Shown here: one piece after another, positions 1 to 64,000 of the stretch | Position numbering within the stretch: position 1 is the stretch's first letter | How the letters are laid out: each line of letters begins with the position of its first letter | Assembly (NCBI RefSeq): GCF_027587195.1 | Contig: NZ_JAPDDP010000005.1 | Coordinates: 1-64,000 of the forward strand | DNA: 64,000 nt | Source: Solirubrobacter phytolaccae | GTDB taxonomy: Bacteria > Actinomycetota > Thermoleophilia > Solirubrobacterales > Solirubrobacteraceae | Direction: 5' to 3' | Translations under genes and position numbers: made by a program | The notes under the pieces: model-generated | Told to the model about the DNA's origin: nothing | Database searches by the model: none | Seen by the model: the letters and a program-made list of their open reading frames with translations, nothing else

Positions 1-2
1 AC

Positions 3-122
3 CCGTGTTCGCGGCCGCGCGCCGTCGCCCCGCTGCGCGTCGGCGCGGCCCTGTCGGCCTGCGGGGCGCGCGTGTGTCCGCGGCGGCGCGCCGTCGCCGA
101 CCCGCGAGTCCTTCCGGCATGA
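3..122 (+). CDS. C-terminal end of an unidentified upstream gene (partial)
   Basis: An open frame enters from the left edge and ends with TGA at 120-122, giving about 39 arginine- and alanine-rich residues. Its stop overlaps the ATG at 119 in the ATGA arrangement used by many coupled genes in this window, which is the main reason to take it seriously. No domain can be recognised in so short a fragment. It could equally be non-coding upstream DNA. Confidence 0.3.
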   Translation, partial: PCSRPRAVAPLRVGAALSACGARVCPRRRAVADPRVLPA

Positions 123-2251
123 CGCCGCGCTCCGTGCTCTCCGCCGCGTGCCTCGTGGCCGCGGCGGTCGTCCTCGTGCCCGCGCTCGTCGCCGGCTACG
201 CGAAGCACGCGCTGCTCGACGCGGACCGCTTCGCCGATCGCGCGTCCGCGACGCTCGCCGATGCCGACGTGCGCGCGGTCGTCGCGCAGGAGGTGACCGA
301 TCGGATCGTCCTCGAGCGGGCGAGCGAGCTGACGGCGGCGCGGCCGCTGATCGAGACCGCGACCGCCGACATCGTCGGCAGCACCGCGTTCCGGCAGGTG
401 TTCCGCGCGGGCGTCGTCGACGTGCACCGCGCGCTGCTCGGCCGCCAGGAGTCCACCGCGACGTTGACCGTCGCCGACGCGGGCACGATCGTCGCCGAAG
501 GGCTGCGCCATGCGCCGCCAGGCGTGGCCCGCCACGTGCGTGCGACCGGCCACGTGCCGGTGATCGACGTCGGCTCCCGGACCGGCGACCTCGCGCGGTC
601 GGCGCGCGACCTCGGCCAGCTGGCCGTCGCGCTCCCGTTGCTCGTGCTCGTGCTGGCCGGAGCGGGCCTCGGCCTGGCGCGCGACCGCCGCCGCGCGGTG
701 TTCCGCCTCGGCGCGGGCGCCGCCGCGGCCGGCCTCGCGGTCATCCTCGGCGCCGCCGCGGCCCGCGGCTACGTGCTCGGCAAGGTCACGGGCGAGACCG
801 ACCGCGCGGCGGCGACCGCCGTCTGGGACGACTTCCTCGGCGACCTGAACGCCTGGGCCTGGCTCCTCGCGGGCGCGGGCGCCGTGACCGCCGCGGCCGC
901 GGCCACGCTCCGCCGCGAGCCGGGTCCGGCCGGCGCGGGCGAACCCGTCGCGGCCGGCGTCCACGGCGCGGGCTCGTCCGCGGACCCCAGGGTCGCGGCT
1001 CTCGCCGCCCGCTGGCCGTGGCTCGTGCGGCGGCCGCTCGGGCCTGGTCGGGGCGCCGTGCTCGTCGCGCTCGGCGTGTTCGTGCTCCTGCGACCGGGGG
1101 CGGCGTTGACCGTCGTCGCCAGCGTCGGCGGGCTCGTCCTCGTGTACTTCGGCGTCGTGGCGATCCTGCGGCGCGTGCAGGCGCCGCGCCCTGATCTGCG
1201 GGCATCAGGAGTGCGTGCGCTCGCTGCGGCCGGCGTGGCCGTGCTCCTCGTCGGGGCCGGCGTCGCGGCGCTGCTCGGCGGCGGTGGTGCCAGGGCTGAC
1301 GCCGCCGAGCCCGCGGGCGTGTGCAACGGGCACCGGGAGCTGTGCGACCGCCGGCTCGACCAGGTCGTGCTGCCCGCGACGCACAACTCGATGTCGGCGA
1401 TCCAGCCGGGCTGGTTCTCGGCCGAGCAGGACGCGCCGATCGCCGACCAGCTCGCGGACGGCGTGCGCGGGCTACTGATCGACACGCACTACGGCGACCG
1501 GCTCGCGAACGGGCGCGTACGCACCGAGCTCGACGCCGGGCTCGCCGACCTCACGGGCGACGACATCGGCCCGCAGGCGCGCGCGGCGGCGCTCCGGATG
1601 CGTGAGCGGGCCGGGTTCCGCGGACCCGGTGAGCGCGGGATCTTCCTCTGCCACACGCTGTGCGAGCTCGGAGCGACGCCGCTCGACGAGGCGCTCGCGA
1701 CGCTGCGCGCGTTCCTCGTCACGCATCCGGGCGAGGTCGTGGTCGTCATCAACGAGGACTACGTCAAGCCCGCGGACTTCGTCGCCGCCGTCCGTCGCGC
1801 GGACCTCGAACGGCTCGTGTGGACGCCCACCGGCACGCCGCCCACGCTCGGCGAGCTGGTCGAGACGGACCGCCGGCTGGTCCTCCTGGCCGAGCATCAC
1901 GCGGGCGGCGCGCCCTGGTATCGCGCGGCCTACGACGGCGTCGTGCAGGAGACGCCGTACGCGTTCAAGCACCCGCAGCAGCTCGCCACGCCTGACTCCT
2001 GCCGGCCCAACCGCGGCACGCCCGGCGCGCCGCTCCTGCTGCTCAACCACTGGATCACGACCGACCCGGCGCCGCTGCCCGCCAACGCGGAGCGCGTCAA
2101 CGCGCACGGTCCGCTGCTGCGCCGCGCCCGGGAATGCACGCGGGTCCGCGGGCACGTCCCCAACCTCGTCGCGGTGAACTTCTACCGCCGCGGCGACCTG
2201 TTCGGCGTCGTCGACGAGCTCAACGGGGTACGAGCGGCAGCGGGTCGATGA
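119..2251 (+). CDS. Membrane protein with C-terminal PI-PLC X-like phosphodiesterase domain
   Basis: This 710-residue protein starts with a hydrophobic segment, has several more membrane segments to about residue 410, and ends in a domain like phosphatidylinositol-specific phospholipase C (X domain). The motif ATHNS carries the first catalytic-type His near residue 422, followed by a GVRGLLIDTH stretch and a second His in LCHTLCEL near 512, the order expected for the PI-PLC TIM barrel. The catalytic domain probably lies outside the membrane and acts on lipid head groups or a related phosphodiester; the substrate is not evident. An in-frame extension upstream to position 5 is arginine-rich and unlikely. 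The ATG at 119 overlaps the preceding stop. The 3' end overlaps the convergent GH32-like gene by 32 bases. Confidence 0.8.
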   Translation: MTPRSVLSAACLVAAAVVLVPALVAGYAKHALLDADRFADRASATLADADVRAVVAQEVTDRIVLERASELTAARPLIETATADIVGSTAFRQVFRAGVVDVHRALLGRQESTATLTVADAGTIVAEGLRHAPPGVARHVRATGHVPVIDVGSRTGDLARSARDLGQLAVALPLLVLVLAGAGLGLARDRRRAVFRLGAGAAAAGLAVILGAAAARGYVLGKVTGETDRAAATAVWDDFLGDLNAWAWLLAGAGAVTAAAAATLRREPGPAGAGEPVAAGVHGAGSSADPRVAALAARWPWLVRRPLGPGRGAVLVALGVFVLLRPGAALTVVASVGGLVLVYFGVVAILRRVQAPRPDLRASGVRALAAAGVAVLLVGAGVAALLGGGGARADAAEPAGVCNGHRELCDRRLDQVVLPATHNSMSAIQPGWFSAEQDAPIADQLADGVRGLLIDTHYGDRLANGRVRTELDAGLADLTGDDIGPQARAAALRMRERAGFRGPGERGIFLCHTLCELGATPLDEALATLRAFLVTHPGEVVVVINEDYVKPADFVAAVRRADLERLVWTPTGTPPTLGELVETDRRLVLLAEHHAGGAPWYRAAYDGVVQETPYAFKHPQQLATPDSCRPNRGTPGAPLLLLNHWITTDPAPLPANAERVNAHGPLLRRARECTRVRGHVPNLVAVNFYRRGDLFGVVDELNGVRAAAGR

Positions 2252-3143
2252 TGTGGAAGTTCAGGACGCCTTCGGGCTCCGTGTTGCGGAAGCCGATGAA
2301 CACCCACTCGCCGTCGCGGGTCTGGACGAGCGGCGCGGCGAACAGCTTCGGGTCGGTCATGAACGGCTTCGCGCGGGACAGGTCGAACGGGCCGAGCGGC
2401 GACTCGCCCGCGACCATCCACGTCGAGAAGTTGCCGAACGACAGCAGCTGGCTCTCGCTCTGCTCGTCGGGATGGCAGGTGAACACGAGCAGCCACTCGT
2501 CGCCGACGTGGCGGAGCTGCATGACCTCGAGCTGCCCGAAGCCGGCGGGGGTGGTGAGGGGCGGTTGCAGCTCCCACACGCGACCGTCCGGGCTCGTGGC
2601 GTGGCCGACGACGCCGTCGCTCAGGCGCGGCGCGGTCGTCGCGCGGGCGGTGATGAACATGTGCCAGACGCCGTCGTGGACGAACACGAACGGGTCACGC
2701 CACGTCTCGCTCGCGCCCGTCTCGGGATCGTGCGTGCGGTACCAGCGCGGGTCGGGGGACACGAGCGGCCCGTCGCCGACCCGCCGCCAGCGCATCAAGT
2801 CGTCGGACTCGGCGAGGCCGATCCGCTGGTCGCGCAGCGTGAAGCCCCGGCCCGTGTTGATCGCCGTGTAGTACATCCGCCACACGCCGTCCTCGCCGCG
2901 CGCGACCGAGCCCGTCCACAGCGCAAGGTCGTCCCACGCGCCTTCCGGACCCGGCCGGAGCGCGTCCTCGTGCACGTCCCAGTGGGTCAGGTTGGTCGAG
3001 CTCGCGTGGCCGATCACCGCCGCTTCGTGGCGCAGCGTCGGGTCCTTCAGCGCGGCCGGGGCCTTCAGGAAGAACAGGTGGTAGCGCTCGCCGTCGTCGG
3101 CGATCCAGCTGTCCCAGATCCAGTGCTCGGGGTCCTGCAGCAT
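2220..3143 (-). CDS. GH32/GH43-like five-bladed propeller glycoside hydrolase
   Basis: The 307-residue protein resembles clan GH-J/GH-F enzymes such as beta-fructosidases. The N-terminal WDSW supplies an Asp where GH32 has its nucleophile, WRDPFVF near residue 149 matches the RDP motif that stabilises the transition state, and LEVMQL near 204 supplies the Glu where GH32 has EC. Repeated W-x-M/L-F strands fit propeller blades. No signal peptide is seen, so it is probably cytoplasmic and acts on short fructosides or other small glycosides. The start codon lies only 26 bases from the divergent gene at 3170; CAGCGT sits 7 bases upstream of the ATG. The family call is fairly firm, the substrate unknown. 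Confidence 0.75.
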   Translation of the reverse strand: MLQDPEHWIWDSWIADDGERYHLFFLKAPAALKDPTLRHEAAVIGHASSTNLTHWDVHEDALRPGPEGAWDDLALWTGSVARGEDGVWRMYYTAINTGRGFTLRDQRIGLAESDDLMRWRRVGDGPLVSPDPRWYRTHDPETGASETWRDPFVFVHDGVWHMFITARATTAPRLSDGVVGHATSPDGRVWELQPPLTTPAGFGQLEVMQLRHVGDEWLLVFTCHPDEQSESQLLSFGNFSTWMVAGESPLGPFDLSRAKPFMTDPKLFAAPLVQTRDGEWVFIGFRNTEPEGVLNFHIIDPLPLVPR

Positions 3144-3169
3144 CGTGAGAACGCTGCCACACTCGGGCC

Positions 3170-4147
3170 ATGTCGGAGCTCCTGGCCCGGATCGAGCGTG
3201 ACGCCGGCCTGCCAGGCCTGGCCGAGGCGCTCGCCGCGATGGCGCCGTCGGCGCTGCGCTCGGTGCTGCTGGAGGCGACGAGCGGGCAGGCCGCGCGGCG
3301 CGATCCCGCCGGGTTGCTGGCGCAGGCCGGACGCGACGGAACCGTGCGGCCGGAGGCGTCGGACGCGCGGGTGCTGCACGCCTTGGACGGGCACGCGCTG
3401 GACGCTGCGCGCGGGTTCGAAGCCGTCGAGCTGGCGCCGGTCGCGCCGCTCGGCACCAACGCCGTGCTCGGCGGGATCGCCCAGAACAACGTGCTCTCGA
3501 CCGTGCGCAACACCGAGGTGCTGGCCGACCCGACCGCGGCGCTCGCCCTCGAAGCGGCGCTGCGCCGACGCGCGGGGGAGACCGGGACCGTGCGCCTGTG
3601 CGCGGTCGGGCGGGTGCTGCGGCTGCAGCCACTCGGCGACAAGCCCGGCTACACGCCGCACTTCCGCCTGTTCGGGCTCGTCTCGGCGGGGCGCGCGACC
3701 GCCGAGCACGGGTTCGAGGTCGCCGCGCTCGCCGAGCACGTCCGGGTGCAGCTGCGGCTCCTCGCGGCCGTTGGGCTCGACGGCGAGGTGGAGCTGTCGG
3801 ACACGCGGTTGCCCCGGCTGGAGGGCATGCGTGGTCGGGCGCACGACCCGGTCGAGTCGTCCCTGGTCGACGAGTTCCCCGGCGACGCTCCCGTCGAGCT
3901 GCAACGGCTCGCTTCGGCGCTGCCGGGGGCGCGGTTCGACCTGCACCGTCCCGAAGGCCTCGGCTATTACGACGGCCCGATGCTGCGCGTCTGCGTGACC
4001 GACGCGGCCGGCGTCCGCTACGCGATCGGCGACGGCGGCCTGGTCGACTGGACCCAGCGCCTGCTGGCGAACCGCAAGGAGCGACTCGTCATCAGCGGCC
4101 TCGGCCTGGGCCTCCTCGCGGCCCGCTTTCCTATCGTGGTCCCCTGA
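3170..4147 (+). CDS. Class II aminoacyl-tRNA synthetase-like protein (HisRS/HisZ-type core)
   Basis: The 325-residue protein is not a standard tRNA synthetase but has its landmarks in order: LADPTAALALEAALRRR near residue 125 resembles the motif-1-side D-x-T segment, VGRVLRLQP followed by PHFRLFGL resembles motif 2, LGYYDG resembles the HisRS signature LDYYTG, and ISGLGLGLL resembles motif 3. No anticodon-binding domain is present, which recalls HisZ, the regulatory subunit of ATP phosphoribosyltransferase. No histidine genes are nearby. Its TGA overlaps the next ATG by one base, so it is probably co-translated with the DivIVA protein. Function is unknown; the HisRS-like fold is my inference from motif order. 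Confidence 0.6.
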   Translation: MSELLARIERDAGLPGLAEALAAMAPSALRSVLLEATSGQAARRDPAGLLAQAGRDGTVRPEASDARVLHALDGHALDAARGFEAVELAPVAPLGTNAVLGGIAQNNVLSTVRNTEVLADPTAALALEAALRRRAGETGTVRLCAVGRVLRLQPLGDKPGYTPHFRLFGLVSAGRATAEHGFEVAALAEHVRVQLRLLAAVGLDGEVELSDTRLPRLEGMRGRAHDPVESSLVDEFPGDAPVELQRLASALPGARFDLHRPEGLGYYDGPMLRVCVTDAAGVRYAIGDGGLVDWTQRLLANRKERLVISGLGLGLLAARFPIVVP

Positions 4148-5292
4148 TGGATTCACGGTCGGTCTTCGTGGTGCAGCGCACGTTCGGCTCGGTTCGCCGC
4201 GGCTACGACCCGGACGAGGTGGACCGACACCTCGAGCTGATCTCCGAGATGTTCAACCGCGGCCTGGCGGGCGAACGCCGCAAGGAGGCCGAGCTTCTCG
4301 CCGAAGAGGCGCGCGGCGCCCGGCTGGAAGCGGAGGCCACGCTCGAGGGCGCCCGCCTGAAGGTGGACGCCGACCTGGCGGCCGCCCGCGCGGAGGCTCA
4401 CGCGCTGCGCGAGTCGGCCCGTGCGGCGGGTGTCGCCGCGGCCGAGGAAGAACGCGACGCGCTGCTGGCGGCCGCGCACGCGCGGGTCGCCGACGCGGAC
4501 GAGCGAGTGGCTGCGGCTGAGGCCCGCGCGGCGGCGCTGGACGCCGAGCGCGAGGCCGTTCTCGCGACGACCCGTGAGGAGGCCGCGGCGCTCGTGGCCG
4601 CCGCCCAAGCCCGGGCAGCGACGATCGACGCGGACCGTGAAGCCGCGCTGGCCGACGCACGCAAAGAGGCCGAGCGCCTTGTTGCCGCCGCCGAGGCGCG
4701 CGCCGCAACCCTCGACGCGGACCGCGAAGCCGCGCAGGCTGCCGCGCGCGAGGAGGCCGCGGCGCTCGTCGCGGCCGCACGTGACGACGCCGCGCGACTC
4801 GCGGCCGCCGCCCACGATCGCGCTGTCGCGTCCGACGCGGACCGCGCGGCGGCGCTGGTCGCCGCACGCGACGAGGCCGCCGGCCTCGTCGCGGCCGCCC
4901 AAGCCCGCGCCGTCACCATCGACGCGGACCGCGAGGCCGCGCTCGCCGCCGCGCGTGACGAAGGCACGCGGCTCGTGGACGCCGCGCGTGACCGTGCCGC
5001 CGGCGTGGACGCCGACCGTGAGGCGCGGCTGGCCGCGGCGCATGACGACGCCGCGCGGATCGTCGCCGCGGCGCGCGAGCACGCGGGCTCGATCGACGCC
5101 GAGCGCGACCGGCTCATCGCGGCGGCCGAGCGCGAGGTCGCCGCGCGGCGCGACGCGCTGCTCAGAGACGCCGAGCGCGAGGCCGACGACTACGGCGCGC
5201 GGCTTCAGGCGGAGGTCGACGACGAGGTCGCGCGGCGCCGCCGCGAGGTCGAGCGGCTCGTCGACGCCGCCCGGCGCGAGCGCTACAGCTGA
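4147..5292 (+). CDS. DivIVA-domain protein with long alanine-rich repeated coiled coil
   Basis: This 381-residue protein begins with a DivIVA-type membrane-curvature domain (FGSVRRGYDPDEVDRHLE at residues 12-29), then runs almost entirely as charged, alanine-rich coiled coil. From about residue 130 to 330 it repeats a 29-residue unit of the form ARAATIDADREAALADAR plus EAERLVAAA about seven times; one unit carries an extra 11 residues. Such lengths suit a hendecad coiled coil. DivIVA relatives mark poles or septa in actinobacteria. Start codon and the upstream stop form TGATG, indicating coupling with the HisRS-like gene. Repeat number may vary between strains, as the DNA repeats too. Confidence 0.85.
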   Translation: MDSRSVFVVQRTFGSVRRGYDPDEVDRHLELISEMFNRGLAGERRKEAELLAEEARGARLEAEATLEGARLKVDADLAAARAEAHALRESARAAGVAAAEEERDALLAAAHARVADADERVAAAEARAAALDAEREAVLATTREEAAALVAAAQARAATIDADREAALADARKEAERLVAAAEARAATLDADREAAQAAAREEAAALVAAARDDAARLAAAAHDRAVASDADRAAALVAARDEAAGLVAAAQARAVTIDADREAALAAARDEGTRLVDAARDRAAGVDADREARLAAAHDDAARIVAAAREHAGSIDAERDRLIAAAEREVAARRDALLRDAEREADDYGARLQAEVDDEVARRRREVERLVDAARRERYS

Positions 5293-5296
5293 GCGC

Positions 5297-5452
5297 TCAC
5301 TGGCGCGGGTCGTGGTCGTCGTTGACGACGTCGAGCAGCGCGCGGATCGTGCCCGCCAGGCGCGCCTGCTCGTCCAGGCCCGCCAGGCCGGCGCCGCGGG
5401 CGGCCCGCACCTGGTGCTGGTAGACGGTCAGCATCGTCGTTGCACTTGGCAT
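5297..5452 (-). CDS. Small protein of unknown function, 51 residues
   Basis: The frame encodes a 51-residue hydrophilic protein with a predicted helical middle (LDEQARLAGTIRALLDVVND) and an acidic end. It fills the space between the DivIVA gene, whose stop is 4 bases away, and the divergent GNAT gene. GACTCT lies 8 bases before the ATG, as in other putative leaderless genes here. A start at the internal Met 7 is also possible. No family is recognised. Coding status rests on location and a plausible amino acid composition only. Confidence 0.4.
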   Translation of the reverse strand: MPSATTMLTVYQHQVRAARGAGLAGLDEQARLAGTIRALLDVVNDDHDPRQ

Positions 5453-5486
5453 CGTTAACGAGAGTCTTCCCGATCCCAGGCGATAC

Positions 5487-5984
5487 ATGAGTGACACCGA
5501 TCCGATCCTGCACGGCGAGCGCGTGACGCTCCGGCCGCTGACCGACCACGACGTCGCGCCGCTGAACGCGATCATCGCCCTGCCCGAGGTGCGGCGGTGG
5601 TGGGGCACCGACCCGACGGTCGACGACCAGGACGCGTTCACGATCGTCGTCGACGACGAGGTCGCGGGCTGGCTCGGCTGGTACGAGGAGGACGAGCCCG
5701 ACTACCGCCACGGCGGGCTCGACATCTTCCTCGCGCCCAAGTTCCACGGCCGCGGGCTGGGCCGCGAGGCGCTGCGGCTCGCGGCGGACTGGCTCATCAA
5801 CACCCGCGGCCACCACCGCCTGATCATCGACCCGGCCGCCGCCAACACGCACGCCATCAAGACCTACGCGTCGCTCGGCTTCAAGCCGGTCGGCGTCATG
5901 CGCCGCTACGAGCGCGGCCCCGACGGCAGCTGGCACGACGGCCTGCTGATGGATCTGCTCGCGGAGGAGCTCAGCCCCAGCTGA
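5487..5984 (+). CDS. GNAT family N-acetyltransferase (AAC(6')-like)
   Basis: The 165-residue protein has a complete GNAT fold order: strand beta1 with GERVTLRPL, the beta4 segment LDIFLAPKFHG, the acetyl-CoA pyrophosphate loop GRGLGREALRL near residue 92, and the late NTHAIKTYASLGFKPVG segment. It resembles aminoglycoside 6'-N-acetyltransferases and RimJ/RimL-type enzymes, which transfer acetyl from acetyl-CoA to an amine. The acceptor cannot be read from sequence, so a resistance role is only a possibility. It stands alone; its 3' end overlaps the convergent DUF2332 gene by 14 bases. Confidence 0.85.
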   Translation: MSDTDPILHGERVTLRPLTDHDVAPLNAIIALPEVRRWWGTDPTVDDQDAFTIVVDDEVAGWLGWYEEDEPDYRHGGLDIFLAPKFHGRGLGREALRLAADWLINTRGHHRLIIDPAAANTHAIKTYASLGFKPVGVMRRYERGPDGSWHDGLLMDLLAEELSPS

Positions 5985-6900
5985 GGTAGCCGCCGTGGCC
6001 GTCGACCATGGCCACGCGCTCGCCATCCCGCGCGAGTGCCATCAGGTTCGGGTGGGGCTCGAAGTCGAGCAGGTCCGGCGCTTCGGCCGCCAGCCAGGTC
6101 GCGCCGAGCCGGTCCACTCGTTCCCGGAAGGCGGCGCGGCCGTCACGCGGCACGTACGCAAGGACGGCGGTGTGGAAGATCACGAGCGTGGCGTCACGCG
6201 GCGCCTCGGCCGCGAGCGCGTCGAGGTCGGAGGTCGTCAGGTCGCCCTCGACGATCCGCGGCGGGTCGCGGCGCGCGACCTCCACCGCGGCGCGCAGCGT
6301 CTCGATCCGGTGCTCCATCCCGGGCCAGATCAGCAGCTCGAGCCAGTGGACGCGGTCCTCGTCGAAGACGTCGATCGGGTCGAGGTCGAGCCCCGCGCGC
6401 CAGACGACCTCCGGCAGCGCCTGCGGGAGCGGGGGAGACCCCTCGGTGCGGCATGCCAGCACCGGCGGCCCGGCGCCGAGCCGGCAAGCGCCGTCGTCGT
6501 AGTCGTAGCCGTAGCGGTCGGGCAGCAGGCACAGCCCGGCGCTCGCCCCGACCTCGAGCAGCGCGATCGGCTGTGGCAACGCGGCGAGCAGCGGGAGCAT
6601 GAACGCGCACCGCGCGGCCTCGTTGGTCTGCGTGCGCCGCTCGAGCATCACGCCCTCGATCTCGTCGCGCCGGTCCTTGAGGGTCGTCTCGAACTCCGCC
6701 CAGCCCGAGGGCGTGCCCGCGACGAGCCGGTAGGCGGCGAACACGAGGTTCGGCTGGCGCTTGCCGACCGGCAGCCCGTCGAGCCACCCGAGCAGCTCGG
6801 CGTCCTCGGCGACGCCCGCGCCCAGCTCGGCGTAGAGCGTGGACCGGCGGGCCTCATGGCGGGCGAAGTCGCGGTAGCCCGTGGCCAGTCGCTCGGTCAT
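5971..6900 (-). CDS. DUF2332 family protein
   Basis: This 309-residue protein matches the DUF2332 pattern: an N-terminal helical part (MTERLATGYRDFARHEA), PNLVFAAYRL, then LLEVGASAGLCLLPDRYGYDY, which looks like motif I of a Rossmann/SAM-methyltransferase fold, and ATLVIFHTAVLAYVP near the end. The family has no settled activity; the glycine-rich loop suggests a nucleotide-type cofactor. The ATG at 6898-6900 is supported by TACGTT exactly 7 bases upstream, part of the bidirectional promoter shared with pabBC. Confidence 0.85.
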   Translation of the reverse strand: MTERLATGYRDFARHEARRSTLYAELGAGVAEDAELLGWLDGLPVGKRQPNLVFAAYRLVAGTPSGWAEFETTLKDRRDEIEGVMLERRTQTNEAARCAFMLPLLAALPQPIALLEVGASAGLCLLPDRYGYDYDDGACRLGAGPPVLACRTEGSPPLPQALPEVVWRAGLDLDPIDVFDEDRVHWLELLIWPGMEHRIETLRAAVEVARRDPPRIVEGDLTTSDLDALAAEAPRDATLVIFHTAVLAYVPRDGRAAFRERVDRLGATWLAAEAPDLLDFEPHPNLMALARDGERVAMVDGHGGYLSWG

Positions 6901-6919
6901 GCCTCGTAACGTAGCCCGG
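6901..6919. promoter_or_regulatory. Bidirectional leaderless promoter with overlapping -10 boxes
   Basis: Nineteen bases separate two divergent start codons. The central TAACGTA (6907-6913) gives TAACGT on the plus strand, 7 bases before the GTG at 6920, and TACGTT on the minus strand, 7 bases before the ATG at 6900. The two -10-like boxes share five bases, so the two directions probably compete for RNA polymerase. This also supports GTG 6920 as the pabBC start. Known basis: TANNNT is the usual actinobacterial -10; transcription from it would begin at the start codon. Confidence 0.6.
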
Positions 6920-8806
6920 GTGCGGGTCCCCTTTGACTGCTCCCTGCCGCCGGAGACCGTGCTCCTCGCACTGCGCGAGGAGCCGTGGCCGTTCGCGCTC
7001 GTCGGCCGCTGGGCGGGCGGGGGCGCGATCGTCGGCTGCGCGCCGACCAAGTTGCTGTCCGCGGACCCGTTCGCGACCTTGGAGGACCTCCCGGAGCCGC
7101 AGGGCGACGCGGTCGTCGGCGGCGGCTGGTTCGGCTGGCTGGGCTACGGCCTCGGCGCCAACGTCGAGCGCGTCCCGCCGCGCCCGCCACGGCCCGTTCC
7201 GCTCCCGGACGCGCACCTCGCGTTCTACGACCACGTACTGCGCCGCGACGCCGACGGCCAGTGGTGGTTCGAGACGCTCACCGGAGACCTGACTCCGATG
7301 GCGCGCCTGCGTGAGCTGATCGCGGCCGCGCCGGAGCCGGCCCGGCCCGCACCCGCGGCGTTCTCCCTGCGCGGCGGCGCCGGCCACGTCGCCGCGGTCG
7401 CGGACTGCGTCGAGCGGATCTCGGCCGGCGAGATCTTCCAGGCCAACCTGTGCCTGCGCCTCGAGGCCGACTGGCAGGGCGACGTCGCCGAGCTGTTCGC
7501 CGCCGCGCAGCCGCAGCTCCAGCCCGCGTACGCAGCGTGCTTCGTCACCCCCTGGGGCGGGATCGCGAGCCTCTCGCCCGAGCTGTTCCTGCGCCGGGAA
7601 GGCCGCGCGGTCACCACGGGGCCGATCAAGGGCACGGCGCCGCATCGCGACGCGCTCCAGGACTCCGAGAAGGACCGCGCGGAGCACGTGATGATCGTCG
7701 ACCTGATGCGCAACGACCTCGGCCGGGTCGCCGAGTACGGCAGCGTCCGCGCGCCGATCGCGCCCGAGCTGCAGCCGCACAGCGGCGTCTGGCACCTGGT
7801 GTCCGACGTCCACGCCACGCTCGCCCCTGAGCACGGCGACGCCGACCTGCTGCGCGCGACCTTCCCGCCCGGCTCGGTCACGGGCGCGCCCAAGGTCCAG
7901 GCGCTCTACGTCATCTCGCAGCTCGAGTCGACCGGGCGTGAGGTCTACACGGGTGCGATCGGCTACGTCAGCCCGCACGCCGGCCTGGAGCTCAACGTCG
8001 CCATCCGGACCTTCGAGGCGAAGGACGGCCAGCTCTGGCTCGGCGCGGGCGGCGGCATCGTCGCCGACTCCGACCCGCACGCCGAGCTGGAGGAGTGCCT
8101 CGTCAAGGCGCGCCCCCTCGTCGCGGCGATCGGCGGGACAATTGTCAAACCTAAAGGCCCAGGTCCTTTATCTTTCTCCGCGCCGCTCGTGAGCGGGCGG
8201 CCGGACCCCGGGCTGGGGGTGTTCGAGACGCTGCGCGGGCGGGAGAACCTGGCGGCGCACCTCGATCGGCTGCGCAGCAGCGTCCGCGAGCTGTACGGCG
8301 AGGAGCTGCCCGAGATCGAGGTGCCGGACTTCGACGGCGCGGTGCGGATCGACTACCGGCCGGGCGGGGAGATCACGGTCACGACCCGCCCGATCGCGCC
8401 GCGCGCGCTGCCGATCGTGCTCACGCCGTACACGCTGCCCGGCGGCCTCGGCGCCCATAAGTGGCGCGACCGTGCGCTGCTGGAACCACTGGGCAACGCG
8501 CTGCTGCTCGACGGCGACGGCACGATCCTCGAAGCGGCCTGGGCGAGCGTGATCATCGAGCGCGACGGTGTACGCCTAACGCCACGAGAAGACGGCCGCA
8601 TCCTGCCGAGCACCTCACGGCCGGAGGCGATCCAACAAGACCTGCAGCTCGAGCCCGGCGACCAGCTCTTCGTCAGCTCGTCGCTGGCGGGACTCGTGCC
8701 GGCCGTGCTCGCGGGAACCAGCCCGGCACCGTCGCCCGGTACGCCTCGTAGTCCGCGCCGAACTGGTGCGCCAGCGTCGGCTCCTCGTACAACCGCACGA
8801 AGCTGA
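6920..8806 (+). CDS. pabB: Fused aminodeoxychorismate synthase component I / aminodeoxychorismate lyase
   Basis: The 628-residue protein joins PabB to PabC. Residues to about 415 form the chorismate-binding domain: GPIKGTAPH has the Lys that separates PabB from TrpE (PIAGT), followed by DLMRNDLGRV and SVTGAPK. From about 435 the class IV aminotransferase-like lyase starts (LGVFETLRG), with the PLP-binding Lys in GAHKWRDRA. Together they make p-aminobenzoate from aminated chorismate for folate. The last 29 residues or so are Ser/Pro/Arg-rich, do not look like lyase, and lie over the antisense ICMT gene, suggesting loss of an earlier stop. Starts at 6881 or 6899 are possible, but TAACGT 7 bases before 6920 favours GTG. 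Confidence 0.9.
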   Translation: MRVPFDCSLPPETVLLALREEPWPFALVGRWAGGGAIVGCAPTKLLSADPFATLEDLPEPQGDAVVGGGWFGWLGYGLGANVERVPPRPPRPVPLPDAHLAFYDHVLRRDADGQWWFETLTGDLTPMARLRELIAAAPEPARPAPAAFSLRGGAGHVAAVADCVERISAGEIFQANLCLRLEADWQGDVAELFAAAQPQLQPAYAACFVTPWGGIASLSPELFLRREGRAVTTGPIKGTAPHRDALQDSEKDRAEHVMIVDLMRNDLGRVAEYGSVRAPIAPELQPHSGVWHLVSDVHATLAPEHGDADLLRATFPPGSVTGAPKVQALYVISQLESTGREVYTGAIGYVSPHAGLELNVAIRTFEAKDGQLWLGAGGGIVADSDPHAELEECLVKARPLVAAIGGTIVKPKGPGPLSFSAPLVSGRPDPGLGVFETLRGRENLAAHLDRLRSSVRELYGEELPEIEVPDFDGAVRIDYRPGGEITVTTRPIAPRALPIVLTPYTLPGGLGAHKWRDRALLEPLGNALLLDGDGTILEAAWASVIIERDGVRLTPREDGRILPSTSRPEAIQQDLQLEPGDQLFVSSSLAGLVPAVLAGTSPAPSPGTPRSPRRTGAPASAPRTTARS

Positions 8807-9179
8807 AGAACACGACCATCAGCGCGGCGCCGTAGGCCGCCAGAGCCCACGCGCCGAACACGCCCGCCTGGCCCAGGACGCAGCTCACGACCGCGATGTA
8901 CATCGGGTTGCGCACCCACCGGTAGAGCCCGCCGACGACCAGCCGCTGCGTCGGCGCGACCGGCGCCGGCGTCCCGACTCCCTCGCGGACGAACCGCGCG
9001 AACGCGTGCAGCAGCACCACCGCGCCGCAGGCCGTCACCACCGCGCCCAGCACGCGCCAGCCGATCCACGACGGCGACCCGTCCCAGCCGGTGATCCACC
9101 ACGGGATCACCCCGGCGACGACGCCCGGCGCCGCCGCGAAGAACACCGAGCTGCCGACCGCCGCCGCGGAGCGCTGCAT
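8673..9179 (-). CDS. Isoprenylcysteine carboxyl methyltransferase (ICMT) family membrane protein
   Basis: The 168-residue protein has about four membrane segments and the ICMT/phospholipid methyltransferase signature: GGLYRWVRNPMYIAV, then a short helix pair, then Y-E-E-P-T-L-A-H-Q-F-G and YEAYRATVPGWFPR at the C terminus. Such enzymes use S-adenosylmethionine at the membrane; the bacterial substrate is usually unknown. It starts 2 bases after the stop of the SnoaL-like gene, so the two form an operon. Its last 134 bases are antisense to the end of pabBC. Confidence 0.85.
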   Translation of the reverse strand: MQRSAAAVGSSVFFAAAPGVVAGVIPWWITGWDGSPSWIGWRVLGAVVTACGAVVLLHAFARFVREGVGTPAPVAPTQRLVVGGLYRWVRNPMYIAVVSCVLGQAGVFGAWALAAYGAALMVVFFSFVRLYEEPTLAHQFGADYEAYRATVPGWFPRARPARVPPATS

Positions 9180-9181
9180 GG

Positions 9182-9538
9182 CTACGCAGTCTCGAGGAAG
9201 CCGGTCACGGTGTGCAAGCGCCCGTCCTCCGAGAGCGTCGCGAAGTCCGTGCCGCGCGCGACCGGGCCGTCGCCGGCCGTCAGCGTCCACGCGAACCGCA
9301 CGACGTCGTTGTGCGCGTCCGGCCCGAACGACAGCTCGAACCGGTGGCCGGGGAACTGCGCCTGCGCCGCGCCGATCATCGCCGCGATCTCGTCCGCGCC
9401 CGCGCCCGACATCAGCGGGTCCAGGTACGTGCCGTCCTCGGTCCACGTCTCGCCGACGAGCGCCCGGCGCCGCTCCGGATCGGCCTCGTTCCAGGCCGCG
9501 ATGTAGGTGTCCACAACGGAGGTGATGGTGTTGGTCAT
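9182..9538 (-). CDS. SnoaL-like / NTF2-fold protein
   Basis: The 118-residue protein has the NTF2-like pattern: an N-terminal helix (VVDTYIAAWNEADPERR), WTEDGTYLDPL, a middle helix (AAMIGAAQAQFPGHRFE) and C-terminal sheet ending in TVTGFLE. Members are cone-shaped pockets used as isomerases, cyclases or binding proteins; no catalytic role can be assigned. The ATG at 9538 was chosen because the 12 residues upstream are not family-like and AACCTT lies 7 bases before it. It is first in an operon with the ICMT gene and divergent from the MmyB-type regulator, which is likely to control it. Confidence 0.8.
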   Translation of the reverse strand: MTNTITSVVDTYIAAWNEADPERRRALVGETWTEDGTYLDPLMSGAGADEIAAMIGAAQAQFPGHRFELSFGPDAHNDVVRFAWTLTAGDGPVARGTDFATLSEDGRLHTVTGFLETA

Positions 9539-9574
9539 GGACGACAAGGTTCCACCTCGACGTAAGTGCTTCAA

Positions 9575-9589
9575 TTACCTCAGAGGTAA
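9575..9589. promoter_or_regulatory. Perfect 15-base palindrome, candidate operator of the MmyB-type regulator
   Basis: TTACCTC-A-GAGGTAA is a perfect palindrome with 7-base arms directly before the GTG at 9590. Its right arm contains the AGAGG that would serve as ribosome binding site. A related GTAAGTG occurs at 9562-9568 and again at 9586-9592. Placement between the regulator and the divergent SnoaL-ICMT operon fits autoregulation plus control of the operon. Function is inferred. Confidence 0.55.
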
Positions 9590-10330
9590 GTGTCCGTCGG
9601 ACCGTTGATCAAGCAGTGGCGCACGCGTCGGCGTCTCTCCCAGCTCGACCTCGCGCTCGAGGCCGGTGTCTCCGCGCGCCATCTGAGCTTCGTCGAGACC
9701 GGTCGCAGCAAGCCCAGCGAGCAGATGGTGCTGCACCTCGCCGAGCACCTGGAGGTCCCGCTGCGCGACCGCAACCGGCTGCTGCTCGCCGCCGGCTACG
9801 CACCCGTCTACCAGCAGCGCGACCTCGACGCCCCCGAGCTGCAACCGGTCAAGCAGGCGATCGACCAGCTCCTCAAAGCCCACGAGCCGTTCCCGGCCGT
9901 CGTGGTCGACCGCGCGAGCAACCTCGTCGCGGCGAACGGCGCCGCCGGGCTGCTCATCCAGGGCGTCGCCCCGCACCTGCTCGAGCCGCCGGTCAACGTG
10001 CTCCGCTGCGCGCTGCACCCCGAGGGGATGGCGCCGCGGATCGAGAACCTCGCCCAGTGGCGGGCGCACCTGCTCGCCGACCTCCAGGTCCAGATCGACC
10101 AGACCGGGGACGAGGCGCTGCAGGCGCTCTACGACGAGCTCGAAGCGCTTCCCGGCCCGCGGGAAGCGCTCGGTCACTACGACGTCTTCGTCCCGCTCAA
10201 GATCGATGGCCTCACGTTCCTGTCCACGCGGACCACGTTCGGCACCGCGCTGGACGTCACCGTCTCCGAGCTTGCACTGGAGGCGTTCTTCCCGGCAGAC
10301 GCGATGACTAAGGCTCGACTAGAGGCTTAG
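9590..10330 (+). CDS. XRE-family regulator with MmyB-like ligand-binding domain
   Basis: The 246-residue protein has an N-terminal Cro/C1 helix-turn-helix (LIKQWRTRRRLSQLDLALEAG with VSARHLSFVETGRS following, residues 6-45), then the MmyB-like PAS-type domain (FPAVVVDRASNLVAANGAA; LDVTVSELALEAFFPAD). MmyB-type regulators in actinobacteria typically bind a small or fatty-acid-like ligand and control a neighbouring gene. It starts with GTG 51 bases from the divergent SnoaL gene, with the palindrome 9575-9589 covering its ribosome binding site. Its TAG overlaps the convergent NDH-2 stop by 4 bases. Confidence 0.9.
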   Translation: MSVGPLIKQWRTRRRLSQLDLALEAGVSARHLSFVETGRSKPSEQMVLHLAEHLEVPLRDRNRLLLAAGYAPVYQQRDLDAPELQPVKQAIDQLLKAHEPFPAVVVDRASNLVAANGAAGLLIQGVAPHLLEPPVNVLRCALHPEGMAPRIENLAQWRAHLLADLQVQIDQTGDEALQALYDELEALPGPREALGHYDVFVPLKIDGLTFLSTRTTFGTALDVTVSELALEAFFPADAMTKARLEA

Positions 10331-11607
10331 GGCAGCTTGTCATCGCCCGTGATCAGGCGCGTCCCGCGGCCATGGGTCAGGAAGCTGAAGCCCCAGCGCG
10401 TGAACACGAGCACGCGGTTCTGGAAGCCGACCAGGTACCAGAGGTGGATCGCGAGCCACAGCACCCAGGCGATGAAGCCGGAGACGCGGAGGCCCGGCGG
10501 CAGCTCGGCGATCGCCCGCGCGCGGCCCAGCGTCGCGAGGTTGCCCTTGTCCTTGTACTTGAACGGCCCGGCGGTCCCGCCGCGCAGCTTGCTCTTGATC
10601 GAGCGCGCGGCGTAGCGGCCCATCTGCATCGCGACCGGCGCGACACCGGGCAGCGGATCACCGTCCTTGACCTGGACCATGTCGCCGATCGCGAGCACGT
10701 CGGGGTACCCGGGCAGGGTCAGGTCAGGCTCGACGAGCAGCCGGTCCACCTTGTCCTGCTCGGCGCCCGCGGCCTCGGCCAGGCTGTTGGCGACGCTGGA
10801 CGCGAGCACACCCGCGGCCCAGATGACCGTGCCGGCGCGCACCTTCTCCTCGCCCTCGCCGGACTTGATGGTCACGCCGTCGGCGTCGATGTCGGTGACC
10901 ATCTGGTCGGTGGCGACGGTCACGCCGAGCGACTCGAGCGACTTCGCCGCCTTCTTCGACAGCCGTGGCGGGAACGCCGCGAGCACGCGCGGGCCGGCCT
11001 CGACGAGCAGCACGCGCGTCTGCCACGTGTCGATGACGCGGAACTCGCGCCGCGTGTCACGCGCGATCTCGGCGATCTGACCGGCCATCTCCGCGCCGGT
11101 CGGGCCGGCGCCGACGATCACGAACGTCAGCAGCCGCTCGCGCTCCACCGGATCGGAGACGACCTCGGCCTCCTCGAACGCCCGCAGGATCTGCGCCCGG
11201 ATGTGCAGCGCGCCCTCGAGCGTCTTGAGCTCGGCGGCGTGCTCCTGCCATTCCGGGTGGCCGAAGTAGTTGTACTTGGAGCCACCGCCGACGACGAGCG
11301 TGTCGTAGCCGATGGTCTCGTCCCCGGCCGCGGTGCGCAGCTTGACCTGCTTGGCGTCCAGGTCGAAGCCGGTGGCCTCGGCGAGCATCACCCGGACGTT
11401 CTCCTGCTTGCGGAAGATCGAGCGCAGGGGATACGCGACCTCGCCGGTGGCCAGGGCGCCGGTGGCTACCTGGTAGGCCAGGGGCTGGAACAGGTGGAAG
11501 TTGCGCCGGTCGACGATGGTGATGTCGACGTCCGCGCCCTTCAGGTTCAGCGTGGTCTGGAGGCCGCCGAAGCCTCCGCCCACGATGACGACACGATGCT
11601 TGGCCAT
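10327..11607 (-). CDS. ndh: Type II NADH:quinone dehydrogenase (NDH-2)
   Basis: The 426-residue flavoprotein has an N-terminal FAD site VIVGGGFGGLQT (residues 8-19), a second dinucleotide fold VIVGAGPTGAEMAG near 170 for NADH, AIGDMVQVKDGDPLPGVAP for FAD, and a C-terminal AIHLWYLVGFQNRVLVF amphipathic membrane-binding region. It passes electrons from NADH to quinone at the inner face of the membrane without pumping protons. Length is normal for NDH-2. TAGTCT lies 7 bases before the ATG at 11607. The divergent DoxX gene begins 18 bases away, which suggests shared control. Confidence 0.92.
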   Translation of the reverse strand: MAKHRVVIVGGGFGGLQTTLNLKGADVDITIVDRRNFHLFQPLAYQVATGALATGEVAYPLRSIFRKQENVRVMLAEATGFDLDAKQVKLRTAAGDETIGYDTLVVGGGSKYNYFGHPEWQEHAAELKTLEGALHIRAQILRAFEEAEVVSDPVERERLLTFVIVGAGPTGAEMAGQIAEIARDTRREFRVIDTWQTRVLLVEAGPRVLAAFPPRLSKKAAKSLESLGVTVATDQMVTDIDADGVTIKSGEGEEKVRAGTVIWAAGVLASSVANSLAEAAGAEQDKVDRLLVEPDLTLPGYPDVLAIGDMVQVKDGDPLPGVAPVAMQMGRYAARSIKSKLRGGTAGPFKYKDKGNLATLGRARAIAELPPGLRVSGFIAWVLWLAIHLWYLVGFQNRVLVFTRWGFSFLTHGRGTRLITGDDKLP

Positions 11608-11625
11608 TTGCACCAGACTATTGGC
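11608..11625. promoter_or_regulatory. Compact divergent promoter between ndh and doxX-like gene
   Basis: Only 18 bases separate the two ATG codons. On the minus strand TAGTCT is 7 bases from the ndh start; on the plus strand the nearly coincident CAGACT is 6 bases from the DoxX start. There is no room for Shine-Dalgarno sequences, so both messages are probably leaderless and the -10 boxes occupy the same DNA. Inference from spacing and the actinobacterial NANNNT -10 pattern. Confidence 0.5.
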
Positions 11626-12138
11626 ATGAGATTCGGCATCGCGATCCTCCGCGCCGTAATCGGGGGGCTCTTCATCGGTCACGGGCTCCAGAAGCTCAAG
11701 GGCTGGTTCGGTGGGTATGGCATCGAAGGCACCGGCGGCTGGATGGAATCGGTCGGGTTGTATCCCGGCAAGCACCACGCCACGGCGGGTGGCCTGGCCG
11801 AGACGGCGGGCGGCGCGCTGCTCGTCGCGGGCCTGGCGACGCCGGCCGCGGCCGCCGCGCTGACGGGCTCGATGACCGTCGCCACGCTCAAGGTCCACGG
11901 GCCCAACGGCGTCTGGGGTCAGAACAATGGCTACGAGCTGCCGCTGGTCATGACCGCCGCGCTGTTCGCCGTGACCGCCAGCGGCCCGGGCAGCTTCGCG
12001 CTGGACCGCCGCGAGTGGGGCGCCGCGTGGGCGCTCGCCGCCCTCGGCGCGGGCATCGCCGGCGGCTACGGCGCGATCATGTACTCCGACACCAACGCGC
12101 CGGCCGAGACGCCGGAGGCGCCGGCTGAGGCCGCCTAG
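11626..12138 (+). CDS. DoxX family membrane protein
   Basis: The 170-residue protein has four predicted membrane segments and the DoxX start pattern ILRAVIGGLFIGHGLQKL, then HHATAGGLAETAGGALL and LPLVMTAALFAV. DoxX-like proteins sit in the cytoplasmic membrane and are often linked to quinone or oxidative-stress functions. Here it is divergent from NDH-2, a quinone reductase, consistent with that link. The C-terminal tail is Ala/Pro/Glu-rich. Its TAG shares a CTAG with the stop of the convergent binding-protein gene. Confidence 0.88.
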   Translation: MRFGIAILRAVIGGLFIGHGLQKLKGWFGGYGIEGTGGWMESVGLYPGKHHATAGGLAETAGGALLVAGLATPAAAAALTGSMTVATLKVHGPNGVWGQNNGYELPLVMTAALFAVTASGPGSFALDRREWGAAWALAALGAGIAGGYGAIMYSDTNAPAETPEAPAEAA

Positions 12139-13187
12139 CGAATCGAACGCTCGCTCAGCTCGAGCGCCTGCGCCGCGTCACCCTTCGTGACGAAGTGCGG
12201 CCCGGTGGCGACCACGTCGCCCTGGGACGGGAAGATCCCGTAGCGAGCGCGCAGGGCGAGCATCTCGATCGGCAGGTAGCCCTGCAGGTACGCCTGCTGG
12301 TCCACGGCGAAGCCGATCCGGCCGGCCTGGACCGCCTTGAGCACGTCCGGGCCGAGGTCGAACGTGCCGATCTTCACGCCGCTGAGCGTGTCCGCCGCCG
12401 CGAGCCCGCCGAGGGAGTTCGTGGCGAGCACGCCGTCCGCGCGGTCGGCGGCGACCGCGGCGGCGATCCGGTCCGGCGTGCCGGGGTCGTCGTCGGTGAT
12501 CGCGAGCACGCGTGAGCGGCCGCCGACCTCGCGCATTGCCTTTTCGAGCCCGGCGCAGCGCAGATCCAGGCCGGTGTTGCCGACCTGCTGGTTGATGCAG
12601 AGCGCGCGCCGCACGCCGGCGTCGGCCAGCCGCCGCCCGGCCTCGAGCCCCGCGCGGTCCTCCTCCTGGCCGACGTGGGCGAGCACGCCGAGCCGCCGGA
12701 ACTCCCCGCTGCCCGAGTTGATCGACACGACCGGGATGCCGGCGCGGACCGCGCGGCGGATCGCCGGCGCCAGCCCCGGCTCCGGGATCGAGACCACGAG
12801 CCCGTCCGGCTTGGTCGCGACCGCGTCGTCGATCAGCGCGCTCATTCGCTGCAGCGAGTACTCGTCCGGTGACTGGTAGTCGACCAGCACGTCGAGCCGC
12901 CGCGCGGCCGATTCGACGCCGTTGCGGATGATCGCCCAGAACTTCGACGACGCCGGACCGTGCGTGACGACCGCGAGCCGCACGGCGCCGTCCGGGGCGG
13001 GCGCACCGGGGACGGGGGACGAGTTGGGCGTGCCGGAGACGCGCACGGTCGGCTCACGCTCGACGGTCGCCTCGCCGCAGCCGGCCACGAAGAGGGCCGC
13101 GACGAGGAGCGCGGCCAGCAGCAGCCACGCGCGGGCCGGCCGCGCCGCGACGGGTGACTCGCTCGCTCGGGCGCGCCACGCGCTCAC
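12135..13187 (-). CDS. Sugar-type ABC periplasmic binding lipoprotein
   Basis: The 350-residue protein has a long N-region, a hydrophobic stretch and a lipobox VAGC (Cys near residue 36), so it should be a lipoprotein. The rest is a type I periplasmic-binding fold of the RbsB/LacI class: FWAIIRNGVESAARRL, DGLVVSIPEP, IPVVSINSGSG, and DLGPDVLKAVQAGRIGFAVDQQ. No permease or ATPase gene is nearby. Its GTG overlaps the sensor kinase stop by 4 bases (GTGA), so the pair is translated together; a role as ligand sensor for that kinase is more likely than transport. The last gene of a three-gene operon. Confidence 0.85.
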   Translation of the reverse strand: MSAWRARASESPVAARPARAWLLLAALLVAALFVAGCGEATVEREPTVRVSGTPNSSPVPGAPAPDGAVRLAVVTHGPASSKFWAIIRNGVESAARRLDVLVDYQSPDEYSLQRMSALIDDAVATKPDGLVVSIPEPGLAPAIRRAVRAGIPVVSINSGSGEFRRLGVLAHVGQEEDRAGLEAGRRLADAGVRRALCINQQVGNTGLDLRCAGLEKAMREVGGRSRVLAITDDDPGTPDRIAAAVAADRADGVLATNSLGGLAAADTLSGVKIGTFDLGPDVLKAVQAGRIGFAVDQQAYLQGYLPIEMLALRARYGIFPSQGDVVATGPHFVTKGDAAQALELSERSIR

Positions 13188-14689
13188 AGGGGGAGCCTCG
13201 CCATCAGCCGCGTGCCCTCGCCGATCGGGCTGTCGATCTCCAGCGTCCCGCCGACGGTCGCGACCCGGTCGTCGAGCCCGCGCAGCCCGCCGCCGGCCGT
13301 CGGGTCCACGCCGCCCACGCCGTCGTCGGCCACGCGCACGATCAGCGCCTCGGGCTCGAGCTTGACCTCCACCCACGCCTGCATCGCCTCCGCGTAGCGG
13401 GCGACGTTCGTCAGCGCCTCCGCGACGAGGAAGTACGCCGCGGCCTCGACCGGCGCGGGCAGGCGCTCCTCGGGCAGGTCGAGGTCGACGTCCACGGGCA
13501 CGGTCGCACGCTCGGCCAGCGACGTGATCGCCGGCGCCAGACCGCGGTCGGTCAACACCGCCGGGTGGATGCCGCGCGCGAGCTCGCGCAGCTCGGCCAG
13601 CGCGCTCGCGAGCCGCTCCGACAGGTCGTCGATCGCGTCGTCCTTCAGGCGCGTCTTGAGCATCCGCAGGTCCAGCGCGAGCGCGACGAGCTGCTGCTGC
13701 GCGCCGTCGTGCAGGTTGCGCTCGATCCGCCGCCGCGCGGCGTCGCCCGCCTCCATGATCCGGTAGCGCGAGAGCCGCAGCTCCTCCACGCGCGCCTGCA
13801 GGTCCGCGCGCAGGCGCTCGTTGTCCAGCGCCATCGAGGACGCGGCCGCGGCGGCCTCGACGAGCTGGTGGGAGGTGTCCAGCGACGCGTCGTGCAGGAT
13901 CGCCGCGACGCGCCGACCGTCCCGCTCCACCGCCGTCCAGGCCCGTCCGGAGCCCGGCAACGGCAGGACGACGTCACGCCCCTGCTCGTCGACGAACTTC
14001 TCCCGGTCGGGCAGCCAGTAGGCGACGGTGATCGAGCGGTCGCCGAGCGACTCGGCGAGCATCTCGCGCACCGGCCCCGCCGCGCCCGCCCGCGGGATCA
14101 TCACGGCGCGCGTGATCACGCACAGGACCCGGTAGAGCGTCTCCAGCGTCGCGATCGTCAGCGCCGCGGCCGGCAGCGAGAACGCGAGCAGCACGACCCC
14201 GAGCGCGGGCGTCAGCGCCCACGGGCCGACGTAGTCGACCTGCGATGCGCTCGCGAGCGCCTCGATCCCGAGCTCGAGCAGCAGCGCGAGCACGGCGACC
14301 GGCGTGAGCGCGACCACGAGCAGCGCCAGCGCGAGCAGCGGGCGGATCATCAGGAACGCCGCCATCCGCCACAGCCCGCGCTCGGACAGCAGGTCGAGCG
14401 TCTGCCGGAGCGCGCCGCCCGGCCCGCGCACCCGCCCGGGGTACCGCGGCACCTGCGCGTCCAGCCAGCGGTTCGCGGCGCGCCGGTCGAGCTTCGCCAG
14501 CGTCCGGCACGCGCTCGCCCCGGCGACCACGAGCGGCAGCCCGATCCCGACGACGCTCAGCGCCGCGCCGATCACCAGCAGCGCCACCGCGGGCCACGCC
14601 AGCAGCGTCACCGGCAGGCTCACCACCAGGTACGCGACGGCGTGCCCGGCGCGCGCGAGCCGGCGGTCGAGCTCGAACGTGGCGATCAC
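13184..14689 (-). CDS. NarL-type sensor histidine kinase with membrane sensor domain
   Basis: The 501-residue kinase has an N-terminal membrane sensor region of the 'putative sensor' type with paired hydrophobic segments (residues 20-60 and 105-180), a GAF-like linker (LLPGSGRAWTAVERDGRR region), a HisKA_3 box with phosphoacceptor His in RNLHDGAQQQL near residue 327, and a HATPase with EALTNVARYA, DDGVGG and GGGLRGLDDR. It phosphorylates a response regulator, but none lies beside it. GTG start overlaps the DUF4097 stop (GTGA) and its own stop overlaps the binding-lipoprotein start, tying the three genes into one unit. Confidence 0.9.
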   Translation of the reverse strand: MIATFELDRRLARAGHAVAYLVVSLPVTLLAWPAVALLVIGAALSVVGIGLPLVVAGASACRTLAKLDRRAANRWLDAQVPRYPGRVRGPGGALRQTLDLLSERGLWRMAAFLMIRPLLALALLVVALTPVAVLALLLELGIEALASASQVDYVGPWALTPALGVVLLAFSLPAAALTIATLETLYRVLCVITRAVMIPRAGAAGPVREMLAESLGDRSITVAYWLPDREKFVDEQGRDVVLPLPGSGRAWTAVERDGRRVAAILHDASLDTSHQLVEAAAAASSMALDNERLRADLQARVEELRLSRYRIMEAGDAARRRIERNLHDGAQQQLVALALDLRMLKTRLKDDAIDDLSERLASALAELRELARGIHPAVLTDRGLAPAITSLAERATVPVDVDLDLPEERLPAPVEAAAYFLVAEALTNVARYAEAMQAWVEVKLEPEALIVRVADDGVGGVDPTAGGGLRGLDDRVATVGGTLEIDSPIGEGTRLMARLPL

Positions 14690-15396
14690 GACCGGCCCTC
14701 GACCGCGACGTCCCCCGAGGCGCTCAGCACCTGGACGACGTAGGGCGCGTCGTCGCGGGCGGTGATCCCGCGCACGGCCTCCTCGCCGGACGTGCTCTCG
14801 GCGTCGAGGTCGTAGCGGCCGGGCGGCATGACCGCGCGGATCGCGCCGCTGCCCGTCCGCAGCGACATCCGCGGCGGCGCGCACGCGGCCTGGACGGCGA
14901 TCTCCCCGGCGCCCGCGCGGGCGTCGAGCGAGTTGCCGCAGTAGCCCGCGATCTCGATCCGCCCCGCGCCGGTGCTGACCCGCGCCGAGCCCCGATAGCC
15001 GCGCAGGCTCACGTCCCCGTCGGCGGTGCGGATGTCGAGCGCGACGTTGTCGGGCACGACGACCCGGAAGGCCACGCTGCACGGCCCGAGCAGGGAGACG
15101 GGGCAGCGCGCACGGAGCGCGAAGGCCGAGCCCGCGGGGTGCTTCTCGATCCGCGGCGCGTGGCCGAACGCGAACTCCTGCGTGCGCTGGACCTCGACCG
15201 TGTCCCGACGCCCGCCGCCGACCACCACGACGTCGCTGTCGTCGACGTCGAGCGTCAGCGTCTCGACGGCGCCGACCACTTCGAAGGTCGGCTGCGTGGA
15301 CTTCGTGGACGCGATCGACGCGACGAAGAGGGCGATCGCCCCTCCCACCACCAGAAGGGCCGAGATTGCCACGACACGGCCCCACGGCGACAACAT
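14686..15396 (-). CDS. DUF4097-family beta-repeat protein with N-terminal membrane anchor
   Basis: The 236-residue protein has one N-terminal membrane helix (VVAISALLVVGGAIALFVA) and then a DUF4097-like beta-solenoid with recurring short strands: VALDIRTADGDVSLRGYRG, ARVSTGAGRIEIAGYCG, MSLRTGSGAIRAVMPPG. The domain should face outside. Such proteins accompany envelope-stress regulators. First gene of the operon with the kinase and binding lipoprotein. TAAGCT lies 9 bases before the ATG. Molecular function unknown. Confidence 0.8.
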   Translation of the reverse strand: MLSPWGRVVAISALLVVGGAIALFVASIASTKSTQPTFEVVGAVETLTLDVDDSDVVVVGGGRRDTVEVQRTQEFAFGHAPRIEKHPAGSAFALRARCPVSLLGPCSVAFRVVVPDNVALDIRTADGDVSLRGYRGSARVSTGAGRIEIAGYCGNSLDARAGAGEIAVQAACAPPRMSLRTGSGAIRAVMPPGRYDLDAESTSGEEAVRGITARDDAPYVVQVLSASGDVAVEGRS

Positions 15397-15440
15397 GCGG
15401 CGCCGAGCTTATATCCGCTCAGCGCCGCAGGCCAGAATGG

Positions 15441-15719
15441 TCAGGCGAAACGCAGGCGGGGATGCGCCCCGCGGCGCTCGCGCCGGCGCAGCTGCCGGGA
15501 GCGCTGGCCGAGCAGCAGCACGGCGTCGGCGCTCGGGCGCAGCGGGTCGGCGACGGCGTGCCCGTCGTCGAGCGACAGCGCGGCCCACAGCTCGTCGCCG
15601 ACCTCGGCGAGCAGCACCTCGCCGACCGGGATCTGGCTGGAGTCGAGGGCGGCCAGCCGCTCGAGCGCGGCCGCGTCCGTCTGGCGGGCCTGGCGAATCC
15701 GCAGCGTGGAGTGGGTCAC
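15441..15719 (-). CDS. Small GNAT-like half-domain protein
   Basis: The 92-residue protein reads like the first half of a GNAT domain: LRIRQARQTDAAALERLAALD, then GEVLLAEVGDELWAALSLDDGHAVADP, but it lacks the acetyl-CoA loop and ends in an Arg-rich helix. GTG at 15719 was chosen because AAGGAG sits 6 bases upstream, one of the clearest Shine-Dalgarno sites here; an upstream ATG (15764) gives 15 extra residues. Without the cofactor loop it is unlikely to be an acetyltransferase by itself; it may be a binding or regulatory protein. Confidence 0.65.
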   Translation of the reverse strand: MTHSTLRIRQARQTDAAALERLAALDSSQIPVGEVLLAEVGDELWAALSLDDGHAVADPLRPSADAVLLLGQRSRQLRRRERRGAHPRLRFA

Positions 15720-15780
15720 GGGGATCTCCTTGCGTCGCGTGAGCTGGTTGAACATGAGAGTCATATTCGCGCTGAGACGG

Positions 15781-15860
15781 ACCCCTTACATCAGGCGGAT
15801 GGTGCGGGCTCGGCACCCCCACCCCTTACCCGTTCACAGCATCGTCCCAAGACCCCTTAC
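15781..15860. repeat. Three direct copies of ACCCCTTAC in an intergenic region
   Basis: ACCCCTTAC occurs at 15781-15789, 15821-15829 and 15852-15860, all in the same orientation, in the gap between the small GNAT-like gene and the secreted protein at 15884. Start-to-start distances are 40 and 31 bases, roughly four and three helical turns. TAGCGT at 15870-15875 lies 8 bases before the ATG of the next gene, so the copies sit just upstream of a likely promoter and could bind a regulator. Confidence 0.5.
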
Positions 15861-15883
15861 GCGGGTGCATAGCGTCGCCGCGC

Positions 15884-18193
15884 ATGCAGATTCGGTCACT
15901 GGCGGGCGTCGCGCTCGCCGCCCTCGCGCTCGTCGCGGCGGCACCGGCGAGCGCGCAGGAACGCGTGCTCGTCGACGAGAGCTTCTCCGCCTCGACACTG
16001 CCCTCGGGGTGGACGAGCGTGCTCGGCGACTGGAAGGTCGTCGATGGTCGGTTGCAGGCGTCGACGGACGGCGCCCGCGCCCGGATCGCGTTCGGCCCCG
16101 CGGCGCCGACGGACTTCAAGCTCGAGGCCACGGTGCGCTTCGTGACGGTCACCAACGCGGCGCGCTGGCTGAACGTCGGCATCGACTACCACGCGGCGGC
16201 GGACTACGGCGCGGTGCTCGTCGCCCGCAGCGGCACGACCGCGAGCAACGGCCTGGAGCTCGCGCAGGCGGCGCAGGGCGGCAGCTACGCGTCCAGCCCG
16301 GTCGGCCCCGCGCCGACCGCGATCGGCACCGGGCAGGACCACCGGCTCGCGATCGAGGTGCACGGGACGCAGCTCGTCGTGAGCCTCGACGGCGCGACCG
16401 CGATGACCGCGACCAACCTCCGGCGCACGGGCGGCAGCTTCGGGTTCGTGATCAACAACTCGACGGTGCAGTTCGACGACGTCAAGGTCACCGAGCTCGC
16501 CGCGCAGCCGACCGCGCCCAGCGTCCCGCAGCAGCTCAAGCTCAGCGAGGTCGCCGACGCCGCCACGGTGACGTGGCAGGCGCCGCAGCAGGGCGGGCCG
16601 ATCAGCCACTACGAGGTCGCGGTCGGCGACGGCGCGTGGCAGCGTGAGGACGCGCTGAGCCATACGTTCACCGGCCTGTCCGACGGCGAGCAGGTGCTGA
16701 AGGTGCGCGCCGTCAACACCGCGGGCGTCGCCGGACCGGTCGCGTCGGTGCGCACGATGCGCGGCGCGCCGACCGTCAACGGCTTCAAGCTCCAGGTCAG
16801 CGGCGGTTCGTGGCCGAGCGGGCACGTGCAGGGCATCGCGGTCGACCCGGCCAAGGGCTTCATCTACTACTCGTTCACGAACCTGCTGGTCAAGACGGAC
16901 CTCGCCGGCAACGTCGTCGGGACGATGGGCGGCTTCACCGGCCACCTCGGCGACCTGGACTTCAACCCCGCCGACGGGCGCGTCTACGGCTCGCTCGAGT
17001 ACAAGGCAGCGAAGGCGTTCTACATCGCGATCTTCGACGTCGACAAGATCGACCGCGTCGGGATGAGCGCGCAGGGCTCGCCGCTGGTCTCCGCCGTGTA
17101 CCTGCCGGAGGTCGTCGAGGACTACACCGCCGACCTGGACGGCAACGGCGTCTTCGACGGTGACACGGCCAGCACGCCGGACCACCGCTACGGCTCCAGC
17201 GGCATCGACGGCGTCGCGTTCGGCCCGCGGTTCGGCTCGTCCGCCGGCACGTCCTACCTCACGGTCGCCTACGGCATCTACGCGAACACGTCGCGCACGG
17301 ACAACGACCACCAGGTGCTGCTGCAGTACGACCCGTCCGGCTGGCGCGCGTTCGAGCACCCGCTCGTGGAGTCGGCCCCGCACCGCGACGGCCCCGCCGA
17401 GCCCGACGGCAAGTTCTTCGTGTTCACCGGCAACACCCGCTACGGCGTCCAGAACCTCGAGTACGACCCGTGGCTGGAGCGCTGGTTCCTCGGCGTCTAC
17501 ACCGGCAGCAAGCCGCAGTTCCCGAACTACGGCCTGTTCGCGGTCGACGCGGCCGCGCAGCCCAAGCTGACGACGCTGCAGGGTCTGGGCAGCGAGCAGG
17601 GCCTGCTCGTCCCGCTCGCCGCCGACGGCCTCGAGCACACGGCGACCGGCATCCGCGGCTGGCGCCAGAAGGCCGACGTCGGCATCCAGTCGCTCGGCCA
17701 GGGGCTCTTCTACCTGGCGACGGACGGCAACGACGGCGGCAACGAGACCGCGACGCTGCGGCTGGAGCGCTGGACCGGCGACCCGGCCGACCCGTTCGCG
17801 CCGGTCACCGCGGGGGAGACCCGCGTCACCGCGCCCGCGACCGTCCGCGGAACCGTGCCCTCGACGCTCTCCCTGACGCTCGGCGGTCCCGCCACGTTCG
17901 CGCCGTTCACGCCCGGCGTGGAGCAGGACTACACCGCGAGCACGCTCGCGACGGTCACGTCCTCCGCCGGCGACGCGACGCTCAGCGTCACCAACCCCGG
18001 CCACCTGGCCAACGGCGCGTTCACGCTGGCGTCGCCGCTCGCGGTCGAGCTGTCGAAGGCGACCTGGAGTGCGCCCGTGAGCAACGACCGCGTGACGGTG
18101 ACGTTCAAGCAGCACATCGGCGCCAACGATCCGCTGCGCGCGGGGGCGTACGAGCGGACGGTCACGCTCACGCTGGCGACCACGACGCCGTAA
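15884..18193 (+). CDS. Secreted multidomain protein: ConA-like, FnIII, propeller-like and WxL-like domains
   Basis: The 769-residue protein has a Sec signal peptide ending PASAQ (residue 25), a laminin-G/ConA-like jelly roll (about 30-200, ending [11 protein letters not shown]), a fibronectin type III domain ([20 protein letters not shown] onward, 205-285), a propeller-like middle with [14 protein letters not shown] and [14 protein letters not shown], and a C-terminal all-beta region from about 645 ([11 protein letters not shown]... [20 protein letters not shown]) resembling the WxL surface-binding type seen in related actinobacteria. Likely exported and bound to the cell surface or a polymer. 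No catalytic motif is evident. TAGCGT lies 8 bases before the ATG. Confidence 0.8.
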
Positions 18194-18221
18194 CCCGGAA
18201 GCGGCGTACGATCCGGCACCC

Positions 18222-18947
18222 ATGATCGCTGTCGTCACGGGTGCCGGATCGGGAATCGGGCGTGCCGCCGCGCGGGCCCTGATCGACGACGGGTGGACCG
18301 TCGTCGCCGCCGGACGCCGAGAGTCACCACTGCAGGAGACGATCGGAGGCGCGGTGGGCCTCGCGGTCCCGACCGACGTCACCGACCCGGACTCCGTCGC
18401 CTCGCTGTTCAGCAAGACGCTGCAGGCCTACGGGCGCGTGGACCTGCTGTTCAACAACGCGGGCGCCGGGCTGACCAAGCCGGTCGTCGACATCACCTAC
18501 GACGAGTGGCAGGCGGTCGTCGACGTCAACCTGACCGGCTCGTTCCTGTGCGCGCAGGCCGCGTTCCGAGCGATGGCCGGGCAGGACCCGCGCGGCGGGC
18601 GCATCATCAACAACGGCTCGCTGTCCGCCTACGTCCCGCGGCCGCAGGCGATCGCCTACAACGCGACCAAGCACGCCGTCACCGGGCTCACCAAGTCGCT
18701 CTCGCTCGAGGGCCGCGCGTTCGACATCGCCTGCGGGCAGCTGGACATCGGCAACGCGGCGACCGAGATGACCTCGCGGATGAGCGGCGGCGTGCTGCAG
18801 GCCGACGGCTCGCTCGCGCCGGAGCCGACCATGGACGTGGCCAACGTCGGCCGCGCGGTCGCGTACATGGCGTCGCTGCCGCTGGACGCGAACGTCCAGA
18901 CGATGACGGTGATGGCGACGAGCATGCCCTACGTCGGGCGCGGCTAG
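18222..18947 (+). CDS. Short-chain dehydrogenase/reductase
   Basis: The 241-residue protein is a classical [11 protein letters not shown] (residues 6-13) binds the dinucleotide, NNAG near 86 stabilises the sheet, and catalytic Ser (NGSLSAY) and YNATK near 146-150 complete the active site. It oxidises or reduces an alcohol/carbonyl pair with NAD(P); the substrate is unknown. TACGAT lies 9 bases before the ATG. It is a single gene between secreted-protein genes, followed by a strong hairpin. Confidence 0.92.
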
Positions 18948-18962
18948 ACCGAGGCTATTCAC

Positions 18963-18995
18963 GCGGCGGGCGATCCGGGGGGAACCGCCCGCCGC
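18963..18995 (+). terminator. Strong GC hairpin after the SDR gene
   Basis: A perfect 10-base stem (GCGGCGGGCG, 18963-18972, with CGCCCGCCGC, 18986-18995) encloses a 13-base loop, 15 bases after the SDR stop. There is no T-tract, as is common in actinobacterial terminators. It may end SDR transcription or shield the upstream region of the next gene. The rest of the gap to 19125 holds an AAGGAG at 19111-19116 and nothing else recognised. Confidence 0.55.
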
Positions 18996-19125
18996 ACCGG
19001 AAATATGCGCTGCCGTCCTTGGCGCGACATTGGCGGCACCTTGGTGCGCCGAAACCGGGCGTATCAGGGTGGTTGCGACCCGCTCTGGTCGGGCGATGAT
19101 CACCCTCCCCAAGGAGCTTCGCCCA

Positions 19126-20949
19126 ATGTCCTCCCGGTCCTGGATGACCGTGCCCGCGCTCGCCGCGGGTGTCCTGTTGCTCGCTGCTTCCGGCGCCTCC
19201 GCGTCGGTGCCGGACGCCCCCGAGCGGGCCACGATCTATGACGTTGTGCAGGAGGGCCTGACGCAGGATCAGGCCAAGCGCATCAACGCCACGCTCGGCG
19301 TCGAGGGCGCGCTGCAGCCCGACGGCAGCTTCATCTACGCGAGCCCGGAGTTCGCGAAGGTGCCGCAGAAGACGATCGCGGCGGGCAAGGACGAGTCCGG
19401 CCGCCCGACGACGTCGCAGGCGCTGGACACCGACGCGCTCAAGCGGCTGCGCCCGCTCCCGGCCGAGCGCGCGCTGGCGGGCGTGGACATCCTGCTCAAG
19501 CTCGACGGCGTCAAGGGCGACGTCGCCAAGGCCACGCCGACCGTCTCCCACACCGAGCTCGACCTCGCGGACGCCGAGGGTCGCCCGACCGCCAGCTACA
19601 AGCTCGACACGTCGGTGTCATTCGACCAGACCCTCGGCGGCCTGCCGCTCACCGGCCCGGGCGCCAAGCTCCGCGCGGCCTACGGCCCCGACGGCAAGCT
19701 CACCCAGCTCACGAGCGCGAGCCGTCAGCTCAAGCCGGGCGCGACCGTCGCGATCATCGCCGTCAAGGAGGCGATCGAGGGCTGCGCCGCGCTCTACGGG
19801 AAGGACGTCCGCCAGGACACGCCGACGCTCGGCTACCACGCCCCGGCCCTCGGCTCGGCCAAGCAGCTCTTCCCCGTCTACACCTGCAACCCGATCGGCG
19901 GCGACGGCCCGCAGGCCAACCTGCTCCTGCCCGCGGTGAAGGGCAGCGCGCCGGCGGCGACGTTCGAGGCGGCGCTCGGCGACGGCTCCGTCCGCGGCAT
20001 CGCCAAGGCGAGCGGCGGGACCGCCCCGTACCGCTTCAAGTGGTCCTCCTCGACGACCGTGATCGAGAAGAACGAAGGCGCCGCGGTCGACTACTTCCGC
20101 AACTCCCGTGACAAGCTCGTCGGCGAAGCGCTGACGCTCACCGTCACCGACGCCAACGGCCTCACCTCCACCGCGACCGCGACCTTCGCGGGCGACGGCT
20201 CCGTCAAGGGCGAGTCGATCCCGGGCGGCGGCGGCTTCGGCAAGCTCGCGATCGGGCCGGTCGACGTGGGTGTCGCGCAGACCGTCGACGAGTGGCAGTG
20301 CGCGCAGGACTCCGGCTACGGCTTCCGCAACGCGATGGCGTCCAAGGGCATCGCCACCGCGTTCGCCTGGCACGGCATGAGCGCCTGGGAGGAGGACTTC
20401 AAGAAGGTCTCCGCCGGCGGCACCGACACCACCTACGCCGACAACGTGGACGCCACCTGGTACACCGGCCACGGCAACCCGAACGGCTTCACGTTCAAGA
20501 ACAACGCCCATGACGACGGCGCCATCAACCCGTCCGACGCCGACTGGGGCAACGGCGACCTCGAGTGGCTGCAGCTCGAGTCCTGCCAGGTCCTGAAGGA
20601 CACCAACGGCAACATGGACCAGCTCGCCCGCTGGGGCGGCGCCATCAACGGCCTGCACATGATGAACGGCTTCCACACCAACGCGATCTGCGTCGACGGC
20701 GGCACCGGCCGCACGTTCGCCCAGCTGCTGTTTCCGCAGTTCGGCCTGCCGGCCTTCCCGGTCCGCAACGCCTGGGCGCTGATGGCCCAGATCAAGGAGC
20801 CGTCCGGCATCCGCTACCGCTCGATCGGCAACGTCGGCGCCGGCGGCGTCACCAACATCGGCGACTACTTCTGGGGCCAGGGCGCGACCGGGCCGGACAT
20901 CACCAAGGCCGCCCGCACCGGTATGTGGAGCCTGTCCGGCGTCAGCTGA
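19126..20949 (+). CDS. Secreted DUF6345-type protein with possible caspase-like His-Cys dyad
   Basis: The 607-residue protein has a signal peptide (about residues 1-30, ending SGASAS), a long N-terminal region, an Ig/PKD-like domain around 285-365 (ASGGTAPYRFKWSSS), and a C-terminal DUF6345-like domain. In the latter, ATWYTGHGNPNG gives His 449-Gly and LEWLQLESC gives Cys 487, each after a hydrophobic strand, the arrangement of clan CD cysteine peptidases (caspase, gingipain). The peptidase idea is inference. AAGGAG lies 9 bases before the ATG at 19126. Its stop abuts the convergent AraC gene without a gap. Confidence 0.8.
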   Translation: MSSRSWMTVPALAAGVLLLAASGASASVPDAPERATIYDVVQEGLTQDQAKRINATLGVEGALQPDGSFIYASPEFAKVPQKTIAAGKDESGRPTTSQALDTDALKRLRPLPAERALAGVDILLKLDGVKGDVAKATPTVSHTELDLADAEGRPTASYKLDTSVSFDQTLGGLPLTGPGAKLRAAYGPDGKLTQLTSASRQLKPGATVAIIAVKEAIEGCAALYGKDVRQDTPTLGYHAPALGSAKQLFPVYTCNPIGGDGPQANLLLPAVKGSAPAATFEAALGDGSVRGIAKASGGTAPYRFKWSSSTTVIEKNEGAAVDYFRNSRDKLVGEALTLTVTDANGLTSTATATFAGDGSVKGESIPGGGGFGKLAIGPVDVGVAQTVDEWQCAQDSGYGFRNAMASKGIATAFAWHGMSAWEEDFKKVSAGGTDTTYADNVDATWYTGHGNPNGFTFKNNAHDDGAINPSDADWGNGDLEWLQLESCQVLKDTNGNMDQLARWGGAINGLHMMNGFHTNAICVDGGTGRTFAQLLFPQFGLPAFPVRNAWALMAQIKEPSGIRYRSIGNVGAGGVTNIGDYFWGQGATGPDITKAARTGMWSLSGVS

Positions 20950-21828
20950 TCAGGCGCGAGCCGCCGCGCGGTACCGCCCCGGCGGGACCGCGCGGGCCCG
21001 GCTGAACGCCCGGCTGAAGGCGTAGACCGACGTGTATCCGACGGCAGCCGCGACTTGCTCGAGGCTGTCGTCGGAGTCGGTTAAACGGCGCGCCGCGAGA
21101 TCCATCCGCCAGCGCGTGAGGTAGGCGCCGGGGGACTCGCCGAGCGTCGAGGTGAAGCGGCGAGTGAGGGTGGCGCGGGAGACGGCGGCCTCCCGGGCGA
21201 GCGTCGCGGTCGTCCACTCGCGCGCGGGGTCCGCGTGGAGCTTCGCGACCGCCGCGCCGACCACGGGGTCACGCAGCGCGCCGAGCCACGAGGGCTGCGT
21301 CGGCAGCCACGCGCGCAGGAGCTGGACGAGCAGCACGTCGACGAGGCTGTTGAGGATCAGGCTGGTGGCCGGGCGCGGGGTGGTGAGCTCGCGACCGATG
21401 ATGCGCAGCGTGTCCTCGAGCTCGTCCGCGCCGTGCAGCACGACGACGTCGGGCAGTGAGGTGAACGGCGGCGTGTCGTACTCGTAATGCGCGCAGAGGA
21501 TGTGCGCGCGGGTCTCGCCGGAGCCGATGCGGTACACGCCGGCGCCCGCGTCCTCGGCCATCGACGAGGTGTGCGCGACGGCGTGCGCGTCGCTGCCGAG
21601 CACGTGCTCGGTGCCGTGGGGCAGGAGGATCATGTCCCCGGCGCGCAGCTCGAACGGCTCACCACCACCGACGGCGAACCAGATGCTGCCGTGGGTCACG
21701 GCGTGGAACGCGGCACTGGAGACCTCGCACGCGTGCCAGGCCCAGTCGCTGCCGGCATCGATGCGCGAGCCCAACACGCCACGGACGCCCGTGACCGACA
21801 GCACGTCTTCGAGCACGTCGTGATTCAT
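20950..21828 (-). CDS. AraC-family transcriptional regulator with cupin domain
   Basis: The 292-residue protein has an N-terminal cupin (FAVGGGEPFELRAGDMILLPHGTEHVL, read in part, residues 45-80) and a C-terminal double helix-turn-helix of AraC type: WTTATLAREAAVSRATLTRR and LEQVAAAVGYTSVYAFSRAF. The cupin senses a small molecule. It is divergent from the SDR at 21892 across 63 AT-richer bases, so that SDR is the most likely target. Confidence 0.92.
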   Translation of the reverse strand: MNHDVLEDVLSVTGVRGVLGSRIDAGSDWAWHACEVSSAAFHAVTHGSIWFAVGGGEPFELRAGDMILLPHGTEHVLGSDAHAVAHTSSMAEDAGAGVYRIGSGETRAHILCAHYEYDTPPFTSLPDVVVLHGADELEDTLRIIGRELTTPRPATSLILNSLVDVLLVQLLRAWLPTQPSWLGALRDPVVGAAVAKLHADPAREWTTATLAREAAVSRATLTRRFTSTLGESPGAYLTRWRMDLAARRLTDSDDSLEQVAAAVGYTSVYAFSRAFSRARAVPPGRYRAAARA

Positions 21829-21891
21829 ATGGATATTGATCGGCGTCTAATAGTCATTGAATGGCTCACTTCCAAGCGTAGCCTGAATCGC

Positions 21892-22557
21892 ATGGAACTC
21901 AACGGAACCGTCGCCCTCGTCACGGGGGCCAACCGCGGCCTCGGCCGTCACTTCGCCCAACAGCTGCTCGAGCGCGGCGCGACCAAGGTCTACGCCGCCG
22001 CCCGCAACCCGGACACGATCGACCTCCCCGGTGTGGTCCCGATCGAGCTCGACATCACCGATCCGGAGTCGGTCGCGCGCGCCGCCGCGGTCGCCACCGA
22101 CGTCGACGTGCTCATCAACAACGCCGGCATCAGCCTCCACCAGAACCTCGTCACGGGTGACCTCGACGCGATCCGGCGCGAGCTGGAGACGAACTTCTTC
22201 GGCACGCTGAACGTCATTCGTGCGTTCGTTCCGGTCCGCGCGATCCTCAACGTGAACTCGCGGCTGTCGTGGCTGTCGTACGTGGGCGCCGGCGGCTACG
22301 CGGCGTCGAAGGCCGCCGAGTGGAGCCTCACCAACAGCGTCCGGCTGGAGCTGCCCGACACGCTCGTCACCGGCCTGTACCTGAGCAGCACGGACACGGA
22401 CATGATGGCCGGCTGGGACATCCCCAAGAACGATCCGGCGGACGTCGTGCGCCAGGCGCTGGACGGGCTGGAGGCGGACGCCGTCGAGGTGATCGCGGAC
22501 GCGGACACCGCGGAGACCAAGGCCGCCCTCAGTACGGAACCGGTCGCAGTTCCGTAG
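21892..22557 (+). CDS. Short-chain dehydrogenase/reductase (AraC-linked)
   Basis: The 221-residue SDR has TGANRGLG (residues 11-18), NNAG near 80 and YAASK at 136-140 after NVNSRLSW, so the catalytic set is present. It is somewhat short for the family, the loss lying in the C-terminal substrate loop. TAGCCT lies 7 bases before the ATG. Neighbouring AraC regulator on the opposite strand probably controls it. Substrate unknown. Confidence 0.9.
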   Translation: MELNGTVALVTGANRGLGRHFAQQLLERGATKVYAAARNPDTIDLPGVVPIELDITDPESVARAAAVATDVDVLINNAGISLHQNLVTGDLDAIRRELETNFFGTLNVIRAFVPVRAILNVNSRLSWLSYVGAGGYAASKAAEWSLTNSVRLELPDTLVTGLYLSSTDTDMMAGWDIPKNDPADVVRQALDGLEADAVEVIADADTAETKAALSTEPVAVP

Positions 22558-22640
22558 TCCGGTACGGAGGCGTGGGGAGCGTGCAGGACGCAAGCTGCAT
22601 CACACAGCAAGCAACGTCCTCCCCAAGGAAAGGCCCCGTC

Positions 22641-23066
22641 ATGACCATCACCAAGCGAGTCGCCTCCGTCGCCCTGATCGGCGCCATGGGTGTCGCGGCC
22701 GTCCCGGCCGCCGCCAACGCCGCGCAGGCCCCGGCCGCCCAGAACCACACCTACAACATCAAGGTCAACAAGGGCATCCTCACGAACGGCCAGGACGTCG
22801 TGAAGGCGACCGTCAAGGTCACGAACCCGCAGAAGAACGTCCGCGACTTCTGGAGCCGCTCGACGGTCCAGCAGGTCGTCCGCGAGGGGATCAACAACAA
22901 GTACCAGAAGCCGTACATGAGCGAGGGCTTCCGCTGCACGCCGACGCTCGACGGCTCGATGAACGCCTCCACCGCGAAGTTCACCTGCAAGCTGCAGGGC
23001 GCCGACGTCCCGACGACCGTGCTGCTGACCTTCACGGCGCCGTACCTGCCGCCGACCGCCGGCTGA
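22641..23066 (+). CDS. Small secreted protein of unknown function
   Basis: The 141-residue protein has a signal peptide ending NAAQA near residue 29, and a mature part rich in Lys, Asn, Thr and Val with two Cys (FRCTPTLDG and KFTCKLQG), which may form a disulphide. No known domain is recognised; the alternating hydrophobic pattern suggests a beta-sandwich. AAGGAAAGG ends 7 bases before the ATG. It is followed after 10 bases by a stable hairpin that also covers the MFS start. Confidence 0.8.
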   Translation: MTITKRVASVALIGAMGVAAVPAAANAAQAPAAQNHTYNIKVNKGILTNGQDVVKATVKVTNPQKNVRDFWSRSTVQQVVREGINNKYQKPYMSEGFRCTPTLDGSMNASTAKFTCKLQGADVPTTVLLTFTAPYLPPTAG

Positions 23067-23076
23067 ACGCGCTAGT

Positions 23077-23098
23077 CCTGTGCGCGGGTGCGCACAGG
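23077..23098. terminator. Perfect 9-base-stem hairpin overlapping the MFS gene start
   Basis: CCTGTGCGC (23077-23085), loop GGGT, GCGCACAGG (23090-23098). The structure follows the secreted-protein gene by 10 bases and contains the candidate GTG start of the MFS gene (23088). It could end upstream transcription, bind a dimeric regulator, or hide the start in RNA. No T-tract follows. Confidence 0.5.
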
Positions 23099-24323
23099 GA
23101 GGCTGATCGAAGCGGTGCTGCCGGCCCGGATGGGCCTGGCCTTCCGGTGGCTGATCGGATCCACGTGGCTGAGCAACCTCGGCGACGGGATCACGGTCGC
23201 CGCCGGACCGCTGCTGATCGCGTCGCAGACCCAGGACCCGCTGCTGGTGGCGCTCGGCGCGCTGCTGCAGCGGCTCCCGTGGCGGCTGTTCGGGCTCTAC
23301 GCGGGCGCGCTGGCCGACCGCACCGACCGGCGCGCGATGGTGGTCATCTCCGACCTGCTGCGCATCCTCGTGCTGGTCGTGCTGGCGGCCGCGTTGCTCG
23401 TCGACAGCGGCCACGTCGTGATCACCCTCGTGGCGCTGCTCGCGCTGGGCGTCGCGGAGGTGTTCAGCGACAACGCGTCCCAGACGCTGCTGCCGATGGT
23501 CGTCGCGCCGGAGGACCTCGGCATCGGCGCCGCCCGGTTGATGGCGTGCTTCCTCACCGCCAACCAGCTGCTCGGCCCGGCGGTCGGAGCGTTCCTGTTC
23601 GCGGCCGGCGCGGCCGTCCCGTTCTTCGCGTACGCGGTCCTGCTCGCCTTCGCGGCGGCGATGATCGCGCGCATGCGGGTCCCGGGCTTCGAGCGCGGGG
23701 AGCCGGACGCGCGCATCTGGCGCGACGTGCGCGAGGGGTTCTCCTGGGTGTGGCAGCACCCGCCGGTGCGCACGCTCACCCTGACGATCGTCGCCTTCAA
23801 CGTCACCTACGGCGCGGCCTGGTCGGTGCTCGTGCTCTACGCGTCGCAGCGGCTCGGGCTGGGCGCGGTGGGCTTCGGGCTGCTGTCGACGTGCGTGGCC
23901 GTCGGCGGGATCGCGGGCACGCTCGGCTACGACTGGCTGGAGCGGCGCGCGCCGCTGTCGGCGCTGATGCGCGCCGTCCTGATCCTCGAGACGCTCACGC
24001 ATCTCGGGCTCGCGCTCACGACCACCGCGTGGGTGGCGATGGCGATCATGGTCGTGTTCGGCGCGGAGGCCTTCGTGTGGGGGACGCTGTCGAGCGCCGT
24101 CCGGATGCGCGCCGTGCCGACCGAGCTGCAGGGCCGCGCGGGCAGCGTCTACGGCGTCGCGATGTTCGGCGGGATCCTCGTCGGCCAGGCGATCGGCGGG
24201 ATCGTGGCGAGCGTGGCCGGCGTGACCGCGCCGTTCTGGTTCGCGTTCGCGGGCTCGGCGCTCATCCTGGTCCTGATCTGGCGCGCCCTCGGCGACATCG
24301 CGCACGTAGAGTCCGCGCCATGA
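23088..24323 (+). CDS. MFS transporter (MdtH/Mef-like exporter)
   Basis: The 411-residue protein has about 12 membrane segments with the MFS loop signature GALADRTDRRAMVV between segments 2 and 3 (near residue 78) and a central cytoplasmic loop (ARIWRDVREGFSWVWQHPPVR) typical of the MFS_3 exporter group. These proteins usually export small drugs by proton antiport; the substrate is unknown. GTG 23088 lies in a hairpin; GTG 23115 and ATG 23130 are alternatives. Its TGA overlaps the next ATG (ATGA), so the two are coupled. Confidence 0.88.
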   Translation: MRTGRLIEAVLPARMGLAFRWLIGSTWLSNLGDGITVAAGPLLIASQTQDPLLVALGALLQRLPWRLFGLYAGALADRTDRRAMVVISDLLRILVLVVLAAALLVDSGHVVITLVALLALGVAEVFSDNASQTLLPMVVAPEDLGIGAARLMACFLTANQLLGPAVGAFLFAAGAAVPFFAYAVLLAFAAAMIARMRVPGFERGEPDARIWRDVREGFSWVWQHPPVRTLTLTIVAFNVTYGAAWSVLVLYASQRLGLGAVGFGLLSTCVAVGGIAGTLGYDWLERRAPLSALMRAVLILETLTHLGLALTTTAWVAMAIMVVFGAEAFVWGTLSSAVRMRAVPTELQGRAGSVYGVAMFGGILVGQAIGGIVASVAGVTAPFWFAFAGSALILVLIWRALGDIAHVESAP

Positions 24324-24952
24324 GCGTGGACGTGCGTGACGTGGCGGACGGCCTGTGGCTGTGGCGCCAACCCCATCCGGCGTGGGAGGAAGGCAGCGAC
24401 TGGGTGCCCGAGGTGGCGTCGTTCGCCGTGACCTCCGGCGGCGTGTCGCTTCTGCTCGACCCGCTCGCGCCACACCCGCGCGAGGGTGCGGTGTGGGACC
24501 GGATCGGGCACGTCGACCACGTCGTGGTGATGAAGCCCGACCACGTGCGCGACGTCGACCTGTTCGCACGCTGGTACGGCGCCCGCGCGCACGGTCCGCT
24601 GATGTTCTGGAAGGACGACATCCCGGCCACCGAGCTGGAGCCCGTGCGGCCCGGCGACGTGCTGCCGGGCGGCCTCGTCGCGCTCGACGACGGGCGCAAC
24701 ATGCTCGAGACGCCGCTCTACCTGCCCGAGCAGCAGGCGCTGATCTTCGCGGACGGGATGACCGCGCCGGAGGGCGAGCTGCGGGTGTGGGCGACGCCGT
24801 TCCACACCACGCGCGTGCTGCCGGCGCTGCGCGCGATGCTCGGGCTCCCGTTCGCGCACGTGCTCGTCTCCCACGGCGAGCCGGTGCACGCGCGCGCGGA
24901 CTTCGAGGCCGCGCTGGAGCGTGCGCCGTGGGGCGAAGTCGAGGGCAGTTAG
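24320..24952 (+). CDS. MBL-fold-like protein without the canonical metal motif
   Basis: The 210-residue protein looks like a metallo-beta-lactamase fold: LWLWRQPHPAW, VSLLLDPLAPH, HVDHVVVMKPDHVRD, IFADGMTAPEGELRVWATPFHTT. Where active members have HxHxDH it has MKPDHVRD, keeping only an Asp-His, so it may bind one metal weakly or none. It overlaps the MFS stop by 4 bases, yet has its own TAGAGT 7 bases before the ATG, so it may also be transcribed separately. Function unknown. Confidence 0.7.
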   Translation: MSVDVRDVADGLWLWRQPHPAWEEGSDWVPEVASFAVTSGGVSLLLDPLAPHPREGAVWDRIGHVDHVVVMKPDHVRDVDLFARWYGARAHGPLMFWKDDIPATELEPVRPGDVLPGGLVALDDGRNMLETPLYLPEQQALIFADGMTAPEGELRVWATPFHTTRVLPALRAMLGLPFAHVLVSHGEPVHARADFEAALERAPWGEVEGS

Positions 24953-24962
24953 GCTGAAGCGC

Positions 24963-25382
24963 GTGGACCGCGAAGACCTCGTCCGGCTGCGCCAGGCGCG
25001 CGACACGATGGACCGCGACTACGCGGAGCCGCTCGACGTGCCGGCGCTCGCGCGCGTCGCCCTGATGTCGCCGGGGCACTTCTCGCGCAGCTTCCGCGCG
25101 GCCTACGGGGAGACGCCGCACTCGTACCTGATGACGCGCCGGATCGAGCGCGCGAAGGCGCTCCTGCGGCGCGGCGACCTGTCGGTCACCGAGATCTGCT
25201 TCGAGGTCGGCTGCACCTCGCTCGGCTCGTTCAGCTCGCGCTTCACCGAGCTCGTGGGGGAGACCCCGAGCGCCTACCGGGCGCGTGACCACGACGCCAG
25301 CGCGGAGATCGCGCCGTGCATCGCCAAGGTCAACACGCGACCGGTCAGAAATGGAGAAGCCAAGGCCGCAAGCCGGCGGTAG
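24963..25382 (+). CDS. AraC-family regulator, DNA-binding domain only
   Basis: The 139-residue protein contains only the two helix-turn-helix units of an AraC domain: LDVPALARVALMSPGHFSRSF and VTEICFEVGCTSLGSFSSRF, with TPHSYLMTRRIERAKALL between. No sensor domain precedes it, so ligand sensing may come from a partner. GTG 24963 is supported by TAGGCT 7 bases upstream, a box that includes the stop codon of the previous gene. It is followed by a VOC gene, a common AraC-VOC pairing in actinobacteria. Confidence 0.9.
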   Translation: MDREDLVRLRQARDTMDRDYAEPLDVPALARVALMSPGHFSRSFRAAYGETPHSYLMTRRIERAKALLRRGDLSVTEICFEVGCTSLGSFSSRFTELVGETPSAYRARDHDASAEIAPCIAKVNTRPVRNGEAKAASRR

Positions 25383-25389
25383 CTTGCGG
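25366..25389. promoter_or_regulatory. Inverted repeat over the -10 box of the VOC gene
   Basis: CCGCAAGC (25366-25373) and GCTTGCGG (25382-25389) form perfect 8-base arms with an 8-base spacer. The right arm overlaps TAGCTT (25380-25385), which lies 7 bases before the VOC ATG at 25393, and the AraC stop codon. It is a good candidate operator for the adjacent AraC protein, though dyad symmetry is less typical for AraC sites than direct repeats. Confidence 0.45.
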
Positions 25390-25392
25390 TCC

Positions 25393-25797
25393 ATGAGCAT
25401 CAACATCGCGCAGTGCTTCATCGCCGTGCACGACCACGAGAAGGCGCTGCCCTTCTATCGCGACGTCCTCGGGCTCGAGGTCCGCAACGACGTCTCCTAC
25501 GAGAACATGCGCTGGGTGACGGTCGGCCCGCCGAACCAGCCCGACGTGAGCATCGTGCTCGAGCCGCCGCTCGCCGACCCGAACGCGCCGGCCGCCGATC
25601 GCGCGGCGATGGACGAGCTGCTGGCCAAGGGCTTCCTGCGCGCGGTGAACTTCAAGACCGACAACGTGGACGCGACCTTCGAGCGCATCCAGGCCGCGGG
25701 CGGCGAGGTGCTGCAGGAGCCGTTCGACCAGCCCTACGGCGTGCGTGACTGCGCGTTCCGCGATCCGTCGGGGAACATGCTGCGCTTCAGCCAGTGA
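25393..25797 (+). CDS. VOC-family (glyoxalase/bleomycin-resistance fold) protein
   Basis: The 134-residue protein has two beta-alpha-beta-beta-beta units: CFIAVHDHEKALPFYRDVLG at the start and VNFKTDNVDATFERIQAAGG in the second half, ending YGVRDCAFRDPSGNMLRF, with the usual metal Glu replaced by Arg (LRFSQ). It may act as a small-molecule binding or isomerase protein. Paired with the AraC regulator upstream. TAGCTT 7 bases before the ATG supports its own leaderless message. Confidence 0.9.
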   Translation: MSINIAQCFIAVHDHEKALPFYRDVLGLEVRNDVSYENMRWVTVGPPNQPDVSIVLEPPLADPNAPAADRAAMDELLAKGFLRAVNFKTDNVDATFERIQAAGGEVLQEPFDQPYGVRDCAFRDPSGNMLRFSQ

Positions 25798-25806
25798 GGT
25801 CGGGCG

Positions 25807-26475
25807 TCACCGGCCGCTGGGGGTGACGAGCCCGGTCTCGTAGGCCAGGATCACGGCCTGGACGCGGCTGCGCAGGCCGAGCTTGGCGAGGACCGCGCTG
25901 ACGTGCGTCTTGATCGTCGACTCCTCGACGGTCAGGACGCGGGCGATCTCGGCGTTGCTGCGCCCGCTCGCGACCTGGAGCAGGACCTCCCGCTCGCGGT
26001 CGCTCAGCGCCGTCAGCGCGGCCGCGCGGGTCGGGTCCGGCGCCAGCTCGGCGAAGCGCGCGATCAGGCGCCGCGTCACGACCGGATCGACGAGGCCCTT
26101 GCCGCTCGCGACGGCGCGGATGGCGTCGACCAGCACCTCGGGTTGCGCGTCCTTGAGCAGGAACCCGGCCGCCCCCGCGCGGAGCGCGCCGAACACGTAC
26201 TCGTCGAGGTCGAAGGTCGTGATGACGATCACGTCGACGTGATCCTCGGGGGCGACCTGCGGCCCGGCGAGCTCTCGGGTCGCCGCGAGGCCGTCGAGGT
26301 GCGGCATGCGCACGTCCATCAGCACGACGTCCGCCGCCCGCCGTCGCGCCAGCGCGACGGCCTGCACGCCGTCCTCCGCCTCGCCGACGATCTCCAGGTC
26401 CGGCTCGGACTCCAGCAGCACGCGGAACCCGCTCCGGACGATCGCCTGGTCGTCGGCGATCAGCACCTTGATCAT
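25807..26475 (-). CDS. NarL/LuxR-type response regulator
   Basis: The 222-residue protein has a receiver domain with IADDQ (acidic pocket), phosphoacceptor Asp in LMDVRMP near residue 54, TT and K at ITTFD and LLKD, and a C-terminal LuxR helix-turn-helix (LTALSDREREVLLQVASGRS; TVEESTIKTHVSAVLAKLGL). It starts with a 4-base overlap with the kinase stop, so kinase and regulator form a clear pair. The likely target is the MMPL gene divergent from the kinase. Confidence 0.94.
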   Translation of the reverse strand: MIKVLIADDQAIVRSGFRVLLESEPDLEIVGEAEDGVQAVALARRRAADVVLMDVRMPHLDGLAATRELAGPQVAPEDHVDVIVITTFDLDEYVFGALRAGAAGFLLKDAQPEVLVDAIRAVASGKGLVDPVVTRRLIARFAELAPDPTRAAALTALSDREREVLLQVASGRSNAEIARVLTVEESTIKTHVSAVLAKLGLRSRVQAVILAYETGLVTPSGR

Positions 26476-27617
26476 CGCGCCGCCCTCCCGCCGGCCGGCA
26501 GCCGCGCGTGGACCCGCCAGCCGCCGTCCGGACCCGGCCCGGCCTCCAGCGAGCCGCCGTGCTGCGCGGCCCGCTCGCGCATGCCGCGCAGGCCGTGGCC
26601 ACGGCCGTCGTCGGTGGGGCCGCGGCGGCCGTCGTCGCGGACGTCGATCTCGACCATGCCGTCGGCGCGGGCCGCGATGGTCACGACGGCGTGCGCCGGC
26701 CGGGCGTGCTTGATCACGTTGTTGAGCGCCTCCTGCACGATCCGGTACGCCGAGGCCTGGACGAAGGCCGGCACGGCGCCCGCGTCGCCCTCGCGCCGGA
26801 GCTGCACCTCCAGCTCCTCGTCGTGGAGCCGGGCCACGAGGTCGTCGAGGTCGTCGAGGCGCGGCTGCGGCTGAAGCTCGGCCGGCTGGTCGGGCATGCG
26901 GATGCGGCCGATCGCGTCGCGCGTCTCGCCGAGCGCGCGCGTGGCCAGCTCGTCGATCTCGCGCAGCGCCTCCGCCGTGCGCGCCGTGTCGCGCTCGAGG
27001 AGCCGGCGCCCGGCGCGGGCCTGCAGCGCGATCCCGGCGAGCGCGTGGCCCACGACGTCATGGACGTCGCGAGCGATGCGGACGCGCTCCTGGGCGACGG
27101 CTTCCCGCGCCTCGATGGCGCGCAGCGCGTCGAGCTCGGCGTTCCGGGCGCGCAGCGTGCGCAGGATGTCGCCGACCGCCGCCGCCAGCACGCCGATGAC
27201 CGCGACCGTCGCGATCTGCACGCTCTCCAACGGGTCACCGCGCAGGGCCAGCGCCGTGCTGGTCACCGCCGTGAGGAGGAACGTCGCCCCCGCGAGGATC
27301 GTGCCGCGCCGGTCGGTCAGGTACGCCGCCGAGGTGGTCGCCAGTGCCGGGCCCAGCCCGGCGGCGGCGAGCGGGTAGCCGCGGGCGGCGGCAACGACGA
27401 GCCCGAGGCCCGTCGCGACCACGATCGGCAGCGGGGCCGCACGGCGCAACGCGAGCGGAGCGGTCGCGAGGACCGCCAGCAGGACGCCCCAGACGTCGGC
27501 GTCACGGCGCACACCGCTGCCCGGTGCGGGGTGGACGATGAGCACGCTCACGACCCCGAAGAGCGTGGCGACGCCGGCCAGGAGGAGGTCACCGCGCGTC
27601 GGTCGTACCCAGCTCAT
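26472..27617 (-). CDS. NarL-type sensor histidine kinase
   Basis: The 381-residue kinase has four to five N-terminal membrane segments (to about residue 150), a HisKA_3 box RIARDVHDVVGHALAGI with the His near residue 190, and a HATPase with EALNNVIKHA, DDGRRG and GHGLRGMRERA. It resembles DesK-type kinases that sense the membrane. TAGGCT lies 6 bases before the ATG. It forms an operon with the downstream regulator and is divergent from the MMPL exporter, separated by 145 bases. Confidence 0.93.
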   Translation of the reverse strand: MSWVRPTRGDLLLAGVATLFGVVSVLIVHPAPGSGVRRDADVWGVLLAVLATAPLALRRAAPLPIVVATGLGLVVAAARGYPLAAAGLGPALATTSAAYLTDRRGTILAGATFLLTAVTSTALALRGDPLESVQIATVAVIGVLAAAVGDILRTLRARNAELDALRAIEAREAVAQERVRIARDVHDVVGHALAGIALQARAGRRLLERDTARTAEALREIDELATRALGETRDAIGRIRMPDQPAELQPQPRLDDLDDLVARLHDEELEVQLRREGDAGAVPAFVQASAYRIVQEALNNVIKHARPAHAVVTIAARADGMVEIDVRDDGRRGPTDDGRGHGLRGMRERAAQHGGSLEAGPGPDGGWRVHARLPAGGRAAR

Positions 27618-27720
27618 GGCTTCAGCCTAGGTGCGCTCGCGCCGGAGCGCCTCCGACTTTCGACGGAGCGTGAACCCGTCGCGCGGTCGATGTCACCACG
27701 CGTGTCGCGACGCACGATGA

Positions 27721-27740
27721 GGAGGACCTCCCCGTCCTCC
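27721..27740 (+). promoter_or_regulatory. Hairpin in the MMPL leader
   Basis: GGAGGAC (27721-27727), loop CTCCCC, GTCCTCC (27734-27740), 22 bases before the MMPL start. AAGGAG at 27747-27752 is the ribosome binding site. The gap 27618-27762 must hold promoters for both the MMPL gene and the two-component operon. A regulator site or an RNA hairpin is possible. Confidence 0.35.
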
Positions 27741-27762
27741 CACCGCAAGGAGCCACGTCTCG

Positions 27763-29940
27763 ATGCTGGCCCAGATCCTCCACTACGCCACCACCCGCCC
27801 GAAGCGCGTCATCGCCACCTGGGTCGTGCTCGGCCTGGCGCTGAGCGCGCTGGGCGCGTGGCAGTCGTTCAACGTCACCACCGACGACACGGCGCAGTTC
27901 CTGCCGAAGCAGTCCGAGTCGGCGGCGGCGCTGCGCTACGCCCGCGACGCGTTCGACGTGCGCGAAGGCACGACGACCGTCACGGTCCTGCTCGCGCGCG
28001 CCGACGGCGGCCGCCTCACCTCCGACGATCGTGCCGCGGTCGCGTCCATCACCGACGACCTCCCACGCTGGCGGCCCGACCTCGAGCCGCTGAAGGCCGA
28101 GTCCGACCCGTTCGGCGTCGGTGACCGCGCCGGGAAGCTGCTCGGCTCCGCGGCCGGTCCCGTCGCTCCCGACGGTCGCTTCCAGCTCGCCGGCGTGCAG
28201 TGGCAGGCCAACACCACCGACCCGGTCGCGCTCGCGGCGTACCGCCAGTTCCGCGACGACGTCGCCGACCAGGCCGCCACGCACCGCTTGCGGGCGGGCT
28301 TCACCGGCGGCATCGCGTCGGTCGCCGACGCGGCCAAGGCGTCCGAGGTCAGGCAGTACCTCGCCTCGATCCTCCTCTTCGCCGCCGTGCTCGGGTTGAG
28401 CCTGCTGTTCTTCCGCGGTGTGCTGGCGGCGGTCCTCCCGCTGCTGGCGATCGTGGTCGTCGGCGGCGCGGCGACCGGGCTGATCGTCGCGGCGGCGCTC
28501 GTCTTCGGCTTCAAGCTGGACACCGGCACGCCGCAGCTGATCACCGTCGTGCTGGTCGGCGTCGGCATCGACTACTTCCTGTTCCTGCTGTTCCGCCTGC
28601 GCGAGCGGCTGCGGATGGGCGAGGACAAGCGCACGGCGGCGCTGCACGCCGCGGGCCGCATCGGGCCGGTCATCGCGTCGGCGGCGCTCGCGATCGTCGC
28701 CGCGTTCGCGACGCTCGGGATCGCGCAGTTCGGCCAGTTCCGTGTCCTCGGCCCGGCCGTCGCGATCTCCGTGCTGGTCATGCTCGCCGCGGGTGTGACG
28801 CTGATGCCCGCCATCGCGGCGGTGTCCGGCCGTGCGCTGTTCTGGCCGTCCAAGCGCTGGCAGGAGGAGCCGGCCGGCGGCCTCGCCGAGCGTCTCGGCC
28901 TGCGGATCGCGACGCATCCGGGGCGTACGGCGCTGGCGGTCACCGCCGTCCTCGTCGCGTTGGCGGCGGCCGCGCTGGGCACGCAGTCGAACTACGACCT
29001 CGGCTCCGGCGGGCCGTCGACGGCCGCGTCGCGCACCGCGGACGAGATCGCCGCGACGCTGCCGCGGGGCGCGAGCGACCCGCAGCCGGTGTACGTGCGT
29101 GCCGACCACGCCCTCAGCGCGGGCGAGCTCGCGCCGCTGCGGCGCGCACTGGCCGGGGTCGACGGCGTCGGCGATGCCGGCGAGGCCGTGTTGACGGCTG
29201 ATCGGCGCGGCGCACAGATCGACGTCGCCCTCGACGACGAGGCGACGAGCGCGGCCGGCATGGCGGTGGCCCGTGGCCCGCTCCGCGACACCGCCCGCCG
29301 CGCGGCACCGGCCGGCACGACGGCGATGGTCGCCGGCAACGCGGCCGTCTTCGCCGACGTCAGCGACGCGATCGACCACGACCTGCGGCTCATCTTCCCG
29401 CTCGCGGCGGGCCTGATCGGGCTGATCCTGGTCGTGATGCTGCGCAGCGTGGTGGCGCCCGCCTACCTGCTGCTGGCCGTCGCGCTGGAGTTCGCGGCGA
29501 CGCTCGGCGCGTCGGTGCTGGTGTTCCAGGTGCTGGGCGGGGCGCACGGCGTCGCGTTCACGCTGCCGCTGGTGCTGTTCCTGTTCGTCGTCGCGCTGGG
29601 CACGGACTACAACATCCTCATGACCGCGCGGCTGCGGGAGGAGATGCTCGCCGGGCGCTCACCGCGTGAGGCCGTCGCCGAAGCCGTGCGGCGCGTCGCG
29701 CCGGCGATCGCGGCCGCCGGGCTCGTCCTGGCGACGTCCTTCGGGACGCTGATGCTCGAGCCCGACCAGGGGGCACGCCAGATGGGCTTCGCGATGGCGT
29801 TCGGCATCCTGCTCGCCTCGCTCGTCGTCTCCTCGGTGCTCGTGCCGGCGCTCACCGCGCTGGTGGGGCACAAGGCGTGGTGGCCGGGGCGGATGCCCTC
29901 GGCCTCACGGCCGAGGGCACTCGCGCGGCGGGCCCGCTAG
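27763..29940 (+). CDS. MMPL-family RND transporter
   Basis: The 725-residue protein has two equal halves, each with one membrane helix, an extracytoplasmic loop and five more helices, as in MmpL/HAE3 transporters. Conserved GVGIDYFLFLLFRLRE in the first half and GTDYNILMTARLREE in the second carry the Asp-Tyr pairs that relay protons. Such pumps export lipids or hydrophobic drugs. The divergent NarL-type kinase and regulator suggest expression in response to envelope stress. AAGGAG lies 10 bases before the ATG. Its TAG shares CTAG with the convergent protease stop. Confidence 0.93.
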   Translation: MLAQILHYATTRPKRVIATWVVLGLALSALGAWQSFNVTTDDTAQFLPKQSESAAALRYARDAFDVREGTTTVTVLLARADGGRLTSDDRAAVASITDDLPRWRPDLEPLKAESDPFGVGDRAGKLLGSAAGPVAPDGRFQLAGVQWQANTTDPVALAAYRQFRDDVADQAATHRLRAGFTGGIASVADAAKASEVRQYLASILLFAAVLGLSLLFFRGVLAAVLPLLAIVVVGGAATGLIVAAALVFGFKLDTGTPQLITVVLVGVGIDYFLFLLFRLRERLRMGEDKRTAALHAAGRIGPVIASAALAIVAAFATLGIAQFGQFRVLGPAVAISVLVMLAAGVTLMPAIAAVSGRALFWPSKRWQEEPAGGLAERLGLRIATHPGRTALAVTAVLVALAAAALGTQSNYDLGSGGPSTAASRTADEIAATLPRGASDPQPVYVRADHALSAGELAPLRRALAGVDGVGDAGEAVLTADRRGAQIDVALDDEATSAAGMAVARGPLRDTARRAAPAGTTAMVAGNAAVFADVSDAIDHDLRLIFPLAAGLIGLILVVMLRSVVAPAYLLLAVALEFAATLGASVLVFQVLGGAHGVAFTLPLVLFLFVVALGTDYNILMTARLREEMLAGRSPREAVAEAVRRVAPAIAAAGLVLATSFGTLMLEPDQGARQMGFAMAFGILLASLVVSSVLVPALTALVGHKAWWPGRMPSASRPRALARRAR

Positions 29941-32297
29941 GTGCCCGGCGTCCCGCTGACGCGGATCTTCATGGACGTGCCGCTCTGCTGCGTCACGCGG
30001 ATCTGGACCCCGACGTGCGGCACCTTCACGCCGACCGTCGGGAGTGCCGGATCCCAGTACTCCTTGCGGTCGTCGAAGGTGGGCACGGCGGCCTGGCCGC
30101 GGATGTAGCTCGCGGCGCCCGTCTCCGTGTGGAGCGTGAACGAGTCGGACTTCTCCAGGCCGAACGGCGCGTCGTAGGTCTGGACCCGCCCGCGCCACGG
30201 CTTGCCGTCCAGGCGGTAGATCGGGCGCGGGTTCGCGTCGATCGGCAGGATCAGGCCCTGGCCGGGATGCTCGGACTCGTTGTTGTCGCCCTGGCTCGTG
30301 TCCCAGTAGGAGACGAGCAGGCCGTTCTGGTACGGGAAGTGCTCCACCCAGTCGGGCCGATCCGGGAAGCCGAAGTTGTACGGGCCGGTCTGCAGGTACT
30401 TGTCGTAGGACGCGTACGTGCGGTTGGAGGCGATGTAGAAGTGGTCGTGGAGCGTGTCGAAGGAGCCCGCGACCGCGGTCCAGCCGTTGGCCGTCCAGCC
30501 GTTGGCGCCGTTCTCCGCTCCGTCGGCGAAGACGGTCGTGGTGCCGTTGACCACCTTGATCTCGTCGGCGAAGAAGCCCGCCTCGGCGCTCGGGTCCTGG
30601 CCTTCGGCGGCGCCGTCGGTCTTGTAGCGCAGGCGCAGCTGGACGGTCTTCCCGGCGTAGGCGGACAGGTCGAACGTCGCCGGCGTGTACGTCGCCTGGT
30701 AGCCGTCGATCCCGTTGCCCTCCTTGGTGATCGAGCCCTTGATCGCCTTGAAGCCGGTGCCGTCGTCGACTTCGACGTAGCCGTAGTCGCACGGCGTGGT
30801 CCCGCAGTCCTCGATGTTCCAGCGGGCCTGGAACGTGAGCGTGGTCGTGCCCGCGGGGACGGCGACCGAGCGCGTGAGCGTGTTGTCGAGGTCGTTGCCG
30901 GTGCCCGACCACCACTGCTTGGCGCCCGCCGCGGGCGCGCCGACGTCGTGCGTCACCGTCTTCTGCGGCAGCGGCACGACGACGCCCTGCGCCTTCGCGC
31001 TGTTGTACTCGTGCGGGCCGAGGTCGAGCGTGCGGGTCTGCCCGGCGGGGACGATCTCGTAGTCCAGCCAGCCGAGCTGCAGCTTGTCCCACGCGCCGAG
31101 GTCCGCGGCGCGCGTGCCGATCGCCTGGTCGCTCGTGTCGGAGGTGCGGCTCTGGGCCATCAGCGTCCACCAGCTGACGGCGTTGTCCGGGCCGCCCGCG
31201 GTGTCGTAGTGGTCCGGCAGGCCGAGGTCGTGGCCGTACTCGTGCGCGAACACGGACACACCGCCGTTCTCGGGCTGGATCGTGTAGTCCGCGACCCACA
31301 GGCCGGTCGTGCCGATCTGCGTGCCGCCGTCCTTGTTGCTCGCCGGACCTTCGCCCGTGCCCTGGAACGCCTTCCAGCGGTGCGACCAGATCGCGTCCTC
31401 GCCCTGGTGCGGGTCGCCGTCGGCCTCGTCGCCGCCGGCGTGGACGATCTGGAAGTGGTCGATGTACCCGTCGGGCTCGTTGAAGTTGCCGTCGTGGTCG
31501 AAGTCGTTGCGGTCCCACTGGTCATAGGACGCGAGGTCGGCCTTGATCTGCTCGTCCGTGCGGCCCTTGGCGTGCTGGTCGGCGACCCACGTGTCGATCG
31601 CGTCCTTGATCAGGTCCCACGTGTTCGCGCACACGTTGTCGGGGCACGGGTAGCCGCCGGAGCGGCCGTAGCGCGCCTCGTTGTACCGGACCTTGACCCA
31701 GTCGGTGACCTGGCCCTCGACGCTGTAGCGGCCTGAGCTCTGGCGCTCGTAATAGGACTTCACCGAGTCGGCGGTGTCGCCGGCGCCGAAGTAGACCTGC
31801 TCGTAGTGCGCCTTGTCGTAGTTCGGCTGCCAGACCGTGCTGTTGTCCTTGCTGCGATCGGGCGCCGGGATCTGGTTGCGCACCGGCCCGTTCCACGTCG
31901 TCGGACCCGGGATGTTCTTGTTCGTGTCCTGGTCGGGATAGCCGGCCGCGCGCTCGTTGCCGAACTCCGCCAGCACCACGAAGATCTTGTCCGTCTTCTC
32001 GCGCGCGAGCTCGACGTACTGATCCTCGGCCTGCGCCGCCGGCGCCCCGGTCCTGCCGACCTTGACGACCTTGCTCGCCCCGCGCTGCTCGACCTTCGCG
32101 CGGCCGGTCAGCACGTCCTGGATCGCCTCCGCGCGCAGCTCCCGCCGCTTCTCCTCGAGCGGGTTCGGCAGGTCGTCCGTCTGGGGCTGCTGTTGCGTGG
32201 TCCCGACCGGCGGGGCCGCGCCCGCATCCAGCGCGACCGTCGCCGCCAGCCCAGCCGCAATCGCCAGGCTTGCCAGCCCGGTGCCAACTCTCCGCAT
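29937..32297 (-). CDS. Secreted M6-family metalloprotease (immune inhibitor A-like)
   Basis: The 786-residue preproprotein has a signal peptide (1-28), a propeptide, and an M6 catalytic domain with HEYGHDLGLPDHYD near residue 350, giving the HExxH zinc site and third ligand region, and a preceding HFQIVHAGGDEADGD acidic site. The C-terminal part contains MAM/jelly-roll-like modules (YKDDG-type calcium-binding Asp repeats are absent). It degrades external proteins. GGGAGG lies about 5 bases before the ATG. Length is normal for immune inhibitor A of actinobacteria. Confidence 0.92.
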   Translation of the reverse strand: MRRVGTGLASLAIAAGLAATVALDAGAAPPVGTTQQQPQTDDLPNPLEEKRRELRAEAIQDVLTGRAKVEQRGASKVVKVGRTGAPAAQAEDQYVELAREKTDKIFVVLAEFGNERAAGYPDQDTNKNIPGPTTWNGPVRNQIPAPDRSKDNSTVWQPNYDKAHYEQVYFGAGDTADSVKSYYERQSSGRYSVEGQVTDWVKVRYNEARYGRSGGYPCPDNVCANTWDLIKDAIDTWVADQHAKGRTDEQIKADLASYDQWDRNDFDHDGNFNEPDGYIDHFQIVHAGGDEADGDPHQGEDAIWSHRWKAFQGTGEGPASNKDGGTQIGTTGLWVADYTIQPENGGVSVFAHEYGHDLGLPDHYDTAGGPDNAVSWWTLMAQSRTSDTSDQAIGTRAADLGAWDKLQLGWLDYEIVPAGQTRTLDLGPHEYNSAKAQGVVVPLPQKTVTHDVGAPAAGAKQWWSGTGNDLDNTLTRSVAVPAGTTTLTFQARWNIEDCGTTPCDYGYVEVDDGTGFKAIKGSITKEGNGIDGYQATYTPATFDLSAYAGKTVQLRLRYKTDGAAEGQDPSAEAGFFADEIKVVNGTTTVFADGAENGANGWTANGWTAVAGSFDTLHDHFYIASNRTYASYDKYLQTGPYNFGFPDRPDWVEHFPYQNGLLVSYWDTSQGDNNESEHPGQGLILPIDANPRPIYRLDGKPWRGRVQTYDAPFGLEKSDSFTLHTETGAASYIRGQAAVPTFDDRKEYWDPALPTVGVKVPHVGVQIRVTQQSGTSMKIRVSGTPGT

Positions 32298-32503
32298 GTA
32301 CGCCTCCCGGCGTTGAGTGCCTCCGGGACAAACTCCCCAGCCGTCCCGGCTCCTTGGCGACCGAGACTAGTCCTCACCCGCGGCGGGTCAGGACACGCTG
32401 TCCGGTAGACGACACACGTTCTCATTTAGACCGCGCGCAAGAGTCACAAAGTCGTGGCAGTTGCGTCTTGTTTCGTGACAGGCGGTGGCGAGACCATCCG
32501 CCC

Positions 32504-33394
32504 ATGCCTTCCGACCGTTCGATTTGTCAACTCACGGTTGACAAAATGATCGCTCGCGTCGCCGTCGACCAGTGGGGCGTGGTGGACATGAACGATCTGC
32601 GCGAGATCGGGCTGTCGAGGCAAGCGATCTCAAAACGTGTGGCGGCCGGGCGTCTGTTCCCCATCTATCGGGGTGTCTGGGCGGTTGGTCATCCCCGCCT
32701 CTCTCTCGAAGGCCGTTTCCTGGCCGCGGTCAAGGCCTGCGGCGCCGGAGCTGCGCTCTCCCACTATTGCGCCGCCGTCCTGTGGGGGCTGCGCCCGTGG
32801 ATCCACCGCTTCCCCGACGTGACGTCCCCGACGTTGCGACGGCAAAAGGGCATCAACCACCACCGCTCCGACCACATCGAAGCCACCGTCCACAGAGGCA
32901 TCCCCGTCGTCACCCCCGCCCGGGCGATCTTCGACATCGCCCCCACCGTCCCGTTCGAGTCACTCCGCGGCGCGGTCAACCACGGCATGGGCCTCGGCCT
33001 CATCGAAGGCCCGGAGCTGGTCACGTACTCCGGCCGCGGCGCGAAGCAGCTGCGCGAGGTCGTCGCCACCGCCGCGCCTACCAGGAGCGAGAACGAGAAC
33101 CTCGTCCTGCACCTCATCCACGAGGCGCAGCTCCCTCGCCCGCTCGTCAACTCGCCCCTGAAAGGCACGCGCTACATCCCCGACTTCCTGTGGCCCGACC
33201 AGCGCCTCATCCTCGAGGCCGACAGCAAGCGCTTCCACGGGAACATGATCGCCCGCGCCGACGACGCCACCCGCCAGCTCCTGCTCGAGGAGCTGCGCTT
33301 CACGGTCATCCGCACGACCTGGATCGAGGCGACGACCAACCCGGGTGCCGTGCAGAAGCGCGTCGCTCAGGCGCTGAGCACGTCGCGCACGTAG
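32504..33394 (+). CDS. AbiEi-type wHTH protein with DUF559/Vsr-like nuclease domain
   Basis: The 296-residue protein starts with a winged helix (VVDMNDLREIGLSRQAISKRV) followed by GRLFPIYRGVWAVG, the pattern called AbiEi antitoxin domain, and ends in a DUF559/very-short-patch-repair-like domain: IPDFLW, LILEADSKRFHG and FTVIRTTW, giving D, ExD/K residues of a PD-(D/E)xK fold. Despite the antitoxin label no toxin gene is adjacent, and such solitary proteins are multicopy in actinobacteria. Base composition around the start (32400-32640) is less GC-rich than its surroundings. Start at Met 15 (32546) is possible. Confidence 0.75.
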   Translation: MPSDRSICQLTVDKMIARVAVDQWGVVDMNDLREIGLSRQAISKRVAAGRLFPIYRGVWAVGHPRLSLEGRFLAAVKACGAGAALSHYCAAVLWGLRPWIHRFPDVTSPTLRRQKGINHHRSDHIEATVHRGIPVVTPARAIFDIAPTVPFESLRGAVNHGMGLGLIEGPELVTYSGRGAKQLREVVATAAPTRSENENLVLHLIHEAQLPRPLVNSPLKGTRYIPDFLWPDQRLILEADSKRFHGNMIARADDATRQLLLEELRFTVIRTTWIEATTNPGAVQKRVAQALSTSRT

Positions 33395-33687
33395 GACTCG
33401 CGCACGCCGCGCGGCTGCTGGAGCAGCCAGATCGCCTGGCGGTCCGGCTCATCCGCCACCGACAGGACCTCCTCGACGAACGAGCGGCAGACCTCGTCGT
33501 GCTGGAGCAGCATCCAGCGCTCCTGGTCCTCCCCGCCCTCGACGACGTCGCGCAGGAACGCGCGACGCAGCTCGCGCGGGCGGCGCAGGAGCCAGCGCTG
33601 CTGGGGATCGTGCGCCGAGCCGGCGGCCTTGCGCGCGATGAAGTCCGGGCCGCCGAGCACCGCGCGGGCGTACGCAGGAAGGTCCAC
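33367..33687 (-). CDS. Small protein with three tandem W-L-L repeats
   Basis: The 106-residue protein is not recognised, but its body is three tandem units of about 27 residues: QQRWLLRRPRELRRAFLRDV, QERWMLLQHDEVCRSFVEEV and QAIWLLQQPRGVRESYVRDV. Each is W-[LM]-L then an Arg/Glu helix ending in [DE]-V, suggesting a helical repeat scaffold. GTG 33687 is supported by TACCTT 8 bases upstream; a TTG at 33708 would add seven residues. The gene ends inside the last 28 bases of the convergent AbiEi-like gene. Confidence 0.7.
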   Translation of the reverse strand: MDLPAYARAVLGGPDFIARKAAGSAHDPQQRWLLRRPRELRRAFLRDVVEGGEDQERWMLLQHDEVCRSFVEEVLSVADEPDRQAIWLLQQPRGVRESYVRDVLSA

Positions 33688-33713
33688 GAGTCGCAAAGGT
33701 AGTCTCAATAGCC
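33688..33713. promoter_or_regulatory. Compact bidirectional promoter
   Basis: TAGTCT at 33700-33705 lies 8 bases before the plus-strand ATG at 33714, and TACCTT on the minus strand (33696-33701) lies 8 bases before the GTG at 33687. The two -10-like boxes share the TA at 33700-33701. Neither gene has a Shine-Dalgarno sequence in this 26-base gap. Confidence 0.55.
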
Positions 33714-35816
33714 ATGGCTGACGTCTTCGGTGCCTGCCCGCTCGACTGCCCGGACGGGTGCAGCTGGGTCGTGACGGTCGAGGACGGCAAGGCCACGCGG
33801 CTGCGTGGGAACCGCGACCACCCGTACACGGCGGGCGCGCTGTGCGCCAAGGTCAACGGGTACCTGGAGCACGTGCAGGCCGACGACCGGCTGCTCTACC
33901 CGCTGCGCCGCGTCGGAGCCAAGGGCGAGGGCAAGTTCGAGCGGATCAGCTGGGACGAGGCCACGAAGACCATCGCCGAGCGTCTGCTCGCCGTGCGCGA
34001 CGAGTTCGGTGGCGAGGCGATCTGGCCGTTCCAGGGCACGGGCTCGCTCGGCTGGGTCCAGGGGCTGGAAGGCAGCGCCGGACGACCGCTCTGGAACGTG
34101 CTCGGCGCGTCCCGGCACGAGATGACCGCGTGCTCGGTCGCCGGCCGGATCGGCGCGTCGTACACGACCGGCACCGCCGCCGGCATGGACCCCGAGACGT
34201 TCGTGGACTCCAAGCTCATCCTGCTGTGGGGCACGAACCCGCTCACGTCCGGCCATCACGTCTTCAAGTTCATGCGCGAGGCGCAGAAGCGCGGCGCGTA
34301 CGTCGTCTCGATCGACCCGATCAAGACCCGCACCGCCGAGCGCGCCGACGAGTGGCTCGCGCCGCTCCCGGGATCGGACGCCGCGCTCGCGCTCGGCCTG
34401 CTGCACGTCGTGCTGGAGCTGGGCGCCGAGGACCGCGAGTACATCGCGCAGAACACCGTCGGCTTCGACGAGTTCAAGGACCGCATCCTGCAGTTCCCGC
34501 CCGCGCGCGTCGCCGAGCTCACGGGGCTGCCCGAGGAGCGCATCCGGGCCTTCGGTGAGCGGCTCGCGACCACCCGGCCCACCGGCATCCGCTGCACGCA
34601 GGGCATGCAGCGCCACGCGGGCGGCGGCGCCGCGCTGCGGATGCTCTACGCCATCCCCGGCATCACCGGCGACTGGCAGTACCCGGGCGGCGGCGCGTCC
34701 TACTCGACGAGCGGCCGCTTCACGCCCAACCTCGACGGCATCCTCCGCGACGACCTGCTCGAGACCCCCGTGCGCAGCCTCAACATGGTCCGGCTCGCGG
34801 ACGAGCTGCTCAACCAGGACGACCCGCCCGTGAAGGCCCTCGTCGTCTACCAGGCCAACCCGATGGGCTCGAACCCGGACCAGCGCCGCGTGCGTGAGGG
34901 CCTCATGCGCGAGGACCTGTTCACGGTCGTGATGGAGCAGTTCCCGACCGACACCGTCGACTACGCGGACATCGTCCTGCCGAGCACGATGCAGACCGAG
35001 CACCTCGACGTCAACGACGGCTACGGGCACTCCTACATCCACCTCAACCGCCCGGCGGTCGCGCCCCGCGGCGAGGCGCTCTCCACGCTCGAGACGTTCC
35101 GCCGGATCGCGAAGGCCATGGACCTGCACGAGCCCGCGCTCCACGCGTCCGACGAGGAGGTCGCGCGCACGCTGCTCGGCGACGACCTGTTCGAGGAGCT
35201 GTGGGAGACCGGCTGGAAGCGCTACCTGCCCGAGCGGTTCGTGCCGTTCACCGACGGCTTCCCGACCCCCTCCGGCAAGCTCGAGTTCTACTCGGAGCGC
35301 GCGGCCGAGGACGGCCTCGATCCGATTCCGGGCTACACGCCGAGCCAGGCGACGCGGCCAGATGACGACCACCCGCTCGCGCTCATCGCCCCCGCGAGCC
35401 ACTGGTTCCTGAACACGATCTTCGCCAACAAGCCGGACCTGATGGCGAAGGCCGGCGGCCCGCGCGTCACGCTGCACCCCAGCGACGCGGCCGCGCGCGG
35501 TCTAGAGACGGGCGACGTCGCCCGCGTCTTCAACGCGCGCGGAGAGTTCCTCGCCGACGTGCTCGTCGCCGACAGCGTGCGCGAGGGCGTCGTCGCCTCC
35601 ACCAAGGGCCACTGGCTCAAGCACGTGCGCGGCGGCGCGAACGTCAACGCCACCACCGACGAGCGCGACTCGGACATGGGCGGCGGCGCCGTCTATCACG
35701 ACAACCGCGTGGAGATCGAGCGCGCGGGTAGCGTCAACCAAGATGACCAGCAGAGAGATCAGGCTCGCTTCGCGCCCCGAGGGCGAACCGCAGCCGTCCA
35801 ACTTCGAGCTCGCTGA
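33714..35816 (+). CDS. Molybdopterin-dependent oxidoreductase (formate dehydrogenase/DMSO reductase family)
   Basis: The 700-residue protein binds a [4Fe-4S] cluster through Cys 8, 12, 16 and 44 (CPLDCPDGC, LCAKV), followed by the molybdopterin domain (ILLWGTNPLTSGHH; YVVSIDPIKTRTAERADEWL read in part) and C-terminal cofactor-binding barrel (VTLHPSDAAARGLETGD). It oxidises or reduces a small substrate; no partner iron-sulphur or membrane subunit lies nearby, so it resembles soluble single-subunit members. No Tat signal is seen. The last 74 bases overlap the next gene, and residues after about 675 read as low-complexity, so the true C terminus may have been extended by stop loss. Confidence 0.9.
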   Translation: MADVFGACPLDCPDGCSWVVTVEDGKATRLRGNRDHPYTAGALCAKVNGYLEHVQADDRLLYPLRRVGAKGEGKFERISWDEATKTIAERLLAVRDEFGGEAIWPFQGTGSLGWVQGLEGSAGRPLWNVLGASRHEMTACSVAGRIGASYTTGTAAGMDPETFVDSKLILLWGTNPLTSGHHVFKFMREAQKRGAYVVSIDPIKTRTAERADEWLAPLPGSDAALALGLLHVVLELGAEDREYIAQNTVGFDEFKDRILQFPPARVAELTGLPEERIRAFGERLATTRPTGIRCTQGMQRHAGGGAALRMLYAIPGITGDWQYPGGGASYSTSGRFTPNLDGILRDDLLETPVRSLNMVRLADELLNQDDPPVKALVVYQANPMGSNPDQRRVREGLMREDLFTVVMEQFPTDTVDYADIVLPSTMQTEHLDVNDGYGHSYIHLNRPAVAPRGEALSTLETFRRIAKAMDLHEPALHASDEEVARTLLGDDLFEELWETGWKRYLPERFVPFTDGFPTPSGKLEFYSERAAEDGLDPIPGYTPSQATRPDDDHPLALIAPASHWFLNTIFANKPDLMAKAGGPRVTLHPSDAAARGLETGDVARVFNARGEFLADVLVADSVREGVVASTKGHWLKHVRGGANVNATTDERDSDMGGGAVYHDNRVEIERAGSVNQDDQQRDQARFAPRGRTAAVQLRAR

Positions 35817-36741
35817 GACCGACGTCCCCGCCCTGGGCGAGGGTGAGATCGTCGTGCGCACCACCTTCATGTCCGTCGATCCGTACATGCGCGGGCGGAT
35901 GAACGACGCCAAGTCCTACACGCCGCCGTGGCAGATCGGCCAGGCGCTCGACGGCGGCGCGCTCGGCGAGGTCGTCGAGTCGCGGGCCGAGGGCTTCGCG
36001 CAGGGCGACATCGTCGTGCACGGCCTCGGCTGGCGGGAGCTCGCGGTCCTGCCCGCGAAGCACGCGGCGAAGGTGACGCCGATCGAGGGCGTGAGCAACT
36101 CGGCGTTCCTGGGTGTCCTGGGCATGCCCGGCTTCACGGCCTACGCCGGCCTGCTCGACGTCGCGGCCCTCGAGCCCGACGACGTGGTCTTCGTGTCCGG
36201 CGCCGCGGGCGCGGTCGGCTCACTCGCCGGCCAGATCGCCAAGCTGCGCGGCAACCCGCGCGTGATCGGCAGCGCCGGCTCGCCCGAGAAGGTCGCGTGG
36301 CTCACGGACGAGCTCGGCTTCGACGCCGCGTTCGACTACCACGACGGCAAGGTCGCCAAGCTCCTCCAGGACGCCGCGCCCGACGGCATCGACGTCTACT
36401 TCGACAACGTCGGCGGCGAGCACCTCGAGGCGGCGCTGTTCGCCTTCAACACGGGCGGCCGCGCCGCGCTGTGCGGCGCGATCTCCGGCTACAACGGCAA
36501 CCCCTACGGTGTCCGCAACCTGTTCCTCGCCGTCGGCAAGCGCCTGACGCTGCGCGGCTTCATCGTCAGCGACCATGCGGACCGCCGCCCCGCGTTCCTC
36601 GAAGAGGTCGGCGCGTGGGTGCGCGACGGCAAGGTCAAGTTCCGCGAGACGATCGTCGAGGGCGGCGTGGAGGCCGCGCCGCAGGCCTTCATCGACCTGT
36701 TGCGCGGCGCCAACACCGGCAAGATGCTCGTGAAGTTCTAG
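35743..36741 (+). CDS. NADP-dependent oxidoreductase, zinc-free MDR family (CurA-like)
   Basis: The 332-residue protein belongs to the medium-chain reductases without zinc: VDPYMRGRMND near residue 47, FTAYAGLLDVA, dinucleotide loop VSGAAGAVGSLAGQIAKLRG near 150, YFDNVGGEHLEAAL near 220. CurA/prostaglandin reductase-like enzymes reduce activated C=C bonds with NADPH. Its start lies inside the end of the oxidoreductase gene, so both are probably co-transcribed. It abuts the convergent small secreted gene (TAGCTA). Confidence 0.92.
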   Translation: MTSREIRLASRPEGEPQPSNFELAETDVPALGEGEIVVRTTFMSVDPYMRGRMNDAKSYTPPWQIGQALDGGALGEVVESRAEGFAQGDIVVHGLGWRELAVLPAKHAAKVTPIEGVSNSAFLGVLGMPGFTAYAGLLDVAALEPDDVVFVSGAAGAVGSLAGQIAKLRGNPRVIGSAGSPEKVAWLTDELGFDAAFDYHDGKVAKLLQDAAPDGIDVYFDNVGGEHLEAALFAFNTGGRAALCGAISGYNGNPYGVRNLFLAVGKRLTLRGFIVSDHADRRPAFLEEVGAWVRDGKVKFRETIVEGGVEAAPQAFIDLLRGANTGKMLVKF

Positions 36742-37125
36742 CTAGCAGCGCGGGACGGTCAGCGGCCGCCACTGCGAGTAGCGCGGCTTGGTCTTCGGCC
36801 ACCAGGTCTTGATGCGGATCTCCTGGTAGTAGGTCGCCGTGTCGCCGCACTGCATCAGGCGGCGCACCTGCACGGTGGCGCGGTGGCGACGACGGCTCGC
36901 CACCCGGCGTCCCGTCGCGGTCGCCGTGGGCTCACCCCAGCGGCGCCACTTCAGGCTCACCAGGCGCGTCCCCGGGCCGCCCTCGACGCTGTAGGTGCAC
37001 GTCGTCGGACGGTCCAGCCAGTCCTGGCCCGTGCCGTTCCAGCACGACATGACCGGGAACGCCTGGGCGGGAGCCGCGGCGAGCAGGAGTCCACCGAGGA
37101 GCACGAGCAGGCCGACGACGCGCAT
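36742..37125 (-). CDS. Small secreted cysteine-containing protein, paralogue A
   Basis: The 127-residue protein has a signal peptide (cleavage near QA-FPV, residue 22) and a mature part with four conserved Cys, SLKWRRWGEPTATATGRR, TVQVRRLMQCG, and TYYQEIRIKTWWP followed by RYSQW. It is clearly related to the next gene upstream. No known domain; the W and C pattern suggests a disulphide-stabilised beta fold at the cell surface or outside. TAAGCT lies 7 bases before the ATG and includes the stop codon of paralogue B. Confidence 0.75.
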   Translation of the reverse strand: MRVVGLLVLLGGLLLAAAPAQAFPVMSCWNGTGQDWLDRPTTCTYSVEGGPGTRLVSLKWRRWGEPTATATGRRVASRRRHRATVQVRRLMQCGDTATYYQEIRIKTWWPKTKPRYSQWRPLTVPRC

Positions 37126-37135
37126 GGCGTGGAGC

Positions 37136-37534
37136 TTACGAGCAGGGCGTGCGCAGCGACAACCACTCCGAGTAGCGGGCGCGCGTGTCCGGCCAGGACG
37201 TCTTGAAGCGGATCTGCGTGTAGTACGACCGGCCGTCGCAGAAGTCGAGCCCGCTCACCTGCACGGTCGTCCGGTAGCGCGGGAGCGAGCCGTCGCGCTC
37301 GCGGTGGTTGGCCGACTGCCGGCCCTTCGCGGTCGCGGTGTTCTTGCTCCAGCCCGTCCAGCGCAGGCTGCTCAGACGCGCGGTGCCGGCGGTCGAGCCG
37401 TCGCTGCCGACGACGCACGAGGACGGGTGCTGGCGGTACTTGGACCCGCAGGCCATGACGGTGGTGGCGGCGGACGCGGACGCGGTGATGAGGCCGAGGA
37501 CGGCGAGCGAGAGCACGAGGCAGACCCTGAACAT
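37136..37534 (-). CDS. Small secreted cysteine-containing protein, paralogue B
   Basis: The 132-residue protein has a signal peptide ending ASASA and a mature part sharing with paralogue A the order C...C, SLRWTGWSKNTATAKGR, YRTTVQVSGLDFC, SYYTQIRFKTSWPDT, RYSEW and a terminal Cys. The two genes are 10 bases apart, a tandem duplication that has diverged. ATG 37534 was preferred to a start 63 bases upstream because it gives a normal signal peptide and TACGGT lies 6 bases before it. Function unknown. Confidence 0.75.
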   Translation of the reverse strand: MFRVCLVLSLAVLGLITASASAATTVMACGSKYRQHPSSCVVGSDGSTAGTARLSSLRWTGWSKNTATAKGRQSANHRERDGSLPRYRTTVQVSGLDFCDGRSYYTQIRFKTSWPDTRARYSEWLSLRTPCS

Positions 37535-37575
37535 GCCCGCACCGTACCCGCGCCCCTGGCCGGGGTCTGCGGCTC

Positions 37576-37962
37576 CTAGGTGTCGTCCGCGCCACACCCC
37601 AGGGCGCGGCGCTTGGCCGTAGCGAGGTCGCCGAGCGGCTGGGGCGTGTCGTCCTCGTGGACGGACAGCACGCGGGCGCGGCCGATGATCCGGTCGCGCT
37701 CGAGCAGGGCAATCACGTCGTCGTCATCCACGCCGCGTCGCGGCAGCTCGTCGAACATCCACGCGCGGGCGATCGCCGACGCGCCCGGTTCCAGCGACTC
37801 CACGTCCTCGAAGACGAGCACCGCGTCGTGCACGATCGGCTCGACGTCACGGCGCCGACGCCCGAAGGAGAGCGAAGCGCGGTAGCCGTCGCGCACCGGC
37901 CGGCGGCGCCCGCCCCGCTCGGTCTCCGCGAGGTCCACCTCGAGTCGGATGACGACGCTCAC
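37576..37962 (-). CDS. EF-Tu domain III-like small protein
   Basis: The 128-residue protein resembles the C-terminal beta-barrel of elongation factor Tu: VDLAETERGGRRRPVRDGYR matches the GGR-x-x-P-x-x-x-GYR signature, then LEPGASAIARAW and IIGRARVLSV. No GTPase domain is present, so it cannot work as an elongation factor; it may be a stand-alone RNA- or protein-binding barrel. GTG start lies 7 bases after the SelO stop, so the two form an operon. The link to SelO is not understood. Confidence 0.7.
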   Translation of the reverse strand: MSVVIRLEVDLAETERGGRRRPVRDGYRASLSFGRRRRDVEPIVHDAVLVFEDVESLEPGASAIARAWMFDELPRRGVDDDDVIALLERDRIIGRARVLSVHEDDTPQPLGDLATAKRRALGCGADDT

Positions 37963-37969
37963 GGGAGGG

Positions 37970-39364
37970 CTATGTGCCGCAGAACGTCTGGTAGACGCCG
38001 GTGAAGCGGTCCGGTGCGGGCTCCGCGTACGGGGCGCGCTCCTCGCGCTCGTCGAACGGGCGGGCCAGGACCTCCATCAGGCGGCCCAAAGGCAATAGGT
38101 CGTCGTTGGTGGCCGCGGTCAGCGCCTCCTCGACGAGGTGGTTGCGGGGGATGTAGGCCGGGTTGACCGTGTTCATCGCCGCCAACCCGTCCGACGAGGT
38201 CAGCGGGCGCCAGTGGTCGGCCCAGGCGTCGAACGCCGACGGGTCCGTGAACAGCGCGTGCGCGCGGCGTGCGTCGCCCAGCGCCGCGTCCGGCAGCGCG
38301 CGGAAGAAGTTCGTGTAGTCCACGCGCTGCGCCGCCAGCAACGACAAAGTGTCCTCGAAGAAGGACGCGTCCGGCTCACGCAGGCCGAGCTTCGCCGTCA
38401 TACCCGCACGCCAGGCCGCGCCGTAGCGATCGTCGAACGACTGCAGGACCGATGTCGCGCGCTCGACCGCGTCGTCGCCGCCGATCAGGGGCAGCAGCGT
38501 CTCGGCGAAGCGGGACAGGTTCCACACGGCGATCCGGGGTTGGTTGCCGTAGGCGTAACGGCCCGCGTGGTCGATCGAGCTGAACACCGTGCCCGGGTCG
38601 TACGCGTCCATGAAGGCGCACGGGCCGTAGTCGATCGACTCGCCGGAGATCGCCATGTTGTCGGTGTTCATGACGCCGTGGATGAAGCCGACGAGCATCC
38701 ACTGGGCGATCAGCCGCGCTTGGGCGTCGACCACCGCCGAGAGGAACTCCAAGTACCCCAGCCCGGGGTAGTGGCGGGCGATCGCGTAGTCGGCGAGCTC
38801 GCGCAGGCCGCCGTTGCGCGCCGCGTACTCGAACGTCCCCACGCGGATGTGCGAGGACGCGACCCGCGTGAGCACCGCGCCCGGCAGCGGACCCGCCTCG
38901 CGGAACACCGGCTCGCCCGTCGCCACGACGGCGAGCGCGCGGGTCGTCGGGATCCCCAGGCCGTGCATCGCCTCGCCGATCACGGCCTCGCGCAGCATCG
39001 GGCCGATCGCGGCCTTGCCGTCGCCGCCGCGGGCGAACGGCGTCCGGCCCGAGCCCTTCAGGTGGAGGTCACGCCGGTGCCCGGACGCGTCGATCAGCTC
39101 GCCCAGCAGCAGCGCGCGTCCGTCGCCGAGCCGCGGCGAGTAGCCGCCGAACTGGTGGCCCGCGTAGGCCATCGCCACCGGGACCGCGCCCTCCGGGACC
39201 GCGCGCCCCGCGAAGACGTCGACATCGAACGAGACGCCCAGCTCCGCCGCCAGCGCCTCGTTGTGCAGGAGCAGCTGCGGCTCGGGCGCCGCGACCGGCT
39301 GCCACGGGACGGTCAGCCCTTCCAGCTCGCGGGCGAACGTGTTCTCGAGCGTGGCGAGCTGCAT
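37970..39364 (-). CDS. selO: Protein adenylyltransferase SelO (UPF0061/YdiU)
   Basis: The 464-residue pseudokinase-fold enzyme AMPylates proteins. Conserved parts: [39 protein letters not shown] (nucleotide-binding Lys), [20 protein letters not shown] (metal Asn/Asp). The C terminus is FCGT; eukaryotic homologues have selenocysteine near this position, here it is Cys, so no SECIS is needed. TACCCT lies 7 bases before the ATG. First gene of an operon with the EF-Tu domain III-like gene. Confidence 0.93.
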
Positions 39365-39383
39365 ACCTTCGAGGGTAGGACGG

Positions 39384-40538
39384 CTAGAGCAATGCGGCCT
39401 TGTCGGTGACAGCCACGTTGGGAGCGGGCTTCCCGGCGGACCACAGCCACCGGACGAAGCGGCGGAACAACGTCCCTCCGGAGGGCTCGGGCGCGACTGC
39501 GTCAGCTCCGACCTCGGGCTTGTCACGGACGGCTCGGATCGCGGCCAGCAGCTCCCGCGCGTCGATCGGCTTGTCCGACGTTGCCGCCACGATGACTGCC
39601 GCGGCCACGATCTCACCGCTGAGCTTCACCGGCGCGGCCTCGGTCAGCCCCTGATCGATCGCTTCCTTCAGGCTCCTCAGGGAGTAGAGGACGAGCAGCA
39701 CCGCGAGCGCGTAGGCGATCGTCTCGATCCGGCCCTCCCACCCGCCGAGGGTCAGCTCCCGCGCGCTCCGGGTGATGATCGCGAGCTCGCCACCGGCTCC
39801 CGCCAACGTCACCGCCGCCGCGGCCAGCAACCCGAAGAGCGTGAAGTTGCCGTTCCAGCGGAACGTGAACAGCACGACGGCACCGAGCGCGATGATCGCC
39901 GCAGAGACTGCCGCGCCGACGGTGATCAGCGCGATCGACTTGTCGGCGTCCGGGCCCAGGAAGGCCTTCACGACATCGGCCGAACCGACGACCGCGGTCA
40001 GCGTTCCGCCCAGCAACGTGACATTGGTGACCAGGCTGTCGCCGAACTTCCACGTGTCCGGAAGTCCAGCCAGCTGCACCCACGGCACACGCCAGCAATA
40101 TAAGCCGAGCAGCAGCATCAGCCCGGCGGAGCCCAAGAACGCCCAGGCGAACCCCCGCAGCTCGTCCCAGTCCGTCGTCTCGGCCGCGGGATACTTCGGT
40201 GCGAGCTCGATCGACTGGCCGCCGGCCTGCAACGTCACGAGCTCGAGGTCTGCGGCGGCGCACCCGCGGTCGAACGTCAGCTTCACGGTGCCGGTCGAGG
40301 CGGCGTCCACGGGTGAGCCGGTGAGCGTCACACCACAGCCGTCGGCGGGTGAGATCGCGGTCACCGGGAGGTCATCCTCAGTGACGTTCGTGAGGGTGAC
40401 CGAGACGGTGTAGCTCCCGTCGGCCGGCGAGACCGCGGGTTCCCGGTCGGCGATCGTCACCTTCGTCTGCGCGTGAGCGGCAGGCGCCGCGCAGACCATC
40501 ACCACGGCGGCGAGCACCGCGCACGCGGCTCGCAACAT
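39384..40538 (-). CDS. Predicted secreted/membrane protein of unknown function
   Basis: The 384-residue protein has a signal peptide (ending AHAQT), an extracytoplasmic Ig-like domain of about 95 residues with two Cys ([17 protein letters not shown]), then five membrane segments between residues 130 and 285 and a cytoplasmic tail with a lysine/alanine helix. The layout suggests a surface sensor or anchor rather than a transporter. No family is recognised. A GGGGGG tract near the ATG may act as ribosome binding site. Confidence 0.7.
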
Positions 40539-40550
40539 CCGATCATCCCC

Positions 40551-40588
40551 CCGGTTCTTTGAAGAGACTCTAAACGAACAAGAACCGG
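40551..40588. promoter_or_regulatory. Inverted repeat between TetR gene end and membrane-protein gene start
   Basis: CCGGTTCTT (40551-40559) and AAGAACCGG (40580-40588) are perfect 9-base arms around a 20-base AT-richer spacer. It lies 12 bases before the start of the membrane-protein gene (40538) and 4 bases after the TetR stop, all on the minus strand. It could be a terminator for TetR or an operator for the next gene; the loop is long for a terminator. Confidence 0.4.
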
Positions 40589-40592
40589 TGAA

Positions 40593-41114
40593 TCAAGCGA
40601 CGCCGCGCGCCAGCAGGCGCCGGACCTGCGCGCGCACGTCGTCCGGGCGCGCCAAAGCGACACCCCGCAGCAACGCCACGACGACGGCCGCCATCGCCGT
40701 GTCGCCGTCCAGATAGCCGGCGACCGTCGCGACGAACCGCGCGTCGCGGGCCTCGAAGGCGGGGAGGAGGTCCGCGTCGCCCGCCTGCGCCTCGGCCCAC
40801 AGCACCGCGTACACGCGCGTGTCCAAAGGCCGCACCTCGAACGCCGCCAGGTAGGCGTCGACCAGCTCGAGCACGTCGTCGGTGTCCGGCGGCACGAACC
40901 GGTTCTGCAACTCCAAAGTCAACGCGTCGAGCAGCCCCTGGCGCGACCCGAACTGGTGGGTGACGATCCCGCGCGAGTACCCGGCGGCGGCCCCCACGGC
41001 GGCCAGCGTCACGGCCCGCACGCCCTGCGACGCGATCAGCTCCATCGTCGCGTCGAGCAGCCGGCGCTCGGTCTCCGCGCGCCGTTCGGCCTGGGTGCGC
41101 CTTACGCCAGCCAC
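40593..41114 (-). CDS. TetR-family transcriptional regulator
   Basis: The 173-residue protein has a TetR helix-turn-helix (RRLLDATMELIASQGVRAVT, AVGAAAGYSRGIVTHQFGSR) at residues 14-60 and a helical ligand domain; it is shorter than the usual 190-220. GTG start overlaps the DUF1330 gene by 13 bases, so the two are one operon, and the palindrome 41475-41496 upstream of DUF1330 is its likely operator. Ligand unknown. Confidence 0.92.
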   Translation of the reverse strand: MAGVRRTQAERRAETERRLLDATMELIASQGVRAVTLAAVGAAAGYSRGIVTHQFGSRQGLLDALTLELQNRFVPPDTDDVLELVDAYLAAFEVRPLDTRVYAVLWAEAQAGDADLLPAFEARDARFVATVAGYLDGDTAMAAVVVALLRGVALARPDDVRAQVRRLLARGVA

Positions 41115-41458
41115 GTCGTCGGCTGCAGCACCGCGTCGAGCAGCGCCTCACGCCGCAGGTACGCGATCGAGCGGTATTCGGGCGACCGGACCATCTCCAC
41201 GAACACCTTACGGCCGGGGTAGCGGACGAGCGCCACGCCGTCCCAGCCTTCGCCCTCCAACGCGCTCCCGGCGCCCGTGCCGAAGAACAGCAGCTCGGCG
41301 TCCGCGCCGACGCCCGTCGCCGCCAGCGCGCGCCGGTAGTCGTCGTAGCGCGCACGCCCGCCCTCGGGCCGGAAGCGCAGCAGGTTGAGCATCACCACGG
41401 GCCCGCCGGGGTCCTCGGCGAGATAGCGGTCCAGGTCGGCGTCGGTGAAGTCGGGCAT
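41102..41458 (-). CDS. DUF1330 family protein
   Basis: The 118-residue protein has the DUF1330 dimeric ferredoxin-like pattern: PVVMLNLLRFRPEGGRARYDDY, LLFFGTGAG, VALVRYPGRKVFVEMVRSPEY. Such proteins bind small molecules and occur with oxidative or xenobiotic genes. ATG 41458 is supported by TACCGT 7 bases upstream; an upstream ATG (41494) would put the operator palindrome inside the gene. Co-transcribed with the TetR gene. Confidence 0.85.
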   Translation of the reverse strand: MPDFTDADLDRYLAEDPGGPVVMLNLLRFRPEGGRARYDDYRRALAATGVGADAELLFFGTGAGSALEGEGWDGVALVRYPGRKVFVEMVRSPEYRSIAYLRREALLDAVLQPTTWLA

Positions 41459-41474
41459 GACCCACACGGTAGTA

Positions 41475-41496
41475 ACTTGCTTGTCAAACAGCAAGT
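41475..41496. promoter_or_regulatory. Palindromic operator candidate for the TetR/DUF1330 operon
   Basis: ACTTGCT (41475-41481) and AGCAAGT (41490-41496) are perfect 7-base arms with an 8-base spacer. On the minus strand TTGCTG, 17 bases, TACCGT, 7 bases, ATG reads as a promoter whose -35 and spacer are covered by the palindrome, the classical TetR repression layout. The 98-base gap also contains TATGCT 6 bases before the divergent NYN gene. Confidence 0.6.
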
Positions 41497-41556
41497 AAGT
41501 TTCAGCGGGAACGTGCCGCGGCGCGAGCCACTGCGCTGACGGCCTATGCTCGCCTC

Positions 41557-42111
41557 GTGCCCGAGACGTTCCTGCTCATCGACGGCGAGAACATCGACGC
41601 GACGCTCGGCGCCGGTGTACTCGGCCGGCGCCCCGCGCCCGAGGAGCGTCCCCGCTGGGATCGCGTCCGCGACTACGCCCGCTCCGTCTGGGAGCAGCCC
41701 GTCCGCGGCCTGTTCTTCCTCAACGCCTCCGGCACCGTGCCGATGGCGTTCGTCCAGGCGCTGACCGCGCTCGACTATCGCCCGGTGCTGCTGAGCGGCG
41801 CGCCGGACGTCAAGGTCGTCGACGTCGCCATCCAGCGCACGATCGAGGCCCTCACCGAGCGCGGCCACGGCGACCTCCTGCTCGCCAGCCACGACGGCGA
41901 CTTCGCCCCGCAGGTCGCCAAGCTCGCGGAGCAGCCCGGCCGCCGGATCGGGCTGATCGGCTTCCGCGAGATGACGAGCGGGCTGCTGACCGAGATCGAG
42001 AACCTCGAGCTCTTCGACCTCGAGGACGACGTCGGCGCCTTCACCGTCCCGCTGCCGCGCATCCGCGTCGTGGCGATCGACGACTTCGACCCCTGGACGC
42101 TGCTCAACTAG
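41557..42111 (+). CDS. NYN-domain (PIN-like) ribonuclease
   Basis: The 184-residue protein has the NYN/LabA-like order: FLLIDGENID (acidic residue and Asn at 9-12), GAPDVKVVDVAIQRTIEA, and LLLASHDGDFAPQVAKL with the metal-binding Asp pair, then IGLIGFREMTSG. NYN domains are metal-dependent RNA-cleaving enzymes related to PIN domains. The acidic set is complete, so it is probably active. GTG at 41557 follows TATGCT by 6 bases. Convergent with the VOC gene (8-base overlap). Confidence 0.85.
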   Translation: MPETFLLIDGENIDATLGAGVLGRRPAPEERPRWDRVRDYARSVWEQPVRGLFFLNASGTVPMAFVQALTALDYRPVLLSGAPDVKVVDVAIQRTIEALTERGHGDLLLASHDGDFAPQVAKLAEQPGRRIGLIGFREMTSGLLTEIENLELFDLEDDVGAFTVPLPRIRVVAIDDFDPWTLLN

Positions 42112-42502
42112 GAACCGTCTCGGCGGCCACCATCCACAGGTGGCCGTCGGGGTCCGCGAACGTGCCGGTGTAGCCCCAGGGCTGCTGCTCGGGCTCGCCG
42201 ACGATCACGCCGCCCGCCGCACGCGCCCGGGCGATCAGCGCGTCGACGTCGCCGGTCACGCTGAGCACACACTCGCTGTGGCCGGGCGCGGCGGCTGTGC
42301 GGTCCCCGATCACCCAGCCGAACCCGCCGCGCGGGACGAGCATGAGGTGCAGCCCCGCGTTGAGCGCGAACTGCAACGGCTCGGGGACGCCGTCGTCGGC
42401 GGGAGCCCCGAACGCCTCCACGCCCAGCACCTCGCGGTAGAACTCGAGCGAGGTGCGGCGGTCGGCGATCGGCAAGCTGACGACTACGGGTTCATAGGCC
42501 AT
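42104..42502 (-). CDS. VOC-family protein
   Basis: The 132-residue protein has the vicinal-oxygen-chelate order: VVSLPIADRRTSLEFYREVLG, LMLVPRGGFGWVIGD, ALIARARAAGGVIVGEP and WGYTGTFADPDGHLWMVA with GHLW near the end. It is typical of glyoxalase/bleomycin-resistance-like proteins of unknown substrate. It lies 30 bases after the beta-helix gene on the same strand, separated by a strong hairpin. Confidence 0.88.
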   Translation of the reverse strand: MAYEPVVVSLPIADRRTSLEFYREVLGVEAFGAPADDGVPEPLQFALNAGLHLMLVPRGGFGWVIGDRTAAAPGHSECVLSVTGDVDALIARARAAGGVIVGEPEQQPWGYTGTFADPDGHLWMVAAETVPS

Positions 42503-42524
42503 GCCCGCACAGACTGGTGCGGGC
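42503..42524 (-). terminator. Perfect 8-base-stem hairpin
   Basis: GCCCGCAC (42503-42510), loop AGACTG, GTGCGGGC (42517-42524). Located after the beta-helix gene stop (42533) and touching the VOC start (42502) on the minus strand. Probably terminates the beta-helix message or attenuates the VOC gene. No T-tract. Confidence 0.5.
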
Positions 42525-42532
42525 GGCGAGAC

Positions 42533-43666
42533 TCATCGCCCGCGGAGCTTGAGCGTGACCTTCGACGTGGCGGTCTGGCCGTCCGCGCCGGTGGCGCGGA
42601 GCGTCAGTGTGTACAGGCCGCCGGCGAGGCCCTTGGTGGAGACGCGGACGGCGTTCGCGCCGGCCTTCGCGGAGGCCTTGCCGCGCGCCAGCGCCTTGCC
42701 CTTGCGGCTGATCGTGAGCGTGCTGGAGGCGGGCACGGTGGAGCCGTAGGAGAGGACGACCGTGCGGCCGGCGCGCGTCGTGAGCTTGCGCGCGGACGGC
42801 GCGAGCAGGAGCTTGATCGCGGGCTCGCCCTGCGGGCCGGTCGCGCCGGCGGCCCCGGTCGCGCCCGTGGCGCCCGTCGGGCCGGCGGGGCCGGTCGCCG
42901 TCGTGGTGGACAGGTCCGTCGTGGCCTTGCCGTTGTCGGTGTTGCCGATGAAGCGGTTGTCGCCGTAGTCGTTGAGCTTGCCCGTGCCGGTGGCCTCGAG
43001 ACCGAGCGTGTTGGCGAACAGCAGGTTGCCCGTGAGCCATGCGGTGCCGCCGTCGGCGACGCTGACCGCGGTGCCGGAGTTGGAGATCGAGCTGCCGCGG
43101 ACCGTCACGGCGGCGGTGCCGGTGCCGGTCGGCGCGACGGCGACGCCGTTGGTGCAGTTGTCGGACATCTCGACGCGGTTGACGAGCACGTTCGTGGCCG
43201 ACGCGCTGGGCGCGACCTCGATCGCCTTGGCGTGCTGCGAGATCGTCGAGTTCTCGATCCGGACGTTGCCCGCGCCAAGGATCCGGACGCCCGCGTGGGT
43301 GCAGGTCGTGCTGGAGATGTCGAGCCCGCGCAGGACGACGTCGTCGTTGGCGCCGGCGTTGACGTTGATGCCGTTGTAGCCCGAGCTGAGCACGCCGGCG
43401 TTGAGGCCGCGGACGTCGATCGTGATCGCCTTCGTGATCGTCACGGCCCCGAACCCGCCCGGGTCGATCGCGTTGATCTCGCCGGACGCCGCGGTCTTGG
43501 AGATCGCCCCCTGGAACGTCTTGCACGGCGCGGGGCGCGAGCACGGATTCGCGTCATCGCCGACTCCCGACACCCAGGTGCGCGTCGCCTGCGCGCTGGC
43601 CGCGGACGCGAAGGTGAGGCAAGCGGCGACCACCAGCAGGATCGGGAGAAAACGATGTCTGATCAT
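42533..43666 (-). CDS. Secreted right-handed beta-helix protein with short collagen-like segment
   Basis: The 377-residue protein has a signal peptide (ending ASAQ, residue 26), a right-handed parallel beta-helix region (repeats such as VVLRGLDISSTTCTHAGVRI, NVRIENSTISQHAKAIEVAP) to about residue 245, then about eight Gly-X-Y triplets (GPAGPTGATGATGAAGATGP), and a C-terminal Ig-like domain rich in Lys and Ala. Beta-helix proteins often bind or cleave polysaccharides; no catalytic residue is recognised. Collagen-like triplets suggest trimerisation. Confidence 0.82.
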   Translation of the reverse strand: MIRHRFLPILLVVAACLTFASAASAQATRTWVSGVGDDANPCSRPAPCKTFQGAISKTAASGEINAIDPGGFGAVTITKAITIDVRGLNAGVLSSGYNGINVNAGANDDVVLRGLDISSTTCTHAGVRILGAGNVRIENSTISQHAKAIEVAPSASATNVLVNRVEMSDNCTNGVAVAPTGTGTAAVTVRGSSISNSGTAVSVADGGTAWLTGNLLFANTLGLEATGTGKLNDYGDNRFIGNTDNGKATTDLSTTTATGPAGPTGATGATGAAGATGPQGEPAIKLLLAPSARKLTTRAGRTVVLSYGSTVPASSTLTISRKGKALARGKASAKAGANAVRVSTKGLAGGLYTLTLRATGADGQTATSKVTLKLRGR

Positions 43667-43723
43667 CTTCTGGTAGTTCGGTCGTGACGCCTCGAACTTG
43701 GGTCTACGTGAGAATTGACCGGT

Positions 43724-44071
43724 GTGATCGCAGTTACCACACCCACCGGCAACGTTGGCCGGCACGTCACCGCGATGCTCATCCGCGCTGGGGTACGCCC
43801 GCGCGTGCTCGTCCGCGACCCCACGAAGCTCGGTGACCTCGGCGGGCTCGTCGACGCCGTGGAAACCGATCTCAGCGACGCGGACGCCGTCGCGCACGCC
43901 ACCGAAGGCGTCGACGCCATGAACGAGCGGCAGGTCGACGCGCTGATGGGCATGTCCACCGGCCTGCGCGAGGGCTTCACGCCCGAGCAGCCGCGCGACG
44001 CGACGACTACGACGCCGACGACCCTGCGCGCGTTCGTCGCCGATCACATTCGTCCAAGACATGGCGGCTGA
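43724..44071 (+). pseudogene. NmrA-like NAD(P)-binding protein with internal deletion
   Basis: The 115-residue frame starts as an NmrA/SDR-a type Rossmann protein (IAVTTPTGNVGRHVTAML; VRPRVLVRDPTKL; VETDLSDADAVAHATEGVD) and then jumps at about residue 67 to sequence like the family's C-terminal end (REGFTPEQPRDATTTT, TLRAFVADHI). The family usually has about 280 residues, so roughly 170 from the middle, including the substrate-binding part, are missing in frame. GTG 43724 or TTG 43715 may start it. It may be expressed as a remnant but should not be active. Confidence 0.7.
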
Positions 44072-44091
44072 CCGGGCGTACGGTCCCACCC

Positions 44092-44448
44092 ATGACCAGC
44101 ATCAGCTTCTTCGAGCTCGGGGTGGAGGACGCGGACAAGGGCCGCGCGTTCTACGGAGCCATGTTCGGGTGGGAGTTCGAGACCGGGCCCGCCATGCAGG
44201 GGTTCGGCATCAAGACCGGCGGCGTGCCCGGCGGCATGCACCCGAACGACAAGGGCGTGTGGCCGTACGTGTTCTTCCAGGTCGAGGACCTGGACGCGGC
44301 GCTCGAACGCGTGCAGGAGCTCGGCGGCGAGGTCCAGGAGGGCTTCGACGACGACAAGCCCGAGAACGTCGCGAAGTTCGGGCGCTTCAAGTTCTGCAAG
44401 GACGACCAGGGCTCGCCGTTCGGGCTCCACGAGCCGCCGAAGCCGTGA
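44092..44448 (+). CDS. VOC-family protein
   Basis: The 118-residue protein begins SISFFELGVEDADKGRAFYGAMFGW, the common actinobacterial 'VOC, glyoxalase-like' start, has GGVPGGMHPNDKG and ends with FKFCKDDQGSPFGLHEPP. TACGGT lies 7 bases before the ATG. It overlaps the following AraC gene by 4 bases (GTGA), so the two are translated together, here with VOC first, the reverse of 24963-25797. Confidence 0.9.
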   Translation: MTSISFFELGVEDADKGRAFYGAMFGWEFETGPAMQGFGIKTGGVPGGMHPNDKGVWPYVFFQVEDLDAALERVQELGGEVQEGFDDDKPENVAKFGRFKFCKDDQGSPFGLHEPPKP

Positions 44449-45287
44449 CCCGCGTCGTCCGGCACGTCTCCGAGCAGGACAGGTGGGAGATGGCCCACGC
44501 GCTGCCGGACCCGCGCCTGGACGGCTACGTCATCCAGTACTGCGACTACGACGAGCGGACGGGCAGCTTCGTGCGCCGGCGCGAGCTGCCCGGCGACCGG
44601 ATCGTCGCGATCGTGAACCTCGGTGCGCCGATCCGCATCCGAGCGCCCGACTCCGGCTGGACGACCCACGCCACGGGCTTCTTCGCCGGCCTGCACGACA
44701 CGTACGCGATCAGCGAGACCAACGGCGCGCAGCGCGGCGTCCAGATCGACCTCACGCCCGTCGGCGCGCACCTGCTGCTGCGGCTGCCGATGCATCACCT
44801 GACGCACCGGGTCGTCTCCCTCGAGGAGCTCCTGAACCGGCCGGGGCTCGACCTGCACGAGCAGCTCGCCACCGCCACCCACTACGAGCAGCGCTTCAAC
44901 CTCCTCGACGCGTTCTTCCTCAACCGCCTCGACGACGCGCTCTCTCCCGTCCCGAGCATCACCCGCGCCCTCGCCCGCCTGAAGGCCACGCAGGGCACGG
45001 TGTCGATCGCCACGCTCACGGACGAGCTGCAGTGCAGCCGCCGCCACCTGAACACCGGCTTCCAGGAGCACGTGGGCGTCTCGCCGAAGCTGCTCGCCCG
45101 GATCCTGCGCTTCAACCACGCGGTCGCGCTGATCGACAGCGCGCGCAGCTGGGCCGACATCTCCCAGCACGCCGGCTACTACGACCAGGCGCACATGGTC
45201 CGCGACTTCCACCAGTTCGCCGGCGCCTCGCCGACCGAGTTCGCCCGGCGGCAACTGCCGGACGGCGGCGGCGTCAGGGCCGACTGA
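44445..45287 (+). CDS. AraC-family regulator
   Basis: The 280-residue protein has an N-terminal sensor of DUF6597-like type (ALPDPRLDGYVIQYCDYDERTG) and the C-terminal AraC helix-turn-helix pair (VSIATLTDELQCSRRHLNTGF; SWADISQHAGYYDQAHMVRDF). GTG overlaps the VOC stop. It probably regulates the VOC-AraC operon. It is convergent with the P450 gene (14-base overlap). Confidence 0.9.
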   Translation: MTRVVRHVSEQDRWEMAHALPDPRLDGYVIQYCDYDERTGSFVRRRELPGDRIVAIVNLGAPIRIRAPDSGWTTHATGFFAGLHDTYAISETNGAQRGVQIDLTPVGAHLLLRLPMHHLTHRVVSLEELLNRPGLDLHEQLATATHYEQRFNLLDAFFLNRLDDALSPVPSITRALARLKATQGTVSIATLTDELQCSRRHLNTGFQEHVGVSPKLLARILRFNHAVALIDSARSWADISQHAGYYDQAHMVRDFHQFAGASPTEFARRQLPDGGGVRAD

Positions 45288-46404
45288 CCGCCAGCGGCAG
45301 CGTCCCGCTGTGCGGCGCGATCCAGCCGCCGCCGGGGTCCTCCGCGAGCTGCAGGCCCGGCATCCGCTCGGCGAGCCGGCGGAACATCACGCGCGCCTCC
45401 AGCCGCCCCAGCCCGGCCCCGAGGCAGTAGTGGATGCCGTGCCCGAAGCCGAGCTGACGGCCGCTCTCGCCGCGCTGGATGTCGAACGCGTTCGGGCGTG
45501 AGAAGACCTCGGGGTCGCGGTTCGCGCCGAGCAGCGCGAGCCCGACCCGCTCGCCCGCCGGGATCGTGCCGCCGAGCCACACGTCCCGCTGCGCGAACCG
45601 CGGCGGGGCGATCTCGACCGGGCCGTCGAAGCGCAGGATCTCCTCGACCGCCAGCGCCGCCAGCAGCGGGTCCGCGCACAGCGCGGCCCACTGCTCGGGA
45701 TGCGACAGCAACGCGCGCAGGCCGTTGACGATCGTGTAGACGGCGGTCTCCTGGCCCGCGATCAAGAGCAGCTGCACCATCGCGATCAGGTCCTCTCGCG
45801 CCAGACCCTCCAGCGCCGCCAGAGCGGACACGAGGTCCTCGCGGGGCCGCGCCGCCCGTTCGTCGGCCAGCGCGTCGACCCACGCGGCGAACGCCAGCGT
45901 CGCCATGTCCCGGTCCTCGCCGGACATGATCGCCGCCGACCACGCCCGGAACCGCCCGCGGTCCTCCTCGGGCACGCCGATCAGCTCCGCGATGACCGCG
46001 ACCGGCATCGGCTCACCGAGCTCCGCCACGCCGTCGAACGTGCCTCGCTCCAGCGCGGCGTCGATCAGCGCGTCGACGATCGCGACTACCCGCGGCTCCA
46101 GCGCCGCGACCGCCCGCGGCGTGAACGCGCGGCTGACCAACGCCCGCAGCTGGGTGTGCTCGGGCGGGTCCAGGTTGATCAGCTGGCGCGCGTCGAGGCG
46201 CTCGAGCAGCGTCGCCGGCTCGGGCGTTCCCGCGAGCTGATGGCCGAGGTCGGGATGCGTGAGCCCGTCGCGGACGTCGGCGTAGCGGGCGACGATCCAG
46301 AAACGCTCGGCCGTGTCCGGATGGACCTGGAGCACGGGCGCGCCGACCGCCCGGACACGCGCGTAGAACGCGTGCCGGTCGGCGCGGACCTCGGGCTCCC
46401 ACAA
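45274..46404 (-). CDS. Cytochrome P450
   Basis: The 376-residue protein has the bacterial P450 set: I-helix LLIAGQETAVYTI (AGQET instead of AGxDT), ExxR in EEILRFDG, heme-binding FGHGIHYCLGAGLGRLE with the Cys ligand. No ferredoxin or reductase gene is adjacent. Start: no ATG or GTG fits, TTG at 46404 is taken; a CTG at 46422 overlapping the GH127 stop (CTGA) with GGCGGAG 8 bases upstream is a serious alternative. The P450 and Tat-exported GH127 gene probably share an operon, though their activities do not obviously connect. Confidence 0.9.
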   Translation of the reverse strand: MWEPEVRADRHAFYARVRAVGAPVLQVHPDTAERFWIVARYADVRDGLTHPDLGHQLAGTPEPATLLERLDARQLINLDPPEHTQLRALVSRAFTPRAVAALEPRVVAIVDALIDAALERGTFDGVAELGEPMPVAVIAELIGVPEEDRGRFRAWSAAIMSGEDRDMATLAFAAWVDALADERAARPREDLVSALAALEGLAREDLIAMVQLLLIAGQETAVYTIVNGLRALLSHPEQWAALCADPLLAALAVEEILRFDGPVEIAPPRFAQRDVWLGGTIPAGERVGLALLGANRDPEVFSRPNAFDIQRGESGRQLGFGHGIHYCLGAGLGRLEARVMFRRLAERMPGLQLAEDPGGGWIAPHSGTLPLAVSRP

Positions 46405-46418
46405 CGCTCCGGGAGCGA

Positions 46419-48728
46419 TCAGACGCGCAGCTCCGCCTCGGCCGACTGCGCGGCCGTGACGACCGTCGCGCGCTGCTCGGCCGTCAACAGCGTGGCCGCG
46501 GCGGCGTCCACCGCGGCCACGAACGCGGCGTGCGACGCGAACGGCGCCTGGTCCCACACCACATCCAGGAACGTGAGTCCCTCGTCACCCGGCGACACGA
46601 CGCCCGTGACCGGCACGTCGTAGCTCGGCAGGTCGTCGTCGCGCTTGACGTTGGGCACGCCGGTCCGCACCGCGCCGAACACGATCTCCGGCTCGGCCCG
46701 CCGGAAGTACGGCGAGTGCGCCTGCGTGTCGCCGACGTAGTGCGGGCGCAGCGTCAGCCCGCCGGCGACGAAGTTCATGCCGGTCGAGCGCGTGATCGCG
46801 GCGCGCTCGTAGTCGCCGTCGAGCTTCAGGTGCCGGTAGAGCGAGAGCTGCTGGAAGGCCCCCGCCGCGACCGTGCCCAGGATCGGCATCAGCAGCGGCC
46901 CGTAGTGCACCGACTGCGTGTCCGGCCGATCCAGCGCCCGCTCGATCCGGATCGAGAACGGGAACGCGATCTCGATCGTGTCGCCGGCCGCCCAGCGGCG
47001 CGTCAGAGCCACGTACGAACCCGGGGCCGCGTCCAACGCCTGCACCGCGCCGTTCACGCGCACCTCGTAGCCCTTGGTCGCCCACGCCGGCACGCGCAGC
47101 TTGACCGTGTACGACGCCGCCGCGCCGCCGAACGTCAGCTTCGTCGCCTGCGTGCGCGGGAAGTCGGTCTCCTGGGTCACCGTCACGCCGCGCTGTGTCC
47201 ACGACAACGTCGACGGGATGAACAGGTTCACCCACAGCGTCGCGTCGTCATCGGAGCGGAAGTAGGCCGACTCCTGGTGCTTGGTGTGGTTCTCCATCCC
47301 CGTGCCGCCGCAGCACGTGCCCGTGTTCCCGTAGCCCTTGCGGTTGCCGGGCGTCAACGGCTGGAAGTACGTGACCTGCGGGTTGGAGTTGGAGTTCGTG
47401 TCCGACCGCGAGCCCGCGATCATGTTGAACAGCCCGCGCTCGACGTAGTCGATGTACGCCGGATCCGGGTCGTGGAAGAACAGGTTGCGCGCGAGCTTGA
47501 TCAGGTTGTAGGTCGTGCACGTCTCGGCGCCGTTCTCGGCGATCGAGTTCGCGATGTTGTCCCGGTTCTGGAAGCACTCGATGTTGTTGTTCGCGCCCGC
47601 GAAGTTGCCGCTCGTGCCGCCGTGCGCGTACATGCGGTGCGGCACGACCATGCCGAAGAAGTGCTTGGAGGCCGTGTGGTAGTCGGCAAAGCCGGTCCGC
47701 TCGAAGATCCGCATGTAGCCGACGAAGTTCGGCACGTGCGTGTTCGCGTGCAGGCGCTGCTGGCGGCGGCGCCCCGGCTGCTTGCCGGCCTCGAACACGA
47801 GGATGTCGCGGTTCTCGACGCACGCCTGGAAGAGCGACTCGCGCGAGTCGAACAGCGGCGCCATCCGCCCGTACGTGCGGTTCCCGGTCAGCTCGCCCAG
47901 CTCGACCAGCACTTCGTTGATCCCGCCGTACTCGCCCGCGATGTACGTGTCCCACATGAAGTTGAGGTCTTCACGCGTCGGCGGGCCTGCGTAGTCCGGG
48001 TGCATGACGTCGCCGACGGTGAGCGCCAGGTGCGCCCAATCCGCCATGCGACAGACGATCTCGAGCGCGCGCAGGTCGCCCGTGAGCGTGTACGCGTCCA
48101 GGAACCCGCGCATCAGCTTGTGCTGCGTGTACCAGGGCGCCCACGTGTTCAGGTCCTGGTTCTGGCCGTAGATCGCGAAGCGCGGCGGGCCGAGCCGCAG
48201 CACGGTGTCCTCGGGCTTGGCGCCGAGGTAGCCGGGATGCACGACCAGCCCGTTCTCCACCAGCGCGTCCTGGACCGCGCCGAGCTCGGTGACCACCCAG
48301 CGCAGCTTGTCGCCCAGCACCGCGTCGCCGGCGCTCGCGGCCTGCGCGAGCGCGCTGAGGTAGTGCCCGGTCCAGTGCCCACTGAGCAGCCCGCCCTCCT
48401 CCCAGCCGCCCGGCACCTGCACGCCGGCCGGGTTCGGGCGCCCGGCGAGCCGGTTGAACAGCACCAGGAAGCGGCGCTCGTCGTAGGCGCGCAGGAACGT
48501 CAGCATCCGGTCCTGCTTCTCCTTCAGCAGACCCGGGCCCAAAGTCACGTCGTAGAGCGGGAACGGCCGGATCGGCGCGGTCGCGCCCGCGCCCACGTAG
48601 TCCGGCAGCGGCCCCGCGCTCCCCGCGCCCGGAATCGCCGCCAGCGTCGCCCCAGGCTTGAGCATCGCTCCCGCCGCAAACGCCGCTGACGCCGCCATGA
48701 ACTCGCGCCGCCGCATCGATGAATCCAC
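46419..48728 (-). CDS. Tat-exported GH127-family beta-L-arabinofuranosidase-like protein
   Basis: The 769-residue protein has a Tat signal (RRREFMAASAAFAAG) and the GH127 (DUF1680) fold: an (alpha/alpha)6 barrel from about 60, with the zinc-binding Glu-x-Cys in AETCTTYN near residue 405 and the Cys pair GTCCGGTGMENHTKHQE near 482 that supplies zinc ligand and the catalytic Cys nucleophile in this family, followed by C-terminal beta-sandwiches. Such enzymes release beta-L-arabinofuranose from plant glycans. GTG 48728 is supported by GGGAGG about 7 bases upstream; ATG 48716 is the alternative. Confidence 0.9.
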   Translation of the reverse strand: MDSSMRRREFMAASAAFAAGAMLKPGATLAAIPGAGSAGPLPDYVGAGATAPIRPFPLYDVTLGPGLLKEKQDRMLTFLRAYDERRFLVLFNRLAGRPNPAGVQVPGGWEEGGLLSGHWTGHYLSALAQAASAGDAVLGDKLRWVVTELGAVQDALVENGLVVHPGYLGAKPEDTVLRLGPPRFAIYGQNQDLNTWAPWYTQHKLMRGFLDAYTLTGDLRALEIVCRMADWAHLALTVGDVMHPDYAGPPTREDLNFMWDTYIAGEYGGINEVLVELGELTGNRTYGRMAPLFDSRESLFQACVENRDILVFEAGKQPGRRRQQRLHANTHVPNFVGYMRIFERTGFADYHTASKHFFGMVVPHRMYAHGGTSGNFAGANNNIECFQNRDNIANSIAENGAETCTTYNLIKLARNLFFHDPDPAYIDYVERGLFNMIAGSRSDTNSNSNPQVTYFQPLTPGNRKGYGNTGTCCGGTGMENHTKHQESAYFRSDDDATLWVNLFIPSTLSWTQRGVTVTQETDFPRTQATKLTFGGAAASYTVKLRVPAWATKGYEVRVNGAVQALDAAPGSYVALTRRWAAGDTIEIAFPFSIRIERALDRPDTQSVHYGPLLMPILGTVAAGAFQQLSLYRHLKLDGDYERAAITRSTGMNFVAGGLTLRPHYVGDTQAHSPYFRRAEPEIVFGAVRTGVPNVKRDDDLPSYDVPVTGVVSPGDEGLTFLDVVWDQAPFASHAAFVAAVDAAAATLLTAEQRATVVTAAQSAEAELRV

Positions 48729-48864
48729 CCGTCCACCCTCCCGACCTCGTGGTGCTCCCCCTCCCGAACGCTAAAGGGGACTCCACCGAATCTCGTCAGA
48801 CGCGTGTAGCAAGCTCACGACCAACCTCTCTGACAAACGAGAGAAACGCGTACCCTGCCCGTCC

Positions 48865-50187
48865 ATGCGGATCGTGGTGCTGGGCGCCGGCCACGTGGGT
48901 CGGGCGATCGTGAGTGCTCTGTACCAGGAGCACGAGATCACGGTCATCGACACGAACGTCGACCGGCTGACCGCCGTGGCCGACCGCTACGACGTACGCG
49001 TCGTGGAGGGCAACGGCACGACCAAGCGGATCATCCGCGAGGCGGGGATCCAGAACTGCTCGCTGTTCATCGCCTCCACCTCACGCGAGGAGGCGAACCT
49101 CGTCGCGGCCATGCTGGTCAAGAAGCTCAGCGGCGCGCGCGTGGTCGTGCGCACGACCAGCGTCGAGTACCTGGACGCCTGGCGCGAGCGCGAGATCGAC
49201 GTGGACTTCATGGTCTCGAGCGAGCTGGAGACCGCGAACGCGATCTCGGGCCTGATCGGCATCCCGGCCGCGCGCCAGACCGACGTCTTCGCCGAGGGCA
49301 AGGTCCAGGTCGTCGAGTTCGACGTGCCCGAGGGCGCGAGCCACGACGTCATCGACCGGCCGCTGCGCGAGGCCGAGCTGCCACACGACTCCAAGGTCGT
49401 GAGCATCATCCGCGGCAACGAGCTGACGTTCCCGCGCGGCTCGGAGCGGATCCTGGCCGGCGACCGGATCGTCGTCATCGGCTCCCCGGACGCCGCGCGC
49501 GAGTGGAGCCGGCTGATCTCGCGCGAGCACCAGCGCGTGGACGACATCGTGATCTTCGGCGGCGGCCGGATGGGCACGACGATCGCGCACGTGCTGCTGG
49601 ACCGCGGCATCCGCGTGCGCTTCGTCGAGGGCCGGGCGGAGCGGGCGCGCGAGGTGGCGGAGGAGATCCCGGCCGCGCGCGTCTTCCACGCGAGCGCCTT
49701 CGACCCCGAGTTCTTCGACCGCGAGCGGATCGGGCGCGCGACCGCCGCGGTGTTCGCCCTCAATGACGACCCCGGCAACCTGTTCAGCGCCGTGCTGGCC
49801 AAGGCGCACGGCGTGCAGCTGACGATCGCGCTCGCGCACGACCAGACGTCGCTGAAGGTCTACGAGCGCGGCGGGGTGGACGTGGCCATCAACCCGCGCC
49901 AGGTGATCGCGGAGGAGCTCGTGCGCTTCGGCCACGACCCGCGGCTGCGTCAGATCGCGATGCTCGACGACGACCGGTTCGAGATCCTCGACCTGACGGT
50001 GCGGGCGGAGTCCGAGCTCGCGGGCCTGCGCTTCGACCAGATGCCCGAGACCGGCTCGGTGGTCGGCGCGATCATCCGCGGCGGCGACGCGATCATCCCG
50101 CACTCGAAGGACATCCTGCGCGCGGGTGACCGCGTGATCGTGTTCGTGGAGTCGCGGCGCGCGTCCACGGTCGAGCGCGTGCTGTGA
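48865..50187 (+). CDS. trkA: Trk potassium system regulatory protein TrkA
   Basis: The 440-residue protein has two tandem RCK units, each with a Rossmann NAD-binding domain (GAGHVGRAIV at residue 7; GGGRMGTTIA near 233) and a TrkA-C domain (KVQVVEFDVPEG; RFEILDLTVRAES). It sits on the cytoplasmic face and gates TrkH in response to nucleotides. TACCCT lies 8 bases before the ATG. Its TGA overlaps the TrkH GTG (GTGA). Confidence 0.94.
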   Translation: MRIVVLGAGHVGRAIVSALYQEHEITVIDTNVDRLTAVADRYDVRVVEGNGTTKRIIREAGIQNCSLFIASTSREEANLVAAMLVKKLSGARVVVRTTSVEYLDAWREREIDVDFMVSSELETANAISGLIGIPAARQTDVFAEGKVQVVEFDVPEGASHDVIDRPLREAELPHDSKVVSIIRGNELTFPRGSERILAGDRIVVIGSPDAAREWSRLISREHQRVDDIVIFGGGRMGTTIAHVLLDRGIRVRFVEGRAERAREVAEEIPAARVFHASAFDPEFFDRERIGRATAAVFALNDDPGNLFSAVLAKAHGVQLTIALAHDQTSLKVYERGGVDVAINPRQVIAEELVRFGHDPRLRQIAMLDDDRFEILDLTVRAESELAGLRFDQMPETGSVVGAIIRGGDAIIPHSKDILRAGDRVIVFVESRRASTVERVL

Positions 50188-51701
50188 AGCGGCCCCGGAC
50201 CGGGATTGACGTCGGGGCCGCGCTGGACCTCGTCGGCGGCGTGCTCAAGTGGCTCGCGCCCGCGTTCCTGCTGCCGGTCGTGGTCGCGATCGGTTACGGC
50301 GAGTCCTGCTGGTGGGCGTTCGTCGTCGCCGCCGTGATCACGGGCGTCGCGGGCTGGACGCTGGACCAGATCACGGGCGACAAAGAGGGCGCGGCGGTCA
50401 CGCCGCGCGAGAGCTTCCTGGTCGTCGCGCTGCTGTGGCTGCTGATCCCGATGTTCGGCGCGCTGCCGTACATCCTGGACGGCGGACCGGTGCTGAGCCG
50501 GCCGATCGACGCCTACTTCGAGGCGGTCTCGGGCTTCACCGCGACCGGCGCGACGCTCGTGCCCAAGGTCGAGGCGCTGGACCGCTCGATGCTCTTCTGG
50601 CGCCAGCTCAGCCACTGGCTCGGCGGCATGGGCATCATCGTGCTCGCCGTCGCGATCCTGCCGCGACTGCGGATCGGCGGGCGCCAGCTGCTGCAGTCCG
50701 AGCTCGCCGGGCCGACCGAGATCGAGCAGCTCGGCGACACGATCCGCGAGACCGCCCGGCGGCTGTGGCGCCTGTACGTGGTGCTCACGCTGATCGCGAT
50801 CGCGGTGCTCGGCTTCATCGGCTGGTCCGGCCTCGACGAGGAGCTGACGTTCTTCGACGCGGTCGGGCACGCGCTGTCGGTGGTCGCGCTCGGCGGCTTC
50901 AGCACGCGCACGATCTCGGTGGCCGCGTTCGCGCCCATCACCCAGTACGTGATCCTCGTGTTCATGATCATCGCGGGGATCAACTTCCTGCGCCTGTACC
51001 GGTTCTTCGTGCAGCGCCGGTTCGACGTGCTCACGCGCGACGAGGAGCTGCGGCTGTACCTCGCGCTGATCGTGATCGGGACGATCCTGATCGCGATCGA
51101 GGTGATCGGCGGCGGCTACGAGGAGGGCGAGGCGGGCATCCGCCACTCGCTCTTCCAGGCCACGGCGATCCTCACCACGACCGGCTTCGCCACCGCCGAC
51201 TACGCGGTCTGGGGCCCGCTCGCCACGGTCACGCTGCTGCTGCTGATGTTCTCCGGCGCGTCGGCGGGCTCGACCGGCGGCGGCATCAAGATCATCCGCC
51301 ACCTGCTGCTGTTCAAGCTCGTCCGGCGCGAGCTCGAGCAGACCGTGCACCGCGAGGCGATCGTCCCGATCCGCGCCAACAAGCGCGTGGTCGACGAGAA
51401 GGCGCTGCGCTCGACGATCGTCTTCGTGCTGCTCTACCTGGTCACGTTCGCGGTCGGCGCGCTCGGGCTGGTGGCCGACGCACGCCGCGCGGGGGAGGAC
51501 CTGAGCGCGTTCGACGCGTTCGGCGCCGCCGCCGCGTGCCTGGGCAACGTCGGCCCGGCGTTCGGCTTCGCTGGCCCGTACGGCTCATTTGCGCCGTTCA
51601 GCGACTTGTCGACCTGGATCTGCACGGTATTGATGTGGCTCGGCCGCGTCGAGATCATCCCGGTCGTGGTCATCCTGACCCGCGCGTATTGGCGTTCCTG
51701 A
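50184..51701 (+). CDS. trkH: Trk potassium uptake channel subunit TrkH
   Basis: The 505-residue membrane protein has the four P-loop motifs of Trk/Ktr channels: SGFTATGAT near residue 115, LGGFSTRT near 238, TTGFATAD near 333 and LGNVGPAF near 455, each with the filter Gly. Together with TrkA it moves K+ into the cell. GTG overlaps the TrkA stop by 4 bases. Confidence 0.94.
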   Translation: MKRPRTGIDVGAALDLVGGVLKWLAPAFLLPVVVAIGYGESCWWAFVVAAVITGVAGWTLDQITGDKEGAAVTPRESFLVVALLWLLIPMFGALPYILDGGPVLSRPIDAYFEAVSGFTATGATLVPKVEALDRSMLFWRQLSHWLGGMGIIVLAVAILPRLRIGGRQLLQSELAGPTEIEQLGDTIRETARRLWRLYVVLTLIAIAVLGFIGWSGLDEELTFFDAVGHALSVVALGGFSTRTISVAAFAPITQYVILVFMIIAGINFLRLYRFFVQRRFDVLTRDEELRLYLALIVIGTILIAIEVIGGGYEEGEAGIRHSLFQATAILTTTGFATADYAVWGPLATVTLLLLMFSGASAGSTGGGIKIIRHLLLFKLVRRELEQTVHREAIVPIRANKRVVDEKALRSTIVFVLLYLVTFAVGALGLVADARRAGEDLSAFDAFGAAAACLGNVGPAFGFAGPYGSFAPFSDLSTWICTVLMWLGRVEIIPVVVILTRAYWRS

Positions 51702-51714
51702 GGAGAGAGATTCC

Positions 51715-52605
51715 ATGAGCTTCGACACCACTGGGCTGGTCGCGTACGTCAACGGCGAGTACAAGCCCGTCGCTGAAGCGTCCGTCTCGATCTTCGATCA
51801 CGGCTTCCTGTACGGGGACGGCGTGTTCGAGGGGATGCGGGTGTTCGACGGCGGCCTGTTCCGCGCGGAGCTGCACATGGAGCGGATCGCGCGGTCGGCA
51901 CGCTCGTTAGGGCTCGCGCTGCCGGTCGAGACCGACGAGATCCTCAACATCATCGGCGAGGTCGTGCGGCGCTCGGAGCTGCGGGACGCGCACGTGCGGC
52001 CGATCATCACGCGCGGCTTCGGCGGCCCGGGCATCGACCCGCGCCTGTGCCCGGTCCCGTCGCTGATCGTGAGCGCGTACCCGTTCCCGCCGTTCCTCGG
52101 CGCCGACCCGATCAAGCTGTTCACGAGCGCGATCGTGCGCAAGGCGCCGCGGTCCCTGGGCGCGCACGTGAAGTCCCTGAACTACCTCGACGCGATCGTC
52201 GCCAAGCAGCAGGCCGGCGAGCTCGGCGTCCACGACGCGGTGATGCTGGACTCCCTTGGCGCCGTCGCCGAGTGCACGGGCGCGAACCTGTTCATCGTCG
52301 TCGGCGACCAGCTGGTCACGCCGACCACGCGCGCGGCGCTGCCCGGCATCACGCGCCGGACGGTGCTGGAGATCGCCGCCGAGGAGGGCATCGACGCCGT
52401 CGAGCGCGACATCTGGCCGATGGAGCTGCACGCCGCCGACGGCGCGTTCGTGTGCGGGTCGGGCGCGGGCGTCGTCCCGATCGGCTCGTTCGACGGGCGC
52501 CCGGTGACGTATCCGCACAACCCGCTCGTGGAGCGCATCCAGGAGTGCTACCGCGCCAAGACGCGCGACGCGGCGTACCGCACCGAGCTGTACGCAGCGG
52601 CGTAG
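51715..52605 (+). CDS. ilvE: Branched-chain amino acid aminotransferase
   Basis: The 296-residue class IV PLP enzyme has FDHGFLYGDGVFEGMRVFDG near residues 28-47, catalytic Lys 153 in HVKSLNYLDAI, and ECTGANLFIV near 190 with ALPGITRRTVLE phosphate-binding region. It transfers amino groups between branched-chain amino acids and 2-oxoglutarate; D-amino acid transaminase specificity is not excluded. GAGGAGAGAG is a clear ribosome binding site. It lies after trkH on the same strand, 13 bases apart. Confidence 0.92.
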   Translation: MSFDTTGLVAYVNGEYKPVAEASVSIFDHGFLYGDGVFEGMRVFDGGLFRAELHMERIARSARSLGLALPVETDEILNIIGEVVRRSELRDAHVRPIITRGFGGPGIDPRLCPVPSLIVSAYPFPPFLGADPIKLFTSAIVRKAPRSLGAHVKSLNYLDAIVAKQQAGELGVHDAVMLDSLGAVAECTGANLFIVVGDQLVTPTTRAALPGITRRTVLEIAAEEGIDAVERDIWPMELHAADGAFVCGSGAGVVPIGSFDGRPVTYPHNPLVERIQECYRAKTRDAAYRTELYAAA

Positions 52606-52628
52606 CCGCACCACTACCTTTCCGTCTC

Positions 52629-53750
52629 ATGAGGTTCCTCCTTTCGGCGCTGGCAGCGTTGGCGCTGCTCGTCGCGCCGCAGGCCGCGTCCGCCAAGTCC
52701 GGCGGACGCGCCACCACGCTCGCCGAACGTGACTCGCTCATCCACGGCATCGCCGGTGCCGAGGACTACGTGTTCGTCACCGAGCCGGGCATCGGCGTGG
52801 CCACCGACGGGCCGCGCGTCGTCGCGCTCGACCGCGACACCGGACGTCAGAAGGCCGTCCTGCCCGAGCCGCCCGGCGGCTTCAAGCTGCCGTTCACGTT
52901 GCGTGCGCCGGAGGAGGGCAAGCTCGTCGTGCTCGACGCGGGCGGGTTCCCGCCGCAGGGCCCGCCGGTCGTCTACGACTACGAGTACAAGACCAGCCGC
53001 AAGGGGAAGTTCAGCGCCAAGCTCACGCGCACGGTCGACTTCGCCGGGCAGCCGCTCGCGTTCGCCGAGGACGTCGAGGTGCTCCCGAACGGCGAGTACG
53101 TCGTGTCGGAGTCGGTGCTCGGCGGGCTGTGGCTGATCGCGCGCAACGGCACGATCAAGCCGGCGCTCGTCCCGACCGACCCGGCCGCGCCGCTGCCCGG
53201 CCTGGCGGGCTGCCCGTTCCTGGGCTCGGGCCACACCGTCGGCGGGCTGCCGTTCGCGGCGCCGGGGAACTTCGCGCCGGGCGCGGGTTCGCTCGCGGTG
53301 CGCGGCGACGAGCTCTACCTGTCGTCGACGTGCGCGGGCGGCGTCCAGAAGCTCAAGCTCTCGACGCTGCGGGACACGTCGCGGCCGGCCGCTGAGCGCG
53401 CCGCGGAGATCGTCACGGTCGCCAAGCGAAAGTACGACCTGGAGAGCCTGAAGGGGATCACGTTCGACCCGTACGACCGGAGCGACCCGTGGATCTACGC
53501 CGGTGACCCGTTCCGGCTGCAGCTGATCCGGATCCACTCGCGCACGGGCAAGCGCGAGGTGCTCTCGAAGGACGCGAAGCGGTTCAACTTCACGACCGCG
53601 ACCGCGTTCCTGCCGCCGGAGCGCAAGCGTGGCGACGCGACGCTGGTGACCGCGTCCGACCAGGAGTACCGCTTCGCGACGCTCAACACGGGCATCACGA
53701 GCGACCAGTTCCAGCCGCCGTTCATCGTGGCGGAGTACACCCCGCGCTGA
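52629..53750 (+). CDS. Secreted beta-propeller (SMP-30-like) protein
   Basis: The 373-residue protein has a signal peptide ending ASAKS (residue 22) and a six-bladed propeller pattern (VVALDRDTGRQKAVLPEPPG; FAEDVEVLPNGEYVVSES; AGSLAVRGDELYLSST). Propellers of this kind are lactonases or binding proteins; an acidic metal residue set is not clear. TACCTT lies 8 bases before the ATG. Its TGA overlaps the CTG start of the hydrolase. Confidence 0.82.
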   Translation: MRFLLSALAALALLVAPQAASAKSGGRATTLAERDSLIHGIAGAEDYVFVTEPGIGVATDGPRVVALDRDTGRQKAVLPEPPGGFKLPFTLRAPEEGKLVVLDAGGFPPQGPPVVYDYEYKTSRKGKFSAKLTRTVDFAGQPLAFAEDVEVLPNGEYVVSESVLGGLWLIARNGTIKPALVPTDPAAPLPGLAGCPFLGSGHTVGGLPFAAPGNFAPGAGSLAVRGDELYLSSTCAGGVQKLKLSTLRDTSRPAAERAAEIVTVAKRKYDLESLKGITFDPYDRSDPWIYAGDPFRLQLIRIHSRTGKREVLSKDAKRFNFTTATAFLPPERKRGDATLVTASDQEYRFATLNTGITSDQFQPPFIVAEYTPR

Positions 53751-54490
53751 CCCCACTCGTCCTGATCCACGGCTTCACCGGTTCCCCGGACGTGTGGGAG
53801 CTGGTGAAGCCGCGGCTGGCGTCCCGTCACGCGCTGCTGACGCCGGCGCTGCCCGGCCACCTCGGCGGTCCGCCGCTCCCGGCGACGATCACCGACACGA
53901 CGATGGTCGAGTCGGTCGAGCGGGCGATGGACGATGCCGGGTACGAGACCGCGCACGTCGTCGGCAACTCGCTCGGCGGCTACGTCGCGCTGCAGCTCGC
54001 CGCGCGTGGCCGGGCGCGCACGGTCACGGCGTTCGCGCCCGCCGGCGGCTGGGACGACGCGGCCGAGCAGCGCGCGACGCTCGCGCTCAACGCCGAGTCA
54101 CACGCGCTCACGCGCGGGGCCGAGCGCAACGCGGCGTTCATCGCCTCAAGCGCGCAGGGACGCAAGCAAGCGTTGGCGTTTATGGCCGAGCACACCGACC
54201 ACGTGCCGGCCGAGCTCGTCGTGCAGGTCATCCGGGCGGGCGCGCTGTGCACCGAGGCGCCGCGGATGATCGCCTTCGCGGCGCAGTCGGCATGGCCCTT
54301 GGAAACGCCGAAGTGCCCCACACGGATCGTGTGGGGCACTTCAGACAAGCTGCTTCCGTGGCCGGCCGCGGCGGCGCGGTACCGCCGCGATCTCGCCTAC
54401 GCCGAGTGGATCGAGCTCGACGGCGTCGGGCATTGTCCACAGGTGGACGTGCCGACGATCGCCGCCGAGTTGATCCTGGGCGCTACTTGA
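53747..54490 (+). CDS. Alpha/beta hydrolase, probably using a CTG start
   Basis: The 247-residue hydrolase has TPLVLIHGFTGSPDVW (oxyanion HG), nucleophile elbow VVGNSLGGYVAL, acid residue in GTSDKLLP and His in GVGHCPQVD. The HGF segment lies in frame upstream of the first GTG (53792) and nowhere is there an ATG, GTG or TTG before it for about 150 bases; the CTG at 53747 overlaps the previous stop as CTGA and has GGCGGAG 11 bases upstream. Beginning at GTG would delete the oxyanion strand. Substrate unknown. Confidence 0.85.
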   Translation: MTPLVLIHGFTGSPDVWELVKPRLASRHALLTPALPGHLGGPPLPATITDTTMVESVERAMDDAGYETAHVVGNSLGGYVALQLAARGRARTVTAFAPAGGWDDAAEQRATLALNAESHALTRGAERNAAFIASSAQGRKQALAFMAEHTDHVPAELVVQVIRAGALCTEAPRMIAFAAQSAWPLETPKCPTRIVWGTSDKLLPWPAAAARYRRDLAYAEWIELDGVGHCPQVDVPTIAAELILGAT

Positions 54491-57400
54491 TCACGTAGAG
54501 CGAGGCGCTGTTGATGCCGCCGGTGACGCGGACGCGGACGGCGGTCTTGCCGGCCGTGCCCTTGGGCAGGTTGACCTTGACGGAGAACTTGCCGGTTTTG
54601 CGGCTGTACTTGGCCTTGCCGACGAACTTCAGCTTGCCGCCGCCGCCCTTGCAGGCGGTGGCGCCGCGGCCGCCGCGGACGGCGAGCTTGACGGAGCCCT
54701 TGGCGCCGACGATCTTGCCGGTCAGCGTGGCGGTGTTGCCGGAGACCGAGACGGTGGTCAGCGTGGTCGCGCGGACCAGCTTGAGCGCCTTGGTCTTGAC
54801 CGCGCCGACGACCGCGGTGTAGCGGATCGTCTTGCGCTCGGCCTTGACCGGGGCGGTCGCGGTCGCCGTGAAGCGGCCGGTGGCGTCGGCGCTGGCCGTC
54901 GTGACGGTGCGCTTCTTGGAGTCGACGATGGCGATCCTCGTGCCCGGCGCGTACACGCTGAGGCCGGCGAAGGTGACCGTCGAGCCCGCGAGCTTGACGT
55001 CGCTGAGGACGAGCTTGCTCGCCGACGCGCCGTAGCAGTCGGTCAGCAGGGAGCCGAAGCCACCCGGGTCGGAGGCCACGGCCTGGCCGCTGCCGGGGTT
55101 CGTCTCCGTGCCGCCCGTGCCGCCGCCGCCACCGATGCCGGTCCCGCCGCCACCGGTGTTGCCGGTGCCGCCCGTGTCCTCGCCACCGGTGCCGGTGGTG
55201 CCGCGGGTCAGCGTGGCCGGCGCGACCGGGGTCACGGAGGCGTTGCCGGCGGCGTCGGTCTGGCGGACGCGGATCGAGTACGTGCCGTCGACGTCGGGGA
55301 GCGTGACGTCGCCGCTGTTGCCCGCGACGTTCGTGCTGGAGATGACGTTGCCGTTGGCGTCGAGGACCTCGATCGCGGCGGCGGCCGCGTCACCGGCGCG
55401 GGTGAACGTCACCGTGCGCGTGCGGCTGGAGGTCGCGCCCGTGATGGTGGGCGCGCCGCCGGCCGCCGGGCCGGTGCGGTCGAGCGCGATGTCGGCGGAC
55501 GGGGTGACGGCGTCGTTGCCGGCGCCGTCCCACTGACGGACGCGGACGCGGTAGGCGCCGTCGGTGTCCGGCAGCGTCACGTTGGCGGTGTTGCCGCTCG
55601 GGACGTCGACCGTGCCGACCGAGGTGCCGTTGGCGTCGAGGATCTCGACGCGGGCGGTCGCGGCGTCACCGGCGCGGGTGAACGTCACCGCGCGCTGGCG
55701 GACCGTGACGGCGCCCGTGACGGTCGGCGCGCCACCCGCGGCCGGGGCCGCGCGGTCGAGCGAGACGGTCGTGACCGGGGTGTCGGAGTCGTTGCCGTTG
55801 CCGTTGGTCTGGCGCACGTACACCGTGTAGGTGCCGTCCGCGGTCGGGAGCGTGATGTCGGCCTCGTCGCCCGCGCCGACCGGGAAGGTCGTCTCGGAGC
55901 CGTCGGCGGCCTTGACGACCACGATCGTGGCGGTCACCGCGTCACCGGCGCGGGTGAACTTGACGTGACGGTTGAGGCTGTTGCCGTCGCCCGTGACGGT
56001 CGGCGCCGGGCCGGCGACGGGGCCGTTGCGGTCGAGCTTGGCGGTCGTGGTCGGGGTCACCGAGTCGTTGCCGTTGGCGTCGTACTGGCGGACACGGACC
56101 GTGTAGGTGCCGTCGGCCGGCAGCGTGACGTCGGCCTCGTTGCCGGTCGGGACGTTCGCCGTGGCGACCACCGTGCCGTTGCCGTCGACGACCTCGACCC
56201 GCGCGTGGTCGGTGTCGGTGGCGCGCGTGAAGGTCACGTGGCGCGCCGGGGCGTTGACGGAGCCGCTGACGGTCGGGGCCGGGCCGGCGGCGGGGCCGGT
56301 GCGGTCGAGCGTGATGTCGGTCGCCGGGCTGACGGAGTCGTTGCCGGCGGCGTCGAGCTGACGCACGCGGATGGCGTAGTCGCCGTCCGTGTCGGGCAGC
56401 GTGATGTCGGTGGTCGCGCCGCTCGGGACGTCGTAGGCGGTGGTCACGCCGTTGCGGGTGGCCTCGACCTTGACGGTGACGGCGTCACCGGCGCGCGTGA
56501 ACGCGACGGTGCGGGTGCGCGTCGTGACGGCGCCCGTGACGTTCGGGGCGCCGCTGGCGGCCGGAGCGCCGCGGTCGAGCCCGACGGGCGTCGCCGGCGT
56601 CGTCGCGTCGTTGCCGGCGGCGTCGGTCTGACGCACGCGGATCGTGTAGTTGCCGTCCGCCGGGAGGGTGACGTCGGTCTCGTCGCCGCTGGTGAGGACG
56701 ACGCTGTCGACGACCACGCCGCCCTGGACGATCTCGACCGTGGCGGTGGTCGCGTCCGGCGCGCGGGTGAAGGCCACGTGGCGCGTCGCATCGTTGTCGG
56801 CGCCGGTGACGGTCGGGGCCGGGCCGGCGACCGGAGCGGTGCGGTCGAGCACGGCGCGCGTGTCCGGCGTCACGGCCGAGTTGCCGGCCGCGTCGCTCTG
56901 GCGGACGCGGACGAAGTACTCGCCGTCCCAGCTGCCGAGCGTGATCGGCGTGGAGTTGCCGGACGGGACGTTGACCGTGCTGATGACGTTGCCGTTGGCG
57001 ACGACCTCGACGCTCACCTGGGCGGCGTCGTTGGCGCGGGTGAAGATCACCGTGCGCTGCGGGTCGTTGCGCGGGCCGTTGACGGCCGGCGCGGCGCCGG
57101 CGCTCGGGGCGGCGGTGTCGAGCGTGACGTCACGCGGGTCCGACGTGTAGGTCGTGCCGCCGGAGATCTGCTTGACGATCACGTGGTAGGTGCCGTCCGG
57201 ACCCGGGAGCGTGATCGTGTCGGTGTCGGCCGCGACGCTCTGCGTGATGACCGGCGTCGGGTTGCTGCCGTAGGTGACGATGATCTCGGCGCTGGTCGTG
57301 CCGGGGTCACGCGTGAAGACGACGGTGCGGTTCGGGTCGTTGGTGGCGCCGCTGACGACGGGCATGGCGGTGATGCCACCCGGCGTCGTGGTGTCGAGCG

Positions 57401-59450
57401 TGACGCGCGTGTTCGGCGTCAGCGACTCGTTGCCGGCCGTGTCGGCGAAGCGCACGCGGATGTCGTACGCGCCGTCGGACGGGAGCGTGACGGTACCCGC
57501 GCCGCCGTTGGCCACGGGGCTCGTGGCCGCGACGGTGCCGTCGGGGCGGACGGCCTCGATGATCGCCGTGGAGGCGTCCACCGGGCGGGTGAAGGAGACG
57601 TTGCGGACCGGGTTGGCGAGCGCGCCGGTGACCGTCGGCGCGGCGCCGGCGGCGGGCGGCTGGCGATCGAGCGTGATGCCGGTCAGGCCGGAGTTGGCCG
57701 AGGCGTTGCCGGCGGCGTCGGTCTGGCGGACGCGCACGCTGTAGGCGCCGTCGGCGTCCGGGAGCGTGATCTGGGCCGTGCCGCCGTTCGCGACGTTCGT
57801 GGTGAGGACGACCGCGCCGTTGTTGTCGAGGACCTCGACCGTGGCGTTGAACGTGTCGCTGTCGCGCGTGAAGGTGACGGTGCGGTTCCGCGAGGAGTCG
57901 GCGCCGGTGACCAGCGGCGCGCCACCCACGGAGGGAGCGGTGCGGTCGAGCGCGACCGCGTTGGTGACGACGTCGGCGCCGTTGCCGGCGGCGTCGCGGA
58001 CGGTGACGCGGACGCGGTAGTCGCCGTCGGGCGTGCCGAGCGTGACGGACGCGTTGCCGCCCGTCGCGGTGACCGGCGAGCCGACGTCGGCGCCATTGCT
58101 GTCGATGACCTGCGCCTCGGCGCTGACGGCGTCGACCGGCATCGTGAAGGTGACGGTGCGGACACGGTCCGAGGACAGCGACGGGGCGACGGACGCGTTC
58201 ATGCCCGCCGTCGACGGGGCCGAGCGGTCCAGCAGCGCCGGGACCTGCGTGCTCGTGGACTGGCCGCCGCCGGCGCCGTCGCGCTTGATGCGCACGCCGT
58301 AGGTGCCGTCCGTGTTCGGCAGCGTGATCGTCGCGTTGCCGTTCAGGTCGTTGTCGGCCGTGGAGCCGGCGACCGTGCCGTCGCCGTTGAGGACCTCGAT
58401 CGTGACGCCGGTCGTGCCCGCGACCTGGTCGTACGTGACGGTGCGTGAACGCGAGTTCAGCGCGCCGGTGACGTTCGGGGCCGAGTTGGCCGGGACGAAC
58501 GGGACGGTGAACGTCGCGTCGCTCGTCGTCTGCGTGCCGTCGGAGTTCTGGGCGACGGTGCGGTAGTGGTAGGTGGTGCCCGCGGTCAGGCCGGCGACCG
58601 GGATGCTGAAGGCCTGCGCGCCCGTGCCGGTGACCACGACCGGGCCGACGCTGGTGCCGTACGCGGCGGTCGTGCCGTACTCGACGCGGACCGACGTCGA
58701 CAGGCCGTTCGGGTTGACCGAGCCGTTGATCGCGACCTGGCCCGACGTGGAGGCCACGGCGCTCAGCGAGGTCGGGTTCTGCAGCTTGACCGTGGTCAAG
58801 TTGACGTCGTCGAGCGCGACGTTGCCCGACTGCAGGAGCGCGGCGACGCCGGCGGAGAAGTAGACCTGCAGGTCGAGGCGGTAGGTACGGCCGGCGGCGA
58901 CGGCGCCGGCGGGCACGGAGACCTGCTTGGGCGTGAACGCGGCGGTGCCGTCGATGTTGGTGTCGGCGAGCCGCACGCTGCGGGTCGGGTCGTTGACGTC
59001 GACGATCGCGGCGTTGACCGTGGCGGTGCCGCCCAGCACGGTCAGCAGCGAGCCGAGGCCGTTGCGGACGTTGAAGCTCAGCGTCCCGGAGTTGTTGGCG
59101 TTCGCCGCCACGAAGGTGGGGGAGCGGAAGGTGACCTCGGAGGCGCTCGCGACGCCGATCGCCGTGACGAACGTGGCCCGGATGTAGCCGTCGCTCGAGC
59201 CGCCGGTGCCACCGTTGGCGACGAACTCGCCGGCCGCGGCGGGGCAGGTGAGCGGCGGGATGCACAGCAGGCCGCCCGTGGAGGCAGTGGCGCTCCATGA
59301 ACCGTTGGACGACCGGAAGTCCCGGCTGTCGGTGGCGGTCGGGTAGGTGGAGCTGATGGCGGCGTTCGCGGATTGGAGCGGCCCGAACAGGGCTGCTGCC
59401 AGGCACGCTGCGAACGCGAGCACGGCGATATGCGGGCGGAAGGTGGTCAC
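54483..59450 (-). CDS. Giant secreted Ig-like repeat protein (1655 residues)
   Basis: The protein has a signal peptide (about 1-31, ending SANAA), an N-terminal beta domain with two Cys, a fibronectin III-like domain (SLSAVASTSGQVAINGSVNP, YHYRTVAQNSDG), then 12 tandem Ig-like domains of about 92-95 residues, each opening like TAPVAGPAPTVTGA, with RTVTFTRAGDA, ITLPDTDGAYSVRVRQ and DAAGN motifs. A Gly/Thr-rich linker leads to a Lys-rich C-terminal domain. The pattern fits a long surface stalk or adhesin. GTG 59450 is favoured; an upstream GTG (59501) would overlap the ArsR promoter region. DNA repeats make assembly errors possible. Confidence 0.85.
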   Translation of the reverse strand: MTTFRPHIAVLAFAACLAAALFGPLQSANAAISSTYPTATDSRDFRSSNGSWSATASTGGLLCIPPLTCPAAAGEFVANGGTGGSSDGYIRATFVTAIGVASASEVTFRSPTFVAANANNSGTLSFNVRNGLGSLLTVLGGTATVNAAIVDVNDPTRSVRLADTNIDGTAAFTPKQVSVPAGAVAAGRTYRLDLQVYFSAGVAALLQSGNVALDDVNLTTVKLQNPTSLSAVASTSGQVAINGSVNPNGLSTSVRVEYGTTAAYGTSVGPVVVTGTGAQAFSIPVAGLTAGTTYHYRTVAQNSDGTQTTSDATFTVPFVPANSAPNVTGALNSRSRTVTYDQVAGTTGVTIEVLNGDGTVAGSTADNDLNGNATITLPNTDGTYGVRIKRDGAGGGQSTSTQVPALLDRSAPSTAGMNASVAPSLSSDRVRTVTFTMPVDAVSAEAQVIDSNGADVGSPVTATGGNASVTLGTPDGDYRVRVTVRDAAGNGADVVTNAVALDRTAPSVGGAPLVTGADSSRNRTVTFTRDSDTFNATVEVLDNNGAVVLTTNVANGGTAQITLPDADGAYSVRVRQTDAAGNASANSGLTGITLDRQPPAAGAAPTVTGALANPVRNVSFTRPVDASTAIIEAVRPDGTVAATSPVANGGAGTVTLPSDGAYDIRVRFADTAGNESLTPNTRVTLDTTTPGGITAMPVVSGATNDPNRTVVFTRDPGTTSAEIIVTYGSNPTPVITQSVAADTDTITLPGPDGTYHVIVKQISGGTTYTSDPRDVTLDTAAPSAGAAPAVNGPRNDPQRTVIFTRANDAAQVSVEVVANGNVISTVNVPSGNSTPITLGSWDGEYFVRVRQSDAAGNSAVTPDTRAVLDRTAPVAGPAPTVTGADNDATRHVAFTRAPDATTATVEIVQGGVVVDSVVLTSGDETDVTLPADGNYTIRVRQTDAAGNDATTPATPVGLDRGAPAASGAPNVTGAVTTRTRTVAFTRAGDAVTVKVEATRNGVTTAYDVPSGATTDITLPDTDGDYAIRVRQLDAAGNDSVSPATDITLDRTGPAAGPAPTVSGSVNAPARHVTFTRATDTDHARVEVVDGNGTVVATANVPTGNEADVTLPADGTYTVRVRQYDANGNDSVTPTTTAKLDRNGPVAGPAPTVTGDGNSLNRHVKFTRAGDAVTATIVVVKAADGSETTFPVGAGDEADITLPTADGTYTVYVRQTNGNGNDSDTPVTTVSLDRAAPAAGGAPTVTGAVTVRQRAVTFTRAGDAATARVEILDANGTSVGTVDVPSGNTANVTLPDTDGAYRVRVRQWDGAGNDAVTPSADIALDRTGPAAGGAPTITGATSSRTRTVTFTRAGDAAAAAIEVLDANGNVISSTNVAGNSGDVTLPDVDGTYSIRVRQTDAAGNASVTPVAPATLTRGTTGTGGEDTGGTGNTGGGGTGIGGGGGTGGTETNPGSGQAVASDPGGFGSLLTDCYGASASKLVLSDVKLAGSTVTFAGLSVYAPGTRIAIVDSKKRTVTTASADATGRFTATATAPVKAERKTIRYTAVVGAVKTKALKLVRATTLTTVSVSGNTATLTGKIVGAKGSVKLAVRGGRGATACKGGGGKLKFVGKAKYSRKTGKFSVKVNLPKGTAGKTAVRVRVTGGINSASLYVIK
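55203..58490 (-). repeat. Twelve tandem repeats of about 280 bases inside the Ig-repeat gene
   Basis: The coding sequence repeats an approximately 93-codon unit twelve times. Recurrent words on the plus strand include GTCACCGGCGCGGGTGAA and GCGTCGTTGCCGGCG-like segments. Units closest to the 3' end of the gene are the most alike; the two or three nearest the N terminus diverge most. The repeats are candidates for copy-number change by recombination. Confidence 0.8.
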
Positions 59451-59535
59451 GAACTTAGGGTCGGCACCCCATATGGGCCCGTTGATCACCTGAGCGGACA
59501 CACGGGGGATGAACCCCGGTTCCTCCGATCGGCCC

Positions 59536-59563
59536 TTGACATATACCGATATGGGTATATGTT
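59536..59563 (+). promoter_or_regulatory. ArsR promoter with palindromic operator
   Basis: TTGACA (59536-59541), 16 bases, TATGTT (59558-59563), 7 bases, GTG 59571 reads as a strong promoter. A perfect inverted repeat ACATATACC (59539-59547) / GGTATATGT (59554-59562) with a 6-base spacer covers -35 to -10, the classic place for ArsR autorepression. It is much more AT-rich than the surroundings. Confidence 0.75.
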
Positions 59564-59570
59564 GTTCGTC

Positions 59571-59921
59571 GTGGCACGAGCAGCGACGACAGCGGATGTG
59601 TTCAACGCGGTGGCCGAGCCGCGGCGGCGCGAGATCCTCGATCTGCTGATGGAGGGCGAGCGCCCGGTGAACGACATCGTCGCCCGGCTCGAGCTCGGCC
59701 AGCCACAGGTCTCAAAGCACCTGAAGGTCCTCCGAGAGGTGGGTCTGGTGGACGCACGTGATCAGGGCCGGATGCGGGTCTACCGCCTCAACGGCCACGG
59801 GCTCAAGCCCATCCACGACTGGGTCTCGAACTACGAGCGCACCTGGAGCGAGCGGTTCGACGCCCTGGACGCGGTCCTGGAAGAACTACAAGACAAGGAG
59901 GCTCGCGATGACGAGTCGTAG
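59571..59921 (+). CDS. ArsR-family regulator paired with SRPBCC protein
   Basis: The 116-residue protein has the ArsR winged helix: FNAVAEPRRREILDLLMEGE, VNDIVARLELGQPQVSKHLK, LREVGLVDARDQGRMRVYRL. It lacks the Cys metal sites of ArsR/SmtB metal sensors, as do ArsR partners of AHSA1/SRPBCC genes. GTG 59571 is preferred because a promoter lies 7 bases upstream; an ATG (59559) would add four residues. It overlaps the SRPBCC gene by 14 bases and probably represses both. Confidence 0.92.
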   Translation: MARAATTADVFNAVAEPRRREILDLLMEGERPVNDIVARLELGQPQVSKHLKVLREVGLVDARDQGRMRVYRLNGHGLKPIHDWVSNYERTWSERFDALDAVLEELQDKEARDDES

Positions 59922-60429
59922 CGGTTCAGCCGTGTTGACCCTGCCCACGGACACGGAGATCGTGATGACGCGGGAGTTCGACGCGCCGCCGGAGCTCGTC
60001 TGGAAGGCGTGGACGACGCCCGAGCTGGTCTCGCGCTGGTGGCCCGGCAAGCGGGGCACGATGAAGCGCTGCGAGATCGACCTGCGCGTCGGCGGCGCGT
60101 GGCGCTACGTGATGGAAGCCGGCGAGGGCGGCTTCGAGGTCGCTTTCCACGGCGAGTACCAGGAGATCGACGAGGCCGTCCGGCTCGTCAACACCGAGGT
60201 GTACGAGGGAGCGCCGCCCGAGGCGGGGGCGGCGCTCAACACGAACGTCTTCGAGGCGCTCGAGGGCGGTCGGACGCGGCTGACGATGACCACGAGCGTG
60301 GACTCCAAGGAGATCCGCGACATGATCATCGGGACCGGCATGGAGTCCGGCGCTCAGGAAGGCCTGGACATCATCGACGAGCTCGTCGCCGAGCTCACGG
60401 CAGCCGACCCCGCCAACGCAACGACGTGA
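59908..60429 (+). CDS. SRPBCC/AHSA1-like protein
   Basis: The 173-residue protein has the START/SRPBCC pattern: VMTREFDAPPELVWKAWTTPE, SRWWPGKRGT, RVGGAWRYVM, FHGEYQEIDE and a final helix MESGAQEGLDIIDELV. Such proteins bind hydrophobic ligands in a deep pocket. AAGGAG lies 7 bases before the ATG. Co-transcribed with ArsR. The last 35 bases overlap the convergent VWA gene. Confidence 0.92.
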   Translation: MTSRSGSAVLTLPTDTEIVMTREFDAPPELVWKAWTTPELVSRWWPGKRGTMKRCEIDLRVGGAWRYVMEAGEGGFEVAFHGEYQEIDEAVRLVNTEVYEGAPPEAGAALNTNVFEALEGGRTRLTMTTSVDSKEIRDMIIGTGMESGAQEGLDIIDELVAELTAADPANATT

Positions 60430-61327
60430 ACGCCGCGCCCGCCAGGGCGAGCAGGCCGAATGCGGCGAAGCCGGCGCTGACCTCCCGCTTCTCCTGCTTG
60501 GTGCCGATGCGCGAGCCGAGCGTCTCGTAGACCTCGTCGAGCGCGTCGGCGTCCTCGGCGGTGAACGCGCGGCCCCCCGAGATGTCCGCCACCTGCTGGA
60601 GCGCCTCGGGGTCCGGTGGGACGGACAGCGTCTGACCCATCGTCTCGATCACGCCCTCGGCGGTGCCGAGCGCGACGGTGTAGATCGGCACGTTGGCCGC
60701 GCGCGCCTGTTCGGCGACGGAGGCCGGGTCCTGCCCGTTCTTGCTCGCGCCGTCCGAGAGCAGCACGATCGCGGACGGCGGCTTGTCTTTACCGGTCTCC
60801 AGCGCCTGGAGCGCCGAGGCCAGGGCGTCGCCGGTCGCGGTCCCGCCCTCGGCCTGCAGGCCGTCGAGCGTGGACAGCACGGTCGTGCGGTCCTGCGTGG
60901 GCCGGATGACGGTGTGCGCGCTGTCGGCGAACGCCACCAGGCCGACCTGCAGCTGCTCCGGCACGTTCTCGAGGAAGCGGTCCGCGGCCTGCTTGGCGGC
61001 GGTGAGCCGGTTGGGGGCGACGTCGGTGGCGTTCATCGACCCGGACGTGTCGGTGACGAGCATGACGCTCGCGCGCTCGACCGGCACCGCGACGGTCGCC
61101 TCCGGCCGCGCGAGCGCGACCGCCATCCCGGCCAGCGCGAGCATCAGCAGCGCGGGCGGGAGGACCTTGCGCAGCCGACCGTGCTTCGGTGCGATCGCGG
61201 CGAGCGTCGCCGTCGCCGGGAAGCGGACGACGTACTTCGACGGCCGCCGGCGGGCGAGCAGCAGCGCGATGATCGCGAGCGGCACGACCGTGAGGCCGAG
61301 CAGGAACAGTGGGGCTTGAAAGCTCAT
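60395..61327 (-). CDS. VWA-domain membrane protein (BatA-like)
   Basis: The 310-residue protein has two N-terminal membrane helices (residues 7-25, 56-74), a VWA domain with MIDAS D93-T-S95-G-S97 and conserved Thr in GGTATGDAL, and a C-terminal helix near 285-305. It is the BatA-type partner of MoxR. Third gene of a MoxR-DUF58-VWA operon with 4-base overlaps. Likely role: metal-dependent protein-protein contact outside the membrane, maintaining envelope integrity. Confidence 0.92.
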   Translation of the reverse strand: MSFQAPLFLLGLTVVPLAIIALLLARRRPSKYVVRFPATATLAAIAPKHGRLRKVLPPALLMLALAGMAVALARPEATVAVPVERASVMLVTDTSGSMNATDVAPNRLTAAKQAADRFLENVPEQLQVGLVAFADSAHTVIRPTQDRTTVLSTLDGLQAEGGTATGDALASALQALETGKDKPPSAIVLLSDGASKNGQDPASVAEQARAANVPIYTVALGTAEGVIETMGQTLSVPPDPEALQQVADISGGRAFTAEDADALDEVYETLGSRIGTKQEKREVSAGFAAFGLLALAGAAFTSLRWRGRLP

Positions 61328-62483
61328 CTAAGGGTCCTTCCGAGCGCGCGCAGCCAGTCTTGATCCGTGCCGACCTCCACGTGCCGCGCGCGGGCGGAGC
61401 GCAGGGCGGACTTGAGCTGGTCGCGGCGCGCGAGCTCCGCGGCGGCGAACCGGCGCCGCAGCTCCGGGCTGGACGAGTCGGCCTCGACGCGCGCGCCCGT
61501 CTCGGGGTCGACCAGCGTGAGGTGGCCGACGTCCGGCAGCTCGTGCTCGCGCGGGTCGAAGACCTCGACGGCGAGCACGTCGTGCCGGGCGCCGAGAGCC
61601 GCGAGCGCACGCGTCCATTCGGGACGCTCGGCGGCGCCGCCACGACCGCCGAACCCGCGGCTCCCGCCGCCCGGCACATTGGTGGCGCCGCCGGCCCAGG
61701 CGCCGTCGCGCGACTCGCCGGCCGGCCACGCGACGCCGCCGCGCGGGACGCTCCCCGGCCGCACGTCCCCGGCGCGCGGCTCGCGTCCCGCGGCGGCGGC
61801 GCCGGGCCCTTCGCGGAAGTCGCTCACGACCACCACGAGGCTGTGTCCCCGCGCGAGGCGGTTGATGCGGCGCATGCCCTGGGCGAGCGCGTCCTCCGGC
61901 GCGTGGCCGTCGCTGGCCACGCCCTTGCCGAGTGCGCGGCGCAGGTGCACGAGCGCGGAGCGGCCGGCGCTCGGTGGCAGCTGCTGCGGCTCGGGCGCGC
62001 CGCACGTGAGCAGGCCGATGCGGCCCGCGCGGCGCACGGCCAGCCGGCCGATCACCAGCGCGACGCCCTCGGCGACGTCGGACTTCAGGCGCTCGGCGGT
62101 ACCGAAGGCCATGGACGCGGAGGTGTCGACGAGCAGCCACGTGGTGAGCGTGCGCTCGGGCACGTGGTCGCGGACGTGGGGGACGCCGGTGCGCGCGCTG
62201 GCGGCGGCGTCGAGCTTGCGCACGTCGTCACCGACCTGGTAGGGCCGGATCTGCGCGAGCTCGGTCCCCAGTCCCAGCCCGGCCGCGCGGCGCTCACCCG
62301 GGAGCGCACCGGCCGCGCGATCGGCGAGGACGAGGTCGAGGGCCTCGACCAGCGCCGTCTGCATCGGGCCGGGTCCCTGAGACCCGGCCGGGGTGGCGAC
62401 GTATGACTCGCGCTGCGCGCTCGCATACTTCGGCGGCAACTCGCCAGAGGCTCGTTCCCGCGCGTGGGCGCTCGACGGGCGTG

Positions 62484-62487
<4 letters not shown>
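61324..62487 (-). CDS. DUF58-family protein with low-complexity insertion
   Basis: The 387-residue protein has the DUF58 core (ELAQIRPYQVGDDVRKLDAAA) and a VWA-like half with VDTSASMAFGTAERLKS. Between the VVVVSDFREGPG strand and the ALGARHDVLAVEVFDPREHEL strand lies an insertion of about 60 Gly/Pro/Ala/Arg-rich residues (218-280) that other DUF58 proteins do not usually have. GTG start and both ends overlap neighbours by 4 bases, so MoxR, DUF58 and VWA are co-translated. Confidence 0.9.
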
Positions 62488-63506
<1,019 letters not shown>

Positions 63507-63590
63507 GGAGTCGACTCTGGCGAGCGGTTCGTCAGATCCCCATAAGCGCCGTTGAGCGCGTCTTGAGTTACCGAACCTACCTTGACGGTC

Positions 63591-64000
63591 ATGCGAATCC
63601 TGGTCGCCGAGGACCATCCCCGGATCGCCTCCGCCGTCGCGCGTGGCCTGCGCCGCGAAGGCATGGCGGTCGACGTCGCCGAGGACGGCGCCGCCGCGCT
63701 GTACAAAGCGCGGATCAACCCGTACGACGTCGTGGTCCTCGACCGCGATCTGCCCGAGCTGCACGGTGACGACGTGTGCCGCGCGTTGACGGCCGAGCAG
63801 CCGCGCACGAAGGTGCTGATGCTGACGGCGGCGCGCTCCACCGACGACCTGGTGGAAGGGCTGGCGCTGGGTGCCGACGACTACCTGTCGAAGCCGTTCC
63901 GCTTCGCCGAGCTGGTCGCGCGCCTGCGCGCGCTGGGCCGGCGGACCGGCGAGGCGCGCCCGGCCGTGCTGAGCGCGGGCGACGTCGTGCTGGACCCGTC
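63591..64000 (+). CDS. OmpR-type response regulator (cut by window end)
   Basis: The first 136 codons of a response regulator are present: RILVAEDHP with the acidic pair, phosphoacceptor Asp in VLDRDLPELHG near residue 51, MLTAA and DDYLSKPFRF near 103. The winged-helix domain should follow beyond 64000. TACCTT lies 7 bases before the ATG. The sensor kinase is probably downstream. It may regulate the divergent MoxR operon. Confidence 0.92.
   Translation, partial: MRILVAEDHPRIASAVARGLRREGMAVDVAEDGAAALYKARINPYDVVVLDRDLPELHGDDVCRALTAEQPRTKVLMLTAARSTDDLVEGLALGADDYLSKPFRFAELVARLRALGRRTGEARPAVLSAGDVVLDP

What the first reader, a model, noticed from the sequence alone, without database searches (positions are those of the whole stretch)
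19126..20949. DUF6345 domain may be a caspase/gingipain-like cysteine peptidase
The secreted protein has a hydrophobic strand ending in TGHG (His 449) and, 38 residues later, another ending in LESC (Cys 487). This is the spacing and strand context of clan CD catalytic dyads. I know of no described activity for DUF6345. If right, these would be secreted peptidases with an Ig-like accessory domain.
Basis: inference. Interest (0 to 1): 0.65.

Follow-up and report, generated by a model that had tools for sequence, protein, structure and literature searches.

The report
Secreted caspase-fold protease with propeptide partner
A protein family listed only as 'domain of unknown function' (DUF6345) has the predicted fold and the invariant His-Cys pair of caspase-type proteases, and across bacteria and archaea it nearly always travels with a second domain related to the propeptides that fold or hold back thermolysin-type proteases.

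Summary
Confirmed and extended. The 607-residue secreted protein (19126-20949) carries TGHG with His449 and LESC with Cys487, 38 residues apart. In 66 DUF6345 domains under 70% identical, these two are the only fully conserved columns (64/64 with a residue there, 66/66). AlphaFold2 models the domain at pLDDT 95. The best structural matches are all clan CD: SAVED-CHAT and gingipain RgpB Z 13.9, legumain 13.1, caspase-8 12.5, separase 11.5. His and Cys follow strands 3 and 4, as clan CD requires (PMC4357240). By sequence it is not in C14, C25, C11, C13 or CHAT, so it looks like a further clan CD family. The held papers do not mention DUF6345.

This domain accompanies 78 of 79 distinct DUF6345 genes, fused in front, fused behind, or encoded just downstream, up to five copies.

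Best reading: a secreted clan CD cysteine peptidase chaperoned or inhibited, in cis or trans, by a propeptide module. Fold and dyad are well supported; activity, specificity and the partner's role are inferred.

The parts
19126..20949 (+). whole gene: secreted 607-aa DUF6345 protein
   Evidence: ORF and translation; 65.6% identical orthologue in Solirubrobacter taibaiensis with the same neighbours
19126..19212 (+). signal peptide, residues 1-29
   Evidence: sequence shows a basic start, a hydrophobic core (LAAGVLLLAAS) and ASA before the mature part; pLDDT under 50; no signal-peptide program was available
19213..19944 (+). partner/pro-domain (PD), residues 30-273, FTP/PepSY-like
   Evidence: full-length model matches YycI 2o3o Z 10.3 and a chain of a fungalysin-type entry, 4k90_B (Foldseek prob 0.93); hhalign to FTP-PepSY propeptides 91.9%; trans-encoded copies hit Pfam FTP, YcdB/C, YycI and YpeB-PepSY weakly
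19945..20199 (+). PKD/Ig-like domain, residues 274-358
   Evidence: 4l9d PrtV PKD1 Z 9.4, rmsd 2.1 over 80 residues, 28% identity
20260..20946 (+). caspase/haemoglobinase-fold catalytic domain, residues 379-607 (DUF6345)
   Evidence: AF2 pLDDT 95.0, pTM 0.92; clan CD structures fill the VIA-align list, Z up to 13.9; Pfam PF19872
20470..20472 (+). His449 codon, predicted catalytic base, after strand 443-447
   Evidence: 64/64 His in non-redundant homologues; position after strand E66-70 of the model
20584..20586 (+). Cys487 codon, predicted nucleophile, after strand 481-485
   Evidence: 66/66 Cys; position after strand E104-108 of the model

Best explanation
DUF6345 is an unrecognised family of clan CD (caspase/haemoglobinase-fold) cysteine peptidases. 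In this Solirubrobacter relative it is exported. Cys487 attacks the peptide bond with His449 as the base, the pair standing at the ends of neighbouring strands as in caspases, legumain and gingipains. The domain at residues 30-273 is a divergent FTP/PepSY propeptide module that helps the peptidase fold and/or blocks it until it is removed or released. In other lineages the same module sits behind the peptidase or is a separate secreted or membrane-anchored protein made from the next gene, so control can act in trans. The PKD-like domain is a spacer or binding module. Shown here (computationally): fold, topology, invariance of the dyad, homology of the partner domain to FTP/PepSY, near-universal pairing. 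Inferred: that it cleaves peptides, the zymogen role of the partner, extracellular site of action. P1 specificity is unknown: the residue two before Cys, often part of S1 in clan CD (own knowledge), is Glu here but varies in the family (Ala, Asp, His, Ser and others).
For: Domain model pLDDT 95.0, pTM 0.92 with six core strands; His after strand 3 and Cys after strand 4. Structure comparison: Foldseek's top rows are caspases (best E 1.1e-3); VIA-align top rows are all clan CD: SAVED-CHAT 8tl0 13.9, RgpB 4ief 13.9 (3.1 A over 181), legumain 13.1, caspase-8 12.5, Kgp 12.3, GPI transamidase complex 8imx 11.7, separase 11.5. Viral hits named caspase or clostripain agree. Dyad 64/64 and 66/66, the only invariant columns. 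Conserved aromatic (Phe/Tyr/Trp 63/66) at the end of strand 5, near where clan CD has a conserved S1 aromatic on loop 5 (PMC4357240). Partner domain: FTP-PepSY propeptide homology 94.4% (extended profile), 91.9% (window-type sequences only), 83.6% (trans copies only), reversed controls 0.1%; present with 78 of 79 distinct DUF6345 genes; 0 hits in 47 control loci of C14/C25 peptidases, 175 kb; in 246 genomes of the window's phylum, 10 of 12 partner hits lie in or directly after a DUF6345 gene (one search compared). In a Caldilineaceae operon three DUF6345 genes follow a C13-domain protein and a protein with a C25-like domain.
Against: No enzymatic data exist for any member (no paper found). Model coordinates could not be inspected, so the His-Cys distance and the S1 pocket were not measured. 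Profile-profile matches to C14 and C25 are weak (best probabilities 16% and 2%), though C14 against C25 is no better (1%). Foldseek E-values are only marginal. The residue after the His is Gly in 50 of 64, otherwise Ala, Ser or Thr, whereas known clan CD families keep Gly. Up to five tandem partner genes beside one peptidase are odd for a simple prodomain.
Confidence: 0.82

Rival explanations
1. Same fold and dyad, but the main reaction is transpeptidation/ligation or self-cleavage (as in the GPI transamidase catalytic subunit, plant legumain ligases, or C80 self-cleaving domains) rather than general proteolysis; it might attach or release surface proteins.
For: GPI transamidase complex and legumain (including ligase-type) structures are among the matches. 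Proteins are exported or membrane-anchored in many lineages.
Against: No dedicated substrate tail or sorting signal was looked for or seen. Clan CD members with this dyad are mostly endopeptidases (PMC4357240).
Confidence: 0.12
2. The partner domain is not a propeptide but the dedicated substrate, or a sensor like YycI/YpeB, of the peptidase; the peptidase cleaves it to send a signal.
For: Structure match to the histidine-kinase regulator YycI Z 10.3; weak Pfam hits to YycI and YpeB-PepSY; four and five tandem partner genes after one peptidase (L177, L183).
Against: Sequence homology is to FTP-PepSY propeptides (92-94%); fusion both before and after the peptidase suggests direct action on it; fused forms as in the window would be their own substrate.
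Confidence: 0.25
3. A catalytically dead caspase-fold scaffold, like c-FLIP.
For: The fold alone shows no function.
Against: His and Cys are the only invariant residues; inactive homologues characteristically lose them.
Confidence: 0.03
4. A flavodoxin-like Rossmann domain whose His and Cys are conserved for another reason (metal or redox).
For: A few WrbA/flavodiiron rows appear in Foldseek.
Against: Those rows rank below caspases and are absent from the top 50 by VIA-align, all clan CD.
Confidence: 0.02

Closest known systems
Clan CD cysteine peptidases as a whole (caspases C14, legumain C13, gingipains C25, clostripain C11, separase C50, CHAT)
   Same: Core fold, strand order of the dyad (His after strand 3, Cys after strand 4), small residue before Cys, conserved aromatic at the end of strand 5
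   Different: No recognisable sequence match to any of these families; Gly after His not strictly kept
Gingipains RgpB/Kgp (C25)
   Same: Secreted; top structural score (Z 13.9 for 4ief); catalytic domain coupled to an Ig-like domain and an N-terminal extension
   Different: In the window protein the Ig/PKD domain is in front of, not behind, the peptidase; the prodomain is of FTP/PepSY type; no significant C25 profile match
FTP-PepSY propeptides of thermolysin (M4) and fungalysin (M36) type metallopeptidases
   Same: Homologous domain (hhalign 92-94%), exported, attached to or beside a peptidase
   Different: Here the partner is a caspase-fold cysteine peptidase, and the module may also be C-terminal or a separate, sometimes multicopy, gene
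YycI / YcdB-YcdC / YpeB PepSY-like proteins
   Same: Fold match (YycI Z 10.3) and weak Pfam hits for the partner domain
   Different: Those are described as regulators of a kinase or of spore and envelope processes, not as companions of clan CD peptidases

Membership tests
Clan CD (caspase/haemoglobinase fold) | Six-stranded core sheet with clan CD topology | tested here: met
   AF2 pLDDT 95; clan CD structures align over model residues 1-209, Z up to 13.9. A prediction, not an experiment
Clan CD (caspase/haemoglobinase fold) | Catalytic His at the end of strand 3 and Cys at the end of strand 4, in that order | tested here: met
   Strand 66-70 then His72; strand 104-108 then Cys110 of the domain model; both invariant; definition from PMC4357240
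Clan CD (caspase/haemoglobinase fold) | Gly next to the catalytic His | tested here: inconclusive
   Met in the window (Gly450) and in 50 of 64 homologues; Ala 10, Ser 3, Thr 1 in the others
Clan CD (caspase/haemoglobinase fold) | Cysteine endopeptidase activity with strict P1 preference | not testable with these tools
   Needs purified protein
Peptidase families C14, C25, C11, C13 and CHAT (Pfam) | Significant match to the family profile | tested here: not met
   Window domain matches only PF19872 at E up to 10; of 26 homologues one touches C25 at E 0.012
PF19872 DUF6345 | Score above the curated cut-off | tested here: met
   210 bits against a cut-off of 26.9
FTP/PepSY propeptide superfamily (residues 30-273) | Profile similarity to FTP-PepSY propeptides | tested here: met
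   hhalign 91.9% (A6) and 94.4% (extended profile), reversed 0.1%; curated Pfam cut-offs for FTP/PepSY are not reached
FTP/PepSY propeptide superfamily (residues 30-273) | Acts as intramolecular chaperone or inhibitor and is removed on maturation | not testable with these tools
   Needs experiment

The most novel reading that the evidence does not exclude
An undescribed, widely spread extracellular proteolysis system of bacteria and archaea (including Asgard archaea and methanogens): a caspase-fold peptidase with a dedicated thermolysin-type propeptide module that has moved between N-terminal fusion, C-terminal fusion and separate, sometimes multiplied, genes. It would be a clan CD family controlled by a metallopeptidase-type propeptide, including in trans.
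Probability: 0.6. Interest if true: 0.8.

Novelty: new variant of a known kind. Interest (0 to 1): 0.72.

Why it matters
It would give an enzyme class and a catalytic dyad to a domain of unknown function found in bacteria, methanogens and Asgard archaea. It would add a family to clan CD, which counts eight families in a 2025 review (PMC12445089). Pairing with an FTP/PepSY module would show that the propeptides of secreted metallopeptidases were also recruited for caspase-fold peptidases, and the separately encoded versions offer a simple two-protein test of whether they work as inhibitors or chaperones. One control genome with DUF6345 is Methanosarcina acetivorans, which is genetically tractable (own knowledge).

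Tried and rejected
PDB sequence search with the window protein found nothing; with the domain profile it gave only designed 'Pizza' repeat proteins matching a short HG stretch, a repeat artefact. The N-domain profile gave no significant PDB sequence match. Profile-profile comparison with C14 and C25 was too weak to prove homology, and equally weak between C14 and C25. His416 (WHG) and Cys392 were considered as alternative catalytic residues and dropped because they are not conserved. dN/dS between the two Solirubrobacter copies (0.73 for the catalytic part, NG86) is uninformative, probably because of the very high GC at third positions. Local synteny (SDR gene before, AraC-type regulator after) is shared with S. 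taibaiensis but suggests no pathway. Profile drift was considered: with the window-type alignment alone the partner is still found at 28 of 35 trans loci, E down to 8e-29.

Full report
OBSERVATION. The gene at 19126-20949 (+) encodes a 607-residue protein with a signal sequence. His449 lies in TGHG and Cys487 in LESC, 38 residues apart. Pfam places residues 392-604 in PF19872, DUF6345 (E 4e-62); NCBIfam and the PDB sequences give nothing significant, and no paper in the held library mentions DUF6345.

CONSERVATION. Homologues were collected from the window's phylum, Deinococcota, Chloroflexota, Planctomycetota, Thermodesulfobacteriota, Nitrospirota, Asgard archaea, Bathyarchaeota and methanogens. 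PF19872 was found in 11 of 396, 33 of 247, 15 of 251, 6 of 246, 8 of 111 and 4 of 198 genomes of six phyla searched, so it is widespread but patchy. Reduced to 66 domains below 70% identity, exactly two columns are fully conserved: His449 (64/64; the other two rows have a gap there) and Cys487 (66/66); the next are an Asp before strand 3 (97%) and a Gly (95%).

FOLD. With 26 aligned sequences AlphaFold2 gives pLDDT 95.0 and pTM 0.92 for the domain; His follows strand 3 and Cys follows strand 4, which is the defining geometry of clan CD (PMC4357240). Foldseek's best PDB rows are caspases, with modest E-values. VIA-align puts SAVED-CHAT and RgpB (Z 13.9), legumain (13.1), caspase-8 (12.5), Kgp (12.3), a GPI transamidase complex (11.7) and separase (11.5) in its list, and all 50 rows shown are clan CD structures or complexes containing one. 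Scores this close do not single out a nearest family. By sequence the domain reaches none of C14, C25, C11, C13 or CHAT.

THE PARTNER DOMAIN. The full-length model (pLDDT 77) has an N-terminal domain (30-273), a PKD-like domain (274-358; PrtV PKD1, Z 9.4) and the catalytic domain. The N-terminal domain resembles YycI (Z 10.3) and a chain of a fungalysin-type entry (4k90_B, Foldseek prob 0.93; that this chain is the prodomain is my own knowledge). Its profile matches FTP-PepSY propeptides taken from peptidases of the window's phylum: 91.9% for window-type sequences, 94.4% for the extended set, E 9e-8; reversed controls 0.1%. Separately encoded copies weakly hit Pfam FTP, YcdB/YcdC, YycI and YpeB-PepSY.

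ASSOCIATION. Searching 246 genomes of the window's phylum with this domain alone gave 12 matches; 10 lie in the same gene as, or just after, a DUF6345 gene (compared). Across all loci (counted) the domain is fused N-terminally (31 distinct genes), fused C-terminally (11) or encoded by a gene just downstream on the same strand (36). The single exception among 79 distinct genes ends at a contig edge. No partner lay only upstream. None was found in 47 control loci of C14 and C25 peptidases. Two methanogen-phylum loci have four and five partner genes in a row after one peptidase (L177, L183). In most pairs examined both proteins begin with a hydrophobic export or anchor segment; a few peptidase starts could not be placed. 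On a tree of the peptidase domains the arrangements need 9 changes by parsimony, but well supported branches force fewer, so repeated fusion or fission is likely but not exactly countable. The profile was extended iteratively; with the unextended alignment 28 of 35 trans loci are still found.

CONTEXT. In a Caldilineaceae genome three DUF6345-partner genes follow, on the same strand, a C13-domain protein and a protein with a weak C25 match. In the window the gene stands between an SDR gene and an AraC-type regulator, as in S. taibaiensis.

CONCLUSION. What is shown computationally: clan CD fold, invariant dyad, membership in no named clan CD family by sequence, and a constant FTP/PepSY-like partner. 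What is inferred: cysteine endopeptidase activity outside the cell, and propeptide-type control in cis or trans. The substrate/sensor reading of the partner remains a real rival, chiefly because of the tandem partner genes. Substrate specificity cannot be assigned.

Noticed in passing
L160:449-15759 (Caldilineaceae, G403:C9): Run of clan CD-type genes on one strand: a C13 (legumain) domain protein, a CARDB protein, a PPC-domain protein with a weak C25 match (GHS...GC), then three DUF6345-partner fusions.
   Followed up: partly
L183:6569-11534 and L177:2015-6010 (methanogen-phylum genomes): Five and four tandem genes of the FTP/PepSY-like partner domain directly after a single DUF6345 peptidase; in L183 several N-termini are nearly identical, suggesting recent duplication.
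   Followed up: partly
window 15884-18193: A secreted 769-aa gene (3-keto-disaccharide hydrolase-like plus fn3) present in the window is missing at the same site in S. taibaiensis (L016 3958-3978), so one lineage gained or lost it.
   Followed up: no
L192:5949-6944 and L171:1456-3363: Two partner-domain genes in the window's phylum without a DUF6345 gene nearby; in L171 the weak match is the C-terminal part of a protein that begins like an ECF sigma factor and has a membrane helix.
   Followed up: no
L037:4343-5355 (Gracilibacteria): DUF6345 reading frame is split between two frames; frameshift, assembly error or the group's altered code were not distinguished.
   Followed up: no
L023 and L027 (Heimdall- and Thorarchaeota): Asgard members have two hydrophobic segments between the PKD-like and catalytic domains, which would keep both the partner and the peptidase domain outside the cell.
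   Followed up: no
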